Positions 1-64,000 of a stretch of 64,000 bases of DNA are shown here, one piece after another (positions within the stretch are counted from its first letter, which is position 1; the number at the start of each line of letters is the position of its first letter). The notes beneath the pieces are model-generated. The model did not search any database, was not told the DNA's origin, and saw only the letters and a program-made list of their open reading frames with translations. The stretch is taken from assembly GCF_000381025.1 (NCBI RefSeq), contig NZ_KB905816.1, forward strand, positions 62,001-126,000. Reading direction: 5' to 3'. The stretch is from Streptomyces sulphureus DSM 40104 (GTDB taxonomy: Bacteria; Actinomycetota; Actinomycetes; Streptomycetales; Streptomycetaceae). The position numbers were made by a program, and so were the translations under genes.

Positions 1-1229
1 GCAACGCCCAGACGTCGCAACCGGATTCAGGTGAGCGACCGCCGCAGTCCCCGCGGTCCGCGACCCAGGTACTGCTGACCGGATTGCGCACGCACATGCG
101 CCAGTACGGCATGCTGATCGCGCTCGCGTTCCTCGTCGTCCTCTTCCAGATCTGGACCGACGGCACGCTGCTGCTCCCCAACAACGTCTCCAACCTCATC
201 CAGCAGAACGGCTACATCCTCATCCTGGCGATGGGGATGATGCTGGTGATCATCGCGGGGCACATCGACCTCTCGGTCGGCTCCGTCGTCGCCTTCGTCG
301 GCGCGATATCGGCCGTGATGATGGTCAAGCACGACATGCCGTGGACGGCGGCGCTCGTCGTCGCGCTGCTCATCGGCGCGGCAGCCGGCGCGTGGCAGGG
401 GTTCTGGATCGCCTACGTCGGCATCCCTTCGTTCATCGTGACGCTCGCCGGGATGCTGCTCTTCCGCGGCGCGACGCAGATCGTACTGGAGGGGCAGTCG
501 CTCGCGCCCTTCCCGAAGGGGTTCCAGAACATCGCGCAGGGGTTCATCCCCGAGATGGGGCCCTACACCCAGTACCACAACCCCACGCTCGTCATCGGGC
601 TCGTCGTCGTGGTGCTGCTGGTCTGGCAGGAGTGGCGGGACCGGCGGCGGCAGGTCGCCTACGAGCTGGAGCCGATCCCCTTCCGTCTCTGGGTGCTCAA
701 GTGCGTCGCGATCGCCGCTGCGATCGTCGCGTTCACGCTGACGCTCGCCAGCTTCCGGGGCGTCCCCGTCGTGCTGCTCATCATGTGCGCGCTGCTCATC
801 GGGCTCGGCTACGTGATGCGCAACGCCGTGATCGGACGCCACATCTACGCGCTCGGCGGCAACAAGGCTGCGGCGAAGCTGTCGGGCGTGAAGGACGCGC
901 GGGTCACCTTCCTCGTCTTCGTCAACATGGGTGTGCTCGCCGCGCTGGCGGGGTGCGTCTACGCCGCGCGGCTCAACGCGGCGACGCCGCAGGCGGGCAC
1001 CATGTTCGAACTCGAAGCGATCGCCGCGGCGTTCATCGGCGGCGCCTCGATGAGCGGCGGCGTCGGTACGGTGCTCGGTGCCGTCATCGGCGGCCTCGTC
1101 CTCGGCGTCCTCAACAACGGCATGTCGCTCGTCGGCATCGGCACCGACTACCAACAGGTGATCAAGGGGCTGGTGCTCCTCGCCGCCGTCGGCTTCGACG
1201 TCTGGAACAAGCGCAGGGTCGGCTCCTAG
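1..1229 (+). CDS. Sugar ABC transporter permease, MmsB/XylH type (5' end outside window)
   Basis: Membrane permease of a class-2 carbohydrate ABC importer (BPD_transp_2, the XylH/MmsB/RbsC family). It forms the channel for a periplasmic-binding-protein-dependent monosaccharide uptake system. The protein has about ten hydrophobic segments, the family hallmark IAGHIDLSVGSV near residue 60 counted from the TTG at 84, and a second hallmark AAAFIGGASMSGGVGTVLGA near the C-terminus. The frame is open from base 3 with no stop, and about 35 further residues precede RQYGM, as in full-length homologues. The true start therefore probably lies just left of the window, and the TTG at 84 would give a short form. 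The ATPase and binding-protein genes are expected upstream. The exact sugar cannot be told from the permease alone. Confidence 0.9.
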   Translation, partial: NAQTSQPDSGERPPQSPRSATQVLLTGLRTHMRQYGMLIALAFLVVLFQIWTDGTLLLPNNVSNLIQQNGYILILAMGMMLVIIAGHIDLSVGSVVAFVGAISAVMMVKHDMPWTAALVVALLIGAAAGAWQGFWIAYVGIPSFIVTLAGMLLFRGATQIVLEGQSLAPFPKGFQNIAQGFIPEMGPYTQYHNPTLVIGLVVVVLLVWQEWRDRRRQVAYELEPIPFRLWVLKCVAIAAAIVAFTLTLASFRGVPVVLLIMCALLIGLGYVMRNAVIGRHIYALGGNKAAAKLSGVKDARVTFLVFVNMGVLAALAGCVYAARLNAATPQAGTMFELEAIAAAFIGGASMSGGVGTVLGAVIGGLVLGVLNNGMSLVGIGTDYQQVIKGLVLLAAVGFDVWNKRRVGS

Positions 1230-1269
1230 CCCCCTGTCGCGGTGCCGCGCGCTGTGCGAGCCTTCCCTG

Positions 1270-1893
1270 GTGACGAGCAGCAGCCTGCCCTACGACGCCG
1301 TCCTCTGCGACCTCGACGGCGTGATCCGGTCCTGGGACGACTCCGAAATCGCCTCGCTGGAGCGGGAATTCGGGGTCCCGGCCGGCGAGACGGCACGGAC
1401 CGCGTTCTCCGCGGGGCACGCCACGCCGCTGCTGCTCGGGGAGGTCGGCGAGGCCGAATGGACGGCGGGCGTCGCCGAGGCGCTCGCCGACCGGCTGCCG
1501 CAGGCGCACGCACGGCAGTTGGGCGAGGCCCTGCACCGCGCGCCGCAGCGGGTCGACGACGCCGTCGTCGCCCTGCTGCGCGAGGCACGGACGCGGGTGC
1601 CGCTCGTGCTCGTCACCAACGCGAGCCGCCGGCTCGACGCGGACCTGGCGGCGCTCGGCCTCGCCGACCTCGCCGACCACGTCGTCAACAGCGCGGCCGT
1701 CGGCGTCCGCAAGCCGCACGACGGCATCTACCGCATCGCGGCCGAGCGGGTGCCCGCCGCCACCGGACGCTGCCTCTTCGTCGACGACCTGTGGGAGAAC
1801 GTCCTCGCGGCGCGCCGTCTGGGGATGACGGGCGTGCACTACCGAAGCGTCGAGGACCTCAGCGAGGCGCTGCTGCCGCTCGCCGGCGCCTGA
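1270..1893 (+). CDS. HAD-family hydrolase
   Basis: Cytoplasmic haloacid-dehalogenase-like hydrolase, 207 aa, probably a phosphatase of a small phosphorylated metabolite. Motif I is CDLDGVI (nucleophile and acid/base Asp) at residues 13-19. Motif II is the Thr/Ser of VLVTNAS. The motif III Lys is in GVRKPHDG, and motif IV is LFVDD near residue 175. A helical cap lies between motifs I and II, as in subclass I. The start is the GTG at 1270, 40 nt after the permease stop; a convincing Shine-Dalgarno is not obvious. The gene converges with the acetyltransferase gene, with only 15 nt between the stops. The substrate is unknown, and phosphoglycolate-type and epoxide-hydrolase N-terminal-type relatives are equally possible. 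Confidence 0.88.
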   Translation: MTSSSLPYDAVLCDLDGVIRSWDDSEIASLEREFGVPAGETARTAFSAGHATPLLLGEVGEAEWTAGVAEALADRLPQAHARQLGEALHRAPQRVDDAVVALLREARTRVPLVLVTNASRRLDADLAALGLADLADHVVNSAAVGVRKPHDGIYRIAAERVPAATGRCLFVDDLWENVLAARRLGMTGVHYRSVEDLSEALLPLAGA

Positions 1894-1908
1894 CGGTCAA
1901 CGCACCGG

Positions 1909-2646
1909 TCACTCCGGCGAGTTCGGCACCTCGATGCCGTGGTAGAGCACCTCCCGTCGCACCCGGAAGCCGAGCCGCTCGTAGAGGCGCACGGCGCCGG
2001 CGTTCTCCTGCGCGACGCCGAGGTAGGGGCGGTCCCCGCGGGCCCGCACCCGTGCGGCCACCGCCGAGACGAGGCGGGCGGCAAGGCCCTCCCCCCGGAA
2101 GCGGGGGTCGGTGCAGACCGCGCTCAGCTCCGTCCAGCCGGGGAGCCGAAGCCGCTCGCCGGCCATGGCGATCAACTCACCGTCACGCCGGAGCCCGAGG
2201 TACTCGCCCAGCTGCAACGCCCCGGAGCGGAAGGGCCCCGGCTTCGTCGCGCCGACGAGGCGGAGCATCTCCGGCATGTCAGCGGGGCCGAGGCGGACGA
2301 TCTCCGGGTCGGCGGCGGCAGGCCGGCCGTCGTCGACCATCTGGAACCCGGGGACACGGAAGGTCGCCCGCCAGCCGGGCGGCGGCGGCCCGTTCGAGCC
2401 GACGAGGGCCAACTCCGCTCCCGGCCCTGCGAGTCGGGCGGCCGCGTCCCAGTCCTCCGGCTCCGGGCGGCTCGGCAACGCCCACCAGACGGCGACGTCC
2501 GGCCGGTAGCGGAGGACCCTTCCGCGGCGCTCGGCGAGGTGCGCGTGCGGCCCGGTGAGCGCGGCGAGGACCTGCTCGTCGAGCACGGCCTCCCCGCCGG
2601 GCGCTGCGGAGGGCCGCCCCTCTTCGACGTCTGCTGTGTTCTCCAT
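1909..2646 (-). CDS. GNAT family N-acetyltransferase
   Basis: Acetyl-CoA-dependent N-acetyltransferase, 245 aa. The C-terminal half carries the GNAT core: the V-C-T-D strand, then RFRGEGLAARLV (the R/Q-x-x-G-x-G/A pyrophosphate-binding loop), and the terminal QENAGAVRLYERLGF signature followed by a beta strand. The N-terminal 110 residues are diverged and resemble the half-GNAT fold of FR47-like two-domain members. The start is the ATG at 2646. The gene follows the methyltransferase gene on the same strand by 33 nt, so the two probably share a transcript. The acyl acceptor cannot be deduced. Confidence 0.88.
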   Translation of the reverse strand: MENTADVEEGRPSAAPGGEAVLDEQVLAALTGPHAHLAERRGRVLRYRPDVAVWWALPSRPEPEDWDAAARLAGPGAELALVGSNGPPPPGWRATFRVPGFQMVDDGRPAAADPEIVRLGPADMPEMLRLVGATKPGPFRSGALQLGEYLGLRRDGELIAMAGERLRLPGWTELSAVCTDPRFRGEGLAARLVSAVAARVRARGDRPYLGVAQENAGAVRLYERLGFRVRREVLYHGIEVPNSPE

Positions 2647-2679
2647 CGGCCACCTCGCTCGCCTGCACGTCAGCGCCGC

Positions 2680-3369
2680 TCACCCGCGCCGCTCACGCAG
2701 CCTGCCACACGGCCCGTCCACCGGCGCACGGCCCTCGCGCGCCTCTCCTCTGCGGGCCAGGAAGAACGCGTGCCCGCCGTTCCCCTCGGGGACGAACTCC
2801 TGCCGGACCACATGGAGTTCGGCATCATCGAGCCAGCGCCTGTAGACCTCGGCGCCCGGGTGGGTCCACCGCATCGGCGCTCCGCTCCCCAGCCAGTCCT
2901 CCGCCCGCCCGTCGCACTCCTCGTGGCCCGCGACGGCGAGGAACCAGCCGCCGGGGCGCAGCCACCGCGCGCACCGGCGGAGCAGGCCCGGCTGCTCCGC
3001 CGGCGGAAGGTGGATCAGCGCGTAGAGGCAGACCACGGCGTCGAACTCCGCCTCGCCGAAGCCCACCCGGGCCATGTCCGCTTCGAGGAACCGACCGCCG
3101 GGAACGAGGCGGCGAGCCCTCCGCACCTGCACCCCGCTCACGTCGACGCCCGTCACCCGGCACCCCGCAGCGCCCAGCGCGCGGGCCACCGGCACGCCGC
3201 AGCCGCATCCCAGGTCGAGCACCGCGCCACCCTCCCCCAGGAGCGCCCGGAGTTCGGCGATCCAGGGCGCGTAGCGGCCCTCGCCCGCGTCGTCGGTGCG
3301 GTAGGCGTACGAGACCGCGTCGTACCCCCGCCGCACCAGTGCCTTCTGCTCCTCCGACTCCTCGGCCAC
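2680..3369 (-). CDS. Class I SAM-dependent methyltransferase
   Basis: Small-molecule methyltransferase of the Methyltransf_11/25 type, 229 aa. Motif I, VLDLGCGCGVPVARAL, is at about residues 49-64. Acidic motif II, VTGVDVSG, follows about 20 residues later. Motif post-II lies around EADMARV, and motif III is LRPGGWFLAVAGHEE. The N-terminal RRGYDAVSYAYR block is common in ubiE-like and rebeccamycin-like O-methyltransferases. The start is the GTG at 3369; the gene reads away from the sigma-factor gene and is the first of a two-gene unit with the GNAT gene. Its natural substrate is unknown. Confidence 0.88.
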   Translation of the reverse strand: MAEESEEQKALVRRGYDAVSYAYRTDDAGEGRYAPWIAELRALLGEGGAVLDLGCGCGVPVARALGAAGCRVTGVDVSGVQVRRARRLVPGGRFLEADMARVGFGEAEFDAVVCLYALIHLPPAEQPGLLRRCARWLRPGGWFLAVAGHEECDGRAEDWLGSGAPMRWTHPGAEVYRRWLDDAELHVVRQEFVPEGNGGHAFFLARRGEAREGRAPVDGPCGRLRERRG

Positions 3370-3544
3370 GGCGGCAGGTTAGCGCCGCCGGACGACGGGT
3401 TCGAGCGGATATCCGGGCAGCCGTGTCACACGGGACGGCGCTGTTTCGTCTCTCGGGCATGGACACCACGGAGATGGCCGCACCCCCGTCGCCGCCGGCA
3501 CGACCGCGCGGTAGCGTGCCGCGCACGGAGTGCGAGGGGGCGGC

Positions 3545-4456
3545 ATGACGGCGGACGGCGAAGACGAGACCGCGCTCGCCGAGGCGTTCGAGGCCGAGCG
3601 GCCGCGCCTGCTCCGCGTCGCCTACACGACGACGGGCTCGCTCGCCGAGGCCGAGGACTGCGTGCAGGAGGCGTGGCTCAGGCTGCGCCGCCTCGCCGAC
3701 CCGAGCGAAGTACGCGACCTGAGGGGCTGGTTGACGACGGTCGTCGCACGCCTCGCGCTGGACACCCTCGGCAGCGCACGCGCACGCCGCGAGCAGTACG
3801 TGGGCACCTGGCTCCCCGAGCCGCTGGTGCGGCCGGAGGGTGACGGCCGCGGCCCGGCGCCCGACCCCGCCGACCGCGTCACGCTCGACGAGTCGGTGAG
3901 CATGGCGCTGCTCGTGGTGCTGGAGCAGCTCTCCCCTGCGCAGCGAACCGCCTTCGTCCTCCACGACGTCTTCGCCGTACCGTTCGACGAGGTCGCCGAG
4001 GTCGTCGGCCGCTCCCCGGCCGCGGTACGGCAGTTGGCCGCCCGCGCCCGCCGGGACCTGCGCCGCGCCCGCCCCTCGGCACCGGCCACCGCCGACGAGC
4101 AGCGCGCCGTGGTGCGCGCGTTCACCACGGCCTGCGAGGAGGGCGACCTGGCCGCCCTCACCGCCCTCCTCGACCCGGACGTGGTCTGCCGGGGCGACGG
4201 CGGGGGACGCGTCGCGGCCCTGCCCCGCCCGCTGCGCGGAGCGGCCCGGGTGGCGCACGCCCTCCTCCGACTGCTGCGCGGCCAGGAGTTGGCGATGTCC
4301 CACGTCACCGTCAACGGCGAGCCGGGGCTGGCGCTCCGCTCCACCGACGGTGTCCTGAGCGTCCTCGCGTTCACCGTCGACGGCGGCCGGATCACCGCGC
4401 TCGACGCCGTACGCAACCCGGAGAAGCTGCGCCACGTCACACTCCGGCGGCCGTAG
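3545..4456 (+). CDS. ECF41-type RNA polymerase sigma factor with SnoaL-like C-terminal domain
   Basis: Extracytoplasmic-function sigma factor of the SigJ/ECF41 group, 303 aa. Region 2 (residues about 10-75) contains EAEDCVQEAWLRL, and region 4 (about 115-180) contains LSPAQRTAFVLHDVF and a helix-turn-helix. Between them is the ECF41 linker WLPEPLV. The C-terminal 110 residues form the SnoaL/NTF2-like extension that substitutes for a separate anti-sigma factor in this group, ending in the characteristic NPEKL segment. The ATG at 3545 is preferred over the GTG at 3530 because a G-rich Shine-Dalgarno (gaggggg) sits just before it. ECF41 genes usually neighbour a carboxymuconolactone decarboxylase or oxidoreductase gene; none is adjacent here. 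Confidence 0.9.
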   Translation: MTADGEDETALAEAFEAERPRLLRVAYTTTGSLAEAEDCVQEAWLRLRRLADPSEVRDLRGWLTTVVARLALDTLGSARARREQYVGTWLPEPLVRPEGDGRGPAPDPADRVTLDESVSMALLVVLEQLSPAQRTAFVLHDVFAVPFDEVAEVVGRSPAAVRQLAARARRDLRRARPSAPATADEQRAVVRAFTTACEEGDLAALTALLDPDVVCRGDGGGRVAALPRPLRGAARVAHALLRLLRGQELAMSHVTVNGEPGLALRSTDGVLSVLAFTVDGGRITALDAVRNPEKLRHVTLRRP

Positions 4457-4594
4457 CAACCCGCCCCGCTCCCCCGTCGGTTGCGGGCCGGTGCGCTGGA
4501 CGATGCAGCGGTGGACAGGCGCCCTGACGGAGGCTCCGACCGACCGCACACCCAACAAGCTGCGCGGGAGCGCCCGGTAGGCCGGCCCCCGGCC

Positions 4595-5305
4595 TCAGGC
4601 GAGCTGCTCCACCACCGCGCCCTCCCCCGGCACGCCGCGCTCCGTGAGCCGGGCCTGAGCCTCGCCCCGGGGCCATTCCCGAAAGCGCCGGAACTCCACG
4701 GGCACGCCGCGGGCGGCGACCGGGTCGGGGGCGTCCATCACCTGAAGGTGCACATGCGGCTGGGTCGAGTTGCCCGAGTTGCCGCAGTCCGCGACGTGCT
4801 GCCCCGCGGTCACCCGCTGGCCCGGCGACACCCGCACGGAGCCGGCCTTGCAGTGCGCCAGGACGACATAGGCGTCGACCTCGGACAGCGCGATGACCAT
4901 GTGGTTGCCGGCGACGGCGCCGACGCCGCGCCGCGCCCGGCCCGCCTGGCCGAGCGCGTAGGGCACCAGCGTCACTCGGGAGCGCCGCGCCTCGTGGTCG
5001 GGCTCGGCGTCGTGCACCGCGACCACGGTGCCGCCGCCGGGTGCGAGGAGCGGCCGGCCGAAGGCGACGAAGCGCTCCGGCGGCTCGGTGGCGAAGAGGG
5101 TCCGCCAGTCGCTGACGCCGGAGGTCCGGTGGCGCTCGTCCACGCCGACGAAGTCGATGGCGTAGCGCCCACCGAACAGGTCGGTGCCATGGCTGGGGAC
5201 CCGCCGGGCCGGGCTGTTCTCGATCAGCCAACGCCCCGTGAACGGCAGGGAGATCTCGACGGGCCGGGTGTTTCGACCCCGCAACGACGATTCCTCGACA
5301 GCCAT
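4595..5305 (-). CDS. M23-family metallopeptidase-like protein without signal peptide
   Basis: Protein of the LytM/M23 barrel fold, 236 aa. The barrel hallmark is clear: GTVVAVHD, the G-x-V-x-P-G-Q-x-V turn RVSPGQRVTAGQ, then CGNSGNSTQPHVHLQVMD, holding the HxH zinc pair. A candidate first His/Asp pair lies in the segment HGTDLFGGRYAIDF near the N-terminus. The start chosen is the ATG at 5305 (MAVEESS). No signal peptide or membrane segment is visible, which is unusual for a cell-wall endopeptidase; the protein may be exported otherwise or act inside the cell. It converges with the sigma-factor gene across a 138-nt gap. Confidence 0.82.
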   Translation of the reverse strand: MAVEESSLRGRNTRPVEISLPFTGRWLIENSPARRVPSHGTDLFGGRYAIDFVGVDERHRTSGVSDWRTLFATEPPERFVAFGRPLLAPGGGTVVAVHDAEPDHEARRSRVTLVPYALGQAGRARRGVGAVAGNHMVIALSEVDAYVVLAHCKAGSVRVSPGQRVTAGQHVADCGNSGNSTQPHVHLQVMDAPDPVAARGVPVEFRRFREWPRGEAQARLTERGVPGEGAVVEQLA

Positions 5306-5458
5306 GGCGTCAGCATAGGTGGCGGTGCCGGCCTGTCCACCCTGTTCTCTCCTCTCCGCGGAGTGCGGTCGGGCGCCACCGCCGGTCCGCCCGCAGAGGT
5401 CACTGTGCATCGTTCGGCCGGAACAGCTCGATCATGCCCGGGCCTCATCGCCGTCGGA

Positions 5459-5719
5459 ATGGTGATCGGCCGGCAGGAGGTCGCCTCCGCCGAGCAGAAG
5501 GGCCACTTCGACCTCAACCGGTCGCTGCCGTTGGCGAGGACCGCCCTCGTCGCGTCGGACGCCACGGTCACGCTGATCACCGCACTGCCCGGCATCGCGG
5601 CCGCACCCGCAGGGGGGGCCGGGCAAACTCACCCAATTGCCAGTTCCCGCCCTTCGACACTTTCTGTGAAGCTGAGATCGCTCATGGTGACCGTCCCCTA
5701 CATCAGGAGTGCCCCGTGA
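5459..5719 (+). CDS. Possible short hypothetical protein or gene remnant
   Basis: An 86-codon frame beginning at ATG 5459. Bases about 5448-5625 have coding-like third-position G/C and translate as GMVIGRQEVASAEQKGHFDL and onward. The following 90 bases are AT-richer and do not look coding. The stop TGA overlaps the GTG start of the next gene (GTGA at 5716-5719), which could be translational coupling or chance. I do not recognise the protein. A decayed 3' end of a former gene is as likely as a functional one. Confidence 0.3.
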   Translation: MVIGRQEVASAEQKGHFDLNRSLPLARTALVASDATVTLITALPGIAAAPAGGAGQTHPIASSRPSTLSVKLRSLMVTVPYIRSAP

Positions 5720-5910
5720 TCCTCTCGGTCTCCGGCGTCGTGCTGCTCGGCCTGATCGTCTTCCTCTTCTTCCGCAAGGACAACCTCAAGGTGTCGCACG
5801 CGCTGGTCTGCGCGCTCTTCGGGTTCTACCTCGCGGGCACGGCCATCGCCCCGAGCATCAAGGCGGGCGGCGAAAGCCTCGCCAGCCTCCTCGGCGGCAT
5901 CAACTTCTGA
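5716..5910 (+). CDS. Small conserved membrane protein
   Basis: A 64-aa protein with an N-terminal transmembrane helix (VSGVVLLGLIVFLFF), a positively charged turn RKDNLK, and a second hydrophobic segment around ALFGFYLAGTAIAPSI. The start is the GTG at 5716, preceded by a good Shine-Dalgarno (aggag at 5705-5709). It lies 47 nt upstream of the FtsK-like gene and looks co-transcribed with it. I recall near-identical small proteins in other Streptomyces next to the same ATPase-like gene, so the pair is probably conserved. No function is known to me. Confidence 0.75.
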   Translation: MILSVSGVVLLGLIVFLFFRKDNLKVSHALVCALFGFYLAGTAIAPSIKAGGESLASLLGGINF

Positions 5911-5957
5911 CCCCACTCCGGGGAGCGCACGGCGAGGCCACAACGGAGGAGTCCGGC

Positions 5958-7502
5958 ATGCGGTGGGCACTGGCGCGACGGGACGGGACGGCCACGCGGT
6001 CGGTACGGCACGCGGCGAGGACGGCCCTCAACGGGGCGCTCGACATACTCCACCCGCTCCTCACCCTCGCCCGCGGCACCGGCCGCCTCCTCTCCGGCGT
6101 CCGCGGCTGGTGGCTGCGCACACCGAAGGAGCGGCGCGGACCCGCGCTCTTCGTCACGGCCTCCTGCCTCCTCGTCGTCGGCCTGATGCCCTACGGGCCG
6201 GCGCTGGCGCTCGCCGGGCTTCTCGCCACCGCCGCGTGGTACGGCCGCGAGCAGGCCGTCCACGGCGGGGCGACCGGGCCCGACGAGGAGCAACTCGCCC
6301 GTCTTCAGGCGGTGTACGAGGCGCTCGTGCCGTGCTTCGCCTCGCCCGCCGACGCCGCAGAGGACCCCCTGTACGCACTCGAAGGGGACTTCGAGCGGGT
6401 CTTCGAGAACTACACCTTCTGCGACGAGGGACGCCTCTCACGGCTGCGGCTGCACTACCCGGCGCACTTCGAGGACAGCGACCCGCACCAGCGCTTCCGC
6501 GTCGAGCAGCTCCTCTCTGCGAAGTGCGGGCGCGGCCGCGAGTACCGCTTCAACTGGGACGAGGAGCACAACCGCCTGGAGATGACCGCGCTCGCACCGC
6601 TCCACACCGGCATCGCGGCGCAGCGTTTCGTCACGGGGACCGGGGAGGTCGTCCTGGGGTTCACCGACGCGAGCGACGTGCGCAGGACCGTGCCCGTCAC
6701 CGTCGGCGGGGACGAGGAGCCGCACGACGTACCGCCCGTCGTCTGGCGGACCGGCGGCAAGTCCCGCGAGCCGCACCTCCTCGCGCTCGGGCTGCCGGGG
6801 TCGGGGACGACCACGCTGCTGCGCAGCATCGCGCTCCAGGCGCTGACGGCGGGCGGCGAGATCGTCGTCGTCGACGGCGAGGGCAGCGGGGAGTTCGCCT
6901 CGCTCACGGGGCGGCGCGGCGTGCTCGGCGTCGAGGCCTCGCTGAGCGGCGCGGTGGCGACTCTGGAGTGGGCCGTCCACGAGACCGAGCGCCGGCTCCT
7001 CGCCGCCAGCAGAGCACGCGAACAGGGCCGACCGCGGCCGGCCGACGCGACCCGCCCGCTGTGGCTCCTCCTCGACCGCCCCGCCGTCCTGAGCCACCTC
7101 GCCGACGCGCAGAACCGGCGCGACCCGCAGGAGCTGCTCCAGGTGCCGCTGCGGCACGGAAGGGCCGCAGGCGTCACGGTCGCCGTCGCGGAACAGCTCG
7201 ACGCCGCCGACGAGTTGGGGCAGGCAGTACGCTCCCACACCAGGGCGCGCACCGTACTCGGCCCCGTCTCCCGGGAACAGGCGCGCGAGGTCCTCGGAGA
7301 GGCCCCGCCCTCGACCCCGGGCCCCGGCACCCCCGCGGGCCGCGGCCTCGCGCGGCTCGGGTCCGGGCCCGTGCTGCGGCTCCAGGTCCCCGCTACGCCC
7401 GACCCGTACGACGACGCGGCGGCCGCGCGCGAGCGCGACGCGGTCCTGGCGCTGCTCCCCGAGCGCGCCGCGCACCCCGGGCCCGTGCCGCAGGCGGGCT
7501 GA
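5958..7502 (+). CDS. FtsK/TraB-like membrane ATPase-domain protein with degenerate P-loop
   Basis: 514-aa protein. It has an N-terminal amphipathic region, a hydrophobic hairpin around residues 65-95 (ALFVTASCLLVVGLMPYGPA), a middle domain, and a C-terminal RecA-like domain. The P-loop reads GLPGSGTTTLLRS, so the canonical Walker A Lys is replaced by Thr. A Walker B-like strand, PLWLLLD, follows. The arrangement recalls FtsK/SpoIIIE and the Tra pump proteins of actinomycete conjugative elements, but no translocase gamma domain, integrase or replication gene is nearby. The ATG at 5958 follows ggagga at 5945-5950. It could be a non-hydrolysing partner of another ATPase, and its role is unknown. 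It acts with or next to the 64-aa membrane protein encoded just upstream. Confidence 0.75.
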   Translation: MRWALARRDGTATRSVRHAARTALNGALDILHPLLTLARGTGRLLSGVRGWWLRTPKERRGPALFVTASCLLVVGLMPYGPALALAGLLATAAWYGREQAVHGGATGPDEEQLARLQAVYEALVPCFASPADAAEDPLYALEGDFERVFENYTFCDEGRLSRLRLHYPAHFEDSDPHQRFRVEQLLSAKCGRGREYRFNWDEEHNRLEMTALAPLHTGIAAQRFVTGTGEVVLGFTDASDVRRTVPVTVGGDEEPHDVPPVVWRTGGKSREPHLLALGLPGSGTTTLLRSIALQALTAGGEIVVVDGEGSGEFASLTGRRGVLGVEASLSGAVATLEWAVHETERRLLAASRAREQGRPRPADATRPLWLLLDRPAVLSHLADAQNRRDPQELLQVPLRHGRAAGVTVAVAEQLDAADELGQAVRSHTRARTVLGPVSREQAREVLGEAPPSTPGPGTPAGRGLARLGSGPVLRLQVPATPDPYDDAAAARERDAVLALLPERAAHPGPVPQAG

Positions 7503-7515
7503 GCGCCGCGGCCGC

Positions 7516-9003
7516 TCAGGCGACCTGGGAGCGCGGGGCGTCCGTCGCGGTGGCCGCGCCTTCGGCGACCAGCGCCGCGGCGCGCGCGAGCCGGCCGACC
7601 GCCTCGTCGGCGAGCGGGTCGGCGACGGTGAACGGGAGGCGTACGTATCCCTCGAAGGCCCCGTCGACGCCGAAGCGCGGCCCCGAGGGCACCCGCACGC
7701 CGAAGCGTTCGGCCACCTCCGCGATGCGCGAACCGGAGAGGCCGCCCGCCCGGGTCCAGAGCGTGAGGCCGCCCCGCGGCACCTCGAACTCCCAGTCGGG
7801 GAGGTGCCGTCGGAGCGCGGCGACGAGCGCGTCGCGGTTGGCCGCCGCGCGAACCCTGCGGTCGGCGAGCGCCTCCTCCCAGCCGCCGCCGGTGAGCAGC
7901 CGGGCGACGGCGAGCTGTTCGAGGACGGGGCTGCCGAGGTCGGCGAAGGCACGAGCGGCGACGAGCCGGCGCACGATCTCAGGCGCGGCACGGACCCAGC
8001 CGATGCGCATCCCGGCCCAGATCGACTTGCTCACGGACCCGACGGTCACCACGGCCGAGCCGCCGGGGTCGAACGAGGCCATCGGAGGCGGGTCCCCGGC
8101 ACCGGGGTCGAAGGCGATGTCGGCCATCGTCTCGTCCGCGACGAGGACCGTACCGGCCGACCGTGCCGCGTCCACGAGTGCGCGGCGGTCCTCGGCGGAG
8201 GCGAGGGCGCCCGTCGGGTTGTGGAAGTCCGCGACGACGTACGCCATCCGCGGCGCCGACTCGCGCAGCACGCCGCGCCAGGCGGGCACGTCCCAGCCGC
8301 CGAGCCCGCCGGTCATCGGTACGGCGACGAGCCGCGCCCCCGAATCCCGCAGCAACTGGAGGACGTTGGCGTACGACGGGTGCTCGACGGCGATGCGTCT
8401 GCCCTGCGGCGCCAGCAGCCGGGCGAGGGCCGCGACGGCGCCCATGGCGCCGGTGGTGACCATGATCTGCTCCGGCATCGTCGGCACGCCGCGCGCGGTG
8501 TACCGGTCGGCGAGGGCGCTGCGGAGGGCGGGGAGCCCCGCGGGGTAGTCCCCGTGGGTGTGGGTGTAGGGCGCGAGGTCGTCGAGGGCGCCGCGGAACG
8601 CCTCGGCGAGGTGCGGCTCGGGTGCCGGCAGCGCAGCGCAGGCGAGGTCGATCACGGCGCCCGTCGACTCGGGCGGCAGCGGCATGAGGCCGCGGGTCGG
8701 CGGCGGGCTCCCGGCCGGCACCGCCGTCCAACTTCCGGCTCCGCGGCGAGACTCGAGGAACCCCTCGGCACGCAGCGCCTCGAAGGCGGCGGCGACGGTG
8801 GTGCGGCTGACGGAGAGCGCGGCGGCGAGCTCGCGTTCGGCGGGGAGGCGCGTGGCGACGGGCACCCGGCCCTCCAGGACGAGCAGGCGTATCCCCTCGG
8901 CGAGCGCGCGGTAGGCCGGGGTGCGAGGGTCGGTGCGCTGCTGGGAGCCGAGGAGCCGCGCGAGTTGAGCGGCGCCGACCGCCGAGTTCCACCGTGCCGA
9001 CAC
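7516..9003 (-). CDS. MocR/GntR-type PLP-dependent regulator (YczR-like)
   Basis: Transcription factor of the MocR subfamily, 495 aa. An N-terminal GntR winged helix spans about residues 25-95 (ERELAAALSVSRTTVAAAFE). A fold-type I aminotransferase domain covers the rest. The PLP-binding lysine lies in VGSVSKSIWAGMRIGW, and the ADFHNPTG block contacts the cofactor. It is transcribed divergently from the YczE-type membrane protein. In Bacillus and other bacteria this exact pairing is known, and the regulator controls the membrane-protein gene. The aminotransferase domain most likely senses PLP or an amine rather than acting as an enzyme. The 94-nt intergenic region holds candidate direct repeats. 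Confidence 0.92.
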   Translation of the reverse strand: MSARWNSAVGAAQLARLLGSQQRTDPRTPAYRALAEGIRLLVLEGRVPVATRLPAERELAAALSVSRTTVAAAFEALRAEGFLESRRGAGSWTAVPAGSPPPTRGLMPLPPESTGAVIDLACAALPAPEPHLAEAFRGALDDLAPYTHTHGDYPAGLPALRSALADRYTARGVPTMPEQIMVTTGAMGAVAALARLLAPQGRRIAVEHPSYANVLQLLRDSGARLVAVPMTGGLGGWDVPAWRGVLRESAPRMAYVVADFHNPTGALASAEDRRALVDAARSAGTVLVADETMADIAFDPGAGDPPPMASFDPGGSAVVTVGSVSKSIWAGMRIGWVRAAPEIVRRLVAARAFADLGSPVLEQLAVARLLTGGGWEEALADRRVRAAANRDALVAALRRHLPDWEFEVPRGGLTLWTRAGGLSGSRIAEVAERFGVRVPSGPRFGVDGAFEGYVRLPFTVADPLADEAVGRLARAAALVAEGAATATDAPRSQVA

Positions 9004-9022
9004 AAGTCCACCTCTCCGTGAT

Positions 9023-9039
9023 TGGCCATGGAACTGGCC
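9023..9039. promoter_or_regulatory. Candidate MocR operator (direct TGGCC repeats)
   Basis: Two copies of TGGCC, at 9023-9027 and 9035-9039, repeat with a 12-bp period inside the 94-nt divergent region between the MocR-type gene and yczE. MocR regulators of other bacteria bind direct repeats of comparable spacing (attgg/actgg-like half sites). The assignment rests on position and repetition only. Confidence 0.4.
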
Positions 9040-9097
9040 CCTACCGACGCCTCAGAGTGCCACGGAACGCTGAACGGGACCAGAAGGAGTGGGGCAC

Positions 9098-9742
9098 GTG
9101 GATGGATCGCAGGGCCCGGGACGGGAGTTGCCACGGCGGCTCGTCCAGTTGTACGCGGGGCTCGTGCTCTACGGCGCCAGCGCGGGTCTGATGGTCCGCG
9201 CCGACCTCGGGCTCTCCCCCTGGGACGTCTTCCACCAGGGGGTCGCCACCCACCTCGGGCTCTCGATAGGCGCCGTCTCCATCGCCGTCGGCGCGCTCGT
9301 CCTCCTCGCCTGGTGGCCGCTGCGCGAGCGGCCGGGACTCGGCACCGTCTCCAACGTGATCCTCGTCGGCCTCTCGCTCGACGCGCTGCTCGCGCTCGTA
9401 CCCGAGCAGCACGCAACGGCGTCGCGGGTGGCGCTGCTCTGCGCCGGCATCCTCCTCAACGGGCTCGCCACCGGCCTCTACATCGCCGCCCGCTTCGGCG
9501 CCGGCCCCCGCGACGGGCTGATGACGGGGCTGCACCGCGTCACGGGGCGCTCGGTGCGCCTCGTCCGCACCCTCATCGAACTCACCGTCCTCGCCTGCGG
9601 GTTCGCGCTCGGCGGTGGGCTGGGCGTGGGCACGCTCGCGTACGCGGTGGCGATCGGCCCGCTCGCGCAGGCGTCGCTGCGGTACTTCACGCCGCCCCCG
9701 CGGGCCACGGGCCCGACCGAGGGCGCGATACTGCGGCCGTGA
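9098..9742 (+). CDS. YczE/YitT-like membrane protein
   Basis: Polytopic inner-membrane protein of the YczE group, about 214 aa with five to six hydrophobic segments. The family signature GLMVRADLGLSPWDVFHQG follows the first helix. I place the start at GTG 9098 because aaggag (9083-9088) is ideally spaced to it; the GTG at 9089 directly abuts that site. The stop overlaps the start of the phosphodiesterase gene (GTGA, 9739-9742), suggesting translational coupling. The transport substrate is not established for the family. Control by the divergent MocR-type regulator points to a PLP-linked amine or amino acid. Confidence 0.88.
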   Translation: MDGSQGPGRELPRRLVQLYAGLVLYGASAGLMVRADLGLSPWDVFHQGVATHLGLSIGAVSIAVGALVLLAWWPLRERPGLGTVSNVILVGLSLDALLALVPEQHATASRVALLCAGILLNGLATGLYIAARFGAGPRDGLMTGLHRVTGRSVRLVRTLIELTVLACGFALGGGLGVGTLAYAVAIGPLAQASLRYFTPPPRATGPTEGAILRP

Positions 9743-10545
9743 GCGACACACAGCACGGGCCGCGTCCCGGCCATCCCTACCTCGGCCTGCCGTCCCCGCT
9801 CGCCTTCGCGCACCGCGGCGGGACGGCCGGCGGCCTGGAGAACACGCACACGGCGTTCGCCCGCGCCGTGGAGCTCGGCTACCGCTACCTGGAGACCGAC
9901 GTGCACGCCACGGCCGACGGCCGGCTCGTCGCCTTCCACGACGCCACGCTCGACCGCGTCACCGACGGCGGCGGCGCCATCGCCGACCTGCCCTGGGACG
10001 CAGTGCGCCGCGCCAGGGTCGCGGGGAGCCAACCGGTGCCGCTCTTCGAGGAGTTGCTCCGCGCCTTCCCCGAGGCACGCTGGAACATCGACGTCAAGGC
10101 GGAGCCGGCGCTGGCACCGCTCCTCGACGTGCTCGCCGCGCACGACGCGTGGGACCGCGTCTGCGTCGGCTCCTTCGACGAAAGCCGTGCGGCCCGCGCC
10201 CGCGCACTCGCCGGCGAGCGGCTGGCCACCTCACTCGGCACCAGCGGCGTCCTCGCCCTGCGGCTGCGCGCCTGGGGACTGCCGGTGCGCCCGCGGGCGA
10301 GCGCCGTGTGCGTGCAGGTCCCGGAGCAGCGGTACGGGGTACGCGTCGTCGACCGCTCCTTCGTCCGCGCCGCGCACGCGCTCGGGCTCCCGGTCCACGT
10401 GTGGACCGTCAACGAGCCGTCGCGGATGGCCGCCCTCCTCGACCTCGGCGTCGACGGCCTGATCACCGACAACCTGGAGGCCCTCCGCGAGGTCCTCGCC
10501 TCCCGCGGCGCCTGGCCCCCCGACCGCCGGCCGGCCTCGGACTGA
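9739..10545 (+). CDS. Glycerophosphodiester phosphodiesterase
   Basis: GDPD-family TIM barrel, 268 aa, hydrolysing glycerophosphodiesters to glycerol-3-phosphate and an alcohol. Catalytic motifs are visible: FAHRGG (general acid/base His), LENT, and LETDVHATADG (metal-binding E-x-D), followed by FHDATLDRVTDG (second His), then WNIDVK, VCVGSFD and HVWTVNEP toward the C-terminus. No signal peptide or lipobox is present, so it is probably cytoplasmic. The GTG start overlaps the yczE stop by 4 nt. Confidence 0.92.
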   Translation: MSDTQHGPRPGHPYLGLPSPLAFAHRGGTAGGLENTHTAFARAVELGYRYLETDVHATADGRLVAFHDATLDRVTDGGGAIADLPWDAVRRARVAGSQPVPLFEELLRAFPEARWNIDVKAEPALAPLLDVLAAHDAWDRVCVGSFDESRAARARALAGERLATSLGTSGVLALRLRAWGLPVRPRASAVCVQVPEQRYGVRVVDRSFVRAAHALGLPVHVWTVNEPSRMAALLDLGVDGLITDNLEALREVLASRGAWPPDRRPASD

Positions 10546-10646
10546 GCCGCCACCGTCCCCGCCCGCACCGCGTACGGACGGGCGCGGTAGCGTCCCGCCT
10601 CACCGGCGCGGGACGCCGGGAGACGACGAGCACGAAGGGGACCCGC

Positions 10647-12002
10647 GTGGAGGCGACCGAGGAGCGGACCGGGGACCCGTCCGCCGAGCGACGGCGCGAG
10701 CAGCGCGGCTGGTACTTCTACGACTGGGCCAACTCGGTCTTCGCCACGAGCGTCCTCACCGTCTTCCTCGGCCCGTACCTGACGGAGGTCGCCAAGTCGG
10801 CGGCGGACGCCGAGGGTTACGTGCGCCCGCTGGGGATACCCGTCGCGGCCGGCTCCTTCTTCGCGTACGCCGTCTCCGTCTCGGTGCTCCTCTCCGTCCT
10901 GGTGATGCCGCTCGCGGGGGCCGTCGCCGACCGCTCGGGGCGCAAGAAGCCGATGCTCGCCGTCTCCGCCTATGTGGGGGCCGCCGCGACCACCGGGATG
11001 TTCTTCCTCGACGGAGACCGCTACCTCCTCGGCGGCGCACTGCTGGTCGTCGCCAACGTGGCCTTCGCCGTCTCCGTCGTCGTGTACAACGCCTTCCTCC
11101 CGCAGATAGCCGAGCCGCACGAGCGGGACGGCGTCTCGGCGCGGGGATGGGCGTTCGGCTATGTCTCCGGCGCCCTCGTCCTCGCGCTCGACCTGGGGCT
11201 CTTTCTGGGCCACGAGTCCCTGGGGGTCGAGGAGTCGACGGCGGTGCGGATCTGCCTCGCCACCGCGGGGATGTGGTGGGGCGTCTTCACACTCGTCCCG
11301 CTGCGGCGGCTCAGGGAGCGGGCCGTGGCCCGCCGCGGCGGGTCAGCGGCCGGGGCGCTCGGCGGCGGCTGGCGCCAACTCCTCTCGACGCTGCGCGAGT
11401 TGCGCGCGTATCCGCTCACCCTGCTCTTCCTCCTGGCGTACCTCCTCTACAACGACGGCATCCAGACGGTGATCACCCAGGCGTCCGTCTACGGGGCTGA
11501 GGAGCTCGGCCTCGACCAGACGACGCTGATCGGTGCGATCCTCCTCGTCCAGGTGCTCGCGATCGGCGGTGCGCTCCTCCTCGGGCGCCTCGCCGACCGG
11601 TACGGCGCCAAGCGCACCGTCCTCGGCTCGCTCGTCGCGTGGACGGCCACGGTCACGGCCGGGTACTTCCTGCCCGCGGGCGCACCGGGCTGGTTCTTCG
11701 TCCTGGCGGCCGCGATCGGGCTCGTCCTCGGCGGAAGCCAGGCGATATCCCGCTCGCTCTTCTCCCACCTGATCCCCGCGGGCAAGGAGGCGGAGTACTT
11801 CTCGCTGTACGAGGTGAGCGACCGCGGCACGAGCTGGCTGGGACCGCTCCTCTTCGGCCTCGCCTACCAACTCACCGGCAGCTACCGGGTGGCGATCCTG
11901 TCGCTCGTCGTCTTCTTCGCCCTCGGCTTCGCGCTGCTGCTGCGGGTGCCGATACGGCGTGCAGCGGCGGCCGTCGGCAACCGTGTCCCGGAGAGGATTT
12001 AG
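10647..12002 (+). CDS. MFS transporter, UMF1/Atg22-like family
   Basis: Major-facilitator protein of the vacuole-effluxer-like (UMF1) group, 451 aa with about 11-12 hydrophobic segments. The family opening RGWYFYDWANSVFATSV is at residues about 21-37. The loop motif GAVADRSGRKKP follows helix 2 or 3, and a second loop is GRLADRYGAKRT. The start is the GTG at 10647 with a gaagggg Shine-Dalgarno upstream. The final gene-coding bases lead directly into the rbpA upstream region. Substrates of bacterial members are not settled; amino-acid or drug efflux are possibilities. Confidence 0.88.
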   Translation: MEATEERTGDPSAERRREQRGWYFYDWANSVFATSVLTVFLGPYLTEVAKSAADAEGYVRPLGIPVAAGSFFAYAVSVSVLLSVLVMPLAGAVADRSGRKKPMLAVSAYVGAAATTGMFFLDGDRYLLGGALLVVANVAFAVSVVVYNAFLPQIAEPHERDGVSARGWAFGYVSGALVLALDLGLFLGHESLGVEESTAVRICLATAGMWWGVFTLVPLRRLRERAVARRGGSAAGALGGGWRQLLSTLRELRAYPLTLLFLLAYLLYNDGIQTVITQASVYGAEELGLDQTTLIGAILLVQVLAIGGALLLGRLADRYGAKRTVLGSLVAWTATVTAGYFLPAGAPGWFFVLAAAIGLVLGGSQAISRSLFSHLIPAGKEAEYFSLYEVSDRGTSWLGPLLFGLAYQLTGSYRVAILSLVVFFALGFALLLRVPIRRAAAAVGNRVPERI

Positions 12003-12199
12003 AACATTGCGGCGGGGGCGGGTAGTGTACGCCTTCGGCCCGCCGGATGGACCGTTACTGCACGACAGGGGGATGTGGACGCCGGGTGACATCTCCTGCC
12101 GGAGGTGACAAGCCGGCCACCGACGGGTACCGATCTGCACGGTTTTCACCACTTTCCTCCGCGAAGTGGCGGCACGACGGGCGACGCATGTCCCTTGAC

Positions 12200-12226
12200 G
12201 GGAATCATCACCGCCGACCGGACGTT
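12200..12226 (+). promoter_or_regulatory. Sigma-R-type promoter of rbpA
   Basis: The sequence GGGAAT (12200-12205), exactly 18 nt, then GTT (12224-12226) matches the sigma-R (thiol-oxidative-stress ECF sigma) promoter pattern GGGAAT-N18-GTT known from Streptomyces. It lies about 60 nt upstream of the rbpA ATG. rbpA is an established sigma-R target in S. coelicolor, which supports the assignment. Confidence 0.88.
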
Positions 12227-12288
12227 GACCGGATGACGACAACAGCGACATCTGTCCTGTGGGCGACAAGCCCGGGAGGCACGAATTC

Positions 12289-12678
12289 ATGAGTGAGCGA
12301 GCTCTCCGCGGCACGCGACTCGTGGTGACCAGCTACGAGACCGACCGCGGCATCGACCTGGCCCCGCGCCAGGCCGTGGAGTACGCATGCCAGAACGGAC
12401 ATCGATTCGAGATGCCGTTCTCGGTAGAGGCCGAAATCCCGACCGAGTGGGAGTGCAAGGTGTGCGGCGCCCAGGCACTCCTCGTCGACGGGGAGGGTCC
12501 CGAGGAAAAGAAGGGGAAGCCCGCGCGGACGCACTGGGACATGCTCATGGAGCGGCGCACCCGCGAGGAGCTCGAAGAGGTTCTCGCCGAGCGCCTCGCC
12601 GTACTGCGTTCGGGCACGATGAACATCGCCGTGCACCCGCGCGACGACGGCACGAACAACAAGCGCAAGTCCGCCTGA
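12289..12678 (+). CDS. rbpA: RNA polymerase-binding protein RbpA
   Basis: Actinobacterial transcription activator, 129 aa, that binds the principal sigma factor and the RNA polymerase beta subunit and stabilises the open complex. The N-terminus begins SERALRGTRLVVTSYETDRG. A zinc-binding core (CQNGHRF with ECKVCGA) sits in the middle, and the C-terminal sigma-interaction domain contains THWDMLMERRTREELEEVL. The start is the ATG at 12289, which gives the family's usual N-terminus. An in-frame GTG at 12259 would add an unconserved 10-residue leader. It is driven by a sigma-R-type promoter and ends at a strong bidirectional terminator shared with fxsA. Confidence 0.96.
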   Translation: MSERALRGTRLVVTSYETDRGIDLAPRQAVEYACQNGHRFEMPFSVEAEIPTEWECKVCGAQALLVDGEGPEEKKGKPARTHWDMLMERRTREELEEVLAERLAVLRSGTMNIAVHPRDDGTNNKRKSA

Positions 12679-12698
12679 CCCGGTACCGGGCGGAAGGG

Positions 12699-12730
12699 AG
12701 CGGCCCGCACCCCGAGGGGTGCGGGCCGCT
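12699..12730. terminator. Bidirectional terminator between rbpA and fxsA
   Basis: Perfect 15-bp inverted repeat (12699-12713 and 12716-12730) around a 2-nt centre, lying between two converging stop codons. The GC-rich stem without a long U-tract is typical for streptomycetes. Confidence 0.85.
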
Positions 12731-12744
12731 CCTTCGTTACGCGC

Positions 12745-13371
12745 TCACTCCTTGCGACCGGGGTCCCCACCGTCCTGCTCGTCCTCGCGGACCACCTCTC
12801 CCTGCACCACCTTGCCGTCGGGGCGGTGCATGCGCACCTGCTCCTCCGCCCTGCGCGCCTGCTGGTACGCGTCACCGAGGCCGCCGGTGCGGCGCTCCAG
12901 CAGCCGCACGGTGCCGCGGCGCAGCAGCCGGGCCGTCGGCGGGAAGAGGCAGAGCAGCCCGGCGACGTCGGAGACGAAGCCCGGGATCATGAGGAGCAGG
13001 CCGCCGAGCATCGCCAGCCCGTTGCCGCGGTGCTCCGCGTCCTTCTCCGTCTCGGGCGCCTCCCCGCGCGCGGCGGCGGCCTGCGCCTTCTGGACCGCGT
13101 CGGTGAGGTTCCGCCAGGCGCGACGCCCGGCACGCTTGATCGCCACGGCGCCGGCGAAGAAGCCCGCAACGAGGAGGAGCAGCACGAGGCCCCACCCCGC
13201 TGCGTCGGCGACGACGGTGAAGAGCCAGATCTCCAGCACGGCCCAAGCGGCTACGCCCAGCGGAAGGAAACTCACGCCCCGGCGTCGCCTGCCCGGCCCG
13301 GTGGGACGGCCGTCTCCCCCGCCGGGCTCTTCGCGGGGGGACTCGAACGGATTGGGTGCACGGCTCGTCAT
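12745..13371 (-). CDS. fxsA: FxsA family membrane protein
   Basis: Membrane protein of the FxsA family, 208 aa; in E. coli FxsA alleviates F-exclusion of phage T7. A proline/glycine-rich N-terminus is followed by transmembrane segments around FLPLGVAAWAVLEIWLF and LVLLLLVAGFFAGAVAI, and by the third family segment GLAMLGGLLLMIPGFVSDVAG. The gene starts 3 nt after the ppm stop and is the last gene of an lnt-ppm-fxsA operon. It converges on rbpA. The cytoplasmic tail is rich in Arg and Glu. Confidence 0.9.
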   Translation of the reverse strand: MTSRAPNPFESPREEPGGGDGRPTGPGRRRRGVSFLPLGVAAWAVLEIWLFTVVADAAGWGLVLLLLVAGFFAGAVAIKRAGRRAWRNLTDAVQKAQAAAARGEAPETEKDAEHRGNGLAMLGGLLLMIPGFVSDVAGLLCLFPPTARLLRRGTVRLLERRTGGLGDAYQQARRAEEQVRMHRPDGKVVQGEVVREDEQDGGDPGRKE

Positions 13372-13374
13372 GGT

Positions 13375-14148
13375 TCAAGTGTGCCTGCGACCGAGGATTT
13401 TCCTCACTCGGCCCTGCACGCCCCAGGCGGTCACCCGCCACACCGCCTCGGCGACGATGTCGCGGTTCATCTTGGAGTCGCCCCGCTCCCGATCGGCGAA
13501 GGTCACCGGGACCTCGACCACCTGGTAGCCGCGCTGCACCGCGCGGTTGGTGAGGTCGATCTGGAAGCAGTACCCCTGCGAGACGACGGTGGCGATGTCG
13601 ATCCCCTCCAGCGTCTCCCTGCGGAAGGCGCGGAAGCCCGCCGTCACGTCGTGGACGGGCACGCTCAGCAGCAGCCGCGCATAGGTGCTGGCACCGCGGG
13701 AGAGGAACCACCTGCTCCGCGGCCAGTTGACCACGCGGCCGCCCGGCACCCACCGCGAGCCGATCACCAGATCGGCGCCGCGCAGCGCGGTGAGCAGGCG
13801 CGGCAGCTCCTCGGGGCGGTGCGAGCCGTCGGCGTCCATCTCGACGAGGACGTCGTAGCCGCGCTCGCAGCCCCACTCGAAGCCGGCGAGGTAGGCGGCG
13901 CCGAGCCCCTCCTTGCCCTGGCGGTGGAGGACGTGCACATGGTCGTCCTCGGCGGCGAGTTCGTCGGCGAGCTTCCCCGTGCCGTCGGGGCTGTTGTCGT
14001 CGGCGACGAGGACGTGCGCGGCGGGGACCGACTCCCGTAGCCGCCCGACGACCTCCGTGAGGTTCTCCGCCTCGTTGTACGTCGGGATGATCACCAGGAC
14101 CTCGCCGAGGGGTCCGTTGTTCCGCCGTGCGCCGTTCTCGTCGTTCAC
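13375..14148 (-). CDS. ppm: Polyprenol monophosphomannose synthase
   Basis: GT2-family glycosyltransferase, 257 aa, that transfers mannose from GDP-mannose to polyprenyl phosphate. This supplies the lipid-linked donor for protein O-mannosylation and lipoglycans. Motifs seen: [22 protein letters not shown], and the DxD-like [14 protein letters not shown], plus the QIDLTNRA block and the ERGDSKM segment. No C-terminal membrane domain is present, as in other actinobacterial Ppm proteins. The GTG at 14148 overlaps the lnt stop by 4 nt (GTGA). In mycobacteria the corresponding Ppm1 is a single protein fusing the Lnt-like and Ppm domains; here they are separate but coupled. Confidence 0.93.
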
Positions 14149-15938
14149 CTGTGCTGTTCCTCCCGCCGACCGGCTTCGGCTCCGTCCTGCCCGTACTGTG
14201 CCCGCCTCCGGCCGACGATGAGCGCGGCGACGCACGAGAGTCCTCCGAGCACGGCGAGCGCCCACTCGGGTCCCGCGCCCACGCGGTCGGCGAGGGTCTG
14301 CTCGTCGCGCAGTGGGAGGTCGGCGGTGAGGACGTCGGAGGTGAACTCGTCGGTCTGCTGCTCGACGGTGCCATCGGGACCGACGACCGCGCTGATGCCG
14401 CTGGTGGCCGCCGTCACGACGGCCCTTCCGTGCTCGACGGCGCGCAGCTTCGACATCGCCAACTGCTGCTCCGGCTGCCCCGTGTTGCCGTAGGTGGCGT
14501 TGTTGGTCTGGACGACGAGGGCGCGTGCGCCGTCGTTGACGGTGTCGCGGGGGATCTCGTCGTAGGCCACCTCGAAGCAGATGACGTCGCCCAGGCGGGC
14601 CGGGCCGACCTGGAGGACGCCGGTGCTCTCACCCGGATAGAAGTCGCGCGGCACGCGTTCCAGTCGGCTGATCACCTTGCTCAACTCCTCGCGGAACGGC
14701 ACGTATTCGCCGAACGGCACCGGGTGCTGCTTGGTGTACGAGGCGCCCGGCCCCTTCTTCGGGTCCCAGACGATGCCCTGGTTCTCCACGTACCCGCTCT
14801 CCGTGGGGTGGTCGACGAGGGCGCCCACCAGGATCGGGACGCCGATCGCGCGGGACGCCTCGTCGATGCGGGCACGCGCCTCCGGCCACTTGTACGGATC
14901 GAGGTCCGAGGCGTTCTCCGGCCAGATGACGAGTTCGGGGCGCGGGGTGTCGCCGCTGCGGACGCGCTTCGCGAGGTCGAGGGTGGCGTCGACGTGGTTG
15001 TTGAGGATCTTCATCGGACGGCCGAGGAAGTTCATGCCCGGCTGCTGCACATTGCCCTGGACCACGGCGATCCGTGCCGAGTCGTCGGCGGCGGTGTGGA
15101 CGGGCACCGCGTAACCGGCCGCGGTCGAGCCGGCAGCGACGACGAGCGCGGAGGCGGCCACCGCGTACCGGCGCCCGCCGGAGCGGCCGCGCGAGCGCAC
15201 CAGGTGCACGGCGGCGAGCGCGAGCGCCGCGAGCGCCGTACCGGTGAGCGCCACCGCGAAGGTGACGAGCGGGGCGCCGCCGAGCGCGGCCAACGGCGTG
15301 TACGGGGAGCCGGTGTTGGCGAAGGCGAGGCGTCCCCAGGGGAAGCCGCCGAAGGGGAGGCGGTCCCTCGCGAACTCCTCGGCGACCCACAGGCAGGCAC
15401 CCCACAGCGGCCACAGCGGCAGCCGTGAGACCCCCGCGAGCGCGGCGCCGAGCAGGGCGAGGAAGAGCCCCTGGAGGAAGGCGAGTCCGACGACGGCGTC
15501 CCAGCCGACCGTGTGCAGCCACTTCAGCAGAACGAGGAAGAACGGCCATCCGAAGGCGAGCCCGAGCCAGGCGCCGCGCAGCAGCGGGCGACGGCGCACG
15601 CCTTCGGGCACGCGCGCCGGTCTCCGGGTGAGCAGGCTCAGCGCGGCGACGGCCACGAGCGAGAGCGGCCAGATCCCGTACGGCGGGAACGCGCACGCGA
15701 GCGCCGCACCGGCCGCGACGGCCAGCGCCGTCGCCCCCGCGTTGCGGCGGAGGAGGGCCGCTGCACGTGCCCGGCGCGTGGTCCGTGACCCGTCCGACTC
15801 GTCGGGCCCCGCAGGGCGTTGGAGGGCGTTCCCCGGTCCGGTGGCTGGGGGCACGTCTCCGTCGGGCTCCTTCCCTGCGTCCCCCAGTGGGGAGCCGCGC
15901 TGGGCGGGGGTGGGGGTGGTGTCGGAGCCCGATGGCAC
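14145..15938 (-). CDS. lnt: Apolipoprotein N-acyltransferase
   Basis: Integral membrane enzyme, 597 aa, that adds the third acyl chain to lipoproteins. It has an N-terminal set of about six transmembrane helices (starting around [20 protein letters not shown]) and a C-terminal nitrilase-like domain. The catalytic triad is visible: Glu in [11 protein letters not shown], Lys after the [10 protein letters not shown] region's neighbour segment, and Cys in [13 protein letters not shown] choose GTG 15938 because aggaagg lies 7 nt upstream. The frame stays open to 16274, but that extension is Arg/Pro-rich and unconserved. It heads the lnt-ppm-fxsA operon. Confidence 0.92.
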
Positions 15939-16485
15939 GGTCGCGCCTTCCTGCTGGTCGTGCGGTGGTGAGCAGACGGTACAACGACTCGGCGCGACGG
16001 CGGGCGCGGGGAGTGAAGGGTGGGCGGGAAGCCCGGAATGCTCCCGCCGCGCAGGCGGCAGCGCGTGCGCGCGGGAGGGGGCTGCGGATCGGGGCCCGGT
16101 TGCCCTTCGGGCCGACCTGGGGCCCGCTGGCTGCGGGTCGACCGAAAGCCGTTGTCTACTGAGCATCCGGGCCCCGCCCGGGGTCGCACCCGCCGACCGG
16201 TCGGCCGCTCCCGCGTCCGCGCCGCCGGCACTGGACCTGGCTCCCAGCGGTGGTGTGCCGGTGCGGCGCACCACCCCGTGGCCCAGTAACGTTCAACGGC
16301 TGCGCGAAAGATCCCCGGTCGGACGTCCTGTGGTGGACTCGGCCGAACCTACCCGTCGACTGGCGCCGCCTGTCAACTGCCCTCCGGCCTGGGATGTTTC
16401 GGCGAATCAGCAGGTCAGTGCCGAGGGCTCAAGGGGTCGACGGCGGCCTCTCGGCGCGCCGTTCGGCAGGATGGAGCAGCGGTCG
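15939..16485. other. Intergenic region upstream of lnt; no gene seen
   Basis: About 550 nt between the lnt start and the amidohydrolase stop. Open frames exist on both strands but are proline/arginine-rich and resemble no family. It presumably carries the lnt operon promoter. I found no clear repeat, terminator or RNA gene. Confidence 0.5.
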
Positions 16486-18120
16486 TCACTCGTTCGGCCC
16501 GGCGTAGACGGTGCGGCCGCCGACCACCGTGCGCAGACAGACCGGGAGTTGGCCGCCCGGCGTGAGGTCGGGCAGTCCTGGAGTTCCCGAGCGCGGGTCC
16601 GTCGACCAGCCGGCGACGCGGTCGTCGGGGGTCTGCACGACGAGTTCGCCGGCGCTCCAGAGCGCGTAGTCGGCCGGCGCCCCGGGGACGAGGACGCCCG
16701 CGTCGTCGCGGCCGACGGCACGCCAACCCCCGCGCGTGTGCGCGGTGAACGCGCCGCGGACCGAGATGCGGTGCTCCGGGGTGCGGTGGAACGCGGCGGC
16801 GCGGACGGCCGCCCACGGGCCGAGCGGCGTGACCGGGCTGTCGGAGCCGACGGCGAGGGGCACGCCGGCCCGCTGCATCGCGGCCAACGGGTTGAGCGTG
16901 CGGGCGCGTTCGTCTCCGAGGCGGGCCGCGTACATGCCGTCCCGGCCGCCCCAGGCGGCGTCGAACCCCGGTTGGACCGACGCGGTGAGGGCGTACTCGG
17001 CGAAGGCGGCAAGGGTGCGCTCGGTGAGCATCTCCGCGTGCTCGATACGGTGGCGGGCCGCGCGGATGCGCGCGATGCCGAGCCGGTCGGCGGCGAGGGC
17101 GACCCCGGCGACGACGGTCTCCAGCGCCGCGTCGCCGATGGCGTGGAAGCCGGCCTGGAGGCCGGCCTCGGTGCAGGCGGCGACGTGGGCAGCCACGGTG
17201 TCGGTGTCCAGGTGGGCGAGGCCGGTGTGCGCTTCGTCGGCGTAGGGCCGGGAGAGGTGGGCCGTGTGGGAGCCGAGGGAGCCGTCGACGAAGAGGTCGC
17301 CCGCTGCGCCGAGGACGCCGAGCTCCCTGATCGCCTGCGCCTCCTTGGCCGTCGCCACCGCCTCGCCCCAGTACCCGAAGACGCGGGGGCCCGACTCCTC
17401 CTCGGCGAGGGCGAGGAGTTCGGCGAGGTCGTCGGTGCCCGAGATCTCGGGGCCCGCGCACTCGTGGAGCGAGCCGACGCCGAGCGAGGCGGCGTGCGCT
17501 CTGGCGGCGCGCTGGGCCTCGCGGCGCTGGACGGGTGTGAGGTCGCGGTGGGCTGCCTCGCGGACGGCGTGGTGCGCGTCGCCGGTGAGCGGGGATGCGG
17601 GCGCGTAGCCGGTGAGTTGCGTGACGTCGGGGACGCGGTCGAGGAGCGCGGTGCTTGCGAGGCCGGAGTGGACGTCGATGCGTGAGAGGTAGAGGGCGCG
17701 ACCGCCGGCCGCCTCGTCGAGCTCGGCGCGGGAGGGGTGGCGGCCTTCGGGCCAGGCAGAGGAGTCCCAGCCGGTGCCGAGGAGGACGCGGTCGTGGGGG
17801 TGGGCGGCCGCGTGCGCGCGGATGCGGGCGAGCGCGTCCGCGAGGTCGGTGGCGCCGGCGAGGTCGAGTCCCGTGAGGGCGAGTCCGGTGGCCGTGGTGT
17901 GCACGTGCGCATCGGTGAACGCGGGGGTGACGAGGGCTCCTTCGAGGTGGACGACCTCGTCGACGCCGTCGGCGAAAGAGTCGGCCGCCCCCTCCGAGCC
18001 GACCCATGCGAGCGTGTCGCCTTCGACGACCATCGCGGTGGCGAAGGGGTCGGCGGGGCTGTGTACCTCACCGCCGCGGAGCAGCACGGTGCGGGGGCTC
18101 GGGGCGGTGCTGTGGCTCAT
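16486..18120 (-). CDS. Amidohydrolase family protein (YtcJ-like)
   Basis: Metal-dependent hydrolase of the amidohydrolase superfamily, exoenzyme-regulatory AepA/YtcJ branch, 544 aa. The N-terminal beta-sandwich is followed by the metal-binding PAFTDAHVHTTATG (HxH) at about residues 62-75. The later metal His is in the HAIGDAAL block and the RIEHAE block, and the C-terminal Asp is in GSDSPVTPLGPW. The start is the ATG at 18120. It stands alone, separated from the Lrp gene by 78 nt on the same strand. The substrate (an amide, formamide or imine) is unknown. Confidence 0.9.
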   Translation of the reverse strand: MSHSTAPSPRTVLLRGGEVHSPADPFATAMVVEGDTLAWVGSEGAADSFADGVDEVVHLEGALVTPAFTDAHVHTTATGLALTGLDLAGATDLADALARIRAHAAAHPHDRVLLGTGWDSSAWPEGRHPSRAELDEAAGGRALYLSRIDVHSGLASTALLDRVPDVTQLTGYAPASPLTGDAHHAVREAAHRDLTPVQRREAQRAARAHAASLGVGSLHECAGPEISGTDDLAELLALAEEESGPRVFGYWGEAVATAKEAQAIRELGVLGAAGDLFVDGSLGSHTAHLSRPYADEAHTGLAHLDTDTVAAHVAACTEAGLQAGFHAIGDAALETVVAGVALAADRLGIARIRAARHRIEHAEMLTERTLAAFAEYALTASVQPGFDAAWGGRDGMYAARLGDERARTLNPLAAMQRAGVPLAVGSDSPVTPLGPWAAVRAAAFHRTPEHRISVRGAFTAHTRGGWRAVGRDDAGVLVPGAPADYALWSAGELVVQTPDDRVAGWSTDPRSGTPGLPDLTPGGQLPVCLRTVVGGRTVYAGPNE

Positions 18121-18198
18121 GGGACCAGTCTCGCGCCTCGGACGGGTGCGGCGTGCGCCGGGGTCACACGTCCGGTTGTTCCGGGAGCGCGCGGCGGG

Positions 18199-18639
18199 TC
18201 ACAGGCGGGGCGGGCGCGCCTCGTACGGCGTGGAGAGGACGACCGTGGTGCGGGTGGAGACGCCGGAGAGCGAGCGGATGCGCGCCAGCAGGTGCTCCAG
18301 CTCGATCGGGGTGGCGACGCGGACCTTGAGGATGTAGTTCTCGTCGCCGGCCACGCTGTGGCACGCCTCGATCTCCGGCACCTCGGCGAGCCGCTCCGCG
18401 ATGTCGTCCGGGGCGCTCGGGTCGAAGGGTTTCACGGAGATGAAGGCGGTGAGCGGAAGCCCGACGGCCTCGGCGTCGACGAGCGCCGTGTACCCCTTGA
18501 CGACGCCCCGCTGCTCCAGTCTCCGCACCCGCTGGTGCACGGCGGACGTGGACAGGCCGGTCGCCTTGCCCAGGTCCGTGTAGCTCATCCGCCCGTCTTT
18601 GACGAGCAGTTCCACGATCTGCCGGTCGAGTTCCTCCAC
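18199..18639 (-). CDS. Lrp/AsnC family transcriptional regulator
   Basis: Feast/famine regulator, 146 aa. The N-terminal helix-turn-helix is at residues about 3-55 (LDRQIVELLVKDGRMSYTDL and STSAVHQRVRRLEQRG). A RAM/ligand-binding domain covers residues 65-140, with the conserved AGDENYILKVRV segment. The start is the GTG at 18639. It reads away from the small CxxC-protein gene; the 207-nt divergent gap likely holds its own operator. Members typically sense amino acids, and the effector here is unknown. Confidence 0.92.
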   Translation of the reverse strand: MEELDRQIVELLVKDGRMSYTDLGKATGLSTSAVHQRVRRLEQRGVVKGYTALVDAEAVGLPLTAFISVKPFDPSAPDDIAERLAEVPEIEACHSVAGDENYILKVRVATPIELEHLLARIRSLSGVSTRTTVVLSTPYEARPPRL

Positions 18640-18846
18640 GGTGGATCACCGTACTGCCCCGCGCACGGTGCGCACAGCCCGACCGCTCCGGACGCCCCGG
18701 ACGGAGGCCCGCACTCCGTGTGACCAAGGCCACACGGACGCCCAACGACGAGGTGAACCACAGCGATTACCCGAAGAACGCGCAGGGAAGTGCTTGCTGT
18801 GGCCGGTGCCCCGGCGGCCCGGCCGAACCATCCGAGGGGGATATCC

Positions 18847-19230
18847 ATGCGCACCATGAAGCCGGCCACCGACGAACGCTCCCGCGAGGTCCCGCAGTCC
18901 GAGCGGCCCGCTCCCGTTGACGAGAGCGGCACTTACGAGATCTACCGCGTCGAGTGCCCCGACTGCCGGCAGCCGATCGCCCTGCTGGCACAGGAGGAGA
19001 CGCTGCCACCGCACGGCCTGTGCGCCACCCCGTGGGACCCGTTCGGCCTGACGTCGTGCGACGGCGCCGGGCGCAGCGCGGCCGACGCCCGCCCGCTCGG
19101 AGACGACGGCGGCCCGCACGAGGGCGGGGCCGCCGAACTCCTGGCACTGCCCGAGGGGTTGGACTGGCGGATGCAGCCCTTTTCGCACGCCGGCGTGGTG
19201 ACGGCGATGAGCGTGGCGCCCCGCGTCTAG
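18847..19230 (+). CDS. Small CxxC-containing hypothetical protein
   Basis: A 127-aa soluble protein. A CPDCRQPIALL motif near residue 37 gives one CxxC pair, and two more cysteines follow (GLCATPW, TSCDGAG), so a zinc-ribbon-like or redox-active knot is possible. The rest is acidic and glycine/proline-rich. The ATG at 18847 has gaggggg (18834-18840) at good spacing. I recall similar orphan proteins in Streptomyces but no assigned function. Confidence 0.72.
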   Translation: MRTMKPATDERSREVPQSERPAPVDESGTYEIYRVECPDCRQPIALLAQEETLPPHGLCATPWDPFGLTSCDGAGRSAADARPLGDDGGPHEGGAAELLALPEGLDWRMQPFSHAGVVTAMSVAPRV

Positions 19231-20213
19231 CCCGACGCGCCCGCAGGGACCGCGAGTTCGGCCTCTGCGGGTGCAGCCGCCTGGTGGCGTCGTCACAGGC
19301 GATCCTCCGTGGAGGATCGTGGCGAGGTACTCCGTCTGCATGAACTGTCCGCTGCCGGTCCGGAGTTGAACGAACCGCTGCTGCCTCGGCCTGCGTGTGG
19401 CCGCGAGCCGAGCGATGACCGAAGGTCCTGCGGGCCGCCCGGCGAAAGGGACGCGTGCCACAGGTCGCCCGGTGCTTCCCGTCGGCGGCGGAGAACCGGG
19501 GCTTCCCCAATCGTCACAAGCAGCCGTTCGCCCCGTGCCGGCCAGCAGACAGCGATGGCGAGGCTTCAGAGGGGTGCGCAGACCAGGCACCGTCGACGCC
19601 TGCGACGGTCAGTACGCGGCGGAGCCGCCGTTCCCCGGCCTCGACCGCAGTGCTCTCGTCTTCCTGCCGACGGGGGCAAGCCCGCGGGAGGGTGGGAACG
19701 CCAGGTCCGTCCGAAGGCTGGTCCGCGTGGATACGCAAGGCGGCGAGCAGTCCGCCGTAGGCGTGCCCGGGGAACCTCCCACGGCGGGCACGGCCCCTCT
19801 CACCGACACCGGACGCTGGGTGTTCTCCCCCATCAACCGGGTCTGGGACATCGTGGTGGGCTTCTAGGGCAACATCGTCCACACTGTTGGTCCTTCCCGT
19901 CCCCGCGCGCCTCCGGGAAGCGGCGCGCGGGACGCAGGAGCAGCCGTCGGAGCGTCGGTGATTGGTGCCCTGGCCGTTGCCGTGGCGTCCGGTGCGGCGG
20001 TGAGCCGCCGTCGGACGCCGACCGGTACCGGGCGGTGACCGCTGCCGATGCCGAACGGTCGGGAGCCGGCCGCAGCCGGGAAGGAGTTCCCTGGCCGTGT
20101 CTCGCCGCGGTGGATCGAGTGCTGCTGTGCTGTCACGATCGGCGGCCCGCCGTCTTTGCGGCGCCGGCCGTGGTGTGGGATGGCGGGGAGCATGACAAGG
20201 AAGAGGGGGAACT
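19231..20213. other. Gene-poor region, possibly degraded coding DNA
   Basis: Nearly 1 kb with no convincing gene. Open frames on both strands are short, Arg/Pro/Ser-rich and inconsistent in codon style. Two short patches do look coding: a plus-strand frame near 19762-19867 that ends at a TAG, and a minus-strand patch near 19310-19390 (contains GQFMQTEYLATILHGG). They could be relics of lost genes. The 3' part carries the ribosome-binding region (gaggggga) of the first SPFH gene. Confidence 0.45.
19300..19319. terminator. Perfect palindrome, likely terminator of the CxxC-protein gene
   Basis: CGATCCTCC, a 2-nt centre GT, then GGAGGATCG: 9-bp arms, 70 nt after the stop of the upstream gene. 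It could fold as a hairpin terminator, or with its dyad symmetry be an operator. Confidence 0.45.
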
Positions 20214-21992
20214 GTGGCAGGAACAAGAGCCCAAAGCCTGCGGAGGGCGGCTACGGAGGCCACTTCCGGTGGTGCCGCCCGGCAGGTGGCGGAGCAGGAG
20301 ATCCGTCACCGTACGGGGAGCTCCTCCGGACGTGAGCCGGATGCGCGGGCGCAGGGGGAGCACGGCGAGGCCGGTCGGGAGAACGACGAGTCGCGCGCCG
20401 AGGGGATGGACCCGGCGGACTTTCCGGCCGCCCGGGAGCAAGGGGGTTCCCTCGCCACCGTGCTGAAGCAGCGGAGCGTGGCGCTTGTCGAGGCGGGCGA
20501 GGCGCTGAATCAGAGCGAGCACAAGCGCGAGGGAGGGGAGCAGGTCCACGAGATCTGCCCGATGGTCCTGCCGAAGGGACGGTCGCTCCTGAGCATGCTG
20601 CCGGTGCTCTCGCTGCTGCTGCTCGGAGTGGTGGGGACCGCGGCCGTGTCGGCCGCCGACGACTCCCCCCTGAGCAATCCGCTCTTCGGGCTGCACTACT
20701 GGATCGTCTCCGTGGCGGCGGTCGCCTTCGTGTGGTGGCGACAGGGCATGGTGATGGTCCCGGACGGCTGCCAGGCGCTGATCACCCGGTTCGGGAAGCT
20801 GGAGAAGGTCGTCGGGCCCGGCCGCGTCGTACTGATCAGCCCGTGGAAGCGGGTCTCGTACATCGTCAACACCACTCGTGAGTACCCGTTCAACGCCCCG
20901 GTGCGGGAAGCTCCCACCAAGGGCGGGGTGAAGGCGTCCATCGACCTGTTCATCCAGTTCCGGATCAGCGACCCGACGGAGTTCGTCTACACGCTCGGCG
21001 CGGTGCGGGGCTTCGAGGAGAAGCTGAGCAACGCCGTGAGCGAGACCATCCGGAGCCTGATCTACGAGCAGGAGGCCGCCGGGATCTACGACATGGTCGG
21101 CGAGGACACCGGGCGGCTGCTGGAACAGCTCAACCAGCAGTTCCGCCCCGCGGTCGAACTGACCAACGCCAACATCACCCACGCCGAGCCGGCCGACCGC
21201 GGATACCGCATGGACCTGGCGGCGCCGGAGATGGTGCGCATGGCGAAGGACGCCTACACGCACGAGTACGCGCTGATGCTGCGCAAGGAACAGGACGAGG
21301 GCGACCTGACGAAGGAGCTGGCGACCAGCCACGAGACGCTCTCGGCCATCCAGGCGGACATCGCCCACTACCAGGCGCAGATGGACACCGCGGTGGAGCG
21401 CGAGACCAACCGCGCGCAGGCGCTGGCCCGTCAGCGCTACGTCCAGGCCGAGTCCGAGGCGAATGCCAACGCGGCGCTGCTGGAGGCCCAGGCACTCGAC
21501 ATCCGGGCCGTGACGGCGGCCGAGGCGCCGGAGATCCTCGAGTACCGCTACCAGCAGCAGATTCTCGACGCCCTGGAGCAGGTCGCCGATCATCTGCCGC
21601 GCCTGGTGCGGATCGGCGGCACGGAGCAGGGCGGCGACGCAGCCGGCGTCGACTTCCTGCGTCTCGCCCGTGAACTGATCGGACAGCACGGGGGCGAGCT
21701 GTTCACGGAAGCCGACATGTCGGCTGTACGAGAGCGGCTCGACGAGGTCGCCGCGCGTATCGCCGAGCGCGAGAACGAGATCGGCGCGCTGCTGGAGACC
21801 GACCGGCCCACGGTGGCCGGCACGGCACCGGACGCACCGGGCGCCTCGGAGGAACCCGGTGCTCCGGGCGCAACTGACGCCCCGAAGGGCGCCGCAGGCG
21901 GCGCAGCGAGCGGCGGACCCGGTGATCCCGGCGGTCCAAATGCCCCGGGCGACCCCGACGTTCCGTACTTCTCCGAGGAGGCCGGTCAGTGA
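20214..21992 (+). CDS. SPFH/band-7 domain membrane protein (first of a tandem pair)
   Basis: 592-aa protein. A hydrophilic N-terminus of about 120 residues precedes two hydrophobic segments (SMLPVLSLLLLGVVGTAAV and HYWIVSVAAVAFVWW). An SPFH/prohibitin domain spans about residues 180-350 (VPDGCQALITRFGKLEKVVG, IDLFIQFRISDP). An Ala/Glu-rich coiled coil runs from about 350 to 460, and the tail is rich in Gly, Pro and Ala. The layout resembles HflK-like or flotillin-like scaffolds that form membrane rings. The start is the GTG at 20214 after gaggggga. The stop overlaps the next SPFH gene by 4 nt. No FtsH, NfeD or other usual partner gene is adjacent. Confidence 0.85.
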   Translation: MAGTRAQSLRRAATEATSGGAARQVAEQEIRHRTGSSSGREPDARAQGEHGEAGRENDESRAEGMDPADFPAAREQGGSLATVLKQRSVALVEAGEALNQSEHKREGGEQVHEICPMVLPKGRSLLSMLPVLSLLLLGVVGTAAVSAADDSPLSNPLFGLHYWIVSVAAVAFVWWRQGMVMVPDGCQALITRFGKLEKVVGPGRVVLISPWKRVSYIVNTTREYPFNAPVREAPTKGGVKASIDLFIQFRISDPTEFVYTLGAVRGFEEKLSNAVSETIRSLIYEQEAAGIYDMVGEDTGRLLEQLNQQFRPAVELTNANITHAEPADRGYRMDLAAPEMVRMAKDAYTHEYALMLRKEQDEGDLTKELATSHETLSAIQADIAHYQAQMDTAVERETNRAQALARQRYVQAESEANANAALLEAQALDIRAVTAAEAPEILEYRYQQQILDALEQVADHLPRLVRIGGTEQGGDAAGVDFLRLARELIGQHGGELFTEADMSAVRERLDEVAARIAERENEIGALLETDRPTVAGTAPDAPGASEEPGAPGATDAPKGAAGGAASGGPGDPGGPNAPGDPDVPYFSEEAGQ

Positions 21993-23341
21993 GCAGCACG
22001 CACACCAATCGCAGGTCGGTCATCACCGAGGCGGTGGCCCCCTGGAGCGACATCGCCCAACTGCTGCGGGGCGGCGAGGCGGGCACCCTGGTTCCGGTCA
22101 TCATCCCGCGGCACCTGCGCCGACTCTGGTGGATGCTTCCGCTGTGGCTCGGCCTCTTCGCGCTGCTGTCCGGAGTGATGCTCTCGCTGCGCGGAGCGGA
22201 CTCGGACGGCGCTTCCGACCTCGCCTACGGGGCGCTGGCCGGGCTCTCCTACGCCGTCGGCGGCGTGCTCGTGCTGATCGGCGCGCTGTGGTGGTGGCGG
22301 TCCTCGATCGTGGAGATCGAGCAGGGCACCCACGGCGTGCTGACCCGGTACGGCGCCGTCGTCCGCACCCTGGACGCGGGCCGCCACTACCTGTGGCACC
22401 CCTGGTCGCGGGTGGACTTCGTGGTCGACACGGCCACCGAGATCCCGTACTCGGCCCCGGTGATGGCCTGCCCCACGCAGGAGAACGTGCCGCTGCGGTC
22501 GATCGAGTTCTTCCTGAAGTTCCGGATCACGGACGCTGTGCTCTTCGTCCGCACGATCGGCGCCGGCAACTTCGATCTGGTGCTCTCCAGCGCCGTCCAG
22601 GACGCCATCAGGCAGCGGGCCCGCCGGGTGCACACCGAGCACGCGTACGATCTGCGGGGCTCCGACGTGGCCGATATGCAGGAGCTGCTCAACCGGCTGC
22701 TCTCCCGCTACGGCGTACGCATCACCGGCTCCAACATCCCGGACGTCCAACTGCCGGCCCAGTACCAGCAGCACCTGGCGACCAGGGAACGCGTCGCCAA
22801 GGAGCGCACGGCGTACGAGCAGGAGTGGGGCCTGCTCCGCAAACGCCGGATCGACAGCCTGGGCATGGACATCGAGCGGGCGAAGAAGGTACGCGACGCG
22901 CGCATCGTCGAGGTGAAGGCGGCGCTGAACAAGGCCCGCGAGGAGGTCGCCCAGCTACTGGAGGAGCAGGAGACCAACGCGCAGCGGGTGCGGTTCGAGA
23001 TCGAGACACGGGGCCGCAGCGGGCTGATCTCCGCCGAGAACGAGGCCCGCGCCCAGCGGGCGCTCGCCAAGGCGTACCGCGACAACCGCGCCGTGCTCCA
23101 GTACGAACTGGCTCGCCGCCGCCTCGAGGTGGGCGCCGAACTGGCCACGAAGGCACCGCGTCCGGTGGTCGTGCGCACCGACGGCGGCAGCGAGGGCGGC
23201 ACCGACGACTCCGCCCTCTCCACCCTGCTCGCCGCCCAGCTCATCCCCCGCATGATGCCCGCTCTGTCCCGGCGGGCCGAGGACGGAGAGGGCGGCCTCG
23301 GCAGCGGTGCAGCCGGGGAGGACGCCGGCTTCCGCGAGTGA
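21989..23341 (+). CDS. SPFH/band-7 domain membrane protein (second of a tandem pair)
   Basis: 450-aa protein with two N-terminal membrane segments (WWMLPLWLGLFALLSGVML and AVGGVLVLIGALWWW). An SPFH domain covers about residues 105-260 (EQGTHGVLTRYGAVVRTLDA, IEFFLKFRITDAVLF). A long basic/acidic coiled coil spans about 265-400 and contains DIERAKKVRDARIVEVKAAL. The GTG start lies within the preceding stop (GTGA, 21989-21992), so the two proteins are probably made in fixed ratio and co-assemble, as HflK and HflC do. The two copies are clearly diverged from each other. A strong hairpin follows the stop. Confidence 0.85.
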   Translation: MSSTHTNRRSVITEAVAPWSDIAQLLRGGEAGTLVPVIIPRHLRRLWWMLPLWLGLFALLSGVMLSLRGADSDGASDLAYGALAGLSYAVGGVLVLIGALWWWRSSIVEIEQGTHGVLTRYGAVVRTLDAGRHYLWHPWSRVDFVVDTATEIPYSAPVMACPTQENVPLRSIEFFLKFRITDAVLFVRTIGAGNFDLVLSSAVQDAIRQRARRVHTEHAYDLRGSDVADMQELLNRLLSRYGVRITGSNIPDVQLPAQYQQHLATRERVAKERTAYEQEWGLLRKRRIDSLGMDIERAKKVRDARIVEVKAALNKAREEVAQLLEEQETNAQRVRFEIETRGRSGLISAENEARAQRALAKAYRDNRAVLQYELARRRLEVGAELATKAPRPVVVRTDGGSEGGTDDSALSTLLAAQLIPRMMPALSRRAEDGEGGLGSGAAGEDAGFRE

Positions 23342-23354
23342 GAGTCTCCGGCTG

Positions 23355-23401
23355 CACCCGGGCGTGATCGCCGCCTCCGGCACGGCGGTCACGCCCGGGT
23401 G
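23355..23401 (+). terminator. Terminator after the SPFH pair
   Basis: Inverted repeat with perfect 13-bp outer arms (23355-23367 and 23389-23401) continuing through a T-G pair into a further 5 bp, with a 9-nt loop. It begins 13 nt after the stop codon. Confidence 0.82.
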
Positions 23402-23608
23402 TGCGTGCCTCGCGGCCGTGAGGGTGCCGTGCGGCGGCATCCCTGTGCGCGCACGGAACGAGACGCCACCGATCACCTTCGGTGCTCGCTCCACCGACGC
23501 CACGCCGCCTCGACAGCGCGAGTGCGGCTTCGGACGCGCCCACTCCGCACCGGTGCGGGCTCCCGTGCCGGGCGCCGCAGACCGGCAGTCGGATCCGCCC
23601 GGCGGTGC

Positions 23609-24784
23609 CTAGCGGCTCTCCTCGGGACCCGCCAAGTGGCGTGCGATCACGGAGCGTTGGATCTGGTTGGTGCCCTCGACGATCTGTAGCATCTTCGCCT
23701 CCCGCATGTACCGCTCGACGGGGAAATCGGTCGTGTAGCCGTACCCCCCGAGGAGTTGGACTGCGTCCGTGGTGACGCGCATGGCAGTGTCGGTGCAGAA
23801 GAGTTTGGCCATCGCCGCCTCCTGCCCGAAGGGCTCGCCCGCGTCGCGGCGCCTGGCGGCGGCGAGGTAGAGCGCCCGGCCGGCGGCGATGCCCGTCGCC
23901 ATGTCGGCGAGTAGGAACCGCAACCCCTGGAAGTCGGCGAGCGGACGGCCGAATTGGCGACGCTCGGCGACGTAGCGGAGCGCCTCGTCGAGCGCCGCTT
24001 GGGCGACGCCGGTCGCACAGGCCGCGATACCGAGCCGGCCGCCGTCGAGCGCGGCGAGCGCCAGCGGGAAACCGTCGCCCTCGGCACCCAGGCGCCGCGA
24101 GTCGGCGACGCGGACGCCGTCGAAGTGGAGCTGAGCGGTGGGCGATCCGGCCATGCCCATCTTCTTCTCGGGGGGCGCGGGGCTGAGTCCCTCGGCGTCT
24201 CCGGGGACGAGGAAGGCCGTGATGCCGCGGGACCCCTCGCTTCCGGTGCGCGCCAGGACGGTGTAGAAGTCGGCGACGCCGCCGTGCGTGATCCACGCCT
24301 TGGTGCCGTGCAGCACCCAGGTGTCGCCCTCGCGGACGGCGCGGGTGCGCAGGGACGCGGCGTCGGAACCGGAGGCCGGCTCGGAGAGGCAGTAGGCGCC
24401 GAGGAGTCCGCCGCCGAGCATCTTGGGGAGGTGGGCTGCACGCTGCTCGTCCGTGCCCGCCTGCGCGAGGGCGTGGCAGGCGAGGGAGTGGACGCTGGTA
24501 CCGAGTCCGACGGTGAGCCGCGCGGCGGCGAGTTCCTCGAGGACCTGGAGGTACACCTCGTACGGCTGGCCGCCACCCCCGTACTCCTCCGGATACGGAA
24601 GACCGAGGAGCCCGGAATTGGAGAGCAGCGCGAAGACCTTGCGGGGGAAGCTCCCCTCACTCTCCTCCTGCGCCGCCACGGGGGCGATCTCACGGGCGGC
24701 GATCTCACGGACGAGCGCCATCAGTTCCCGTGCCTCCTGCGAGGGCAGTGCGCGCTCGACGGGCTGCGGACCGTACTCGGACAT
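23609..24784 (-). CDS. Acyl-CoA dehydrogenase
   Basis: FAD-dependent acyl-CoA dehydrogenase, 391 aa, the full family length, catalysing alpha,beta-desaturation of an acyl-CoA. Motifs in order: the N-terminal helical domain; YCLSEPASGSDAASLRTRA (flavin/substrate loop, residues about 130-148); the beta-barrel with KAWITHGG; RQFGRPLADFQ; QLLGGYGYTTDFPVER; and the catalytic-base segment QIVEGTNQIQR with Glu near residue 375. The start is the ATG at 24784. It stands alone, so the chain-length preference (short/branched chain or fatty acyl) cannot be fixed from context. Confidence 0.93.
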   Translation of the reverse strand: MSEYGPQPVERALPSQEARELMALVREIAAREIAPVAAQEESEGSFPRKVFALLSNSGLLGLPYPEEYGGGGQPYEVYLQVLEELAAARLTVGLGTSVHSLACHALAQAGTDEQRAAHLPKMLGGGLLGAYCLSEPASGSDAASLRTRAVREGDTWVLHGTKAWITHGGVADFYTVLARTGSEGSRGITAFLVPGDAEGLSPAPPEKKMGMAGSPTAQLHFDGVRVADSRRLGAEGDGFPLALAALDGGRLGIAACATGVAQAALDEALRYVAERRQFGRPLADFQGLRFLLADMATGIAAGRALYLAAARRRDAGEPFGQEAAMAKLFCTDTAMRVTTDAVQLLGGYGYTTDFPVERYMREAKMLQIVEGTNQIQRSVIARHLAGPEESR

Positions 24785-24907
24785 GGCAACGCTCTCCTTC
24801 TGTCACGCACCGCGGCGCCGGCCGGGGTACGGCCGTACGTCGTCTGTCGTCGTCCCCGCGCTGGTGGCGGGGCTCGTGGGGCACCGCCCTCGTGTCCGCG
24901 ATGGTGC

Positions 24908-24926
24908 ACCTCCGGATCGCGGAGGT
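24908..24926. promoter_or_regulatory. Small inverted repeat upstream of the acyl-CoA dehydrogenase gene
   Basis: ACCTCCG and CGGAGGT separated by GATCG, about 125 nt upstream of the dehydrogenase start and 350 nt upstream of the chitinase start. The dyad could be an operator for either gene; nothing identifies the regulator. Confidence 0.3.
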
Positions 24927-25030
24927 AGCTGACCAGCGGCTGCGGCGCGAAAGAGTATGCCCGATCGGGCGGTTGGCGTCACGGGGCGAGCGAGGCTCAC
25001 GAGGTGCACGGCGTGGAGCAGTGAGCGGGT

Positions 25031-25073
25031 TTTGGTCCACACCATTGACGCACTGGTCTAGTCCTTCTAGATT
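25031..25073 (+). promoter_or_regulatory. Chitinase promoter with two DasR-like repeats
   Basis: Two related elements, TTTGGTCCACACCATT (25031-25046) and ACTGGTCTAGTCCTTC (25052-25067), sit 21 bp apart. Each matches the DasR responsive-element consensus ACTGGTCTAGACCACT at 11 or 12 of 16 positions. A vegetative-type promoter is superimposed: TTGACG at 25045-25050, 17 nt, TAGATT at 25068-25073. Direct repeats overlapping the -35 box are a known property of Streptomyces chitinase promoters. The leader to the ATG would be about 175 nt. Confidence 0.75.
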
Positions 25074-25256
25074 CCGGAAGCGTACAGCGTGTCCATGCCA
25101 CTGCTCGCGACGACACCCGCCGCACGTCCCGGTCCCCCGCCAGAGCCCAACTGCGGCTTTGCGCAAGGGGCGTGGCGACGCGTCGTCGCACACGGCGGTG
25201 GCCGGCACGGCGCAACCGGCCGAAGCACCTTCGCTCCCCACTCAGCGAGGAGAGAC

Positions 25257-26510
25257 ATGCCCGGTTCCTCCAGGACCCCGCAACGCGCGCGCCGCAGACG
25301 GGTCTTCGCATTCCTCGGGGCCGCCTGCGCGGCGGTCCTCACCACGACGCTGCTCGCCGGCAGCGCCACCGCAGGCCCCTCCGAGGCGCCGACGCAACAG
25401 CCGGCCGCGGCCGAGCGCACCGTCGGCTACTTCACCAACTGGGGCGTCTACGACCGCAATTACCACGTGAAGAACATCGAGACCTCCGGCTCGGCGGAGA
25501 AGCTCACACACATCAACTACGCCTTCGGCAACGTCACGGGCGGGCGGTGCGCCATCGGCGACGGGTTCGCCGACTACGAGAAGGCGTACACCGCGGAGGA
25601 GTCGGTCGACGGCGAGGCCGACACCTGGGACCAGCCGCTGCGCGGCAACTTCAACCAGCTCCGCAAGCTCAAGGAGAAGCACCCGGACCTCAAGATCCTC
25701 TGGTCCTTCGGCGGTTGGACCTGGTCCGGCGGGTTCGGTGAGGCGGCCAAGAACCCCGCGGCCTTCGCCGAGTCCTGCTACGACCTCGTCAACGACGAGC
25801 GCTGGGCGGGCGTCTTCGACGGCATCGACCTCGACTGGGAGTACCCGAACGACTGCGGCCTCACCTGCGACGAGAGCGGGCCCGACGCCTTCACCGAGGT
25901 GCTCGAGGCGATGCGCGCCAAGTTCGGCGACGACCGGCTCGTCACCGCGGCGATCAGCGCGGACGCCTCCGACGGCGGCAAGCTCGACTCCACCGACTAC
26001 GCCTCGGCAGCGCAGTACGTCGACTGGTACCTGCCGATGACCTACGACTACTTCGGCGCCTGGGACGCGCAGGGCCCCACGGCCCCGCACTCCCCGCTCA
26101 CCGAGTACGACGGCATCCCGCAGGACGGCTTCAACACCCAGGCGACGATAGAGAAGTTGAAGTCGCTCGACATCCCGGCCGACAAGCTCCTCCTCGGCCT
26201 CGGCTTCTACGGCCGCGGCTGGACGGGCGTCAACGAGGACGCACCGGGCGGGAGCGCCACAGGACCGGCGCACGGCACCTACGAGGAAGGGATCGAGGAC
26301 TACAAGGTGCTGAGCGAACGGTGTCCGGCCACCGGTGAGGCGGCCGGCACCGCCTACGCGCACTGCGGAAGCGAGTGGTGGAGCTACGACACCCCGCAGA
26401 CCATCGGGAGCAAGGGCGACTGGGCCGCGCAAGAGGGCCTGGGCGGCACCTTCCTCTGGGAGCTGAGCGGTGACACCGCGGACGGGGAGCTGATCTCCGC
26501 CATCAAGTAA
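25257..26510 (+). CDS. Secreted GH18 chitinase
   Basis: Family 18 chitinase, 417 aa, hydrolysing beta-1,4-N-acetylglucosamine polymers with retention of configuration. A signal peptide is clear: a basic stretch RARRRR, a hydrophobic core around VFAFLGAACAAVLTTTLLAG, and an Ala-x-Ala-like exit ATA. The TIM barrel begins RTVGYFTNWGVYDRNYHV. It contains WSFGGWTWSGGF and the catalytic DGIDLDWEYP (DxxDxDxE, Glu as acid), then PMTYDYFG and the C-terminal LGGTFLWELSGD. No carbohydrate-binding or fibronectin domain is attached, so this is a compact single-domain enzyme. The ATG at 25257 follows gaggagag. It is likely controlled by N-acetylglucosamine through the DasR-like repeats upstream. Confidence 0.95.
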   Translation: MPGSSRTPQRARRRRVFAFLGAACAAVLTTTLLAGSATAGPSEAPTQQPAAAERTVGYFTNWGVYDRNYHVKNIETSGSAEKLTHINYAFGNVTGGRCAIGDGFADYEKAYTAEESVDGEADTWDQPLRGNFNQLRKLKEKHPDLKILWSFGGWTWSGGFGEAAKNPAAFAESCYDLVNDERWAGVFDGIDLDWEYPNDCGLTCDESGPDAFTEVLEAMRAKFGDDRLVTAAISADASDGGKLDSTDYASAAQYVDWYLPMTYDYFGAWDAQGPTAPHSPLTEYDGIPQDGFNTQATIEKLKSLDIPADKLLLGLGFYGRGWTGVNEDAPGGSATGPAHGTYEEGIEDYKVLSERCPATGEAAGTAYAHCGSEWWSYDTPQTIGSKGDWAAQEGLGGTFLWELSGDTADGELISAIK

Positions 26511-26538
26511 CCGCGAACCGCGGCCGCTTGGCCGCACC

Positions 26539-26574
26539 GTGGCCGCCGGGCGCCCGCACCCGCCCGGCGGCCAC
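26539..26574 (+). terminator. Terminator after the chitinase gene
   Basis: Perfect 14-bp inverted repeat (26539-26552 and 26561-26574) with an 8-nt loop, 29 nt after the chitinase stop. Confidence 0.85.
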
Positions 26575-26689
26575 CAGGGCGCTCGCCCGGCTCGTCGGTC
26601 GCAACCGAGAGGTGCTGTCGCGTGCCGAGGACGTCCCGACGTCCGCGCGGCCGGACTTTCCCTGTCCGGCCGGGGCTCCGAGTGAACTG

Positions 26690-27008
26690 GTGACGCGCCC
26701 CTTCCGCAGGGCCGTGCGGAAGCGCAGCCCGGCGGCCGTCGAGGCGCTCCTCGCCGAGGACGTCATCTCCGCCCGTCCCGTGGCCCTCGGGCCGTACGGG
26801 GAAGGGCGTTCACGGCTGCGGTCCTCAGCCGAGTGCTGCGCACCTACGAGCGGGCACGCGACCGTCTCCTGGTCTTCCGCGCCCGGAGCGGCCAACACAC
26901 GGTGCGCGGCTGCGACTTCGTCCACGTCGACGGGGGCGTTTCGACGGACTCACCGTCATGGTGCGCCACTCTCCGACGCGGAGGGGGCGCGTACCGGTCC
27001 GGGCGTGA
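26690..27008 (+). pseudogene. Frameshifted SnoaL/NTF2-like protein
   Basis: Three consecutive reading frames together spell one SnoaL-like protein. Frame one from GTG 26690 reads TRPFRRAVRKRSPAAVEALL and continues to GPYGEG (about 26805). Frame two continues with AAVLSRVLRTYERARDRL to CDFVHVDGG (about 26937). Frame three ends with RFDGLTVMVRHSP before the TGA at 27006. These blocks match the start, middle and end of the NTF2-like fold. The middle is also a few residues shorter than usual. No single frame gives a functional protein, so this is a decayed gene unless the bases are wrong. Confidence 0.7.
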
Positions 27009-27041
27009 GGCGGCGGCCGGTTGCGCGAGTCGGCCGCCGCC

Positions 27042-27245
27042 TCACTCCCAGACGTCGGAGCCGCCGCCCCGCCACTCGATGAGGTTCTCGTCGTCGAGCT
27101 TGATGTGCTCGGGAGGCAGCCCCGCGCGCCGCAGGAACTCCACGACGTCCTCCCGGCTGTGCGCCAGGCCGAGGATCTCCGCGTGGGCCGTCACGCGTCG
27201 CCCGCCGGAGGACGACGGTGGGTGCACGACTACCGGAGGGGTCAT
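27042..27245 (-). CDS. Small hypothetical protein
   Basis: A 67-aa acidic protein. The C-terminal half (LAHSREDVVEFLRRAGLPPE and the terminal ENLIEWRGG) looks like a compact helical domain, and codon use is strongly coding. The start is the ATG at 27245. Similar short proteins occur in many streptomycetes as far as I recall; no function is known. Confidence 0.65.
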   Translation of the reverse strand: MTPPVVVHPPSSSGGRRVTAHAEILGLAHSREDVVEFLRRAGLPPEHIKLDDENLIEWRGGGSDVWE

Positions 27246-27320
27246 GACTCCAGGGTGTACCCGGCTCGCACGGGGCGCACCCCGGAGGCGCGAGGTCGAC
27301 CGCTGCGGCGCGAGGTGCGC

Positions 27321-27581
27321 TCAGCGGCGGCTGCGCGGGCGGGCGAGCGCCGCTACACCGACGGCGGCGAGCGCTACCTGGATGATCAGCTCGATCCAGT
27401 CGAACCCTTTGGTGTCGGCGACCCCGATCCCCGTGGCGAGGGCGGTGCCCACGAGCGCCGCCACGACGCCCACGAGGACCGTAGCCAGGGTTCCGATGCG
27501 CTGACGACCTGGCAGGACGAGCCGACCGAGGGCACCGATCACCGCTCCCACGACGATCGCCGAGATGATTCCAGTGAGCAC
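27321..27581 (-). CDS. GlsB/YeaQ/YmgE family membrane protein
   Basis: Small stress-associated membrane protein (transglycosylase-associated family), 86 aa. It has the typical opening LTGIISAIVVGAVIGALGRL, the conserved short loop PGRQRIGTLATVLVG, and three hydrophobic segments in total. The start is the GTG at 27581, preceded by agaggag on the minus strand. The frame continues upstream to 27689, but that part is not conserved. Function is not established; homologues are induced by general stress. Confidence 0.88.
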   Translation of the reverse strand: MLTGIISAIVVGAVIGALGRLVLPGRQRIGTLATVLVGVVAALVGTALATGIGVADTKGFDWIELIIQVALAAVGVAALARPRSRR

Positions 27582-27728
27582 GGCTGCTCCTCTCGTCGAC
27601 GTTGGCGCCCCTCTTCCGGCTTCTGCGCCGGCTGGGGCACACCGGGCGACTTCCCCGTGTGCGGGCGGCCACGCACCGCCGCGTCGCACGCCGCGGCGAT
27701 GTCAGTGCCGGGTGGAAGACTCGCGCGC

Positions 27729-29417
27729 ATGGCGGATACAGCAGGCGGAGCCCCGGGCGGCCGGTGGGCGCTGGTCGAGGCCGCCGACGGAGGCTTCCTG
27801 AGCTGCGCGCTCGACGGCGCAGGCCGGCGGGCGGGGCCCGTCGTCCGCGCGCCCGACGCCGCGGCGGCCGTGCGGGCTCGGCCGCGCGTCGCCCGGTGGG
27901 TCTGGCGCTCGACGGCAGAAATCCAGCCCCACCTGCTCGCAGCCGGCGTCCACGTCGAGCGGTGCTACGACGTGGAGGCGGCCGAATCTTTGCTCCTCGG
28001 CCACGAGGGCGCGGCCGGCACCCCGCACTCGCTCCCCGCCGCCTACGCGCGCCTCCACCGGCTCGCCGTCCCGCCCGACCCGCAGCCGCCCTCGACCGAC
28101 ACGGAGGTTCAGCCCTCCCTCTTCGACACACGCCCGGCTCCGCTGCCCGAGGCCGTCGACCCGCTGGAGGCGTTGCGGGAGGTGTACGCGGCGCAACTCA
28201 TCCGCACGGAGGCGGCGGAGCACCCCGAACGGATGCGGTTGCTCCTGGCCGGGGAGTCGGCCGGCTGGCTCGTCGCCGGCGAGATGGGCGCCACGGGGGT
28301 GCCGTGGCGCGCCGACGTCCATCGGCGGCTCCTGGGGGAGCTGCTCGGCGAGCGGTACGGCGGGAGCGGACTGCCGCGCAGGCTCGTCGAGTTGGAGGAG
28401 GAGGTCTCGCGCGCCTTCGGCGTACGCGTCCGTCCCGACCTGCCGGCCGAAATGCTCTCCGCCTTCGCCCGCCAGGGCATCAAGCTCGGCTCGACCCGGG
28501 CCTGGGAGCTCCGTGAAACACAACACCCCGCGGTGGCACCGCTGTTGGAGTACAAGAAGCTCTACCGCCTCTACACGGCGCACGGCTGGTCCTGGCTGCG
28601 GCACTGGGTGCACGACGGGCGCTTCAGGCCCCACTTCGTGCCGAGCGGGGCGGCGTCGGGCCGCTGGACGACCAACGGCGGAGGCGCGCTGCAGATCCCC
28701 CGAGCGGTCCGCCGCGCCGTCGTCGCAGAGCCGGGGTGGCGGCTCGTGGTCGCCGACGCCGACCAGTTGAAACCCCGGGTGCTCGCCGCGGTCTCGCGCG
28801 ATCCGGGCCTGATGGCGGTCGCCGCCGACGACCGCGACCTGTACACGACCCTCTCCGAGCGCGCCTTCGCCGGCGACCGCGCCCGCGCGAAGCTCGCTCT
28901 GCTCGGCGCCGTCTACGGGCAGACCAGCGGCGACGGGCTACGTCATCTGGCGGCGCTGCGCCGGAGGTTCCCGAGAGCCATCGCGTACGTCGACGAGGCG
29001 GCGCGCTCGGGCGAGGAGGGCGGGCTGGTCCGTACGCGCCTCGGGCGGACCTGCCCGCCGGGCGCGGAGGGGTCGGAGGGAGCATGGAACGGCGAGGCGC
29101 CTCCGCGCCCCGGCGCCACCCCGGGTGCACGGGCGCGCGGCAGGTTCACTCGCAACTTCGTCGTCCAGGGGAGCGCCGCCGACTGGGCCGTGCTGATGCT
29201 CGCCGCGCTGCGCCGCAGCCTCTCCGGGCTCGCTGCCGAGCTCGTCTTCTTCCAGCACGACGAGGTGATCGTGCACTGCCCGGCCGAGGAGGCGGCGCAG
29301 GTCGCCGCTGCGGTGCAGGAGGCCGGACGCACGGCGGCGGGCGCGGCCTTCGGTGACGTACCGGTCGCCTTTCCGTTCACCGTCGCGGCCGTCGAGTGCT
29401 ACGCGGACGCCAAGTGA
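27729..29417 (+). CDS. DNA polymerase I-like protein (bifunctional 3'-5' exonuclease/polymerase paralogue)
   Basis: Family A polymerase paralogue, 562 aa, lacking a 5'-3' exonuclease domain. The N-terminal about 190 residues correspond to a degenerate DnaQ-like exonuclease, and the polymerase domain covers about 200-562. Motif A reads DADQLKPRVLA (E. coli DYSQIELR), motif B RARAKLALLGAVYG, and motif C FQHDEVIVHCP. The two metal-binding aspartates and the motif B Arg, Lys and Tyr are kept. The position of the Pol I steric-gate Glu in motif A is Lys, and motif B Phe is Leu. The start is the ATG at 27729. It is a separate gene from the replicative polA. A role in repair or bypass synthesis is an inference. 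Confidence 0.87.
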   Translation: MADTAGGAPGGRWALVEAADGGFLSCALDGAGRRAGPVVRAPDAAAAVRARPRVARWVWRSTAEIQPHLLAAGVHVERCYDVEAAESLLLGHEGAAGTPHSLPAAYARLHRLAVPPDPQPPSTDTEVQPSLFDTRPAPLPEAVDPLEALREVYAAQLIRTEAAEHPERMRLLLAGESAGWLVAGEMGATGVPWRADVHRRLLGELLGERYGGSGLPRRLVELEEEVSRAFGVRVRPDLPAEMLSAFARQGIKLGSTRAWELRETQHPAVAPLLEYKKLYRLYTAHGWSWLRHWVHDGRFRPHFVPSGAASGRWTTNGGGALQIPRAVRRAVVAEPGWRLVVADADQLKPRVLAAVSRDPGLMAVAADDRDLYTTLSERAFAGDRARAKLALLGAVYGQTSGDGLRHLAALRRRFPRAIAYVDEAARSGEEGGLVRTRLGRTCPPGAEGSEGAWNGEAPPRPGATPGARARGRFTRNFVVQGSAADWAVLMLAALRRSLSGLAAELVFFQHDEVIVHCPAEEAAQVAAAVQEAGRTAAGAAFGDVPVAFPFTVAAVECYADAK

Positions 29418-29492
29418 CGGCGCACACCGGGACGTTGCGGAAAAGGTCCGCAGCAACGCAGGGCAACGCGGTCCGCACCGGGGAGTGTTGCC

Positions 29493-29530
29493 GGCTGTGC
29501 CTGGCACAGCCTGCGGCCACGGTGCCGCAG
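29493..29530. terminator. Two adjacent inverted repeats after the polymerase gene
   Basis: GGCTGTGCC-T-GGCACAGCC at 29493-29511, followed immediately by CTGCGGC/GCCGCAG arms at 29511-29517 and 29524-29530. They lie about 75 nt after the polymerase stop and 130 nt before gnd. They could end the polymerase transcript; the first, almost perfectly palindromic, could also be an operator for gnd. Confidence 0.45.
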
Positions 29531-29661
29531 GCCGCGACGCACGGGCGCGGCGCGGCGGCCCCGCCTGCTCCCGGATCGCCGCCGGGCGCGAGACCATCGA
29601 CCCGCACCGCGACCGCCCGTCCGGGACCCGCCCGGAACACCGCCCGCCCAGGAGTGCAGCA

Positions 29662-31110
29662 ATGAACGCTTCGGCCCAGATCGGCGTCACCGGATTGGCC
29701 GTCATGGGACGCAACCTCGCCCGGAACTTCGCGCGCAACGGGTACACGGTCGCCGTCCACAACAGGACCACGGCCCGCACCACGGAGTTCGTCGAGGAGT
29801 TCGGCGGCGAGGGCGCGTTCGTCACCGCGACGACCCCGCAGGAGCTGGTCGCCGCGCTGGAGCGTCCCCGCCGGCTGCTGGTGATGGTCAGGGCGGGCGG
29901 TCCGACCGACGCGGTGCTCGCCGAGTTCGCGCCGCTGCTCGACGAGGGGGACATCCTGATCGACGGCGGCAATGCGCACTTCGAGGAGACGAGGCGCCGC
30001 GAGGCCGAACTCCGCGAGCGCGGGCTGCACTTCGTCGGCACCGGCGTCTCCGGGGGCGAGGAGGGCGCCCTGCACGGGCCGAGCATCATGCCGGGCGGCT
30101 CGGCGGAGTCGTACGCGGCGCTCGGGCCGATGCTGGAGCGGATCGCGGCGCGGGCGCCGGACGGTTCACCGTGCACCACGCACGTGGGCCCCGACGGCGC
30201 AGGGCACTTCGTGAAGATGGTCCACAACGGCATCGAGTACGCCGACATGCAGCTCATCTCGGAGGCGGCGCGGCTGCTGCGCGAGGTCGGCGGGTTCACG
30301 CCGCGGCAGGTCGCCGACGTCTTCCGCACCTGGAACTCGGGGCGGCTGGAGTCGTACCTGATCGAGATCGCGGCACAGGTCCTCGCCCACACGGACGCGG
30401 CGACGGACCGGCCGTTCGTCGACGTCGTCGCCGACCGCGCCGAGCAGAAGGGCACAGGGCGCTGGACGGTGCAGACGGCGCTCGAACTCGGCGTCCCCGT
30501 ACCGCAGATCGCCGACGCCGTCTTCGCGCGCTCGCTCTCAGGCGACGTCCCGCTGCGCGAGGCCGCCGCCGACCTGCCCGGACCGGCAGGCCCCGAGCTG
30601 GAGGGACGCGACGCCGAGCGCTTCGCCGACCAGGTCGAGCAGGCCCTCTACGCGGCCAAGGTGGTCTCGTACGCACAGGGTTGGAGCATGATTCAGGCGG
30701 GCAGCGCGGCGTACGGGTGGTCGATCGACCCGGGAGCCGTCGCCGCGATCTGGCGGGCGGGCTGCATCATCCGCGCCCGCTTCCTCGACCGCATCCGCGC
30801 GGCGTACGCGGAGGCCGGCTCGGACGGACTGCCCACGCTCCTCGCCGACCCCGGCTTCGCCTCCGAACTGGGCACCGCCGAACTCGACTGGCGCGCGGTC
30901 GCCGCCACGGCCGGGCGCCGCGGCGTCGCGGCGCCCGGCCTCACCGGCGCGCTGGCGTACTACGACTCGGTGCGCACGAGCCGGCTCCCCGCCGCCCTCG
31001 TCCAGGGCCTCCGCGACTACTTCGGCGCCCACACCTACCACCGCACGGACCGGCCCGGCACCTTCCACACCCTTTGGTCCGGCGACCGCCGCGAGGTGCG
31101 GAGGGACTGA
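29662..31110 (+). CDS. gnd: 6-phosphogluconate dehydrogenase, decarboxylating
   Basis: Pentose-phosphate-pathway enzyme, 482 aa, converting 6-phosphogluconate and NADP+ to ribulose-5-phosphate, CO2 and NADPH. An N-terminal Rossmann fold begins IGVTGLAVMGRNLARNFARN. The substrate motif GVSGGEEGALHGPSIMPGG is at about residues 128-146. The catalytic Lys is in GHFVKMVHNGIEYADMQ, and the C-terminal HTYHRTDRPGTFHTLW closes the active site of the partner subunit. Length and C-terminus match the long (dimeric) form. The ATG at 29662 follows cagga at 29649-29653. It is followed by a short hairpin. Confidence 0.96.
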   Translation: MNASAQIGVTGLAVMGRNLARNFARNGYTVAVHNRTTARTTEFVEEFGGEGAFVTATTPQELVAALERPRRLLVMVRAGGPTDAVLAEFAPLLDEGDILIDGGNAHFEETRRREAELRERGLHFVGTGVSGGEEGALHGPSIMPGGSAESYAALGPMLERIAARAPDGSPCTTHVGPDGAGHFVKMVHNGIEYADMQLISEAARLLREVGGFTPRQVADVFRTWNSGRLESYLIEIAAQVLAHTDAATDRPFVDVVADRAEQKGTGRWTVQTALELGVPVPQIADAVFARSLSGDVPLREAAADLPGPAGPELEGRDAERFADQVEQALYAAKVVSYAQGWSMIQAGSAAYGWSIDPGAVAAIWRAGCIIRARFLDRIRAAYAEAGSDGLPTLLADPGFASELGTAELDWRAVAATAGRRGVAAPGLTGALAYYDSVRTSRLPAALVQGLRDYFGAHTYHRTDRPGTFHTLWSGDRREVRRD

Positions 31111-31113
31111 CGC

Positions 31114-31129
31114 GGGGAGCGAACTCCCC
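31114..31129 (+). terminator. Hairpin after gnd
   Basis: GGGGAG, loop CGAA, CTCCCC, four nt after the gnd stop. The stem is short (6 bp), so termination is plausible but not certain. Confidence 0.55.
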
Positions 31130-31445
31130 TTCACTCCTGCGCAGTTGCCGGGCCCCATGCCAACGCACCGGCTGGCGGGTTCGGTCGGCGCATACGACAC
31201 TCCCGTCGTGCCGGACGGCGCCCGCCACCCTCGATGCGCGGCGCCTGCGGAGTCGCAGCGCGCATCGCCACCGCGCCTGCGTGTACCCGATCCCTGGACA
31301 CTCCCCCCTTGAGAGTTGCCCTGACGGAGCACCGGGCCGCCACGTCCGCGCGCGGCCTTTCTCCCCGGGCGTGCAGGGCAGGTGGACTCGGAGGGCGCCG
31401 GCGGCGACCGCCTCATCCAGTCCATGCCGACACCTCCCCGCTTGA
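31130..31445. other. Intergenic region between gnd and the TetR gene; no gene seen
   Basis: About 315 nt. A plus-strand frame runs through it into the TetR gene, but its composition is Arg/Ala/Pro-rich and the TetR fold starts only at 31501. I see no repeat or RNA gene. Confidence 0.5.
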
Positions 31446-31493
31446 AAACTGCGTGGTACGCATATTTGCGCGCCACGCAGTTTCTGTTAGCGT
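31446..31493 (+). promoter_or_regulatory. TetR operator overlapping a leaderless promoter
   Basis: A perfect 11-bp inverted repeat, AAACTGCGTGG (31446-31456) and CCACGCAGTTT (31473-31483), lies just upstream of the TetR gene. Overlapping it are a possible -35 TTGCGC (31466-31471) and, 16 nt later, a -10 TAGCGT (31488-31493). Transcription from this -10 would start at or next to the A of the ATG at 31501, giving a leaderless mRNA. Binding of the repressor would cover the promoter. Confidence 0.7.
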
Positions 31494-31500
31494 GTACGGC

Positions 31501-32112
31501 ATGAGTGGTCTTCGAGAACAGAAGAAGGCAGCCACACGCACAGCATTGAGCTGGGCCGCCGTCCGGCTCACCGTCGAGCGCGGGTTCAGCGCGGTCAAGG
31601 TCGAAGACATCGCCGCAGCGGTCGGCGTCTCCCCCCGCACCTACAACAACTACTTCTCCAGCAAGGCCGAAGCGATCGCGTTCCGTCACCTTGAGCGCTC
31701 CCTGCGGCTCGCGACGGACGTGCGTGACGGACCGCCCGACGAGCCCTTGTGGGAGGCGATCACACGTGCCTCGCTGCGTTCGCTGGAGCCCGGCCCCGAG
31801 GTGGAGCACATGCCACCTCAGCAGCCCGACGAGTGGCCGGCAGGCAGGCAGGCGATGTGGGCCGAACCCGCGCTCCAGGCCGAGCTGCTGCGTGCGAACA
31901 AGATCGCGGAGAAGGAGCTCGCCGCAGCGATCGCCGACCGCACTGGCAGGGACCCCGAGTCCGATCTCTACTCTCGCCTGGTAGCCGCCAGCGTGATGGC
32001 CGCCAACAACGTCGCCCTCGAACTGTCCGTCGAAGCCGGGCAGACCGAGCCGATGGAGAGCCTGCTCCCCCGAGCCCTGCGCATGGTGGCCACCGGACTC
32101 CCCACTCCGTAG
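31501..32112 (+). CDS. TetR family transcriptional regulator
   Basis: 203-aa repressor. The N-terminal TetR DNA-binding domain covers residues about 10-60: TVERGFSAVKVEDIAAAVGV, then the recognition helix SPRTYNNYFSSKAEAI. The C-terminal ligand domain is unlike the well-known drug-binding members. The ATG at 31501 is the only sensible start and probably lies at the 5' end of the mRNA. It is followed after 75 nt by the flavin monooxygenase gene on the same strand, so it most likely represses its own two-gene operon from the inverted repeat upstream and responds to the substrate of that enzyme. Confidence 0.93.
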   Translation: MSGLREQKKAATRTALSWAAVRLTVERGFSAVKVEDIAAAVGVSPRTYNNYFSSKAEAIAFRHLERSLRLATDVRDGPPDEPLWEAITRASLRSLEPGPEVEHMPPQQPDEWPAGRQAMWAEPALQAELLRANKIAEKELAAAIADRTGRDPESDLYSRLVAASVMAANNVALELSVEAGQTEPMESLLPRALRMVATGLPTP

Positions 32113-32187
32113 ATCCCCCTTCCCCTCAGAACAGGGGCTGCTGCTTGCAGCCTCTACCCCTTCATGCCCCGGAAAAGGAGAACCGTC

Positions 32188-33696
32188 ATGCTTGATGCGG
32201 TCATCGTCGGTGGCGGTCCGAACGGTCTGATGCTCGCCTGCGAGCTGGCACTGGCCGGGGTGCGTCCCGTCGTGCTGGAGCGGCTCGCCGGCCCGAAGAC
32301 CGAGCCCCGGGCGAACGGTCTGGTCGGTCAGGTGGTGCGCATGCTCGACCGACGTGGCCTCTACGCCCGCATCAACGGGTCCAGCGCACCGCCACGGCCC
32401 GCGCCCCACTACATGTTCGGCGCATTCACACTGGACCTCACCGGGCTCCCTCACAACCCCGTGAGTCTGCTCCCCGCACCGCAGGAGCAGATCGAACAAG
32501 TCCTCGCCGAACGCGCCGTGGAACTCGGCGTCGACCTTCGCAGAGGACAGGAGGTCATCGACGTCCGCCAGGACACAGACCTCGTGCACATCACTCTTGC
32601 CGACGGTGAGAGCCTCACCGCCCGTTATCTGGTCGGGGCGGACGGAGGGCACAGCGTGGTGCGGCGTCTGTCCGGCATCGGCTTCCCCGGAGTGACCACC
32701 GACGACTTCGTCACCCGCTCCGCGAACGTGTCCGTGGCGGACGAACATCTGGGCCCCGAAGGCGACTTGCGCGTTCCCGGCCACGGGAGCCTGCCGGCCC
32801 TGCTGTACGTGCGCACGGAGCGCGGCACGATCACCTGGGGTCCGCTGCCCGGCCGAGCGCCCGTCCTCAGCACCACCGAAACCGGCACGCAGGACGAGCT
32901 CACCACACCGATGACCTTCGAAGAGATGAGGGCGAGCGCCGAGCGCGTGCTGGGCGTTCCCGTCCCGATGGATCCGCCGCAGGGAGAGGGCCCGCACCTG
33001 CTTCGACGACTCGTCGGCGGCAACACCCGGCACGCGGAGCGCTATCGGGACAGGCGGGTACTGCTTCTCGGCGATGCGGCCCACGTGCACTCGGCGATCG
33101 GCGGCCCGGGACTCAACCTCGGCCTGCAGGACGCGGTCAACCTCGGTTGGAAGCTGGCCGCCACAGTGCGGGGGCGGGCCCCCGAAGGTCTGCTCGACAC
33201 CTACGACGAGGAACGCCGACCTGTCGCAGAACGCGTGGTCGCCTCGACCCTGTCCCAGTCGGCACTGATGCGCCCCGGGCCGGAAGTCACCGCCCTGCGG
33301 ACCGTCTTCGGCGAGCTGCTCGCCTCTCCCGGCGGCACCGAACACATCGCCCACCTGCTCGCCGGAACCACCGAGGGCTTCGCGCCCGACCTCGTCATCC
33401 GCACCGACGCCGGCACCCGTCGGCTGGCCGACTTGACGACCAGTGCCCGGCCCTTGCTGCTGGACCTCTGCGGCGACTTCGCCGAGGCCGCGAAGCCCTG
33501 GCTCGACCGGGTCGATGTCGTGCACGGCAGGACGGAGGGCACGAGCGCGACCGGCCTGCTGCTGCGCCCCGACTGCCACACGGCGTGGACCGGACACGAG
33601 CCGGACGACGTCGGCGGTCTGCGCGCCGCGCTCCACCAGTGGTTCGGCGCACCGCTGCACGACGGCGGCGAGCCGGAGCAGGCCGACAACCGCTGA
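32188..33696 (+). CDS. FAD-dependent aromatic-type monooxygenase
   Basis: Class A flavoprotein hydroxylase, 502 aa, of the PheA/TetX/RIFMO group. The dinucleotide fold VIVGGGPNGLMLACELALAG is at residues 5-24. The DG motif is LVGADGGHSVVRR near residue 155, and the GD motif is LLLGDAAHVHSAIGGPGLNL near residue 295. A C-terminal thioredoxin-like domain of about 120 residues resembles that of phenol hydroxylase and polyketide hydroxylases. The ATG at 32188 has aaaggag upstream. Organisation with a TetR repressor suggests inducible modification or inactivation of an aromatic or antibiotic compound. A polyketide-tailoring role is possible but it lies 14 kb from the PKS. Confidence 0.88.
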   Translation: MLDAVIVGGGPNGLMLACELALAGVRPVVLERLAGPKTEPRANGLVGQVVRMLDRRGLYARINGSSAPPRPAPHYMFGAFTLDLTGLPHNPVSLLPAPQEQIEQVLAERAVELGVDLRRGQEVIDVRQDTDLVHITLADGESLTARYLVGADGGHSVVRRLSGIGFPGVTTDDFVTRSANVSVADEHLGPEGDLRVPGHGSLPALLYVRTERGTITWGPLPGRAPVLSTTETGTQDELTTPMTFEEMRASAERVLGVPVPMDPPQGEGPHLLRRLVGGNTRHAERYRDRRVLLLGDAAHVHSAIGGPGLNLGLQDAVNLGWKLAATVRGRAPEGLLDTYDEERRPVAERVVASTLSQSALMRPGPEVTALRTVFGELLASPGGTEHIAHLLAGTTEGFAPDLVIRTDAGTRRLADLTTSARPLLLDLCGDFAEAAKPWLDRVDVVHGRTEGTSATGLLLRPDCHTAWTGHEPDDVGGLRAALHQWFGAPLHDGGEPEQADNR

Positions 33697-33804
33697 CGGG
33701 GAATCGGACCCGCGGGCACCGAAGGGCGCACGCCCGCTGCGGAAGTGGGCCGCGTGCTCTCGCGCGGCCGGGGCCAGCCCGGCGGCGCAGGCGCAACGTC
33801 CTTC

Positions 33805-33900
33805 GCAGCATCTCCGCGCACCGCCGGGTGCGCTCTGCCGACGACCGGCGGACAACGGGGCCTTGCCCGCATCCGTAGGAGAGCGCGGATGAGATGCTGC
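33805..33900. repeat. Widely spaced inverted repeat upstream of matB
   Basis: GCAGCATCTC (33805-33814) and GAGATGCTGC (33891-33900) are perfect 10-bp inverted copies 76 nt apart, in the 270-nt gap between the monooxygenase gene and matB. The spacing argues for either a long RNA stem or a looped operator; neither is proven. Confidence 0.35.
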
Positions 33901-33966
33901 CTGCGTCCGCCGATCATCGTGCGAGGCCGACGAGGCCGCGCACACCGTCCCGACCCGGGAGGCCCG

Positions 33967-35448
33967 TTGTCCCCTTCGCTGCTGCCCGCGGTGTACGCGG
34001 CGTCCTCGCACACCGCGCTCCGCTTTCCCGACCGCTCCCTCAGCTACGAGCAACTCGCCGCCGCTGCGGGCCGGATCGCGACGCAGATCGACGGGGCCTC
34101 GCGCGTGGCCGTCTGGGCGACGCCGAGCCTGCACGCCTCGGTCGGCACCGTCGCGGCGCTGCTCGCCGGGGTGCCCGCCGTACCGGTCAACCCGCGCAGC
34201 GGGGAGCGGGAGCTGGCGCACGTCGTCGCCGACAGCGTCCCCGCCGCCGTGCTCGCCGCGCCCGACGACGAGCTCCCCGAGCCGCTCGCCGGGCTGCCCC
34301 GCGTCGACGTCCACCTCGACGACGCGGAGCCCGACGATGGCGGCGCCGCGTGGAGCCTGCCGTACGAGCCGCCGGCCGAGAGCGCGGCGCTCGTCGTGTA
34401 CACCTCGGGGACGACGGGCCCGCCCAAGGGCGTCGTCCTCTCCCGCAGGGCCATCGCCTCCAGCCTCGACGCGCTCGCCGACGCCTGGGCCTGGAGCGAC
34501 GCGGACGTGCTCGTCCACGCGCTGCCGCTCTTCCACGTCCACGGCCTGATCCTCGGCGTGCTCGGCCCGCTCCGGCTCGGCGGCACACTCCGGCACCTCG
34601 GCGCCTTCACCACCGAGGGCGTCGCGGAGGCGCTCCGCGAGGGCGGCACCATGCTCTTCGGCGTCCCCACGATGTACCACAGGCTCGCCGAATCCTGCGC
34701 TGAGGACCGCGAGTTGGCGTCGGCGCTCGCGGGAGCGCGCCTGCTCGTCTCCGGCTCGGCTCCGCTGCCGCTCACCGACCACCGGCGCATTGCGGAGGCG
34801 ACGGGCCGGGGCGTCGTCGAGCGGTACGGGATGACGGAGACGCTGATGAACACCAGCGTCCGCGCCGACGGGGAGCCGCGCCCCGGGACCGTCGGGCCTC
34901 CGCTGCGCGACGTCGACCTCCGGCTCGTCGACGAGGCGGGCGAGCGGCTGCCCGAGGACCCGGAGCTCGTCGGAGAGGTGCAGGTACGCGGTCCGAACCT
35001 CTTCACCGAGTACCTCAACCGGCCCGACGCGACGGCCGGTGCCTTCGACGGCGGCTGGTTCCGCACCGGCGACATGGCGACGCGTGACGCAGACGGCTCC
35101 GTGCGCCTCGTCGGCAGGAAGGCGACCGACCTGATCAAGAGCGGCGGCTACAAGATCGGCGCGGGCGAGATCGAGAACGTCCTCCTCTCGCACGAGGGTG
35201 TCGCCGAGGCCGCCGTGACCGGCGTGCCCGATGCGGACCTGGGTGAGCGGATCGTCGCCTGGATCGTGCCGGCGGACGCGGAAGCGCCGCCTGCCGGGAC
35301 GGAGTTGGTGGCGCTCGTCGCGGAGCAGTTGGCGCCGCACAAGCGGCCGCGCGAGGTGCATTTCCTCTCCGCGCTGCCGCGGAACGACATGGGCAAGGTG
35401 CTCAAGCGGGAGCTGGCGAAGGGCGAGGAAGAGGTCTCGGCGGGCTGA
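33967..35448 (+). CDS. matB: Malonyl-CoA (methylmalonyl-CoA) synthetase MatB
   Basis: ANL-superfamily acid-CoA ligase, 493 aa, converting malonate or methylmalonate plus ATP and CoA to the CoA thioester. The sequence closely follows Streptomyces MatB: VVYTSGTTGPPKGVVL (P-loop), HALPLFHVHGLILGVLG, VERYGMTETLMNTSVRADGE, GWFRTGDMA, and the hinge/catalytic GRKATDLIKSGGYKIGAGEI. The terminal lysine is in PRNDMGKVLKREL. I place the start at TTG 33967, which has gggagg upstream and gives the family N-terminus; the longer frame upstream is Arg-rich. The product is a PKS extender unit, so it may help feed the synthase encoded 12 kb downstream. Confidence 0.92.
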   Translation: MSPSLLPAVYAASSHTALRFPDRSLSYEQLAAAAGRIATQIDGASRVAVWATPSLHASVGTVAALLAGVPAVPVNPRSGERELAHVVADSVPAAVLAAPDDELPEPLAGLPRVDVHLDDAEPDDGGAAWSLPYEPPAESAALVVYTSGTTGPPKGVVLSRRAIASSLDALADAWAWSDADVLVHALPLFHVHGLILGVLGPLRLGGTLRHLGAFTTEGVAEALREGGTMLFGVPTMYHRLAESCAEDRELASALAGARLLVSGSAPLPLTDHRRIAEATGRGVVERYGMTETLMNTSVRADGEPRPGTVGPPLRDVDLRLVDEAGERLPEDPELVGEVQVRGPNLFTEYLNRPDATAGAFDGGWFRTGDMATRDADGSVRLVGRKATDLIKSGGYKIGAGEIENVLLSHEGVAEAAVTGVPDADLGERIVAWIVPADAEAPPAGTELVALVAEQLAPHKRPREVHFLSALPRNDMGKVLKRELAKGEEEVSAG

Positions 35449-35468
35449 GCCGCCGCGGCCGGTGCGGC

Positions 35469-36494
35469 TCACCCGCCGGGGCCGCTCGCCGGGCCCGGCA
35501 GCCCCGCGGCGTGCGCGAGGCGGCGGTAGGAGTCGAGGCGGTCGGCGGGGTCGTAGGTGTTGAGGGTGAGCAGGAGTTCGTCGGCCTCCGTCGCGGCGGC
35601 GAGAGCGGAGAGCGCGGCGGTCACCTCCTCTGCGGTGCCGTGGAGTTGGCCCTCCCGGGCTTCGGTGTAGCGGCGGTGCTCCTGGCGCCCCATGGCGGAC
35701 TCGTCGACCTCCTCGGCGGGGACGAGCGGTGGGAAGACGCCGCGGGTGCGGGAGACCGCCGTCGACCTGGCCTCGGGGCGCTGGAGGAGCGAGGCGCGCT
35801 CCCGGGTGGCGGCGGCAGCGGCGTTGACGGCGAGGACGACGTGGGGCTCCTCGGCCCTGCGCGAGGGGCGGAAGCGGCTGCGGTACTCGGCCACCGCCGC
35901 CGCGGTCCGCTCGCTCTCCCGGCGCGCGGGGAGCACCACGGGCAGCCCCCGCTCGGCGGCGAGTTGCGCCCCCGAGCCCACGGCGAGGACGTACGCGGGC
36001 ACCCGCAGCCCGCCGGCGGGCAGCGCCGGGAGCGGTGCGGCGGCGTCGAAGTAGGCGAGGAGTTCGTCGAGCTGGTCGCCGAAGCGGTCCGCCGCGTCCT
36101 TGCCGGTGCGCAGGGCGCGGCGGACCGGCTCGGTGAACCCCGTCGAGCGGCCGAGCCCCATGTCGATCCGCCCGGGGTGGAGTGATTCCAGGACACCGAA
36201 CTGCTCGGCGACGACGAGCGGTTGGTGGTTCGGCAGCATCACGCCGCCGGTTCCGACGCGGATACGCGAGGTGGCAGCGGCGACCGCGGCCGCGAGGACG
36301 GTGGGGGCGGAGCCCGCGACGCCGGGTACGGCGTGGTGCTCGGAGACCCAGAACCGGTGGTAGCCGAGCCGCTCCGCTTCCCGTGCGAACGCGACCGTCT
36401 CGCGGAGCACCTGCTGCGGGGGCGTCCCCTCGCGGGTGAGTGAGCGGTCGAGCACGGAGAGGGGCGGGAGGGGCGGTGGCGCTGCGGAAGTCAC
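35469..36494 (-). CDS. LLM class flavin-dependent oxidoreductase
   Basis: Luciferase-like monooxygenase, 341 aa, of the MsnO8/YhbW-like type. The N-terminus has LPPLSVLDRSL. The family blocks YHRFWVSEHHAVPG, RIRVGTGGVMLPNHQPLVVA and GRIDMGLGRSTGF are all present in order, followed by the C-terminal segment TANEL-like LLLTLNTYDPADR. It probably uses FMNH2 or F420 for oxidation of an unknown substrate. It converges with matB, with 20 nt between stops. Confidence 0.9.
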   Translation of the reverse strand: MTSAAPPPLPPLSVLDRSLTREGTPPQQVLRETVAFAREAERLGYHRFWVSEHHAVPGVAGSAPTVLAAAVAAATSRIRVGTGGVMLPNHQPLVVAEQFGVLESLHPGRIDMGLGRSTGFTEPVRRALRTGKDAADRFGDQLDELLAYFDAAAPLPALPAGGLRVPAYVLAVGSGAQLAAERGLPVVLPARRESERTAAAVAEYRSRFRPSRRAEEPHVVLAVNAAAAATRERASLLQRPEARSTAVSRTRGVFPPLVPAEEVDESAMGRQEHRRYTEAREGQLHGTAEEVTAALSALAAATEADELLLTLNTYDPADRLDSYRRLAHAAGLPGPASGPGG

Positions 36495-36538
36495 ACCTGG
36501 TGCAACACGTACGGAGCGCTGGGATTCCCGCGCGGAGC

Positions 36539-37237
36539 CTACGGATCGTCGAGAAGCTCCGCGTCGTGGACGAGGAGGGCGATCTGGACGCGGTTGCCGA
36601 GGTCGAGCTTGGCGAGGACGCGCGAGACGTGCGTCTTGACGGTCGGCACCCCCATGTAGAGCGAGGTCGCGATCTCGGCGTTGGAGAGCCCGCGGCCCAC
36701 GGCGACCGCGACGGCGTGCTCACGGTCGGTGAGCTGCTCGGCGAGGAGGCGCCTCGCCGCGTCCCTGCGCGCGGTCTGCGCCTCGGGCTCGGGCGCTGTG
36801 GCGCGGTGGATGAGCTTGCGCGCCACCGCCGGGGAGAGGACGGGCTCGCCGGCGGCCACTGCCCGTACGGCGCGGGCGAGTTCGGGCGGCGGCGTGTCCT
36901 TGAGGAGGAACCCGGCGGCGCCGGCGCGCAGCGCGCGGAGTACGTAGGCGTCGGCGTCGAAGGTCGTGAGGACGACGACCTGCGGCGGCGAGGCGAGACG
37001 CTGGAGGGCCTCGGTCGCGGCGAGGCCGTCGGTGCCGGGCATGCGGATGTCCATCAGCACGACGTCGGGGCGGTGGCGCTCGACGAGCTGCTGCACCTGC
37101 GCGCCGTCGGCGGCCTCGGCGACGATCTCCGCGTCGGGGAGGCCGCCGAGCATCAGTCGCAGCCCCGACCTGACGAGCGCGTCGTCGTCGGCGAGGAGCA
37201 GTCGGACGGGTGCGGGTGAGGGCTCGGGCGTCGTCAC
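36539..37237 (-). CDS. Two-component response regulator, NarL/LuxR family
   Basis: 232-aa regulator. The receiver domain covers residues about 10-125, with the acidic pocket LLADDDALVR, phospho-acceptor Asp in VLMDIRMPGTDG, the Thr of VVLTTFD, and Lys in FLLKDTPP. The C-terminal LuxR helix-turn-helix includes LTDREHAVAVAVGRGLSN and VKTHVSRVLAKL. I choose the GTG at 37237 because it overlaps the kinase stop as GTGA (37234-37237); a GTG at 37246 would add three residues. The pair is clearly one operon. Confidence 0.93.
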   Translation of the reverse strand: MTTPEPSPAPVRLLLADDDALVRSGLRLMLGGLPDAEIVAEAADGAQVQQLVERHRPDVVLMDIRMPGTDGLAATEALQRLASPPQVVVLTTFDADAYVLRALRAGAAGFLLKDTPPPELARAVRAVAAGEPVLSPAVARKLIHRATAPEPEAQTARRDAARRLLAEQLTDREHAVAVAVGRGLSNAEIATSLYMGVPTVKTHVSRVLAKLDLGNRVQIALLVHDAELLDDP

Positions 37238-38430
37238 ACGGACCACGGTAGCCAGGCGTCGAGGACGAAGCGCGTCCGGTCCCTGCCTTTCCCGGGACCG
37301 TGGGCGAGCGTGCCTCCGGCGAGCTCGACGCGCTCGCCCAGTCCGATCAACCCGGCGCCGGCGCCGGGGAGTTCGGGCCGTGCGGCGTACGGCTGCGGCA
37401 GCTCGTTGGCGACGCGCACCCGCAGGCCCTCACCGGGCGCGCCCGAGACCCGGACGTCGACCGGCGCCCCGGGGACGTGCTTGCGGGCGTTGGTGAGTCC
37501 TTCCTGGACGACGCGGTACGCCGTCCGTCCCAGCGATCCCGGGACCTGCTCGCTCGCCAACTCCTCCTCGAACCGCACCCCCGCTCCCGCTCCGTCGGCC
37601 TCCGCCACGAGGAGGCGCATATCGGCGACGGACGGCTGCGGGCGGTCCTCGGCCGCGGCACCCGGTGCGCGGAGCACCCCGATCACCTCACGCAGGTCCT
37701 CCAGCGCCTGGTGCGCGCTGCGCCGGATCACGCCTGCCGCGCCCGCCACCTCGTCGGGTGGTGCGTCTTTGCGGAACTCCAGGGCTCCCGCGTGGACGCT
37801 CAACAGGGAGAGCCGGTGGGCGAGTACGTCGTGCATCTCGCGGGCTATCTCCTCGCGGGCCTCGCGCTGCGCGTGCCGTACCCGCAGGTCCGTCTCGGCC
37901 TCCGCGCGCAGGGCCCGCTCCTCCAGCGAGGCGATCAACTGCCGTCGGGAGTGGACGAACATGCCCCAGCCCACGGCGGCGAGCACGAGCATCAGCCCGA
38001 TCATGGTGTTCTCCTGGCCGCTCGTGCCGGGCTCCGGGCGCTGGAACGGCAGCGTGGCGACGGTCACGGCCGTCACGAGAGCGAGCAACCGCGTCCTGCA
38101 GTGGACGGCGACGGAGAAGAGGAGCACCAACTGCGGCCAGCCGACGAAATGGAAGAAGATCCCGCCCACCGCGCAGGCGAGCGCCAGCGTGGTCGGCCAA
38201 CGGCGGCGGAACCACAGCAGGCAGCAGGCGACCGCTCCGGCGAACTGGTCGAGGCCGAGGAACCAGGCGGGCCGTGCGGGGTCCTGCGCCAGATCGCCCG
38301 CGGTGAGCACGCCGAGCACCGCGGCGCCGAGGAAGAAGGTCGTGTCGACGTACCAGTCGCGCCGCGAGCGGACTGCGGGGCGCGACGGTGGGCGCACGGG
38401 GATGCGCTGGGGCACCGAACTGGCTGTCAT
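37234..38430 (-). CDS. Sensor histidine kinase, NarL-type
   Basis: 398-aa membrane kinase. Five to six hydrophobic segments occupy residues about 30-170. A short coiled coil leads to the HisKA_3 dimerisation domain with phospho-acceptor His in EIAREMHDVLAHRLSLLSVH. The HATPase domain follows, with VQEGLTNARKHVPGA (N box), LRVRVANELPQ, and GAGLIGLGERVELAGG (G box). The start is the ATG at 38430. The signal is unknown, and no extracytoplasmic sensor domain of note is seen. Confidence 0.92.
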   Translation of the reverse strand: MTASSVPQRIPVRPPSRPAVRSRRDWYVDTTFFLGAAVLGVLTAGDLAQDPARPAWFLGLDQFAGAVACCLLWFRRRWPTTLALACAVGGIFFHFVGWPQLVLLFSVAVHCRTRLLALVTAVTVATLPFQRPEPGTSGQENTMIGLMLVLAAVGWGMFVHSRRQLIASLEERALRAEAETDLRVRHAQREAREEIAREMHDVLAHRLSLLSVHAGALEFRKDAPPDEVAGAAGVIRRSAHQALEDLREVIGVLRAPGAAAEDRPQPSVADMRLLVAEADGAGAGVRFEEELASEQVPGSLGRTAYRVVQEGLTNARKHVPGAPVDVRVSGAPGEGLRVRVANELPQPYAARPELPGAGAGLIGLGERVELAGGTLAHGPGKGRDRTRFVLDAWLPWSV

Positions 38431-38554
38431 GCGCCAGACGGTACGTGTCGGGCGCGGGACGGCGCCGTGTACTTGCACCGCGCGGTACCGAAGGCACGGA
38501 CGGCGATACTTTCGTCGGATACGGCCGGGCACGCCGCTGCCTAGCGTTGTCCGC

Positions 38555-38779
38555 ATGAAGAAGCTGCTCGAATTCGCGAGCCTCGTGCTCGTCCTCCAGG
38601 GTGCCGCAGGGCTCGTCCACCACTTCTTCGGCTGGCTCGAGGGCTGGGGCCTCGTCCAGCGGCTGGGGTTCCTCACGGGGCTGGAGATCTACGCGTCCCT
38701 CGTCCTCGTCGTGCTCGGCATAGCGGTCGGCGGGCTCGCCGAGCGGCTCCGCGGCGGCGTCGCCTCCGCTTCGGGGTAG
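38555..38779 (+). CDS. Small membrane protein
   Basis: A 74-aa protein with two hydrophobic helices (LLEFASLVLVLQGAAGLVHH and LEIYASLVLVVLGIAVGGLA) connected by a tryptophan-containing loop. It reads divergently from the sensor kinase gene. A TAGCGT element at 38542-38547, seven nt before the ATG, could be a -10 box of a leaderless message, but no -35 was found. It converges with the VOC-protein gene. No family assignment. Confidence 0.7.
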   Translation: MKKLLEFASLVLVLQGAAGLVHHFFGWLEGWGLVQRLGFLTGLEIYASLVLVVLGIAVGGLAERLRGGVASASG

Positions 38780-38799
38780 CGACGCCGCCGGCGGTCGCC

Positions 38800-39159
38800 T
38801 CAGTCGACGGGCGCGACGCGGACGAGGTTGCCGTCCGGGTCGGCGACGACGAAGGTGCGGCCGAAGACCTCGTCGTGCGGCTCCTCCACGATCCGTACGC
38901 CCTTGGCCTGCCACTCGTGGAACCAGCGGTCGATCCGGTCGGGGCCGCCGTCCGTCGTCACGCACAGCTCGCCGGTGCGGGACGGTGCAGGGGTGCTCTC
39001 TGCCCCGCTCCACAGGGCGAGTTGGACGCCGCCGCCGAGCGGGAAGGAGACGAAGCGGGGCGACTCGAAGTCGGGCCTCAGGTCGAGCAGCTCCGCGTAG
39101 AAGCGTGCTGCCGCGGGCGCGTCCGAGACGTAGACGATGAACATGTTCACAGCGGGCAC
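38800..39159 (-). CDS. VOC family protein (glyoxalase/bleomycin-resistance fold)
   Basis: 119-aa protein of the vicinal-oxygen-chelate superfamily. It has paired beta-alpha-beta-beta-beta modules: NMFIVYVSDAPAAARFYAEL begins the first, and GVRIVEEPHDEVFGRTFVVA with DPDGNLVRVAPVD ends the second. The start is the GTG at 39159 with aaggagag upstream; an internal ATG at 39144 is also possible. It is transcribed divergently from the WYL-type regulator, which probably controls it. Binding of a small hydrophobic compound or glyoxalase-like chemistry is possible. Confidence 0.88.
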   Translation of the reverse strand: MPAVNMFIVYVSDAPAAARFYAELLDLRPDFESPRFVSFPLGGGVQLALWSGAESTPAPSRTGELCVTTDGGPDRIDRWFHEWQAKGVRIVEEPHDEVFGRTFVVADPDGNLVRVAPVD

Positions 39160-39215
39160 GGGGTTCTCTCCTTGCTTCCGGGTCGAGTGGGGCTCGGAGA
39201 GCATGCCTGCAAAAG

Positions 39216-39232
39216 ACGACAGGTTCCGTCGT
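39216..39232. promoter_or_regulatory. Candidate operator between the VOC and YafY-type genes
   Basis: ACGAC and GTCGT in inverted orientation separated by 7 nt, in the 94-nt divergent region. YafY/WYL-type regulators commonly act on the neighbouring divergent gene; the short arms make this tentative. Confidence 0.35.
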
Positions 39233-39253
39233 GATCGATGGAACTCTGAGGCC

Positions 39254-40195
39254 ATGACCCCGGATCGCTTCTTCTCGCTGCTGCTCGCCCTCCACTCCCG
39301 GAAGGGGGTCACCACGCGCGACCTCGCGGGCGAGGTCGGTGTTTCGGTACGCACCGTGCTCCGGGACCTCCGGTGGTTGCACGAGGCCGGCTTCCCGCTC
39401 CTCGTCGAGCGGGGACGCGCGGGCGGCGTCACGCTGCTGCCGGGCGGTGTGCTCGACACGTCGCGGCTGACGGCGACCGAGCGCGACCACCTCGGGCTCC
39501 ACGGTCTCGACGACGGCCAGCGCAGCCAGTTGGGCGCGGAGACCGACAGCCGCAGGGCGCTGCGGAAGGTCGCGGCGCCCGGTCAGCCGGCGTCGGCCCT
39601 GCTGCCGCTCAGCGCCGTCGTCGCCACGGACAACAGGCCGTGGTTCGGCCCGGAGGCCCGGGGCACGCAGCCGAGCGCCCTCGTCGGCGATGTCCGCCGC
39701 GGCGTGCGGCTCCGCATCCGCTACAGACGCGCGGAGGAAGCCGAGCCCACCTGGCAACTCGTCGATCCCTACGGCCTGTTGGCGAAGGGCGGCCGGTGGT
39801 ACCTCGTCGCCGACCGCACGGGCGTCCCCCGGCTCTACGCCCTGGAGCGGCTCACCGACTGGCAGCCGACGCGGGCCCCGCGGCGCCTCCGCCCGGACGC
39901 CACCCTGCGCACCGCGGCCGCCGAACTCACCTCGCGCTGGCAGGCGCTCGACGGCGTGCGCGTCGAAGCGGTGCTGCGCGCGCGGCAGTTGGACCGGGCG
40001 CGGCGCCTCCTCGGGTCCCGCCTCTCCGTTCGCTCGGCGAGGGAAGCGGAGGTCGAGGTCACCGTGGCCTGCCGCGAACTGGAGGACGTGCGGCAGCTAC
40101 TGCAGTTCGGGGACGACCTCACCGTGACGGGCCCGCCGAAGGCACGCGCCCGGATACGCGACCTCGCCGGGCGCATCCTGCGCCAGTACCCGTGA
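39254..40195 (+). CDS. HTH/WYL-domain transcriptional regulator (YafY family)
   Basis: 313-aa regulator. The N-terminal HTH_11 fold spans residues about 3-60 (LLLALHSRKGVTTRDLAGEV, SVRTVLRDLRWLHEAG). The central WYL domain has the family block WQLVDPYGLLAKGGRWYLVA at about residue 165, and a C-terminal WCX-type extension follows. The start is the ATG at 39254. It reads away from the VOC gene and converges with the uvrA-like gene, with only 5 nt between. WYL domains bind small ligands or nucleic acid. Confidence 0.92.
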   Translation: MTPDRFFSLLLALHSRKGVTTRDLAGEVGVSVRTVLRDLRWLHEAGFPLLVERGRAGGVTLLPGGVLDTSRLTATERDHLGLHGLDDGQRSQLGAETDSRRALRKVAAPGQPASALLPLSAVVATDNRPWFGPEARGTQPSALVGDVRRGVRLRIRYRRAEEAEPTWQLVDPYGLLAKGGRWYLVADRTGVPRLYALERLTDWQPTRAPRRLRPDATLRTAAAELTSRWQALDGVRVEAVLRARQLDRARRLLGSRLSVRSAREAEVEVTVACRELEDVRQLLQFGDDLTVTGPPKARARIRDLAGRILRQYP

Positions 40196-40200
40196 GGCCG

Positions 40201-42705
40201 CTACTCCTCCAGAGCGGCCCGCAGGTACGGCGCCGTCGCGCTTCCCGCGCTCCGGGCCACCTCGCCTGGCGTTCCCTCGGCGACGATCCGACCGCCCTGG
40301 TCGCCGCCGCCCGGCCCGAGGTCGATCACGTGGTCGGCACCGGCGACGACGCCCATGTCGTGCTCGACGGCGACGACCGTGTGCCCCTCGTCGACGAGTC
40401 GGTGGAGCTGGTCCATGAGCACGTCGGAGTCGGCGGGGTGGAGGCCGGTCGTCGGCTCGTCGAGGAGGTAGAGGGTGTGACCGCGACGGGTGCGCTGGAG
40501 CTCCGTGGCCAGCTTGATGCGCTGGGCCTCGCCGCCGGAGAGCTCCGTCGCCGGCTGGCCGAGCCGTAGATAGCCGAGGCCGACGCGCTGCAGCGCGTCG
40601 AGGCCGCGTGCCGCGGCCGGCACCTCGGTGAGGAAGCCCGCCGCCTCGTCGACCGTCATCCCCAGGACGTCGGCGACGGTGGCGCCCGCGTAGGTGATCT
40701 GGAGGGTCTCCGGGTTGTAGCGGGCGCCGTGGCAGTCGGGGCAGGCGGCGTAGGTCCCCGGCAGGAAGAGGAGTTCGACGGCGAGGTATCCCTCCCCCCG
40801 GCACGTGGGGCAGCGGCCGGAGCGGACGTTGAAGGAGAAGCGCCCCGCGTCGTAACCGCGGGCCCTCGCCTCCTCGGTCTCCGCGAAGACCTTCCGCACC
40901 GAGTCGAAGAGGCCGGTGTAGGTGGCGAGGTTGGAGCGGGGTGTGCGGCCGATCGGCTTCTGGTCGACGCGGACCAGCCGCGAGACGGCATCCGCCCCCT
41001 CCGACTCCGCGACGACACCGGCCTCTTGGGGTTCCTCCTCGTCCTGCGGGCGCTCCCCGACGGCCTCCGCGAGGACGCGGGTGACGAGCGTCGACTTGCC
41101 GGAGCCCGAGACGCCCGTGACGGCGGTGAAGACGCCGAGCGGCACCCGGACGTCGAGTGCGCGCAGGTTGTGGAGCGTGATGCCGCTCAGGGCGAGCCGG
41201 CCGCTCGGCGTCCGACGCTCCCCTCGCCGCCTGCGCCGCACGGCTGCCGCTGCCGCCTCGTCCGCGGCGCCCGGGGGCCCGCCCACGGGCGCCGGTTCGG
41301 CGAAGAGGTAGCGGCGCGTCACCGAACGGGCGGCGCCGGCCAGCCCGCCGACGGGGCCGCTGTAGAGGACCTCGCCGCCGTGCCGGCCGGCGCCCGGGCC
41401 GACGTCCACGACCCAGTCGGCCCGGCGCACCAGGTCCATGTCGTGCTCGACGACGAAGAGGGAGTTGCCCGCCGACTTCAGCCCCTCCAGCACCGTCGTC
41501 AGCGCCTCCGTGTCCGCGGGGTGGAGGCCGGCCGACGGCTCGTCGAGGACGTAGACCACGCCGAAGAGCCCGGAGCGTAGCTGCGTGGCAAGGCGCAGCC
41601 GCTGGAGTTCGCCTGCGGAGAGGGTGGGGACGGGGCGTCCCGTGCTGAGGTAGCCGAGGCCGAGGTCTGTCAACACCCGGATGCGGTCGAGGAGTTCGCC
41701 GGCGAGGAGCGCCGCGGCGTTCTCCCGTACGTCGCCGCCCGCGCCCTCCGTGCTCTTCTCCAGCACCTCGGCGAGGCGGTCCATCGGCAGCGCGGTGAGC
41801 TCGTCGACGGCGTATCCGGCGTAGGTGACGGCGAGGGCCTCCGGCCGCAGCCGGCGGCCATGGCACATCGGGCAGGCGGCGCTGTGCAGGAACGCCTCCA
41901 CCCGCCTGCGGGTCGCGGCGCTCTTGGTGTCCGCGTAGGTGTGGAGGACGTAGTGGCGGGCGCTCTGGTACTTGCCCTGGTAGGGACGTTGCAGCCGGCC
42001 GGCCTCGCGGACCGGGTGGACAGTGACGACGGGCTGCTCCTCCGTGAAGAGCAGCCACTGCCGCTGCTCGGCGGGGAGTTCGCGCCAGGGGCGGTCGATG
42101 TCGTACCCGAGCGCCTCCACGGTGTCCCTGAGGTTCTTGCCGAGCCACGCCCCCGGCCACGCAGCGATCGCGCCCTCCCGGACGGAGAGCGAAGGGTCGG
42201 GGACGAGTGACTCCTCCGAGACGCTGTGGACCGTGCCGAGCCCGTGGCACTCGGGGCAGGCTCCGACGGCGGTGTTGGGCGAGAACGAGTCGGAGTCGAG
42301 CCGCTCGGCGCCTTCGGGATAGGTCCCGGCGCGGGAGAGCAGCATGCGGAGGGAGTTGGAGAGCGTGGTGACGGTGCCGACGGAGGAGCGCCCGCCAGGC
42401 GCCGAGCGGCGCTGCTCCAGCGCGACGGCCGGGGGCAGCCCCGTGATCTCGTCGACTTCCGGGGTGCCGACCTGGTGGATGAGGCGTCGCGCGTACGGCG
42501 CCACCGACTCGACGTAGCGGCGCTGGGCCTCCGCGAAGAGCGTGCCGAAGGCGAGCGAGGACTTGCCCGAGCCCGACACCCCGGTGAAGGCGACGAGCGC
42601 GTCCCTCGGAATCTCGGTGTCCACGCGGCGCAGGTTGTGCTCACGCGCGCCGCGCACCCGTACGTATCCGTCGGAGCCTGCTCCGCTCACCTCGTGCTGC
42701 GCCAT
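40201..42705 (-). CDS. UvrA-like ABC ATPase (UvrA2 type)
   Basis: 834-aa duplicated ABC ATPase related to excinuclease UvrA. Two ATPase halves are present: Walker A FTGVSGSGKSSLAFGT near residue 40 and VTGVSGSGKSTLVTRV near residue 530. Signature motifs are LSAGELQRLRLATQL and LSGGEAQRIKLATEL. Cys pairs of the zinc modules are CPECHG, CPMCHG, CPTCRG and CPDCHG. It is about 120 residues shorter than UvrA (about 950) because the UvrB-binding region is reduced, as in the UvrA2/DrrC group found in streptomycetes and Deinococcus. Members act in tolerance of DNA-binding drugs. It follows the esterase gene by 14 nt and is probably co-transcribed. Confidence 0.92.
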   Translation of the reverse strand: MAQHEVSGAGSDGYVRVRGAREHNLRRVDTEIPRDALVAFTGVSGSGKSSLAFGTLFAEAQRRYVESVAPYARRLIHQVGTPEVDEITGLPPAVALEQRRSAPGGRSSVGTVTTLSNSLRMLLSRAGTYPEGAERLDSDSFSPNTAVGACPECHGLGTVHSVSEESLVPDPSLSVREGAIAAWPGAWLGKNLRDTVEALGYDIDRPWRELPAEQRQWLLFTEEQPVVTVHPVREAGRLQRPYQGKYQSARHYVLHTYADTKSAATRRRVEAFLHSAACPMCHGRRLRPEALAVTYAGYAVDELTALPMDRLAEVLEKSTEGAGGDVRENAAALLAGELLDRIRVLTDLGLGYLSTGRPVPTLSAGELQRLRLATQLRSGLFGVVYVLDEPSAGLHPADTEALTTVLEGLKSAGNSLFVVEHDMDLVRRADWVVDVGPGAGRHGGEVLYSGPVGGLAGAARSVTRRYLFAEPAPVGGPPGAADEAAAAAVRRRRRGERRTPSGRLALSGITLHNLRALDVRVPLGVFTAVTGVSGSGKSTLVTRVLAEAVGERPQDEEEPQEAGVVAESEGADAVSRLVRVDQKPIGRTPRSNLATYTGLFDSVRKVFAETEEARARGYDAGRFSFNVRSGRCPTCRGEGYLAVELLFLPGTYAACPDCHGARYNPETLQITYAGATVADVLGMTVDEAAGFLTEVPAAARGLDALQRVGLGYLRLGQPATELSGGEAQRIKLATELQRTRRGHTLYLLDEPTTGLHPADSDVLMDQLHRLVDEGHTVVAVEHDMGVVAGADHVIDLGPGGGDQGGRIVAEGTPGEVARSAGSATAPYLRAALEE

Positions 42706-42719
42706 ACTTCCATGGTCGG

Positions 42720-43751
42720 TCAGTGTGGGGCGGGATGCTCCTCCGGGGCACGGTCGGGGGCGATCCCCCGGTCGCCGAGCCAGCGGAACTGCTCGGTCGC
42801 CTGCGCGTGGCGGCCGGCCGCATGGTCGCCGTACGGCCAGACGCTGATCTCGCGGTGCGGCGGTGCGGCGTCGCCCGCCGTGCCGTAGCGGTTGTAGGCG
42901 GCGAAGACCGTGGACGGCGGGCAGACCGGGTCCATCAGCCCGACGCTGAAGAGCGCGGGCGCGGTGGCGCGGGGCGCGAAGTGGACGCCGTCGAAGTAGT
43001 CGAGGGTGCCGAGGACCGTCTCGGGCGGCATGCCCTGGTGGATGCCGAGGAACTCGGCGATCTCCGTGTACGGGCCCTGGAAGGCGGTCTCGGCGCCCCG
43101 GCGGATGTGGCAGAGGAACGGTGCGTCCACGAGCGCGGCTGCGACGCCGTCACCGACGAGCCCGGCGACCGCCAGCGCCAGCCCGCCCCCTTGGCTGTGG
43201 CCCTGCACGACGAGGCGGCCGGGGTCGACGGCCGGGTGGGCGCGCACCGCGTCCAACGCCCGCGCACAGTCGGTGATCAGCCGGCGGAAGTAGTGGTCCT
43301 GCGGGCTGGCGGCGCCGAGCGTCATGAAGCCCCGCACGTACTGCGGCGTCGGCACCGGGTCGGGGTCGGGGGTGGCGTGGCCCTGCCCGCGGCTGTCCAC
43401 CACGAGGTGCGCGTACCCGGCCGAGGCGTACAGCAGGTGCTCGGTGTGGAGCCCGCGTCCTCCGCCGTACCCGACGTAGCTCACCACCGCCGGCAGCGGG
43501 CCCGCGGCACCCCGCGGCAACACCAGCCAGGCCGCGACGGGTTGGCCGCCCCAACCGGGGAAACGGACGTTGAGGACGTCGAGGGTGCGCAGCGGTGACT
43601 CCACCGCGCGGAACTCGGCGCCGGTGAGGCTCTCCGGGCTCTCGCCCGCCGCGGCGAGGGTCTTCTCCCAGAACTCGTCGAAGTCCTCCGGCTCGCGGAC
43701 CGCGGGGCGGTACTCTTCCAGCGCCTCCAGCGGCATGTCGGTCAGTGGCAT
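42720..43751 (-). CDS. Acetylxylan esterase / cephalosporin-C deacetylase family
   Basis: Alpha/beta-hydrolase of the AXE1 family, 343 aa (family about 320). Evidence: MPLTDMPLEALEEYRP opening, GWGGQPVAAWLVLPRG, DSRGQGHATPDPDP, the nucleophile elbow VQGHSQGGGLAL, Asp in GLMDPVCPPSTVFAAYN, and the terminal His in WPYGDHAAGRH. The start is the ATG at 43751 with ggagggag upstream; the frame runs on to 43955 but that part is unconserved. It lacks a signal peptide and deacetylates small acetylated sugars or drugs inside the cell. It is probably co-transcribed with the UvrA2-like gene. Confidence 0.9.
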   Translation of the reverse strand: MPLTDMPLEALEEYRPAVREPEDFDEFWEKTLAAAGESPESLTGAEFRAVESPLRTLDVLNVRFPGWGGQPVAAWLVLPRGAAGPLPAVVSYVGYGGGRGLHTEHLLYASAGYAHLVVDSRGQGHATPDPDPVPTPQYVRGFMTLGAASPQDHYFRRLITDCARALDAVRAHPAVDPGRLVVQGHSQGGGLALAVAGLVGDGVAAALVDAPFLCHIRRGAETAFQGPYTEIAEFLGIHQGMPPETVLGTLDYFDGVHFAPRATAPALFSVGLMDPVCPPSTVFAAYNRYGTAGDAAPPHREISVWPYGDHAAGRHAQATEQFRWLGDRGIAPDRAPEEHPAPH

Positions 43752-43932
43752 GGCGTGCAGCTCCCTCCGGCTTCCGGCGGCGGGTACCGCCGTCGGGAGC
43801 GTACGCGGTGCGCGCGTGCCCCAGCCGCCAACGGCCGCCCGGGGCACGGCGGATGACGCGGGGCGCCGTCCGAGCGAGGGGGTGCGGCGTCGCGGCGGTC
43901 CGCCGGGCCGGCCGCGCCTCGCGGTGGTACGC

Positions 43933-45357
43933 ATGGCGGTCATGGACTGGTTCACCGATTCCGGCTACTGGCTGAGCAGGCTGCTCGTCCAGCGCGGCCT
44001 CGCCGCCGTCTACCTCCTCGCGTTCCTCGGTACGGCGCTGCAGTTCCGTGCGCTGCTGGGGTCGCGGGGCATGCAGCCGATCCCGCGGTTCGTCGCACGC
44101 GTCCCCTTCCGTGCCGCGCCCAGCCTCTTCCACCTGCACTACAGCGACCGGTTCTTCGCGGCGTGCGCGTGGTGCGGTGCGGCGCTCGCCGCCGCGGTCC
44201 TCTGCGGGGCCGGGGACGCGGTGCCGCTGCCCGTCTCGATGGGGCTGTGGGCGGTGCTCTGGGCGCTGTACCTGTCGATCGTCAACGTCGGGCAGACGTG
44301 GTACGCGTTCGGCTGGGAGTCGCTGCTGCTGGAGGCCGGGTTCCTGGCGATCTTCCTCGGAAACGCGGAGACGGCGCCGCCCGTGCTCGTCATGTGGCTG
44401 CTGCGGTGGCTGCTCTTCCGCGTCGAGTTCGGCGCCGGCCTGATCAAGTGGCGGGGCGACACCTGCTGGCGCGACCTGACGTGCCTCTCCTACCACCACG
44501 AGACGCAGCCCATGCCGGGGCTGTTGAGCTGGTACTTCCACCACCTCCCCCAGCGGCTGCACCGATGGGAGACCGGGGCCAACCACGTCGCCCAACTGCT
44601 GCTCCCCTTCGGCCTGTTCCTTCCGCAGCCGGTGGCGAGCGTCGCCGCAGGGCTGATGATCATCACCCAGCTCTGGCTGGTCCTCTCCGGCAACTTCGCC
44701 TGGCTCAACTGGCTCACGATCGTCATCGCCCTCGGCGCCGTCGACTTCACGCCACTCACCGGCGTGCGCGAGCAGGGCGGGGCGCCGCTCTGGTTCCTGG
44801 CTCTCACCATGGCGTTGACGCTGCTCGTCGCGGTCCTCAGCTACCGGCCGGCGAAGAACCTGCTCAGCCGCCGGCAGCAGATGAACCGCTCGTTCGACTC
44901 GCTCCACCTCGTCAACACCTACGGCGCCTTCGGCAACATCACCCGCGTACGCCAGGAGATCGTCCTGGAGGGGACCGACGAGGCGGAGCCGACGGGGGAA
45001 ACCGTGTGGCGCGCCTACGAGTTCAAGGGCAAACCGGGGGACCCGGGGAGGCGCCCGCCGCAGTGGGCGCCGTACCACCTCCGGCTCGACTGGCTGATGT
45101 GGTTCGCCGCCCTCTCCCCCGCCTACCGGCGCGGATGGTTCGAGTCGCTCGCGCTCCGGCTGCTGGAGAACGACCGGGACACGCTGCGGCTGCTGCGCCG
45201 CAATCCCTTCCCCGAGGAGCCGCCCCGCCAGGTGCGCGCGGTCCTGTACCGCTACCGCTTCACCACGCCCGCGGAGCGCAGGGAGACCGGCGACTGGTGG
45301 CACCGCACACCGGTCCGCGAGATCCTCGGGCCGGTGCGCCTGGAGGGGTCCGCGTGA
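43933..45357 (+). CDS. Lipase maturation factor family protein
   Basis: Polytopic membrane protein of the LMF1-like family (DUF1222), 474 aa. It begins MDWFTDSGYWLSRLLVQRGL at the second ATG. About ten hydrophobic segments fill the first 300 residues. Conserved blocks include VEFGAGLIKWRGDTCWRDL, TCLSYHHETQPMP and SWYFHHLP. The C-terminal soluble part has the VNTYGAFGNITRVRQEIVLE and YEFKGKPGDP segments of the family. The ATG at 43933 is listed; the in-frame ATG at 43942 gives the more typical N-terminus. The bacterial function is unknown; the vertebrate relative is needed for lipase folding. Confidence 0.9.
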   Translation: MAVMDWFTDSGYWLSRLLVQRGLAAVYLLAFLGTALQFRALLGSRGMQPIPRFVARVPFRAAPSLFHLHYSDRFFAACAWCGAALAAAVLCGAGDAVPLPVSMGLWAVLWALYLSIVNVGQTWYAFGWESLLLEAGFLAIFLGNAETAPPVLVMWLLRWLLFRVEFGAGLIKWRGDTCWRDLTCLSYHHETQPMPGLLSWYFHHLPQRLHRWETGANHVAQLLLPFGLFLPQPVASVAAGLMIITQLWLVLSGNFAWLNWLTIVIALGAVDFTPLTGVREQGGAPLWFLALTMALTLLVAVLSYRPAKNLLSRRQQMNRSFDSLHLVNTYGAFGNITRVRQEIVLEGTDEAEPTGETVWRAYEFKGKPGDPGRRPPQWAPYHLRLDWLMWFAALSPAYRRGWFESLALRLLENDRDTLRLLRRNPFPEEPPRQVRAVLYRYRFTTPAERRETGDWWHRTPVREILGPVRLEGSA

Positions 45358-45377
45358 CCCCGGGCGGGCAAGGGGCC

Positions 45378-46421
45378 TCAACCGGCGAGCGGCTCGGCGG
45401 CGAACCTCCGCATCCCCTCCGCGAACGAGACCTCGGCCCGCCACCCGAGCTCCGTCGCGATCCGCTCGGACGACGCCGTGATGTGCCGTACGTCCCCGAG
45501 GCGGTACTCGCCCGTCACCACGGGCTGCGGGCCGCCGTACGCCGAGGCGAGTGCCGTGGCCATCTCGCCGATCGTGTGCGGCTCCCCGCTGCCGGTGTTG
45601 TACGCGCGCGTCCGGCCGTCGCCGAGGTCCGGGAGGGCGCGCAGCGCGGTCTCGTTCGCCGAGGCGACGTCCTCGACGTGGACGAAGTCCCGCCGCTGCC
45701 CGCCGTCCTCGAAGACCCTCGGGGCCTCGCCGCGCTCCAGCGCCGAGCGGAAGAAGGAGGCGACGCCGGCGTAGGGGGTGTCCTTCGGCATGCCGTCGCC
45801 GTAGACGTTGTGGTACCGCAGGCTGATGGCGCGCCCTCCGGTGGAGTCGGCCCAGACGGCGGCGAGTTGCTCCTGCGCCAGCTTCGTGACGGCGTAGACG
45901 CTGCGGGGCTCGGTCGGCGCCCCCTCACGGATCGCCGAGGGCAGCAGCCGCGCCCCGCACTCCGGGCACCCCGGCTCGAACCGCCCCGCCGCCAGGTCGG
46001 CGGCGGCCCGCGCCGGGGGACGAACGGTCCCGTGGTCGGCGCACCGGTAGTCGCCCTCGCCGTAGACCACCATCGACCCCGCGAGCACGAGATCCCGCAC
46101 CCCTGCGCCCGTCATGCCGCGGAGCAGCACCGCCGTGCCGAGGTCGTTCACCGAGACGTACGGGGGCGCGTCGGCGACGCCCTTGCCGAGTCCGACCATC
46201 GCGGCCTGGTGACAGACCGCGTCGACGCCTTCCAACGCCCGTGCCACGGCGCCCTCGTCGCGCACGTCGCCCTCGATCCACTCCGGTGCGGTCGTTCCCG
46301 CCCACGGGGACCTCCCCGGGGGGACGGTGTCCAGCACCGCCGTCTCGACGCCCGACTTCTCCAGCCGGTCGACAACGTGCGATCCGATGAAACCTGCTCC
46401 ACCCGTGACAAGTACGCGCAT
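45378..46421 (-). CDS. NAD-dependent nucleotide-sugar epimerase/dehydratase
   Basis: Extended short-chain dehydrogenase, 347 aa. The Rossmann motif is VTGGAGFIGSHVVDRLEKSG, the NAG-like loop is CHQAAMVG, the Ser region is VLAGSMVVYGEG, and the catalytic pair is in SVYAVTKLAQEQ. It carries a CPECG insert before the YxxxK motif, a feature I associate with dTDP-L-rhamnose 4-epimerase-type enzymes. The ATG at 46421 starts directly at the Rossmann strand. It lies next to the kinase gene on the same strand (147-nt gap) at the edge of the PKS region, so a deoxysugar or polysaccharide role is open. Confidence 0.88.
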   Translation of the reverse strand: MRVLVTGGAGFIGSHVVDRLEKSGVETAVLDTVPPGRSPWAGTTAPEWIEGDVRDEGAVARALEGVDAVCHQAAMVGLGKGVADAPPYVSVNDLGTAVLLRGMTGAGVRDLVLAGSMVVYGEGDYRCADHGTVRPPARAAADLAAGRFEPGCPECGARLLPSAIREGAPTEPRSVYAVTKLAQEQLAAVWADSTGGRAISLRYHNVYGDGMPKDTPYAGVASFFRSALERGEAPRVFEDGGQRRDFVHVEDVASANETALRALPDLGDGRTRAYNTGSGEPHTIGEMATALASAYGGPQPVVTGEYRLGDVRHITASSERIATELGWRAEVSFAEGMRRFAAEPLAG

Positions 46422-46568
46422 GCCGGACACCGTAGGGACCCGTGCCTCACGGACGGCGCAGGCGGCTCGGCATGTCTCGGGGAAAGGCGGGGCCGCTCCG
46501 GGCCTGTCGCGGGGCGCCGCGTCAACGGTGGGCATACGGGGCGTAGTTCGATTCTTTCGGAGATCCGG

Positions 46569-47510
46569 TCACGGCACGTAGAAGTCAGGGGACAGCATTT
46601 CGGCGGCGCGGACGTTCTCCCGTGCACGTTCGATCAGCTTGGCGTTGCTGTACTCGGGGCTCTGGCCCAGGTCGACTCCGTGGTACTCGCGGCTGGCGTA
46701 GATCCAGCCTTCGGTGGCGGCGCGCACCTTGAGCATGGCGGGGAGGCGGGTGAAATCGTCGACGGGGGCGGGCGAGGTTTCCAGGTAACCGGAGAGGAAA
46801 GGCGCGGGGTCGGTTCCTTCCTCCACGAAACTCAACGTGCCCGCGAGGTCGAAGACATGCGGTCCGTGCATGACCTCGCCCCAGTCGAGAAGGCCCGCTT
46901 CCCGCCCGTCGAAACGGAATTCGGTGAGTCGCGGATCGCAGTGGAGCACACCGTCGGAGAGCTTTTCGGCGGATGCGGCCTCCATGCCTTCGCGGATCGC
47001 CTGCTGAATCCACTCGCGCCCTTCGAGGAACGGCTGTTCCGCCAGCAGCCAGTCCATGCGGGTCCAGACGAGCGTCTGCGGCAGCGGGGGGACGTCGCGC
47101 AGCGCCGCGTGAATCAGGCCGAGGGTGCGCCCTGCCAGCGCCAGGTCCGACGGGCTGTCGAGCTCGGGTGGCCGGCCCGCGACGTACTCCAACAGCCCCC
47201 AGCACCAAGGTCCTTGCTCGACGACGATACCGCCGTCCCGGGCCCGCCGGGGGGCGCCGGCCCGGACGCCGGCCCGCTCCGCCAGCTCCGCGGCACGCAG
47301 CCCGGAGGCGAACTTGACGGCCTGGGCTTGCGGCACTGCTTTCAGCACCACGCGCTCGCTCCCCGCTTCCAGCAGCCAGGTGTGCGAGTTGTAGCCGATC
47401 TGCCAGGTGCCTTCCGGCCAGGGAACCACCTCGAAACCCTCCGCCTCCCAGGAATGCAGCGGCAACTCCTCCAGGGACGGAGCCCGCGGCAGCGGGTCAA
47501 AGATCGGCAT
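46569..47510 (-). CDS. APH-fold phosphotransferase next to the PKS
   Basis: 313-aa protein of the aminoglycoside-phosphotransferase/choline-kinase fold. The N-lobe has NSHTWLLEAGSERVVLKAVP, with the ATP-binding Lys. The catalytic loop is VLHCDPRLTEFRF at residues 188-200, with the metal-binding loop LLDWGEVMHGPHVFDLAG around Asp209. The family's HxDxxxxN reads HCDPRLTE, so the loop Asn is replaced by Glu. It reads divergently from the PKS across a 275-nt gap with a PAS-LuxR-type operator. Candidate roles are phosphorylation of the polyketide, self-resistance, or an unrelated small-molecule kinase. Confidence 0.82.
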   Translation of the reverse strand: MPIFDPLPRAPSLEELPLHSWEAEGFEVVPWPEGTWQIGYNSHTWLLEAGSERVVLKAVPQAQAVKFASGLRAAELAERAGVRAGAPRRARDGGIVVEQGPWCWGLLEYVAGRPPELDSPSDLALAGRTLGLIHAALRDVPPLPQTLVWTRMDWLLAEQPFLEGREWIQQAIREGMEAASAEKLSDGVLHCDPRLTEFRFDGREAGLLDWGEVMHGPHVFDLAGTLSFVEEGTDPAPFLSGYLETSPAPVDDFTRLPAMLKVRAATEGWIYASREYHGVDLGQSPEYSNAKLIERARENVRAAEMLSPDFYVP

Positions 47511-47660
47511 AGGTTTCCCCACTTTTCTTCGAGTTGCCCTCGGACCGCCGGGACGCACGGCGAGGAAGTACCTCAACCGGCAGGCGCGCGCGACTCATGG
47601 TATTTCCGTGGACCGCTCCCGGGGAAGGGAGACGGGAATCGCACGTCGGTCTACGGCGGC

Positions 47661-47676
47661 TAGGGGAACCCCTAGG
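47661..47676. promoter_or_regulatory. PAS-LuxR (PimM-type) operator upstream of the PKS
   Basis: CTAGGGGAACCCCTAG is a perfect dyad (7-bp arms around AA). It matches the PimM/PAS-LuxR consensus CTVGGGAWWTCCCBAG at 14 of 16 positions. It lies 109 nt upstream of the PKS start and about 150 nt from the divergent kinase start. These activators control polyene and other macrolide clusters, so the site points to a cluster-situated regulator beyond the window. Confidence 0.72.
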
Positions 47677-47784
47677 GGCGCATAGGGGTGTCGACGGGAC
47701 AACTGGGCTTGCTTGTCTGTCTGTTGCTCCCGTTCGCGGAGACGTCCCGCACGATCCGATTTCATCTCTCAGGAGAGTTCTTTC

Positions 47785-50700
47785 GTGGTGGAAGAAGCCC
47801 GCGACGTCCTCGTTACCGGTATCGCGCACCGCGAGGAATCCCGTTCGCTCTGGGAGACCGCCTGGCGCGCTGTCGAGGACGCCGGTGCCGTTCCCTCCCC
47901 CGCGCACCCGGTGGTCGTGTTCGCCGATGCCGGGGACCCGCCGGAGTGGACCGCGCTCCCGGGGCTGGAGCTCCGCCCGGCCTCGGGCCGCGACCCGTTC
48001 GCGGTCGCCGTCGACTGCCTCCGCGAGGAGCCGGTGGCCCTCGTCGTCGTGTACGACGAACCGACCGGCACCGCCGCGGCGCTGGCTCGGGCGACACCGG
48101 GCGCCGACGCCCACGGCGCGCTGGCCGCGCACGAGGGACGCGCGGCGCAGCTCGCCGCCCTGCGACCGCGCTCCGAGCCCAATACCCCTGGCAATTCGGC
48201 GAGTTGGTGCTCGCCGGTCCCGCTGCTCGTGTCGGGCCGCACCGAGGCCGGGTTGCGGGCGTTCGCCGGTGACCTCGCCGGCCACCTCGTCGACCATCCG
48301 GACGTCCCGCTGCCCGACCTCGCCTTGAGCCTCGCCTCCGCGCGTACGGTGTGGCCGCACCGCACGGTGGTGGAGGCCGCCGACCGGGACTCGGCGGTCA
48401 CGGCGCTGCGTGCGCTGGCTGCGGGCACGCCAGGCGGAACGACGGTGCACACGGGGACCGGGACGGGAGCCGTGTTCGTCTTCCCGGGCCAGGGGACCCA
48501 GTGGCAGGGCATGGCGCGCGAACTCGCCGAGACAGCACCGGTCTTCGCGGAACGCCTGGCCGCGTGCGGGCGAGCGCTTCGCCCCCGCATGGACGTCGCG
48601 CTCGACGACGTCCTCTCGGGCGGCGTGCCGATGGACCGGGTCGACGTCATCCAGCCCGCGCTCTTCGCCGTCATGGTCTCGCTCGCAGAGCTGTGGCGGT
48701 CGAACGGCGTCGTCCCGCGCGCCATGGTGGGGCACAGTTTCGGGGAGATCGCGGCGGTGACCGCGGCAGGGGGCCTCTCCCTGGAGGACGGCGCCCGGCT
48801 CGTCGCCGCGGTGAGCAGCACGCTCGCCCTCCTCGAGGGAGAGGGCGACATGGTCGCCGTGGCGCTCGGCGTCGAGGAGCTGGAAGGGCTCGTCGACGAG
48901 TGGCGCCTGGAGTTGGAGAGCGCCGTCGTCAACGGGCCGCGGTCGACCGTGGTTTCCGGTCCGCCCGACGCGGCGGCGGCGCTGCTGGAACGTCTGGCCG
49001 AACGGGGCGTGCACGCACGCCGACTGCCGATCGGGATCGCCGGCCACTCGCGGCACATGGACCGTATCCGCGAGCGGCTGACAAGGGAGGCGGCGGCGGT
49101 CCGGCCCCGCGCCTCCGCGGTCCCCGTCTACGGTTCGACGGCGACAACGCCGCTCGACACCGCGCACCTCGACCCAGGGCACTGGTTCCGCAGCCTGCGC
49201 AGCACGGCGGAGTTCCAGCGCGTCACGGAGACGCTCCTGGCAGGGGGGCACCGCCTGTTCGTGGAGATCAGCCCGCACCCGGTGCTGGCGATGCCGATCG
49301 AGGAGACGGCCGCGCACGCCGGCACGGCCGCGACCGTCCTCGACACGATGCGCCGTGACGACGCGGGCCACGGCCGGTACCTGCGCGCGCTCGCCGAGTC
49401 CCACGCGCACGGCGCGGAGCCGGACTGGGCCACCGCGCTGCCCGGCGCTCGACGCGTACCGCTGCCGCCATACCCGTTCGACCGCGACGCGGCGACGGAC
49501 GGCGAGGCCGTCCGGCTGCGGGAGCGGCTGGCCGGGCTGGACGAGGGCGGCCGGCTGTCGGCCGTGGTGCGGCTCGTCGTCGACGCGCTCCCTCTGCGGG
49601 AAGGGGACGAAGCCGCGCCGTCCGCTGACTTCGGGTCACTCGGGGTGGACTCCGCCGGGTCGCTCCGCGTCCGACACCGTCTGGTGGAGAGCACCGGGTT
49701 GCGGCTGCCCGTCACGGCGCTCTTCGACCATCCGACGCCGCACGCCCTGGCGGAGGAGATGCTGCGCATGCTCTCCGGGGCGCCGGCCGCGTGCGCGGAC
49801 GAGGCGGCGGACGCCTCGCCGCCCCGGGAGGAGGCGATCGCCGTCGTGGGGATGGCCTGCCGGTTGCCGGGCGGGGTGCGTTCGCCCGCGGACCTGTGGG
49901 GGATGGTCGTCGAAGGGCGGGAGGGGGTCGCTCCCTTCCCCACCGACCGCGGCTGGGACCTCGACGCGCTCTACGACCCGGACCCCTCCCGTCCCGGCAC
50001 CTTCTACCAGCGTGAGGCGGCGCTGCTCGACGGTGTCGACGAGTTCGACGCCGCCTTCTTCGGTATCGCGCGTCGGGAGGCGCTGGCGTTGGACCCGCAG
50101 CAGCGGCTGCTGCTGGAGACGGCGTGGGAGGCGCTGGAGCACGGCGGCCTCGTCCCGGGCTCACTGCGCGGCAGCCGCACCGGCGTCTTCACCGGCGTCA
50201 TGCACCTGCCCTATGGCCGGCCGCCGCACCAGGCTGCGCCCGACCTGGAGGGCTACGTGGTGACCGGCACGGCCTCCAGCATGGCCTCCGGCCGGCTCTC
50301 CTACGTCCTGGGGCTCGAAGGCCCGGCGGTGACGGTGGACACGGCGTGCTCCTCGTCGCTCGTGGCGCTGCACCTCGCCTGCCAGGCGCTGCGCAACGGG
50401 GAGTGCGACGCGGCCCTCGCCGGCGGAGCCACCGTGATGGCGACGCCCGGGCTGTTCATCGAGTTCAGCAGGTTGCGCGCGCTGGCGCCCGACGGTCGGT
50501 GCAAGCCGTTCTCCGCCGATGCGGACGGCTTCGGCATGGCCGAGGGGGCGGGGATGCTGGTGGTGGAGCGGTTGTCGGACGCCAGGCGGCTCGGCCATCA
50601 AGTCCTCGCCGTGGTACGGGGGTCCGCCGTCAACCAGGACGGCGCGTCCAACGGACTGACCGCACCCAACGGCCCGTCACAGCAGCGCGTCATCCGGGCG

Positions 50701-53700
50701 GCGCTGCGTCATGCGCAAGTCTCCGCCGCAGATGTGGACTTGTTGGAAGCTCACGGCACCGGGACGCGGCTGGGGGACCCGATCGAGGTCCAGGCTCTGC
50801 AAGCGACGTACGGGCGTGCCCACTCCGCGGACCGCCCGCTCCACCTCGGCAGCGACAACACACACGCGGGCGTCGCCGGGCTCATCAAGGCCGTCCAGGC
50901 ACTCCGCCACGAGACGCTGCCGCCCACCCTCCACACCGACCGCCCTACGAACGCCGTCGATTGGGCGTCGGGAACCCTCGGTCTCCTCGCCGCCCCCCGA
51001 CCTTGGCCCCGGCACGACCGCCCGCGCCACGCCGCCGTCTCCGCCTTCGGTATCAGCGGCACCAACGCGCACGTCGTCCTGGGAGAAGGCGACCCGGCAA
51101 CCGAACCTTCCACAACTCCTCCGGCGTGGACGGACGTTGCCGTGCCGCTGGTGCTGTCGGCGAAGACGCCCGAGGCCCTGCACGCCCAAGCCGCCGCGCT
51201 GCACGAACACCTGACCCGGCATCCCGACGAGCCCCTCCACCACACCGCCCGCACCCTCACCCAGCACCGCACCCACCACGCCCACCGCACCCACGCCACC
51301 GGCACCCGCGCCGAGATCCTCGACCGCCTCGCCCATCCCGGCACCGTCCAGGCCAAGCCCAGCGGAATCGCCGCTCTCTACCCCGGCCAGGGGACCCAAC
51401 ACCCCGCCATGGGGCAGCAACTCGCCCGGCACTTCCCCGCTTACGCACAGGCCCTGGAGGAAGCCGCCGCCCACCTCGACCCCTTCCTCCCGCAGCCTCT
51501 ACGCACCCTTTTGGAGAACCCCGATCCCACGCACCACGCCCAACCCCTCCTCTTCGCCCACCAATACGCCCTAACCCACCTCTACCGCACACACGGCCTC
51601 ACCCTCACCACCCTCACCGGCCACTCCATCGGCGAAATCACCGCCGCCACCACCGCCGGCATCCTCACCCTCCACGACGCCACACACCTCCTCACCACCC
51701 GCGCCCACCTCATACACCAACTCCCCCCACACGGCACCATGCTCGCCATCCAAGCCACCGAACACGCAGTCCTGAGCACCCTCACCCCCACCGTCGCCCT
51801 CGCCGCAGTGAACGGCCCCCGAGCCGTCGTCATCTCCGGCCCCGCACAAGACGTCCAGCAGATCGGCGACCTGTGGCGCCGCCGCGGCCGACGCACCACA
51901 CCGCTGCGCGTCAGCCACGCCTTCCACTCTCCTCTCATGGACCCCGTCCTCGACGAGTTCAGGGAGACGGTGGAGAGCCTGCGGTTCGCCCAACCGACCC
52001 TCCCCATCGTCCCGTCGGCCGACAGCCCCCATCCGATGACGAGCCCGGAGTACTGGGTCGACCAGATCCGCAACACCGTCCGGTTCCACGACGCGGCGGC
52101 CCGGCTGCCGGAGACCGACCTCCTGCTGGAGATCGGCCCGGAGGCCACCCTCGCCGCGATGCTCGACACGGACCGCGTCGTCCTGCCCGACGCCCGACGC
52201 GGCCGCGGTGAGGTGCACACCGTGCTGGACACGCTCGCCCGTGCGCACACCCATGGCGCCTCCGTCGACTGGTCCGCGCTCCTCCCGCCCGCACCACCCG
52301 CCGACCTCCCCACCTACCCCTTCCAACGCGAGCGCTACTGGCTCAACTCGACGTCCGACACCGACACTTCACCGGGAACCGACCGACAGCCGCATCCGAT
52401 GCTTCCGCTCCGCACCGACCTGCCGGACCAGGGCGGCGTGCTGCTCTCCGGCCGGCTGGCACCGGCGAGCGACCCGTGGCTGTCGCACCACGTGGTGCGA
52501 GGCACCGTGCTGCTCCCCGGGACGGGGTTCGTCGAGCTGGCGCTCGAAGCCGCTCGCGCCGTGGGCGCCGCCTCCGTCGACGAACTGGTGCTCAGCGCCC
52601 CCATGGTCTTCCCCGAATGCAAGCCCCGCGACGTCCAGGTGTGGATCGCGCCGCCGGACGAAGGCGCCGAACGTGCGCTGCACGTCCGCACCCGCGGCCC
52701 GGGAGGCGACTGGACGCTGCACGCCACGGGAACCCTGGCGGCGCGCACCGCCGACACGAGCGCCTTCACCCCGGACTGGACCGGCGCCGACTGGCCGCCC
52801 GAGGGCGCAGATCCGGTACCGGGCGACACCTTCTACGCCGACCTGGCGGCACGCGGCTACGAGTACGGCCCGGCCTTCCGCGGGACGCGCGCCGTGTGGC
52901 AGCGGGGCGACGACCTCTTCGCCGAGGTCGCGCTCCCCGAAGGCCAGCCCGAGGGGTTCGGCCTCCACCCGGCGCTGCTCGACGCGGCGCTCCACGCCCT
53001 GCCGCTCACCGGCCGCCTCTACGAGGGCGACGAGGTGCGGCTGCCGTTCTCGTTCAACGGTGTGTCGCTCCTCGCCGCCGACGCCCGACGGCTACGGGTG
53101 CGGGTACAGACGGCGCGGTCGGGCCCGGGCGCGGCGGCCGTCAGCATCACCGACTCCTCGGGAACCCCCGTGCTCGCCCTGGAGTCGCTGACGCTGCGCC
53201 CCCTGGAACAGGGGCAGTTGGAGGCGTCGAGGCCGGTCGGGCGGTTCGCCGTCGCCTGGGAGCGGCTGCCCGACACCGGGGCGGCGTCCGAGGTGCCCGG
53301 CACCTGGCTCGTGCTGGGCGACCCGCCTCCCGGCCTCGACGCGGTGTTCCGGCACCTCCTCACCCCCGCCTCCTGGGACCGCTCGACCGCCCCCGACGGC
53401 GTCCTGGTCTGCGCGGGGCGCGCGGAGGAGCTGCTCGTCTGGCTCCACGAGGTATCGGCGCTGACGGCTCCCGTCTGGTGCGTCACGAGCGGCGCCGTAG
53501 GGGTCGGGGTGGACGATCCCGAAGCCGACGTGCACGCGGCAGGGGCGTGGGGGCTGGGCAGAGTCGCCGGGCTGGAACTGCCCGAGCGGTGGGGCGGCCT
53601 GATCGACCTCCCGGCGGAAAGCGGCGAGGCGTCCGGGCGGCTGCTCGCCGGGGTCCTCACCGGGGGCGGCGCGGAGGACCAACTCGCCGTGCGGGACGGA

Positions 53701-55077
53701 GCGTTGTGGGCGCGACGCCTGGTGGCGGCGCCTGCGCCGCCCGTCGCCGCCTGGGAGCCGAAGGGCACCGTGCTGATCACGGGCGGGACCGGCGGGCTCG
53801 GCGGCCACGTCGCGCGATGGCTGGCGGCCCGCGGCGGCACGGAGCGCCTGGTGCTGCTCTCCCGGCAGGGCCGGGCGGCGCCGGGCGCGGCGGAGCTGCT
53901 CGACGAGTTGACCGCGGCCGGCGCCTCGGCCGACGCGGCCGCCGTCGACGTCACCGACCGCGCGGCGCTTTCCGCTCTGCTCTCCGCGCTGGAGTCGGAG
54001 GGTGCGCCCGTCCGCAGCGTGGTGCACGCCGCCGGGATGGTGAGCGAGGTGCCGCTCCGTGAGACGAGCCCCGAGCAGCTCGCTTCCGAGACGGCCGCCA
54101 AGGTGGAGGGCGCGCTGCTGCTGGACGAACTGCTCCCGGAGCTCGACGAGTTCGTCCTGTTCTCCTCGATCTCCGGTATCTGGGGCGCCGCCGGGCAGTC
54201 CGGGTACGCGGCGGGCAACGCCTGTCTCGACGCGCTGGCGCGGCGGCGGCGCCGCCGGGGCAGGCCGGCGACGGCGCTCGCCTGGGGCCCGTGGTCGGGC
54301 GGCGGCATGCTGACCGAACGCGACGAGCGCGAGCTGCGCAGGCGCGGACTGGCTCCGCTGCCGGTGTCCGCCGCGCTGGACGCGCTCGGGCGGACCGTCG
54401 CGGCGGGCGGGGACGCGGTCGTCGTCGACGTCGCCTGGCCGCGGTTCCTGCCCGCGTTCACCGCGGCACGGCCCAGCCCGCTGCTGGCCGGGTTCGGGGA
54501 GTCGCCGTCCCCGCGGGCCCGGACGGCCGGCGAGGGGTCGCTGCGCGAGCGGCTCGCGGGCCTGCCGGAGGACGAGCGCGACGCGGCGGTGCTGAGTGTG
54601 GTCCGCGCCCAAGTGGCGTCGCTCGTCGGGGAGTCGGACCCGGAGCGGGTGGACCCGGAGCGGGCACTCAAGGACATCGGCTTCGACTCCCTGATGTCGG
54701 TGGAGCTCCGCAACCGGTTCGCCGACCTCGTCGGCGGCAAGCTCCCGGCCACCCTCGTCTTCGACCATCCGACGCCGCACGCGCTCGCCGCCCACCTCCT
54801 TACGCGGCTCGCCCCCCGGGAGCCGGACGACGGCGCGCTGCTCGACGCGTTCGACCGCGTCGAGACCGCGGCCCTGTCGCCGTCGACGGGAAGGGAGCAG
54901 CGCACCGCGCTCGCCGCCCGTCTCGACGCGCTGCGGGAGCGGCTGGCAGAGCTCGACGCGCAACCCGTATCGGCCACGAGCGCCCTGGAGTCGGCGAGCG
55001 CGGACGAGCTGATGCGGTTCATCGACTCCGAGTTCGGGACACCCGAGCCGCCGTCCTCCGGTAGGTGCACCTCATGA
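47785..55077 (+). CDS. Type I modular PKS: loading module (relic KS-AT-ACP) and extension module 1 (KS-AT-DH-KR-ACP)
   Basis: 2430-aa synthase starting at GTG 47785 (aggag 9 nt upstream). Domains by residue: relic KS about 10-132 (ETAWRAVEDAGAVP aligns to the KS ETAWEALEHGGLVP block, no Cys). Loading AT about 230-560 (GHSFGE Ser318, motif IAGHS at 418-422). ACP Ser623. KS1 about 683-1100 (Cys855, HGTGT His990, but KSNIGH missing at about 1023). AT1 about 1199-1500 (GHSIGE Ser1281, HAFHS near 1378, malonyl type). DH1 (HVVRGTVLLP from His1569; DAALH Asp1733). KR1 from about 1994 (Tyr2141; no LDD and a Trp in GIWGAAGQ, so A-type). ACP Ser2302. A C-terminal class 1 docking region is about 2370-2430. 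Stop and next start overlap as ATGA. Confidence 0.95.
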   Translation: MVEEARDVLVTGIAHREESRSLWETAWRAVEDAGAVPSPAHPVVVFADAGDPPEWTALPGLELRPASGRDPFAVAVDCLREEPVALVVVYDEPTGTAAALARATPGADAHGALAAHEGRAAQLAALRPRSEPNTPGNSASWCSPVPLLVSGRTEAGLRAFAGDLAGHLVDHPDVPLPDLALSLASARTVWPHRTVVEAADRDSAVTALRALAAGTPGGTTVHTGTGTGAVFVFPGQGTQWQGMARELAETAPVFAERLAACGRALRPRMDVALDDVLSGGVPMDRVDVIQPALFAVMVSLAELWRSNGVVPRAMVGHSFGEIAAVTAAGGLSLEDGARLVAAVSSTLALLEGEGDMVAVALGVEELEGLVDEWRLELESAVVNGPRSTVVSGPPDAAAALLERLAERGVHARRLPIGIAGHSRHMDRIRERLTREAAAVRPRASAVPVYGSTATTPLDTAHLDPGHWFRSLRSTAEFQRVTETLLAGGHRLFVEISPHPVLAMPIEETAAHAGTAATVLDTMRRDDAGHGRYLRALAESHAHGAEPDWATALPGARRVPLPPYPFDRDAATDGEAVRLRERLAGLDEGGRLSAVVRLVVDALPLREGDEAAPSADFGSLGVDSAGSLRVRHRLVESTGLRLPVTALFDHPTPHALAEEMLRMLSGAPAACADEAADASPPREEAIAVVGMACRLPGGVRSPADLWGMVVEGREGVAPFPTDRGWDLDALYDPDPSRPGTFYQREAALLDGVDEFDAAFFGIARREALALDPQQRLLLETAWEALEHGGLVPGSLRGSRTGVFTGVMHLPYGRPPHQAAPDLEGYVVTGTASSMASGRLSYVLGLEGPAVTVDTACSSSLVALHLACQALRNGECDAALAGGATVMATPGLFIEFSRLRALAPDGRCKPFSADADGFGMAEGAGMLVVERLSDARRLGHQVLAVVRGSAVNQDGASNGLTAPNGPSQQRVIRAALRHAQVSAADVDLLEAHGTGTRLGDPIEVQALQATYGRAHSADRPLHLGSDNTHAGVAGLIKAVQALRHETLPPTLHTDRPTNAVDWASGTLGLLAAPRPWPRHDRPRHAAVSAFGISGTNAHVVLGEGDPATEPSTTPPAWTDVAVPLVLSAKTPEALHAQAAALHEHLTRHPDEPLHHTARTLTQHRTHHAHRTHATGTRAEILDRLAHPGTVQAKPSGIAALYPGQGTQHPAMGQQLARHFPAYAQALEEAAAHLDPFLPQPLRTLLENPDPTHHAQPLLFAHQYALTHLYRTHGLTLTTLTGHSIGEITAATTAGILTLHDATHLLTTRAHLIHQLPPHGTMLAIQATEHAVLSTLTPTVALAAVNGPRAVVISGPAQDVQQIGDLWRRRGRRTTPLRVSHAFHSPLMDPVLDEFRETVESLRFAQPTLPIVPSADSPHPMTSPEYWVDQIRNTVRFHDAAARLPETDLLLEIGPEATLAAMLDTDRVVLPDARRGRGEVHTVLDTLARAHTHGASVDWSALLPPAPPADLPTYPFQRERYWLNSTSDTDTSPGTDRQPHPMLPLRTDLPDQGGVLLSGRLAPASDPWLSHHVVRGTVLLPGTGFVELALEAARAVGAASVDELVLSAPMVFPECKPRDVQVWIAPPDEGAERALHVRTRGPGGDWTLHATGTLAARTADTSAFTPDWTGADWPPEGADPVPGDTFYADLAARGYEYGPAFRGTRAVWQRGDDLFAEVALPEGQPEGFGLHPALLDAALHALPLTGRLYEGDEVRLPFSFNGVSLLAADARRLRVRVQTARSGPGAAAVSITDSSGTPVLALESLTLRPLEQGQLEASRPVGRFAVAWERLPDTGAASEVPGTWLVLGDPPPGLDAVFRHLLTPASWDRSTAPDGVLVCAGRAEELLVWLHEVSALTAPVWCVTSGAVGVGVDDPEADVHAAGAWGLGRVAGLELPERWGGLIDLPAESGEASGRLLAGVLTGGGAEDQLAVRDGALWARRLVAAPAPPVAAWEPKGTVLITGGTGGLGGHVARWLAARGGTERLVLLSRQGRAAPGAAELLDELTAAGASADAAAVDVTDRAALSALLSALESEGAPVRSVVHAAGMVSEVPLRETSPEQLASETAAKVEGALLLDELLPELDEFVLFSSISGIWGAAGQSGYAAGNACLDALARRRRRRGRPATALAWGPWSGGGMLTERDERELRRRGLAPLPVSAALDALGRTVAAGGDAVVVDVAWPRFLPAFTAARPSPLLAGFGESPSPRARTAGEGSLRERLAGLPEDERDAAVLSVVRAQVASLVGESDPERVDPERALKDIGFDSLMSVELRNRFADLVGGKLPATLVFDHPTPHALAAHLLTRLAPREPDDGALLDAFDRVETAALSPSTGREQRTALAARLDALRERLAELDAQPVSATSALESASADELMRFIDSEFGTPEPPSSGRCTS
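51138..51766 (+). repeat. AT-region direct repeat, copy 1 (module 1)
   Basis: 629 bp from the KS-AT linker through the AT active site, matching 56501-57129 at constant offset 5363 with 6 mismatches and no gaps. The repeat is very C-rich and G-poor on the coding strand compared with flanking PKS DNA. A further 106-bp near-identical block at the AT end (52245-52350) pairs with 57620-57725 with 2 mismatches. Confidence 0.95.
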
Positions 55078-58000
55078 CAGACGAAAGCCAGCTCGTCGAG
55101 TACCTCCGCAAGGTCACCACCGACCTGCAGAAGACGCGCTCGCGCCTGCGGGAGGTCGAAGGGCGCGACAGCGAGCCGATCGCGGTGGTGGGGATCGGCT
55201 GCCGCTACCCGGGCGGGGTGCGCTCGGCCGAGGACCTGTGGCGGGTCGCGGCCGAAGGCCGGGACGAGATCACCGGGTTCCCCACCGACCGGGGCTGGGA
55301 CGTGGCCAACCTCTACGATCCGGACCCCGAGGCGGTGGGCAGGTCGTACACCCGCGAAGGCGGCTTCCTCACCGGCATCGACCTCTTCGACGCGGAGTTC
55401 TTCGGCCTCAGCCCCCGCGAGGCACTGGCGATGGACCCGCAGCAGCGGCTCCTGCTGGAGACGACCTGGGAGGCGCTGGAGCACGGCGGCCTCGTCCCCG
55501 GCTCGCTGCGCGGCAGCCGCACCGGCGTCTTCACCGGCGTCATGCACCACGACTACGGCGGGCGGTTCCCACGGACCCCCGAGGGGTTCGAGGGCTACCT
55601 CCACACGGGCAGCGCGGGCAGCATGGCCGTCGGCCGGGTCTCCTACCTCTTCGGGCTGGAGGGCCCAGCCGTGACGGTGGACACCGCATGCTCCTCGTCG
55701 CTCGTGGCGCTGCACCTCGCCTGCCAGGCGCTGCGCAACGGGGAGTGCGACCTGGCGCTCGCCGGCGGCGTCGCGGTGATGGCGACACCGACGTTCTTCG
55801 TCGAATACAGCCGCCAGCGGGTGCTCTCCTCAGACGGCCGGTGCCGTTCGTTCTCGGACGACGGTGAGGGCACGGGGTGGTCCGAGGGGGTGGGGGTGCT
55901 GGCGGTGGAGCGGTCGTCGGACGCACGGCGGCTCGGCCACCGGGTCCTTGCGCTCGTGCGGGGATCGGCCGTCAACCAGGACGGTGCGTCCAACGGGATG
56001 ACCGCGCCCAGCGGTCCCTCGCAGCAGCGCGTCATCCGGGCGGCGCTGCGTCATGCGCAAGTCTCCGCCGCAGAGGTGGACTTGTTGGAGGCCCACGGCA
56101 CCGGGACGCGGCTGGGGGACCCGATCGAGGCGCAGGCTCTGCAAGCGACGTACGGGCGTGCCCACTCCGCGGAACGTCCGCTCCACCTCGGCAGTCTCAA
56201 GTCCAACATCGGCCACACCCAGGCCGCCGCAGGCGTCGCCGGCGTCATCAAGGCGATCGGGGCGATGCGTCACCGCACGCTTCCGGCGACCCTCCACGCC
56301 GAACGCCCCTCGACCGAGGTCGACTGGACGCCCGGCACGCTGCGTCTCCTCGTCCGCTCCCAGCCGTGGGAGCCGGCTCCTCATCCGCGGCGCGCAGGCG
56401 TCTCCTCGTTCGGGATGAGCGGCACCAACGCGCACGTGATCGTCGAGGAGGGCGACCCGACACCCGACGAGCCGCCGACGGCGCCGAGTTGGGCGGAGAC
56501 CGCCGTGCCGCTGGTGCTGTCGGCGAAGACGCCCGAGGCCCTGCACGCCCAAGCCGCCGCACTGCACGAACACCTGACCCGGCATCCCGACGAGCCCCTC
56601 CACCACACCGCCCGCACCCTCACCCACCACCGCACCCACCACGCCCACCGCACCCACGCCACCGGCACCCGCACCGAGATCCTCGACCGCCTCGCCCATC
56701 CCGGCACCGTCCAGGCCAAGCCCAGCGGAATCGCCGCTCTCTACCCCGGCCAGGGGACCCAACACCCCGCCATGGGGCAGCAACTCGCCCGGCACTTCCC
56801 CGCCTACGCACAGGCCCTGGAGGAAGCCGCCGCCCACCTCGACCCCTTCCTCCCGCAGCCTCTACGCACCCTTATGGAGAACCCCGATCCCACGCACCAC
56901 GCCCAACCCCTCCTCTTCGCCCACCAATACGCCCTCACCCACCTCTACCGCACACACGGCCTCACCCTCACCACCCTCACCGGCCACTCCATCGGCGAAA
57001 TCACCGCCGCCACCACCGCCGGCATCCTCACCCTCCACGACGCCACACACCTCCTCACCACCCGCGCCCACCTCATACACCAACTCCCCCCACACGGCAC
57101 CATGCTCGCCATCCAAGCCACCGAACACGAGATCACCACCACCCTCGACTCGGCCGACCCCGACCAAGTGAGCATCGCCGCCGTCAACGGACCCCGAGCC
57201 GTCGTCATCTCCGGCACAGAGAAGAACGTCCAGCAGATCGGCGACCTATGGCGCCGCCGCGGCCGACGCACCACACCACTGCGCGTCAGCCACGCCTTCC
57301 ACAGCCCTCTCATGGAACCCGTCCTCGACGAGTTCGCCGCCGCCCTCGAAGAGCTCACCTTCCACGAGCCGACCGTCCCCGTCGTCCCGACCGCCGACAG
57401 CCCCCATCCGATGACCAGCCCCGCCTACTGGGTCGACCAGATCCGCAACACCGTCCGGTTCCACGACGCGCTCGTCCAACTCCCGGCCGACGACCTCCTC
57501 CTGGAGATCGGCCCGGACGCCGCGCTCACCCCGCTCATCACCACGGGGCACACCGCTTTCGCCAGCGCCCGGCGGGACGAGGACGAGACCGGCTCCTTCC
57601 TCCGTTCCCTCGCCGACGTGCACACCCACGGCGCCTCCGTCGACTGGTCCGCGCTCCTCCCGCCCGCACCACCCGCCGACCTCCCCACCTACCCCTTCCA
57701 ACGCGAGCGCTACTGGCTGAACTCGGCGCCTCCGGAGGGCGCGGGCAGCGACGCCGTCGACCACCCGTTCCTCACCGGCGCCACGGAACTGCCCGCCGAC
57801 GGCGGCCTGGTGCTCAGCGGCAGGGTCTCCCCCTCGACCGACCCGTGGCTCGCCGACCACGCCGTCGCGGGCAGCGTCCTCCTCGCCGGTACGGGGTTCC
57901 TGGAGCTCGCCTGCACGGCCGCACGCCGCGCGGGGTGCGGGCACCTCGGTGAACTGGTCGTCGAAACACCGCTGTTGCTGCCGGCGACCGGCAGCGACGT

Positions 58001-61000
58001 GCAGGTGTGGGTGGCCGCGCCGGGAGACGGCGACCGGGACCTGGTGATCCGCTCCCGGGACGGGGACGGCGACTGGGTGGTGCACGCGACGGGAACGCTC
58101 GCCGAGTCGGTCGACCGGACGGCCGACGTCGGGTGGGCACGCCCGTGGCCGCCTGCGGAGGCCGAGGAGATCCCCGTCGAGGAGCTCTACGAGGAGCTGG
58201 CCGCCCGCGGCTACGCGTACGGGCCCGCCTTCCGCGGCCTGCGCGCGGTGTGGCGGTCGGAGGGGGAGACGTACGCCGAAGTGGCCCTCCCCGCGGGCTG
58301 CGAGGACACGCGCCTCGCCGTCCACCCCGCGCTGCTGGACGCCGCGTTGCACCCGTTGGCCGTCGGCGCCTCCCGCGACATCCGGTTGCCGTTCGTCTTC
58401 GGCCCCACCACCGTGCACTCCCCCGGCGCCCGCGCGCTGCGCGTCCGGCTCCGGACGGCTGCCGGGTCCGTGCGGCTCGACGCCGTCGCCGACTCGGGGG
58501 AACCGGTGCTCAGCACCGAGGGGCTCGTGCTGCGCACGGTGGACACCGGCCGGCTGGCCGCCCGCGTGCCCGCGCGGGTGGACGCGCTGCGGCACGAGGT
58601 GACCTGGCAGCGCGTCGCCGACGTCCCGTCGCCCGAACCGGCCCCCGGCACCTGGCTGGTCCTGTCGACGGCGTCCGCCGCGCCCTCGTGGAGCGCGGCC
58701 CCCGTCGAGGACGCCGTCACCGTCGACTTCGACGGGGAGGAGGGACGCGCGGAGCTCGCCGCGCGGCTGCCCGACGGGGAGTTCGCCGGTGTCCTGTGCT
58801 TCGCACGGCGCCCGGTGGAGCTGCTCACGGCCGTGCAGGCGCTCGCCGACGCAGGGGTGGCCGCCGGGGTCTGGTGCGTCACCCACCGCGCGGACGACGA
58901 CCCGGATGCCGCGGCCGTGTGGGGCCTCGGGCGGGTCGCCGCACTCGAACTGCCCGACCGGTGGGGCGGGTTGGTCGACGTGCCGGAGGAGCGCACCGAC
59001 TCCGCCGCCGTCCGCCTGGCGGGGTTGCTCTCCGGCGGCAGCGACGAGGACCAGGTGCGCATCGCGGACGACGGCGTCTTCGTACGCCGTCTCGTCGCCG
59101 CCGCGCCGGCAGGCGAGCCGGACGGCTGGGAGCCCTCGGGGTCGGTGCTGATCACCGGCGGAACGGGGGCGCTCGGCGCCCACGTCGCCCGCTGGGTGGC
59201 CCGACTCGGCGGCTGCTCCGTCCTGTTGGTCTCCCGCCGGGGCCCCGAGGCGCCCGGCGCGGCGGAGCTGGTGGCGGAGCTGGCCGCCTGCGGCACACCG
59301 GCACGCGCCGTCGCGGCGGACGTCGCGGACCGGGAGGCGGTGACCGCACTCGCACGAGAGGCGGCCGCAAGCGGTGCGCCCGTCCGTGCGGTCTTCCACG
59401 CCGCGGGGATCGGCGCCCAGAAGCCGCTGCTGGAGACCGGGCACGAGGACCTGCGGTCCGTCATGGCGGCGAAGGCCGAGGGCGCCCGGGTCCTCGACGA
59501 GGTGTTCGCCGACGCCGAGTTGGACGCCTTCGTGCTCTTCTCCTCCGTCTCCGGCACCTGGGGCGCGGCCGGCCAGGCGGGGTACGGCGCCGCCAACGCC
59601 GCACTCGACGCGGTCGCCGCGCGGCGACGGGCACGAGGGCTGGCGGCGGCCTCGCTCGCGTGGGGCCCGTGGGCCGGCGGCGGCATGGTCGACGCCGAGC
59701 GGGAGCGGCAGCTCCGCCGACGCGGCCTCGTGCCGCTGCCCGTCGCCGATGCCCTTGCGGCGCTTGCCCGTTCGGTCGCGCTGGGCGGGGACGGCGTGCT
59801 CGTCGACGCGGCGTGGCCGCGGTTCCTTCCGCTCTTCACCGCGGCGAGGCCGGCGCCGCTCTTCGCGAAGTTCCTCCGCGGCTCCGAGGAAGCGCCGGAG
59901 ACGGCCGGACGGTTCGCCGCCGTCCCGCCCGCCGAGCGGGAGCGGGACCTGCGGGAGCTGGTGCGGGCCGAAGTCGCCGCCGCCATCGGCCAGTCGGACC
60001 CCACCCGGGTCGACCTCGACCGTCCGCTGCACGAGCTCGGCTTCGACTCCCTCATGTCCGTCCGGCTCCGCGATCGGCTCGCCGCGGCGACCGGCGTCCG
60101 ACTCCCGGCGACGCTCGCCTTCGACCACCCCACCTCCACCGCGCTCACGCACCACCTGGAATCCCTCCTCGCCCAAGCACCCGACGAGGAGCGGCGGGCC
60201 GCGGCCGCGCCGGCGTCCGCCGCGGAGCCCGTCGCGATCGTCGGCATGGCCTGCCGCTACCCGGGCGGGGTCGCGACGCCGGAGGACCTGTGGCGGCTCG
60301 TCGCCGAAGGACGCGATGCCGTCACCGGCTTCCCCACGGACCGCGGTTGGGACCTGGCCGGCCTCCACGCCCCGGACCGGGAGCGGACCGGTACGGCCCA
60401 CGCACGGGAGGGCGGTTTCCTCGACGACGTCGCCGGGTTCGACGCGGACTTCTTCGGCATCCCCCCTCGCGAGGCCCTGGCGATGGACCCGCAGCAGCGG
60501 CTCCTGCTGGAGGCTGCCTGGGAGGCCGTCGAGTCCGCCGGGATCGTCCCGGAGAGCCTGCGGGGCGCTCGGGCCGGGGTCTTCGCGGGGGTGATGTACA
60601 ACGACTACTACTCCCGGCTCGGCGGCATCCCCGACGGCCTGGAGGGCATCCTCGGCCTCGCCAACAGCAACAGCGTCATGTCGGGGCGCATCTCCTACCT
60701 GTTGGGGCTGGAAGGCCCGGCGGTGACGGTGGACACGGCGTGCTCGTCCTCGCTCGTGGCGCTGCACCTCGCCTGCCAGGCGCTGCGCAACGGGGAGTGC
60801 GACGCGGCCCTCGCCGGCGGAGCCACCGTGATGGCGACGCCCAACATCTTCGTCGAGTTCAGCCGCCAGGGCGGGCTCGCACGGGACGGCCGGTGCAAGT
60901 CGTTCTCCGCCGAGGCGGACGGCACCGGCTGGTCGGAGGGCGTGGGCGTGCTCCTCGTCGAGCGGTTGTCGGACGCCAGGCGGCTCGGCCATGAAGTCCT

Positions 61001-64000
61001 CGCCCTCGTACGGGGCTCCGCCGTCAACCAGGACGGCGCGTCCCACGGGCTGACCGCACCCAACGGCCCCTCGCAGCAGCGCGTCATCCGGGCGGCGCTC
61101 CGGCAGGCGGACGTCGACCCCGCCGACGTCGACCTCCTCGAGGCGCACGGCACGGGCACGCGGCTGGGCGATCCGATCGAGGCCCAGGCCCTTCAGGCCA
61201 CCTACGGGCGGGACCACACGCCCGACCGCCCCCTCCACCTCGGCAGTCTCAAGTCCAACATCGGCCACGCCCAGGCCGCCGCGGGCGTCGCCGGGCTCAT
61301 CAAGGCCGTCCAGGCACTCCGCCACGAGACGCTGCCGCCCACCCTCCACGCCGACCACCCCACACCCGAGATCGACTGGAGCCCCCGCACCCTCCACCTC
61401 CTCACCGGGCCCCAGCCCTGGCCCCGCACCGGCACCGCCCGCCATGCCGCCGTGTCCTCCTTCGGCATCAGCGGCACCAACGCGCACGTCGTCCTCGAAG
61501 AAGGCGACCCGCTGCCCGCGCACACGCCGGCGCCGGAGTCGGGGCGGCCGGTACCGTTCGTCCTCTCCTCCCGCACCCCCGGCGCACTGCCCGCTCAAGC
61601 GCGGGCGCTGCGCGCACACCTGGCGGCGCACCCGGAGTTCGCGCCGCAGGACGTGGCGCGGGCGCTCGCCACCGCCCGTTCGGCGTCCGCGCACCGGGCC
61701 GTGGTCGTCGCCGCGGACCGGCAACAACTGCTCGACGCGCTCGGTGCACTCGGCGAGGGCCCCGACGCCGTAGCCCCCGCCTCCGTGCGGACCGGGACGG
61801 CGCGACCGGGGCGCACGGTGCTGATGTTCCCGGGGCAGGGTTCGCAGTGGGCAGGCATGGGCCGCGAACTGCTCGCGGAGAGCGAGGTGTTCGCCGCCTC
61901 GCTCCGGGAGTGCGAAGAGGCGCTGGCACCTTTCGTCGAGTGGTCGCTGCGGGACGTGCTCGCGGACGGCAGCGCCGCCGCGGCGCCCGTCGACGTCGTG
62001 CAGCCCGCGCTCTTCGCGGTGATGGTCTCGCTGGCAAGGGTGTGGCAGGACTGGGGCGTCCCCGTCGACGGGGTGGTCGGCCACTCGCAGGGCGAGATCG
62101 CCGCCGCCTGCGTCTCGGGGGCGCTGTCCCTCGGCGACGGCGCGCGGGTGGTGGCCACCAGGTCCCGCCTGCTCGCCGAACTCGCGGGCACAGGCGGGAT
62201 GGTCTTCGTCGGCCTGCCCGTCGACGAGGTGCGGCACCGCCTCGACGGCAGGCTCTCGCTCGCCTCCGTCAACGGTCCGGGCTCCGTCGTGGTGTCCGGG
62301 CCGGACGACGCGCTCGGCGAACTCGTCGCGTCCGCGCGGGCCGACGGCGTCCACACCCGTCGGGTCGACGTCGACTACGCCTCGCACTCCCCCGCCGTCG
62401 AGGCCGTACGCGACCGCCTGCTGACGGAACTCGCCGGGTTGGCGCCGCGGGAGGGCGCGATGCCGCTCTACTCGACGGTGACGGGCACCCGGCTGACCGG
62501 CAGTGAGCTGGACGCCGAGTACTGGTACCGCAATCTGCGCGAGACGGTGCGGTTGGAGACGTCCGTCGAGGCGCTGGCGGCCGACGGGTTCGGGTTCTTC
62601 GCCGAGTGCAGCCCGCACCCCGTACTCACCGTCGGCGTGCGGGAGACCCTCGACGCGCTCGGCGCCGAGGGCACGGTCCTCGGCACGCTGCGGCGGGAGG
62701 ACGGCGGGACCGAGCGGCTGCTCCGCTCCCTGGCGGAGGGGTACGTCGACGGGCTGCCGGCCGACTGGCACCGGGTGCTCGGCGCCGGCGGGACCGTACC
62801 GCTCCCGACGTACGCCTTCCAGCACGAGCGCTTCTGGCTGGACGCGCCCCAACCCGCCGGCACGGCGGGCGCGTTCGCCGCGGACTCGCGGTTCTGGGAC
62901 GCCGTGGAGCGCGAGGACCTCGGAGAGCTGGCGGCCGAGCTCGGCGGGGGCGAGGGGCTCGCCGAGGCGCTCCCCGCGCTCGCGGCCTGGCGCCGCCGCA
63001 GCAGGCGGCAGGCCGACCTCGACTCGTGGCGGTACGAAGTGGCCTGGCACGCGCACCCGGTCCCCGAGGGACGCCCTGCGGGCCGGTGGCTCCTCCTGAC
63101 CAGCCGCACGCCGGAGGCGGAGCGGGTCGGTTCCCTCCTCGCCGACCGCGGCTTGGCGTGCGTACCGCTGACCCTCGGCGCGGACGACGCCGACCGGGCC
63201 GCACTCGCCGCCCGCCTAGACGGGGCGGCCGGCGGAGAGTACGCAGGCGTGCTCTCGCTGCTGGGACTCGACGAGCGGCCGCACCCGTCGCTGCAAGGAC
63301 TGACGACGGGGCTCGCCCTGACGGTCGCCGCGGTGCAGGCGCTCGGCGACACCGGCGTCAACGCCCCGCTGTGGGCGGTCACGTGCGGAGCGACGGACGT
63401 CGACGAGGCGCCGCTGCACCCGGGCCGGCACCAGGTCTGGGGGCTGGGGCGGGTGGTCGCCCTGGAGCACTCCGCACGGTGGGGCGGCCTCGTCGACCTC
63501 CCCGAGGAGCCGGACGGTCCCGCCGCCGAGGCGCTCCTCGGCGTCCTCGCCTCCGGCCACGACGAGGACCAGTGGGCGATCCGCGGCGCCGGAACGCGCG
63601 TACGCAGGCTCGTCCGCCGCTCTCCCGCAGCGCCGCGCGACCCGTGGCGTCCGTCGGGCACCGTCCTCATCACCGGGGCCGGCGGCTCGCTGGGCCCGCA
63701 CCTCGCACGGTCGGTGGCCGAGCGCGGGGCGTCGCACGTGGCCCTGGTGAGCAGGCGGGGGGCCGCCTCTCCAGGCGTCCCCGAACTCCTCGCCGAGCTG
63801 CGGGAGTCGGGCTGCCGGGCGGAGGCGTACGCCTGCGACGTACGGGACCAGGAGGGGCTGCGCACCGTGCTGCGGGACCTGGCGGACACCGGCCGTCCGG
63901 TGACGACGGCGGTGCACGCCGCCGCCCACCTGGACATCGCCTCGCTGGAGTCGACGACGCTCGGCCACTTCGCGGAGGTGGTGGACGCGAAGGTCGCAGG
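55074..64000 (+). CDS. Type I modular PKS: extension module 2 (KS-AT-DH-KR-ACP) and start of module 3 (KS-AT-KR), cut by window end
   Basis: Open from ATG 55074 to the right edge (2975 complete codons). The N-terminal coiled-coil docking helix (QLVEYLRKVTTDLQKTRSRL) suits the upstream protein's tail. KS2 about 34-459 (Cys206, KSNIGH present). AT2 about 557-860 (GHSIGE Ser639, HAFHS near 740, malonyl). DH2: His929 in HAVAGSVLLA, with the usual Pro replaced by Ala; Asp1089 in DAALH. KR2 from about 1358 (Tyr1504; no LDD, Trp in GTWGAAGQ, A-type). ACP Ser1659. KS3 from about 1718 (Cys1890). AT3 (GHSQGE Ser2338, YASHS at 2435, methylmalonyl type). No DH: the AT is followed directly by a KR structural half and KR3 (GAGGSLG near 2864), truncated. 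Confidence 0.95.
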   Translation, partial: MTDESQLVEYLRKVTTDLQKTRSRLREVEGRDSEPIAVVGIGCRYPGGVRSAEDLWRVAAEGRDEITGFPTDRGWDVANLYDPDPEAVGRSYTREGGFLTGIDLFDAEFFGLSPREALAMDPQQRLLLETTWEALEHGGLVPGSLRGSRTGVFTGVMHHDYGGRFPRTPEGFEGYLHTGSAGSMAVGRVSYLFGLEGPAVTVDTACSSSLVALHLACQALRNGECDLALAGGVAVMATPTFFVEYSRQRVLSSDGRCRSFSDDGEGTGWSEGVGVLAVERSSDARRLGHRVLALVRGSAVNQDGASNGMTAPSGPSQQRVIRAALRHAQVSAAEVDLLEAHGTGTRLGDPIEAQALQATYGRAHSAERPLHLGSLKSNIGHTQAAAGVAGVIKAIGAMRHRTLPATLHAERPSTEVDWTPGTLRLLVRSQPWEPAPHPRRAGVSSFGMSGTNAHVIVEEGDPTPDEPPTAPSWAETAVPLVLSAKTPEALHAQAAALHEHLTRHPDEPLHHTARTLTHHRTHHAHRTHATGTRTEILDRLAHPGTVQAKPSGIAALYPGQGTQHPAMGQQLARHFPAYAQALEEAAAHLDPFLPQPLRTLMENPDPTHHAQPLLFAHQYALTHLYRTHGLTLTTLTGHSIGEITAATTAGILTLHDATHLLTTRAHLIHQLPPHGTMLAIQATEHEITTTLDSADPDQVSIAAVNGPRAVVISGTEKNVQQIGDLWRRRGRRTTPLRVSHAFHSPLMEPVLDEFAAALEELTFHEPTVPVVPTADSPHPMTSPAYWVDQIRNTVRFHDALVQLPADDLLLEIGPDAALTPLITTGHTAFASARRDEDETGSFLRSLADVHTHGASVDWSALLPPAPPADLPTYPFQRERYWLNSAPPEGAGSDAVDHPFLTGATELPADGGLVLSGRVSPSTDPWLADHAVAGSVLLAGTGFLELACTAARRAGCGHLGELVVETPLLLPATGSDVQVWVAAPGDGDRDLVIRSRDGDGDWVVHATGTLAESVDRTADVGWARPWPPAEAEEIPVEELYEELAARGYAYGPAFRGLRAVWRSEGETYAEVALPAGCEDTRLAVHPALLDAALHPLAVGASRDIRLPFVFGPTTVHSPGARALRVRLRTAAGSVRLDAVADSGEPVLSTEGLVLRTVDTGRLAARVPARVDALRHEVTWQRVADVPSPEPAPGTWLVLSTASAAPSWSAAPVEDAVTVDFDGEEGRAELAARLPDGEFAGVLCFARRPVELLTAVQALADAGVAAGVWCVTHRADDDPDAAAVWGLGRVAALELPDRWGGLVDVPEERTDSAAVRLAGLLSGGSDEDQVRIADDGVFVRRLVAAAPAGEPDGWEPSGSVLITGGTGALGAHVARWVARLGGCSVLLVSRRGPEAPGAAELVAELAACGTPARAVAADVADREAVTALAREAAASGAPVRAVFHAAGIGAQKPLLETGHEDLRSVMAAKAEGARVLDEVFADAELDAFVLFSSVSGTWGAAGQAGYGAANAALDAVAARRRARGLAAASLAWGPWAGGGMVDAERERQLRRRGLVPLPVADALAALARSVALGGDGVLVDAAWPRFLPLFTAARPAPLFAKFLRGSEEAPETAGRFAAVPPAERERDLRELVRAEVAAAIGQSDPTRVDLDRPLHELGFDSLMSVRLRDRLAAATGVRLPATLAFDHPTSTALTHHLESLLAQAPDEERRAAAAPASAAEPVAIVGMACRYPGGVATPEDLWRLVAEGRDAVTGFPTDRGWDLAGLHAPDRERTGTAHAREGGFLDDVAGFDADFFGIPPREALAMDPQQRLLLEAAWEAVESAGIVPESLRGARAGVFAGVMYNDYYSRLGGIPDGLEGILGLANSNSVMSGRISYLLGLEGPAVTVDTACSSSLVALHLACQALRNGECDAALAGGATVMATPNIFVEFSRQGGLARDGRCKSFSAEADGTGWSEGVGVLLVERLSDARRLGHEVLALVRGSAVNQDGASHGLTAPNGPSQQRVIRAALRQADVDPADVDLLEAHGTGTRLGDPIEAQALQATYGRDHTPDRPLHLGSLKSNIGHAQAAAGVAGLIKAVQALRHETLPPTLHADHPTPEIDWSPRTLHLLTGPQPWPRTGTARHAAVSSFGISGTNAHVVLEEGDPLPAHTPAPESGRPVPFVLSSRTPGALPAQARALRAHLAAHPEFAPQDVARALATARSASAHRAVVVAADRQQLLDALGALGEGPDAVAPASVRTGTARPGRTVLMFPGQGSQWAGMGRELLAESEVFAASLRECEEALAPFVEWSLRDVLADGSAAAAPVDVVQPALFAVMVSLARVWQDWGVPVDGVVGHSQGEIAAACVSGALSLGDGARVVATRSRLLAELAGTGGMVFVGLPVDEVRHRLDGRLSLASVNGPGSVVVSGPDDALGELVASARADGVHTRRVDVDYASHSPAVEAVRDRLLTELAGLAPREGAMPLYSTVTGTRLTGSELDAEYWYRNLRETVRLETSVEALAADGFGFFAECSPHPVLTVGVRETLDALGAEGTVLGTLRREDGGTERLLRSLAEGYVDGLPADWHRVLGAGGTVPLPTYAFQHERFWLDAPQPAGTAGAFAADSRFWDAVEREDLGELAAELGGGEGLAEALPALAAWRRRSRRQADLDSWRYEVAWHAHPVPEGRPAGRWLLLTSRTPEAERVGSLLADRGLACVPLTLGADDADRAALAARLDGAAGGEYAGVLSLLGLDERPHPSLQGLTTGLALTVAAVQALGDTGVNAPLWAVTCGATDVDEAPLHPGRHQVWGLGRVVALEHSARWGGLVDLPEEPDGPAAEALLGVLASGHDEDQWAIRGAGTRVRRLVRRSPAAPRDPWRPSGTVLITGAGGSLGPHLARSVAERGASHVALVSRRGAASPGVPELLAELRESGCRAEAYACDVRDQEGLRTVLRDLADTGRPVTTAVHAAAHLDIASLESTTLGHFAEVVDAKVA
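56501..57129 (+). repeat. AT-region direct repeat, copy 2 (module 2)
   Basis: Second copy of the 629-bp AT segment, in module 2. Both copies encode the malonyl-type GHSIGE active site and the His-rich post-KS linker. The near identity suggests recent duplication or gene conversion between modules. Confidence 0.95.

Follow-up and report, generated by a model that had tools for sequence, protein, structure and literature searches.

A probable scar of recombination in the KSNIGH motif of the first extension KS of a Streptomyces sulphureus PKS

The phoslactomycin PKS (Pn/Plm) uses a cyclohexanecarboxyl-CoA starter and has seven extension modules (PMC7496768, PMC9730843), with the loading module and module 1 in PnA and modules 2 and 3 in PnB (PMC7496768). 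In the KS mechanism, the malonyl carboxylate is coordinated by the two His residues (His293 and His331 in metazoan FAS numbering; PMC12267109). When PKS recombination is induced in the laboratory, the junctions frequently fall within KS or AT (PMC5663706), and GRINS, which combine GC and TA skew with >90% identity, have been proposed as drivers of PKS gene conversion (PMC10394414, PMC11907408).

The cluster described here, part of which lies in a window of 64,000 nucleotides of S. sulphureus DNA (the whole stretch that was analysed), resembles the phoslactomycin PKS at the sequence level. Gene A (47713..55077, + strand, with a provisional start; 2454 aa), delimited by its ORF, translation, Pfam domains and a motif scan, encodes a loading AT-ACP and module 1 (KS-AT-DH-KR-ACP), and gene B (55065..63998 in the window, + strand, running on to 64952 outside it) encodes module 2 (KS-AT-DH-KR-ACP) and module 3 (KS-AT-KR-ACP), so that AT-ACP loading and module 1 form one protein and modules 2 and 3 the next, as in PnA and PnB. 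Beyond the window lie gene C, gene D, which includes a thioesterase, gene E (DH-ER-KR), and, on the opposite strand, gene F. As in the phoslactomycin PKS, there are seven extension modules, module 1 has a DH, and an EPSP synthase/CoA-ligase fusion and a crotonyl-CoA carboxylase/reductase are found nearby. Both are encoded downstream, along with a P450, an MFS transporter, and a LuxR regulator; the reductase scores above its curated cut-off, and the ligase part of the 1059-aa fusion has as its best model TIGR03208 (cyclohexanecarboxylate-CoA ligase), with a score below that model's cut-off. Unlike in phoslactomycin biosynthesis, where Pn takes malonyl and then ethylmalonyl, AT3 here carries YASH (methylmalonyl-type) and the module 4 AT carries HAFH (malonyl-type); in addition, module F is on the opposite strand and the KS1 motif has been lost. 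Since the AT3 and AT4 motifs disagree with the extenders of phoslactomycin (malonyl AT3, ethylmalonyl AT4), we do not claim a product identity. Other motif variants were seen in the same genome. DH2 (57756-58559, gene B) reads HAVAGSVLLA where its orthologue, HAVSGAVLLP, has the Pro of HxxxGxxxxP, and the module 4 AT (gene C, L104:864-5789, just outside the window) has GHSVGA in place of GHSxGE. In a second PKS, outside the window (G000:C5:227500-231500; L134, minus strand), a KS is wholly decayed inside a long open frame, with DTGDSSS for DTACSSS, YGGREE for HGTGT, and GTSIGH for KSNIGH, and the next AT lacks GHSxGE.

Gene A and module 2 have orthologues in the PKS of S. pacificus CWH03 (L026/L131) and in that of a second genome (G445), with 77-78% aa identity in KS1 and 82% in KS2, and the S. 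pacificus EPSPS-ligase fusion shows 77% identity across its first 270 aa. Lower values were obtained for AT1, AT2, and the part of module 3 beyond its KS, which are just 39-55% identical to their S. pacificus/G445 counterparts. For AT3, KR3, and ACP3 (61.8-64.9 kb) the identity is 39-49%, as against 80% for KS3; judged by sequence, module 3 looks to have been replaced after the KS. The cluster here also has additional modules; in the 20 kb that follow the S. pacificus and G445 genes, no more KS domains were found.

KS1 (49819..51087, + strand) was delimited by Pfam (PF00109, 321 bits; PF02801, 109 bits), the motif scan, and an AF2 model. At the KSNIGH site, its assembled sequence reads LGSDNTHAGVAG, whereas KS2 and KS3 read LGSLKSNIGHTQAAAGVAG and LGSLKSNIGHAQAAAGVAG, respectively, i.e. 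LGSLKSNIGH(T/A)QAAAGVAG; in the motif scan all other KS domains of the cluster keep K-S-N-x-G-H, and every later KS keeps DTACSSS and EAHGTGT as well. An earlier note on this DNA had described the absence of the motif from KS1, which holds for the assembled sequence, as an in-frame loss of 21 nt. Its net size and frame stand, but the 21 nt were not simply deleted; one stretch took the place of another: the intact 33-nt motif blocks that DNA alignments identify in KS2 (56195..56227, + strand) and KS3 (61247..61279, + strand) are swapped in KS1 for a 12-nt filler, CGACAACACACA (50853..50864, + strand), which encodes S-D-N-T-H. Positions 50848-50880 accordingly read GGC AGC GAC AAC ACA CAC GCG GGC GTC GCC GG (GSDNTHAGVAG), in frame. 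Of the two residues that the note had considered removed, the motif Lys is indeed absent; the DNTH filler still has a His, which phmmer sets against the KSNIGH His with flanking gaps of 3 and 4 residues, and the loss of the second His is thus a question of position and alignment and not of mere absence. The Cys motif DTACSSS (Cys codon 50347-50349) and the EAHGTGT His are both intact, in agreement with the note, whose numbering of these residues as Cys855 and His990 counts from a point 24 codons further into the gene than the ORF start adopted here.

Sliding identity shows KS1 to be a mosaic of KS2-like and KS3-like DNA, and the lesion sits at a switch from the former to the latter. The KS2-like tract on its left (50683..50852, + strand) has ~95-98% DNA identity to KS2, which is favoured at 30/35 informative sites, with some preference for KS3 at the final few of them ahead of the lesion; the KS3-like tract on its right (50865..50937, + strand) has 97-100% DNA identity to KS3 over ~70 nt, with all 17 informative sites in agreement. 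This split of KS2 and KS3 sites was reached in 0 of 20,000 shuffles, a figure that is descriptive, the blocks having been chosen post hoc. Other KS2-like/KS3-like switches occur inside KS1 without any lesion. The filler itself consists almost solely of A and C, resembling skewed sequence close by. The 14-mer around the lesion, CGACAACACACACG, has no further exact copy anywhere in the 7.1-Mb genome, and a search of the genome for a donor of the 12-nt filler returned no exact copy and two one-mismatch matches, on contig C2.

The lesion lies where KS1 is similar first to one and then to another KS copy, which is where a chimeric join, too, would lie, and it is conceivable that the motif is intact in the genome and that short repeats common to KS1, KS2, and KS3 produced an incorrect join or consensus at 50853-50864. 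The sequence is an assembly in 26 contigs, and the lesion is common to no relative, both of which are compatible with such an artefact. On the other hand, the filler matches neither KS2 nor KS3 and has no second exact copy in the genome, so that a mis-join between repeats would not suffice to yield it; longer repeats nearby (621 nt, 99%) were assembled as separate copies, the frame is kept and the remaining PKS ORFs are open, and switches of the same kind in KS1 carry no lesion. A collapsed repeat was also considered, and the genome holds no second copy of KS1, the only matches being KS2 (81%) and KS3 (79%). Assembly error, which the earlier note had put forward as the main alternative, thus stays a rival but is not the default, and we regard it as unlikely.

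The recombination junction and the repeats near the lesion had no place in that note and were found here. A skewed, GRINS-type repeat in AT1 (51140..51760, + strand) is 99.0% identical over 621 nt to a partner in AT2 (56503..57123, + strand) recognised by identity and skew. GRINS have been delimited by >90% DNA identity within the same PKS, GC and TA skew of >25%, and a length of ~1 kb (PMC10394414). The AT1/AT2 pair is like them in its 99% identity inside one PKS and, a TA dip near 51450 aside, in its skew of >25%: in the AT1 repeat, GC skew ranges from about -0.3 to -0.66, and TA skew lies mostly between -0.24 and -0.5, weakening to -0.14 near 51450. The near-identical block measures 0.62 kb and the wider 1.5 kb is 86% identical, as against the ~1 kb of GRINS; the lesion lies just outside this block, within KS sequence that is less skewed. 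No skewed AT block was present in the S. pacificus orthologue, whose AT1 and AT2 have just 51-53% protein identity to those described here. The location of the lesion on a KS2/KS3 junction, beside GRINS-type repeats, accounts for how it could arise.

The KS1 lesion is probably a strain-specific scar of intragenic recombination (gene conversion) among KS1, KS2, and KS3, with loss of condensation. Gene conversion between the three coding regions, with KS2 and KS3 of gene B as the putative partners of KS1, would have put a KS2-like tract beside a KS3-like tract, and imprecise resolution at the junction may then have turned the 33 nt coding for L-K-S-N-I-G-H-x-Q-A-A into 12 nt, leaving S-D-N-T-H. 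It counts against this explanation that the filler is untemplated, so that gene conversion alone is insufficient, and an additional imprecise repair step, by end-joining or slippage, would be needed. The kept frame, a one-in-three chance event, could moreover hint at retained function, and the His in the filler is a further point against a loss of function. If a recombination scar is what we see, the KS1 protein would still fold and could be acylated on its Cys, and it would be unable to decarboxylate the malonyl extender or to condense, because it has neither the Lys nor a second His in the proper place; the strain would then not make the full-length product unless module 2 were primed directly.

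The lesion is best read as recent and strain-specific. Orthologues of the loading module are present in five other Streptomyces, including S. pacificus CWH03 (L026), and the KS1 motif is intact in all five, G445 among the relatives with an intact motif. Apart from KS1, each of the 212 distinct KS C-terminal segments from the loci analysed has the motif, either unchanged or, in 4 segments, with one residue altered. The exact DNTH form had no match outside the window's own genome among 393 Streptomyces genomes, in which two other matches with 2 mismatches were found, neither encoding DNTH. The shortened form, LGS...AGVAG[LV]IK, was found in none of the 392 other Streptomyces genomes by a pattern that detects only a minority of KS domains (~7 intact matches per 31 genomes). 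The earlier note had named as potential counterevidence active homologues that share the DNTH replacement, and none came to light in these Streptomyces genomes; in the alignment with KS domains of related clusters, a check that it had proposed, only the KS1 described here has the lesion.

The AF2 model of KS1 has a pLDDT of 87 and a PKS KS fold, with a best Z of 55.4 to 7s6c. Compared with an intact orthologue modelled from matched alignments, which likewise gives a KS fold, the block at 331-340 drops to a pLDDT of 74 from 95, and the helix after the motif starts approximately one turn later and is one turn shorter; a low-confidence region at 116-137 is likewise worse in KS1. With S. pacificus as reference, pN/pS is 0.33 for KS1, 0.28 for KS2, and 0.30 for KS3, and by this measure the remainder of KS1 is under purifying selection. 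The KS1 value is close to the other two, and long-term pseudogene decay of the domain is rejected on this ground. The near-universal motif, the disturbed local AF2 prediction, and what has been published on the part played by the two His residues (PMC12267109) back the earlier suggestion that module 1 may not condense, and on the evidence of sequence and model the lesion has probably disabled the first extension step. The kept frame, the purifying selection, the intact predicted fold, and the pairing of the DNTH His with the motif His by phmmer would also be expected if KS1 still condensed, with this His standing in for that of the motif and the shorter loop being tolerated. We consider this improbable, as the Lys has been lost from a near-invariant K-S-N-x-G-H, the late start of the post-motif helix by approximately one turn and the local drop in confidence make it unlikely in the model that the His is placed correctly, and no homologue found among the Streptomyces searched uses such a form.

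Natural KS domains without part of the Cys-His-His set include the non-elongating KS0 domains, which lack the HGTGT His, and the decarboxylating KSQ domains, in which the Cys is missing and Gln is in its place. KS1 resembles both in lacking a part of this set, but it keeps the residues that KS0 and KSQ lose and has lost the KSNIGH block instead; its EAHGTGT His and DTACSSS Cys therefore speak against a KS0 and a KSQ identity, respectively. Among the features of a condensing KS of cis-AT modular type I PKSs, the fold with its Pfam domains, DTACSSS, and EAHGTGT were found in KS1, and K-S-N-x-G-H with its Lys and second His was not.

The earlier note had also raised the possibility that the chain is passed on or begun differently, for which nothing beyond the lesion itself was found. 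Module 1 could in principle be a non-elongating relay whose KS1 accepts the starter and hands it on without extension, or it could be bypassed via direct priming of module 2, and the product would be one ketide shorter in either case. With the Cys and first His intact, acylation is conceivable; however, KS1 has the HGTGT His that known KS0 domains miss, no sequence feature is suggestive of adaptation to a relay, and the AT, DH, KR, and ACP motifs of module 1 are kept in the motif scan, though a permanent relay would not need them. As precedents for a bypass, the reference list of PMC9730843 includes direct priming of a downstream module in DEBS, and in a phoslactomycin mutant without the loading and first modules synthesis was restored by a fed cis diketide (PMC6264292). 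Taken together, we hold a relay or bypass to be very improbable. That the SDNTH form of KS1 is a working variant of any kind, either a condenser with a relocated His and without the motif Lys or an undescribed cis-AT non-elongating relay that hands on a cyclohexanecarboxyl-type starter, seems quite doubtful, and the lesion looks more like a one-off recombination scar than a new kind of enzyme.

A functional variant or relay module would, if true, be of real interest, the sole support for it being the intact Cys and first His. More generally, and provided that the sequence is right, this KS1 serves as a warning that a cluster predicted by domain counting to be complete may already fail at the first step, and it offers a natural test case for whether the Lys/His block of KSNIGH is dispensable. 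If the sequence is right, recombination of the type proposed to diversify assembly lines has here scarred a catalytic motif, in frame and with untemplated sequence, and the locus would be a natural snapshot of inter-module PKS gene conversion gone wrong.
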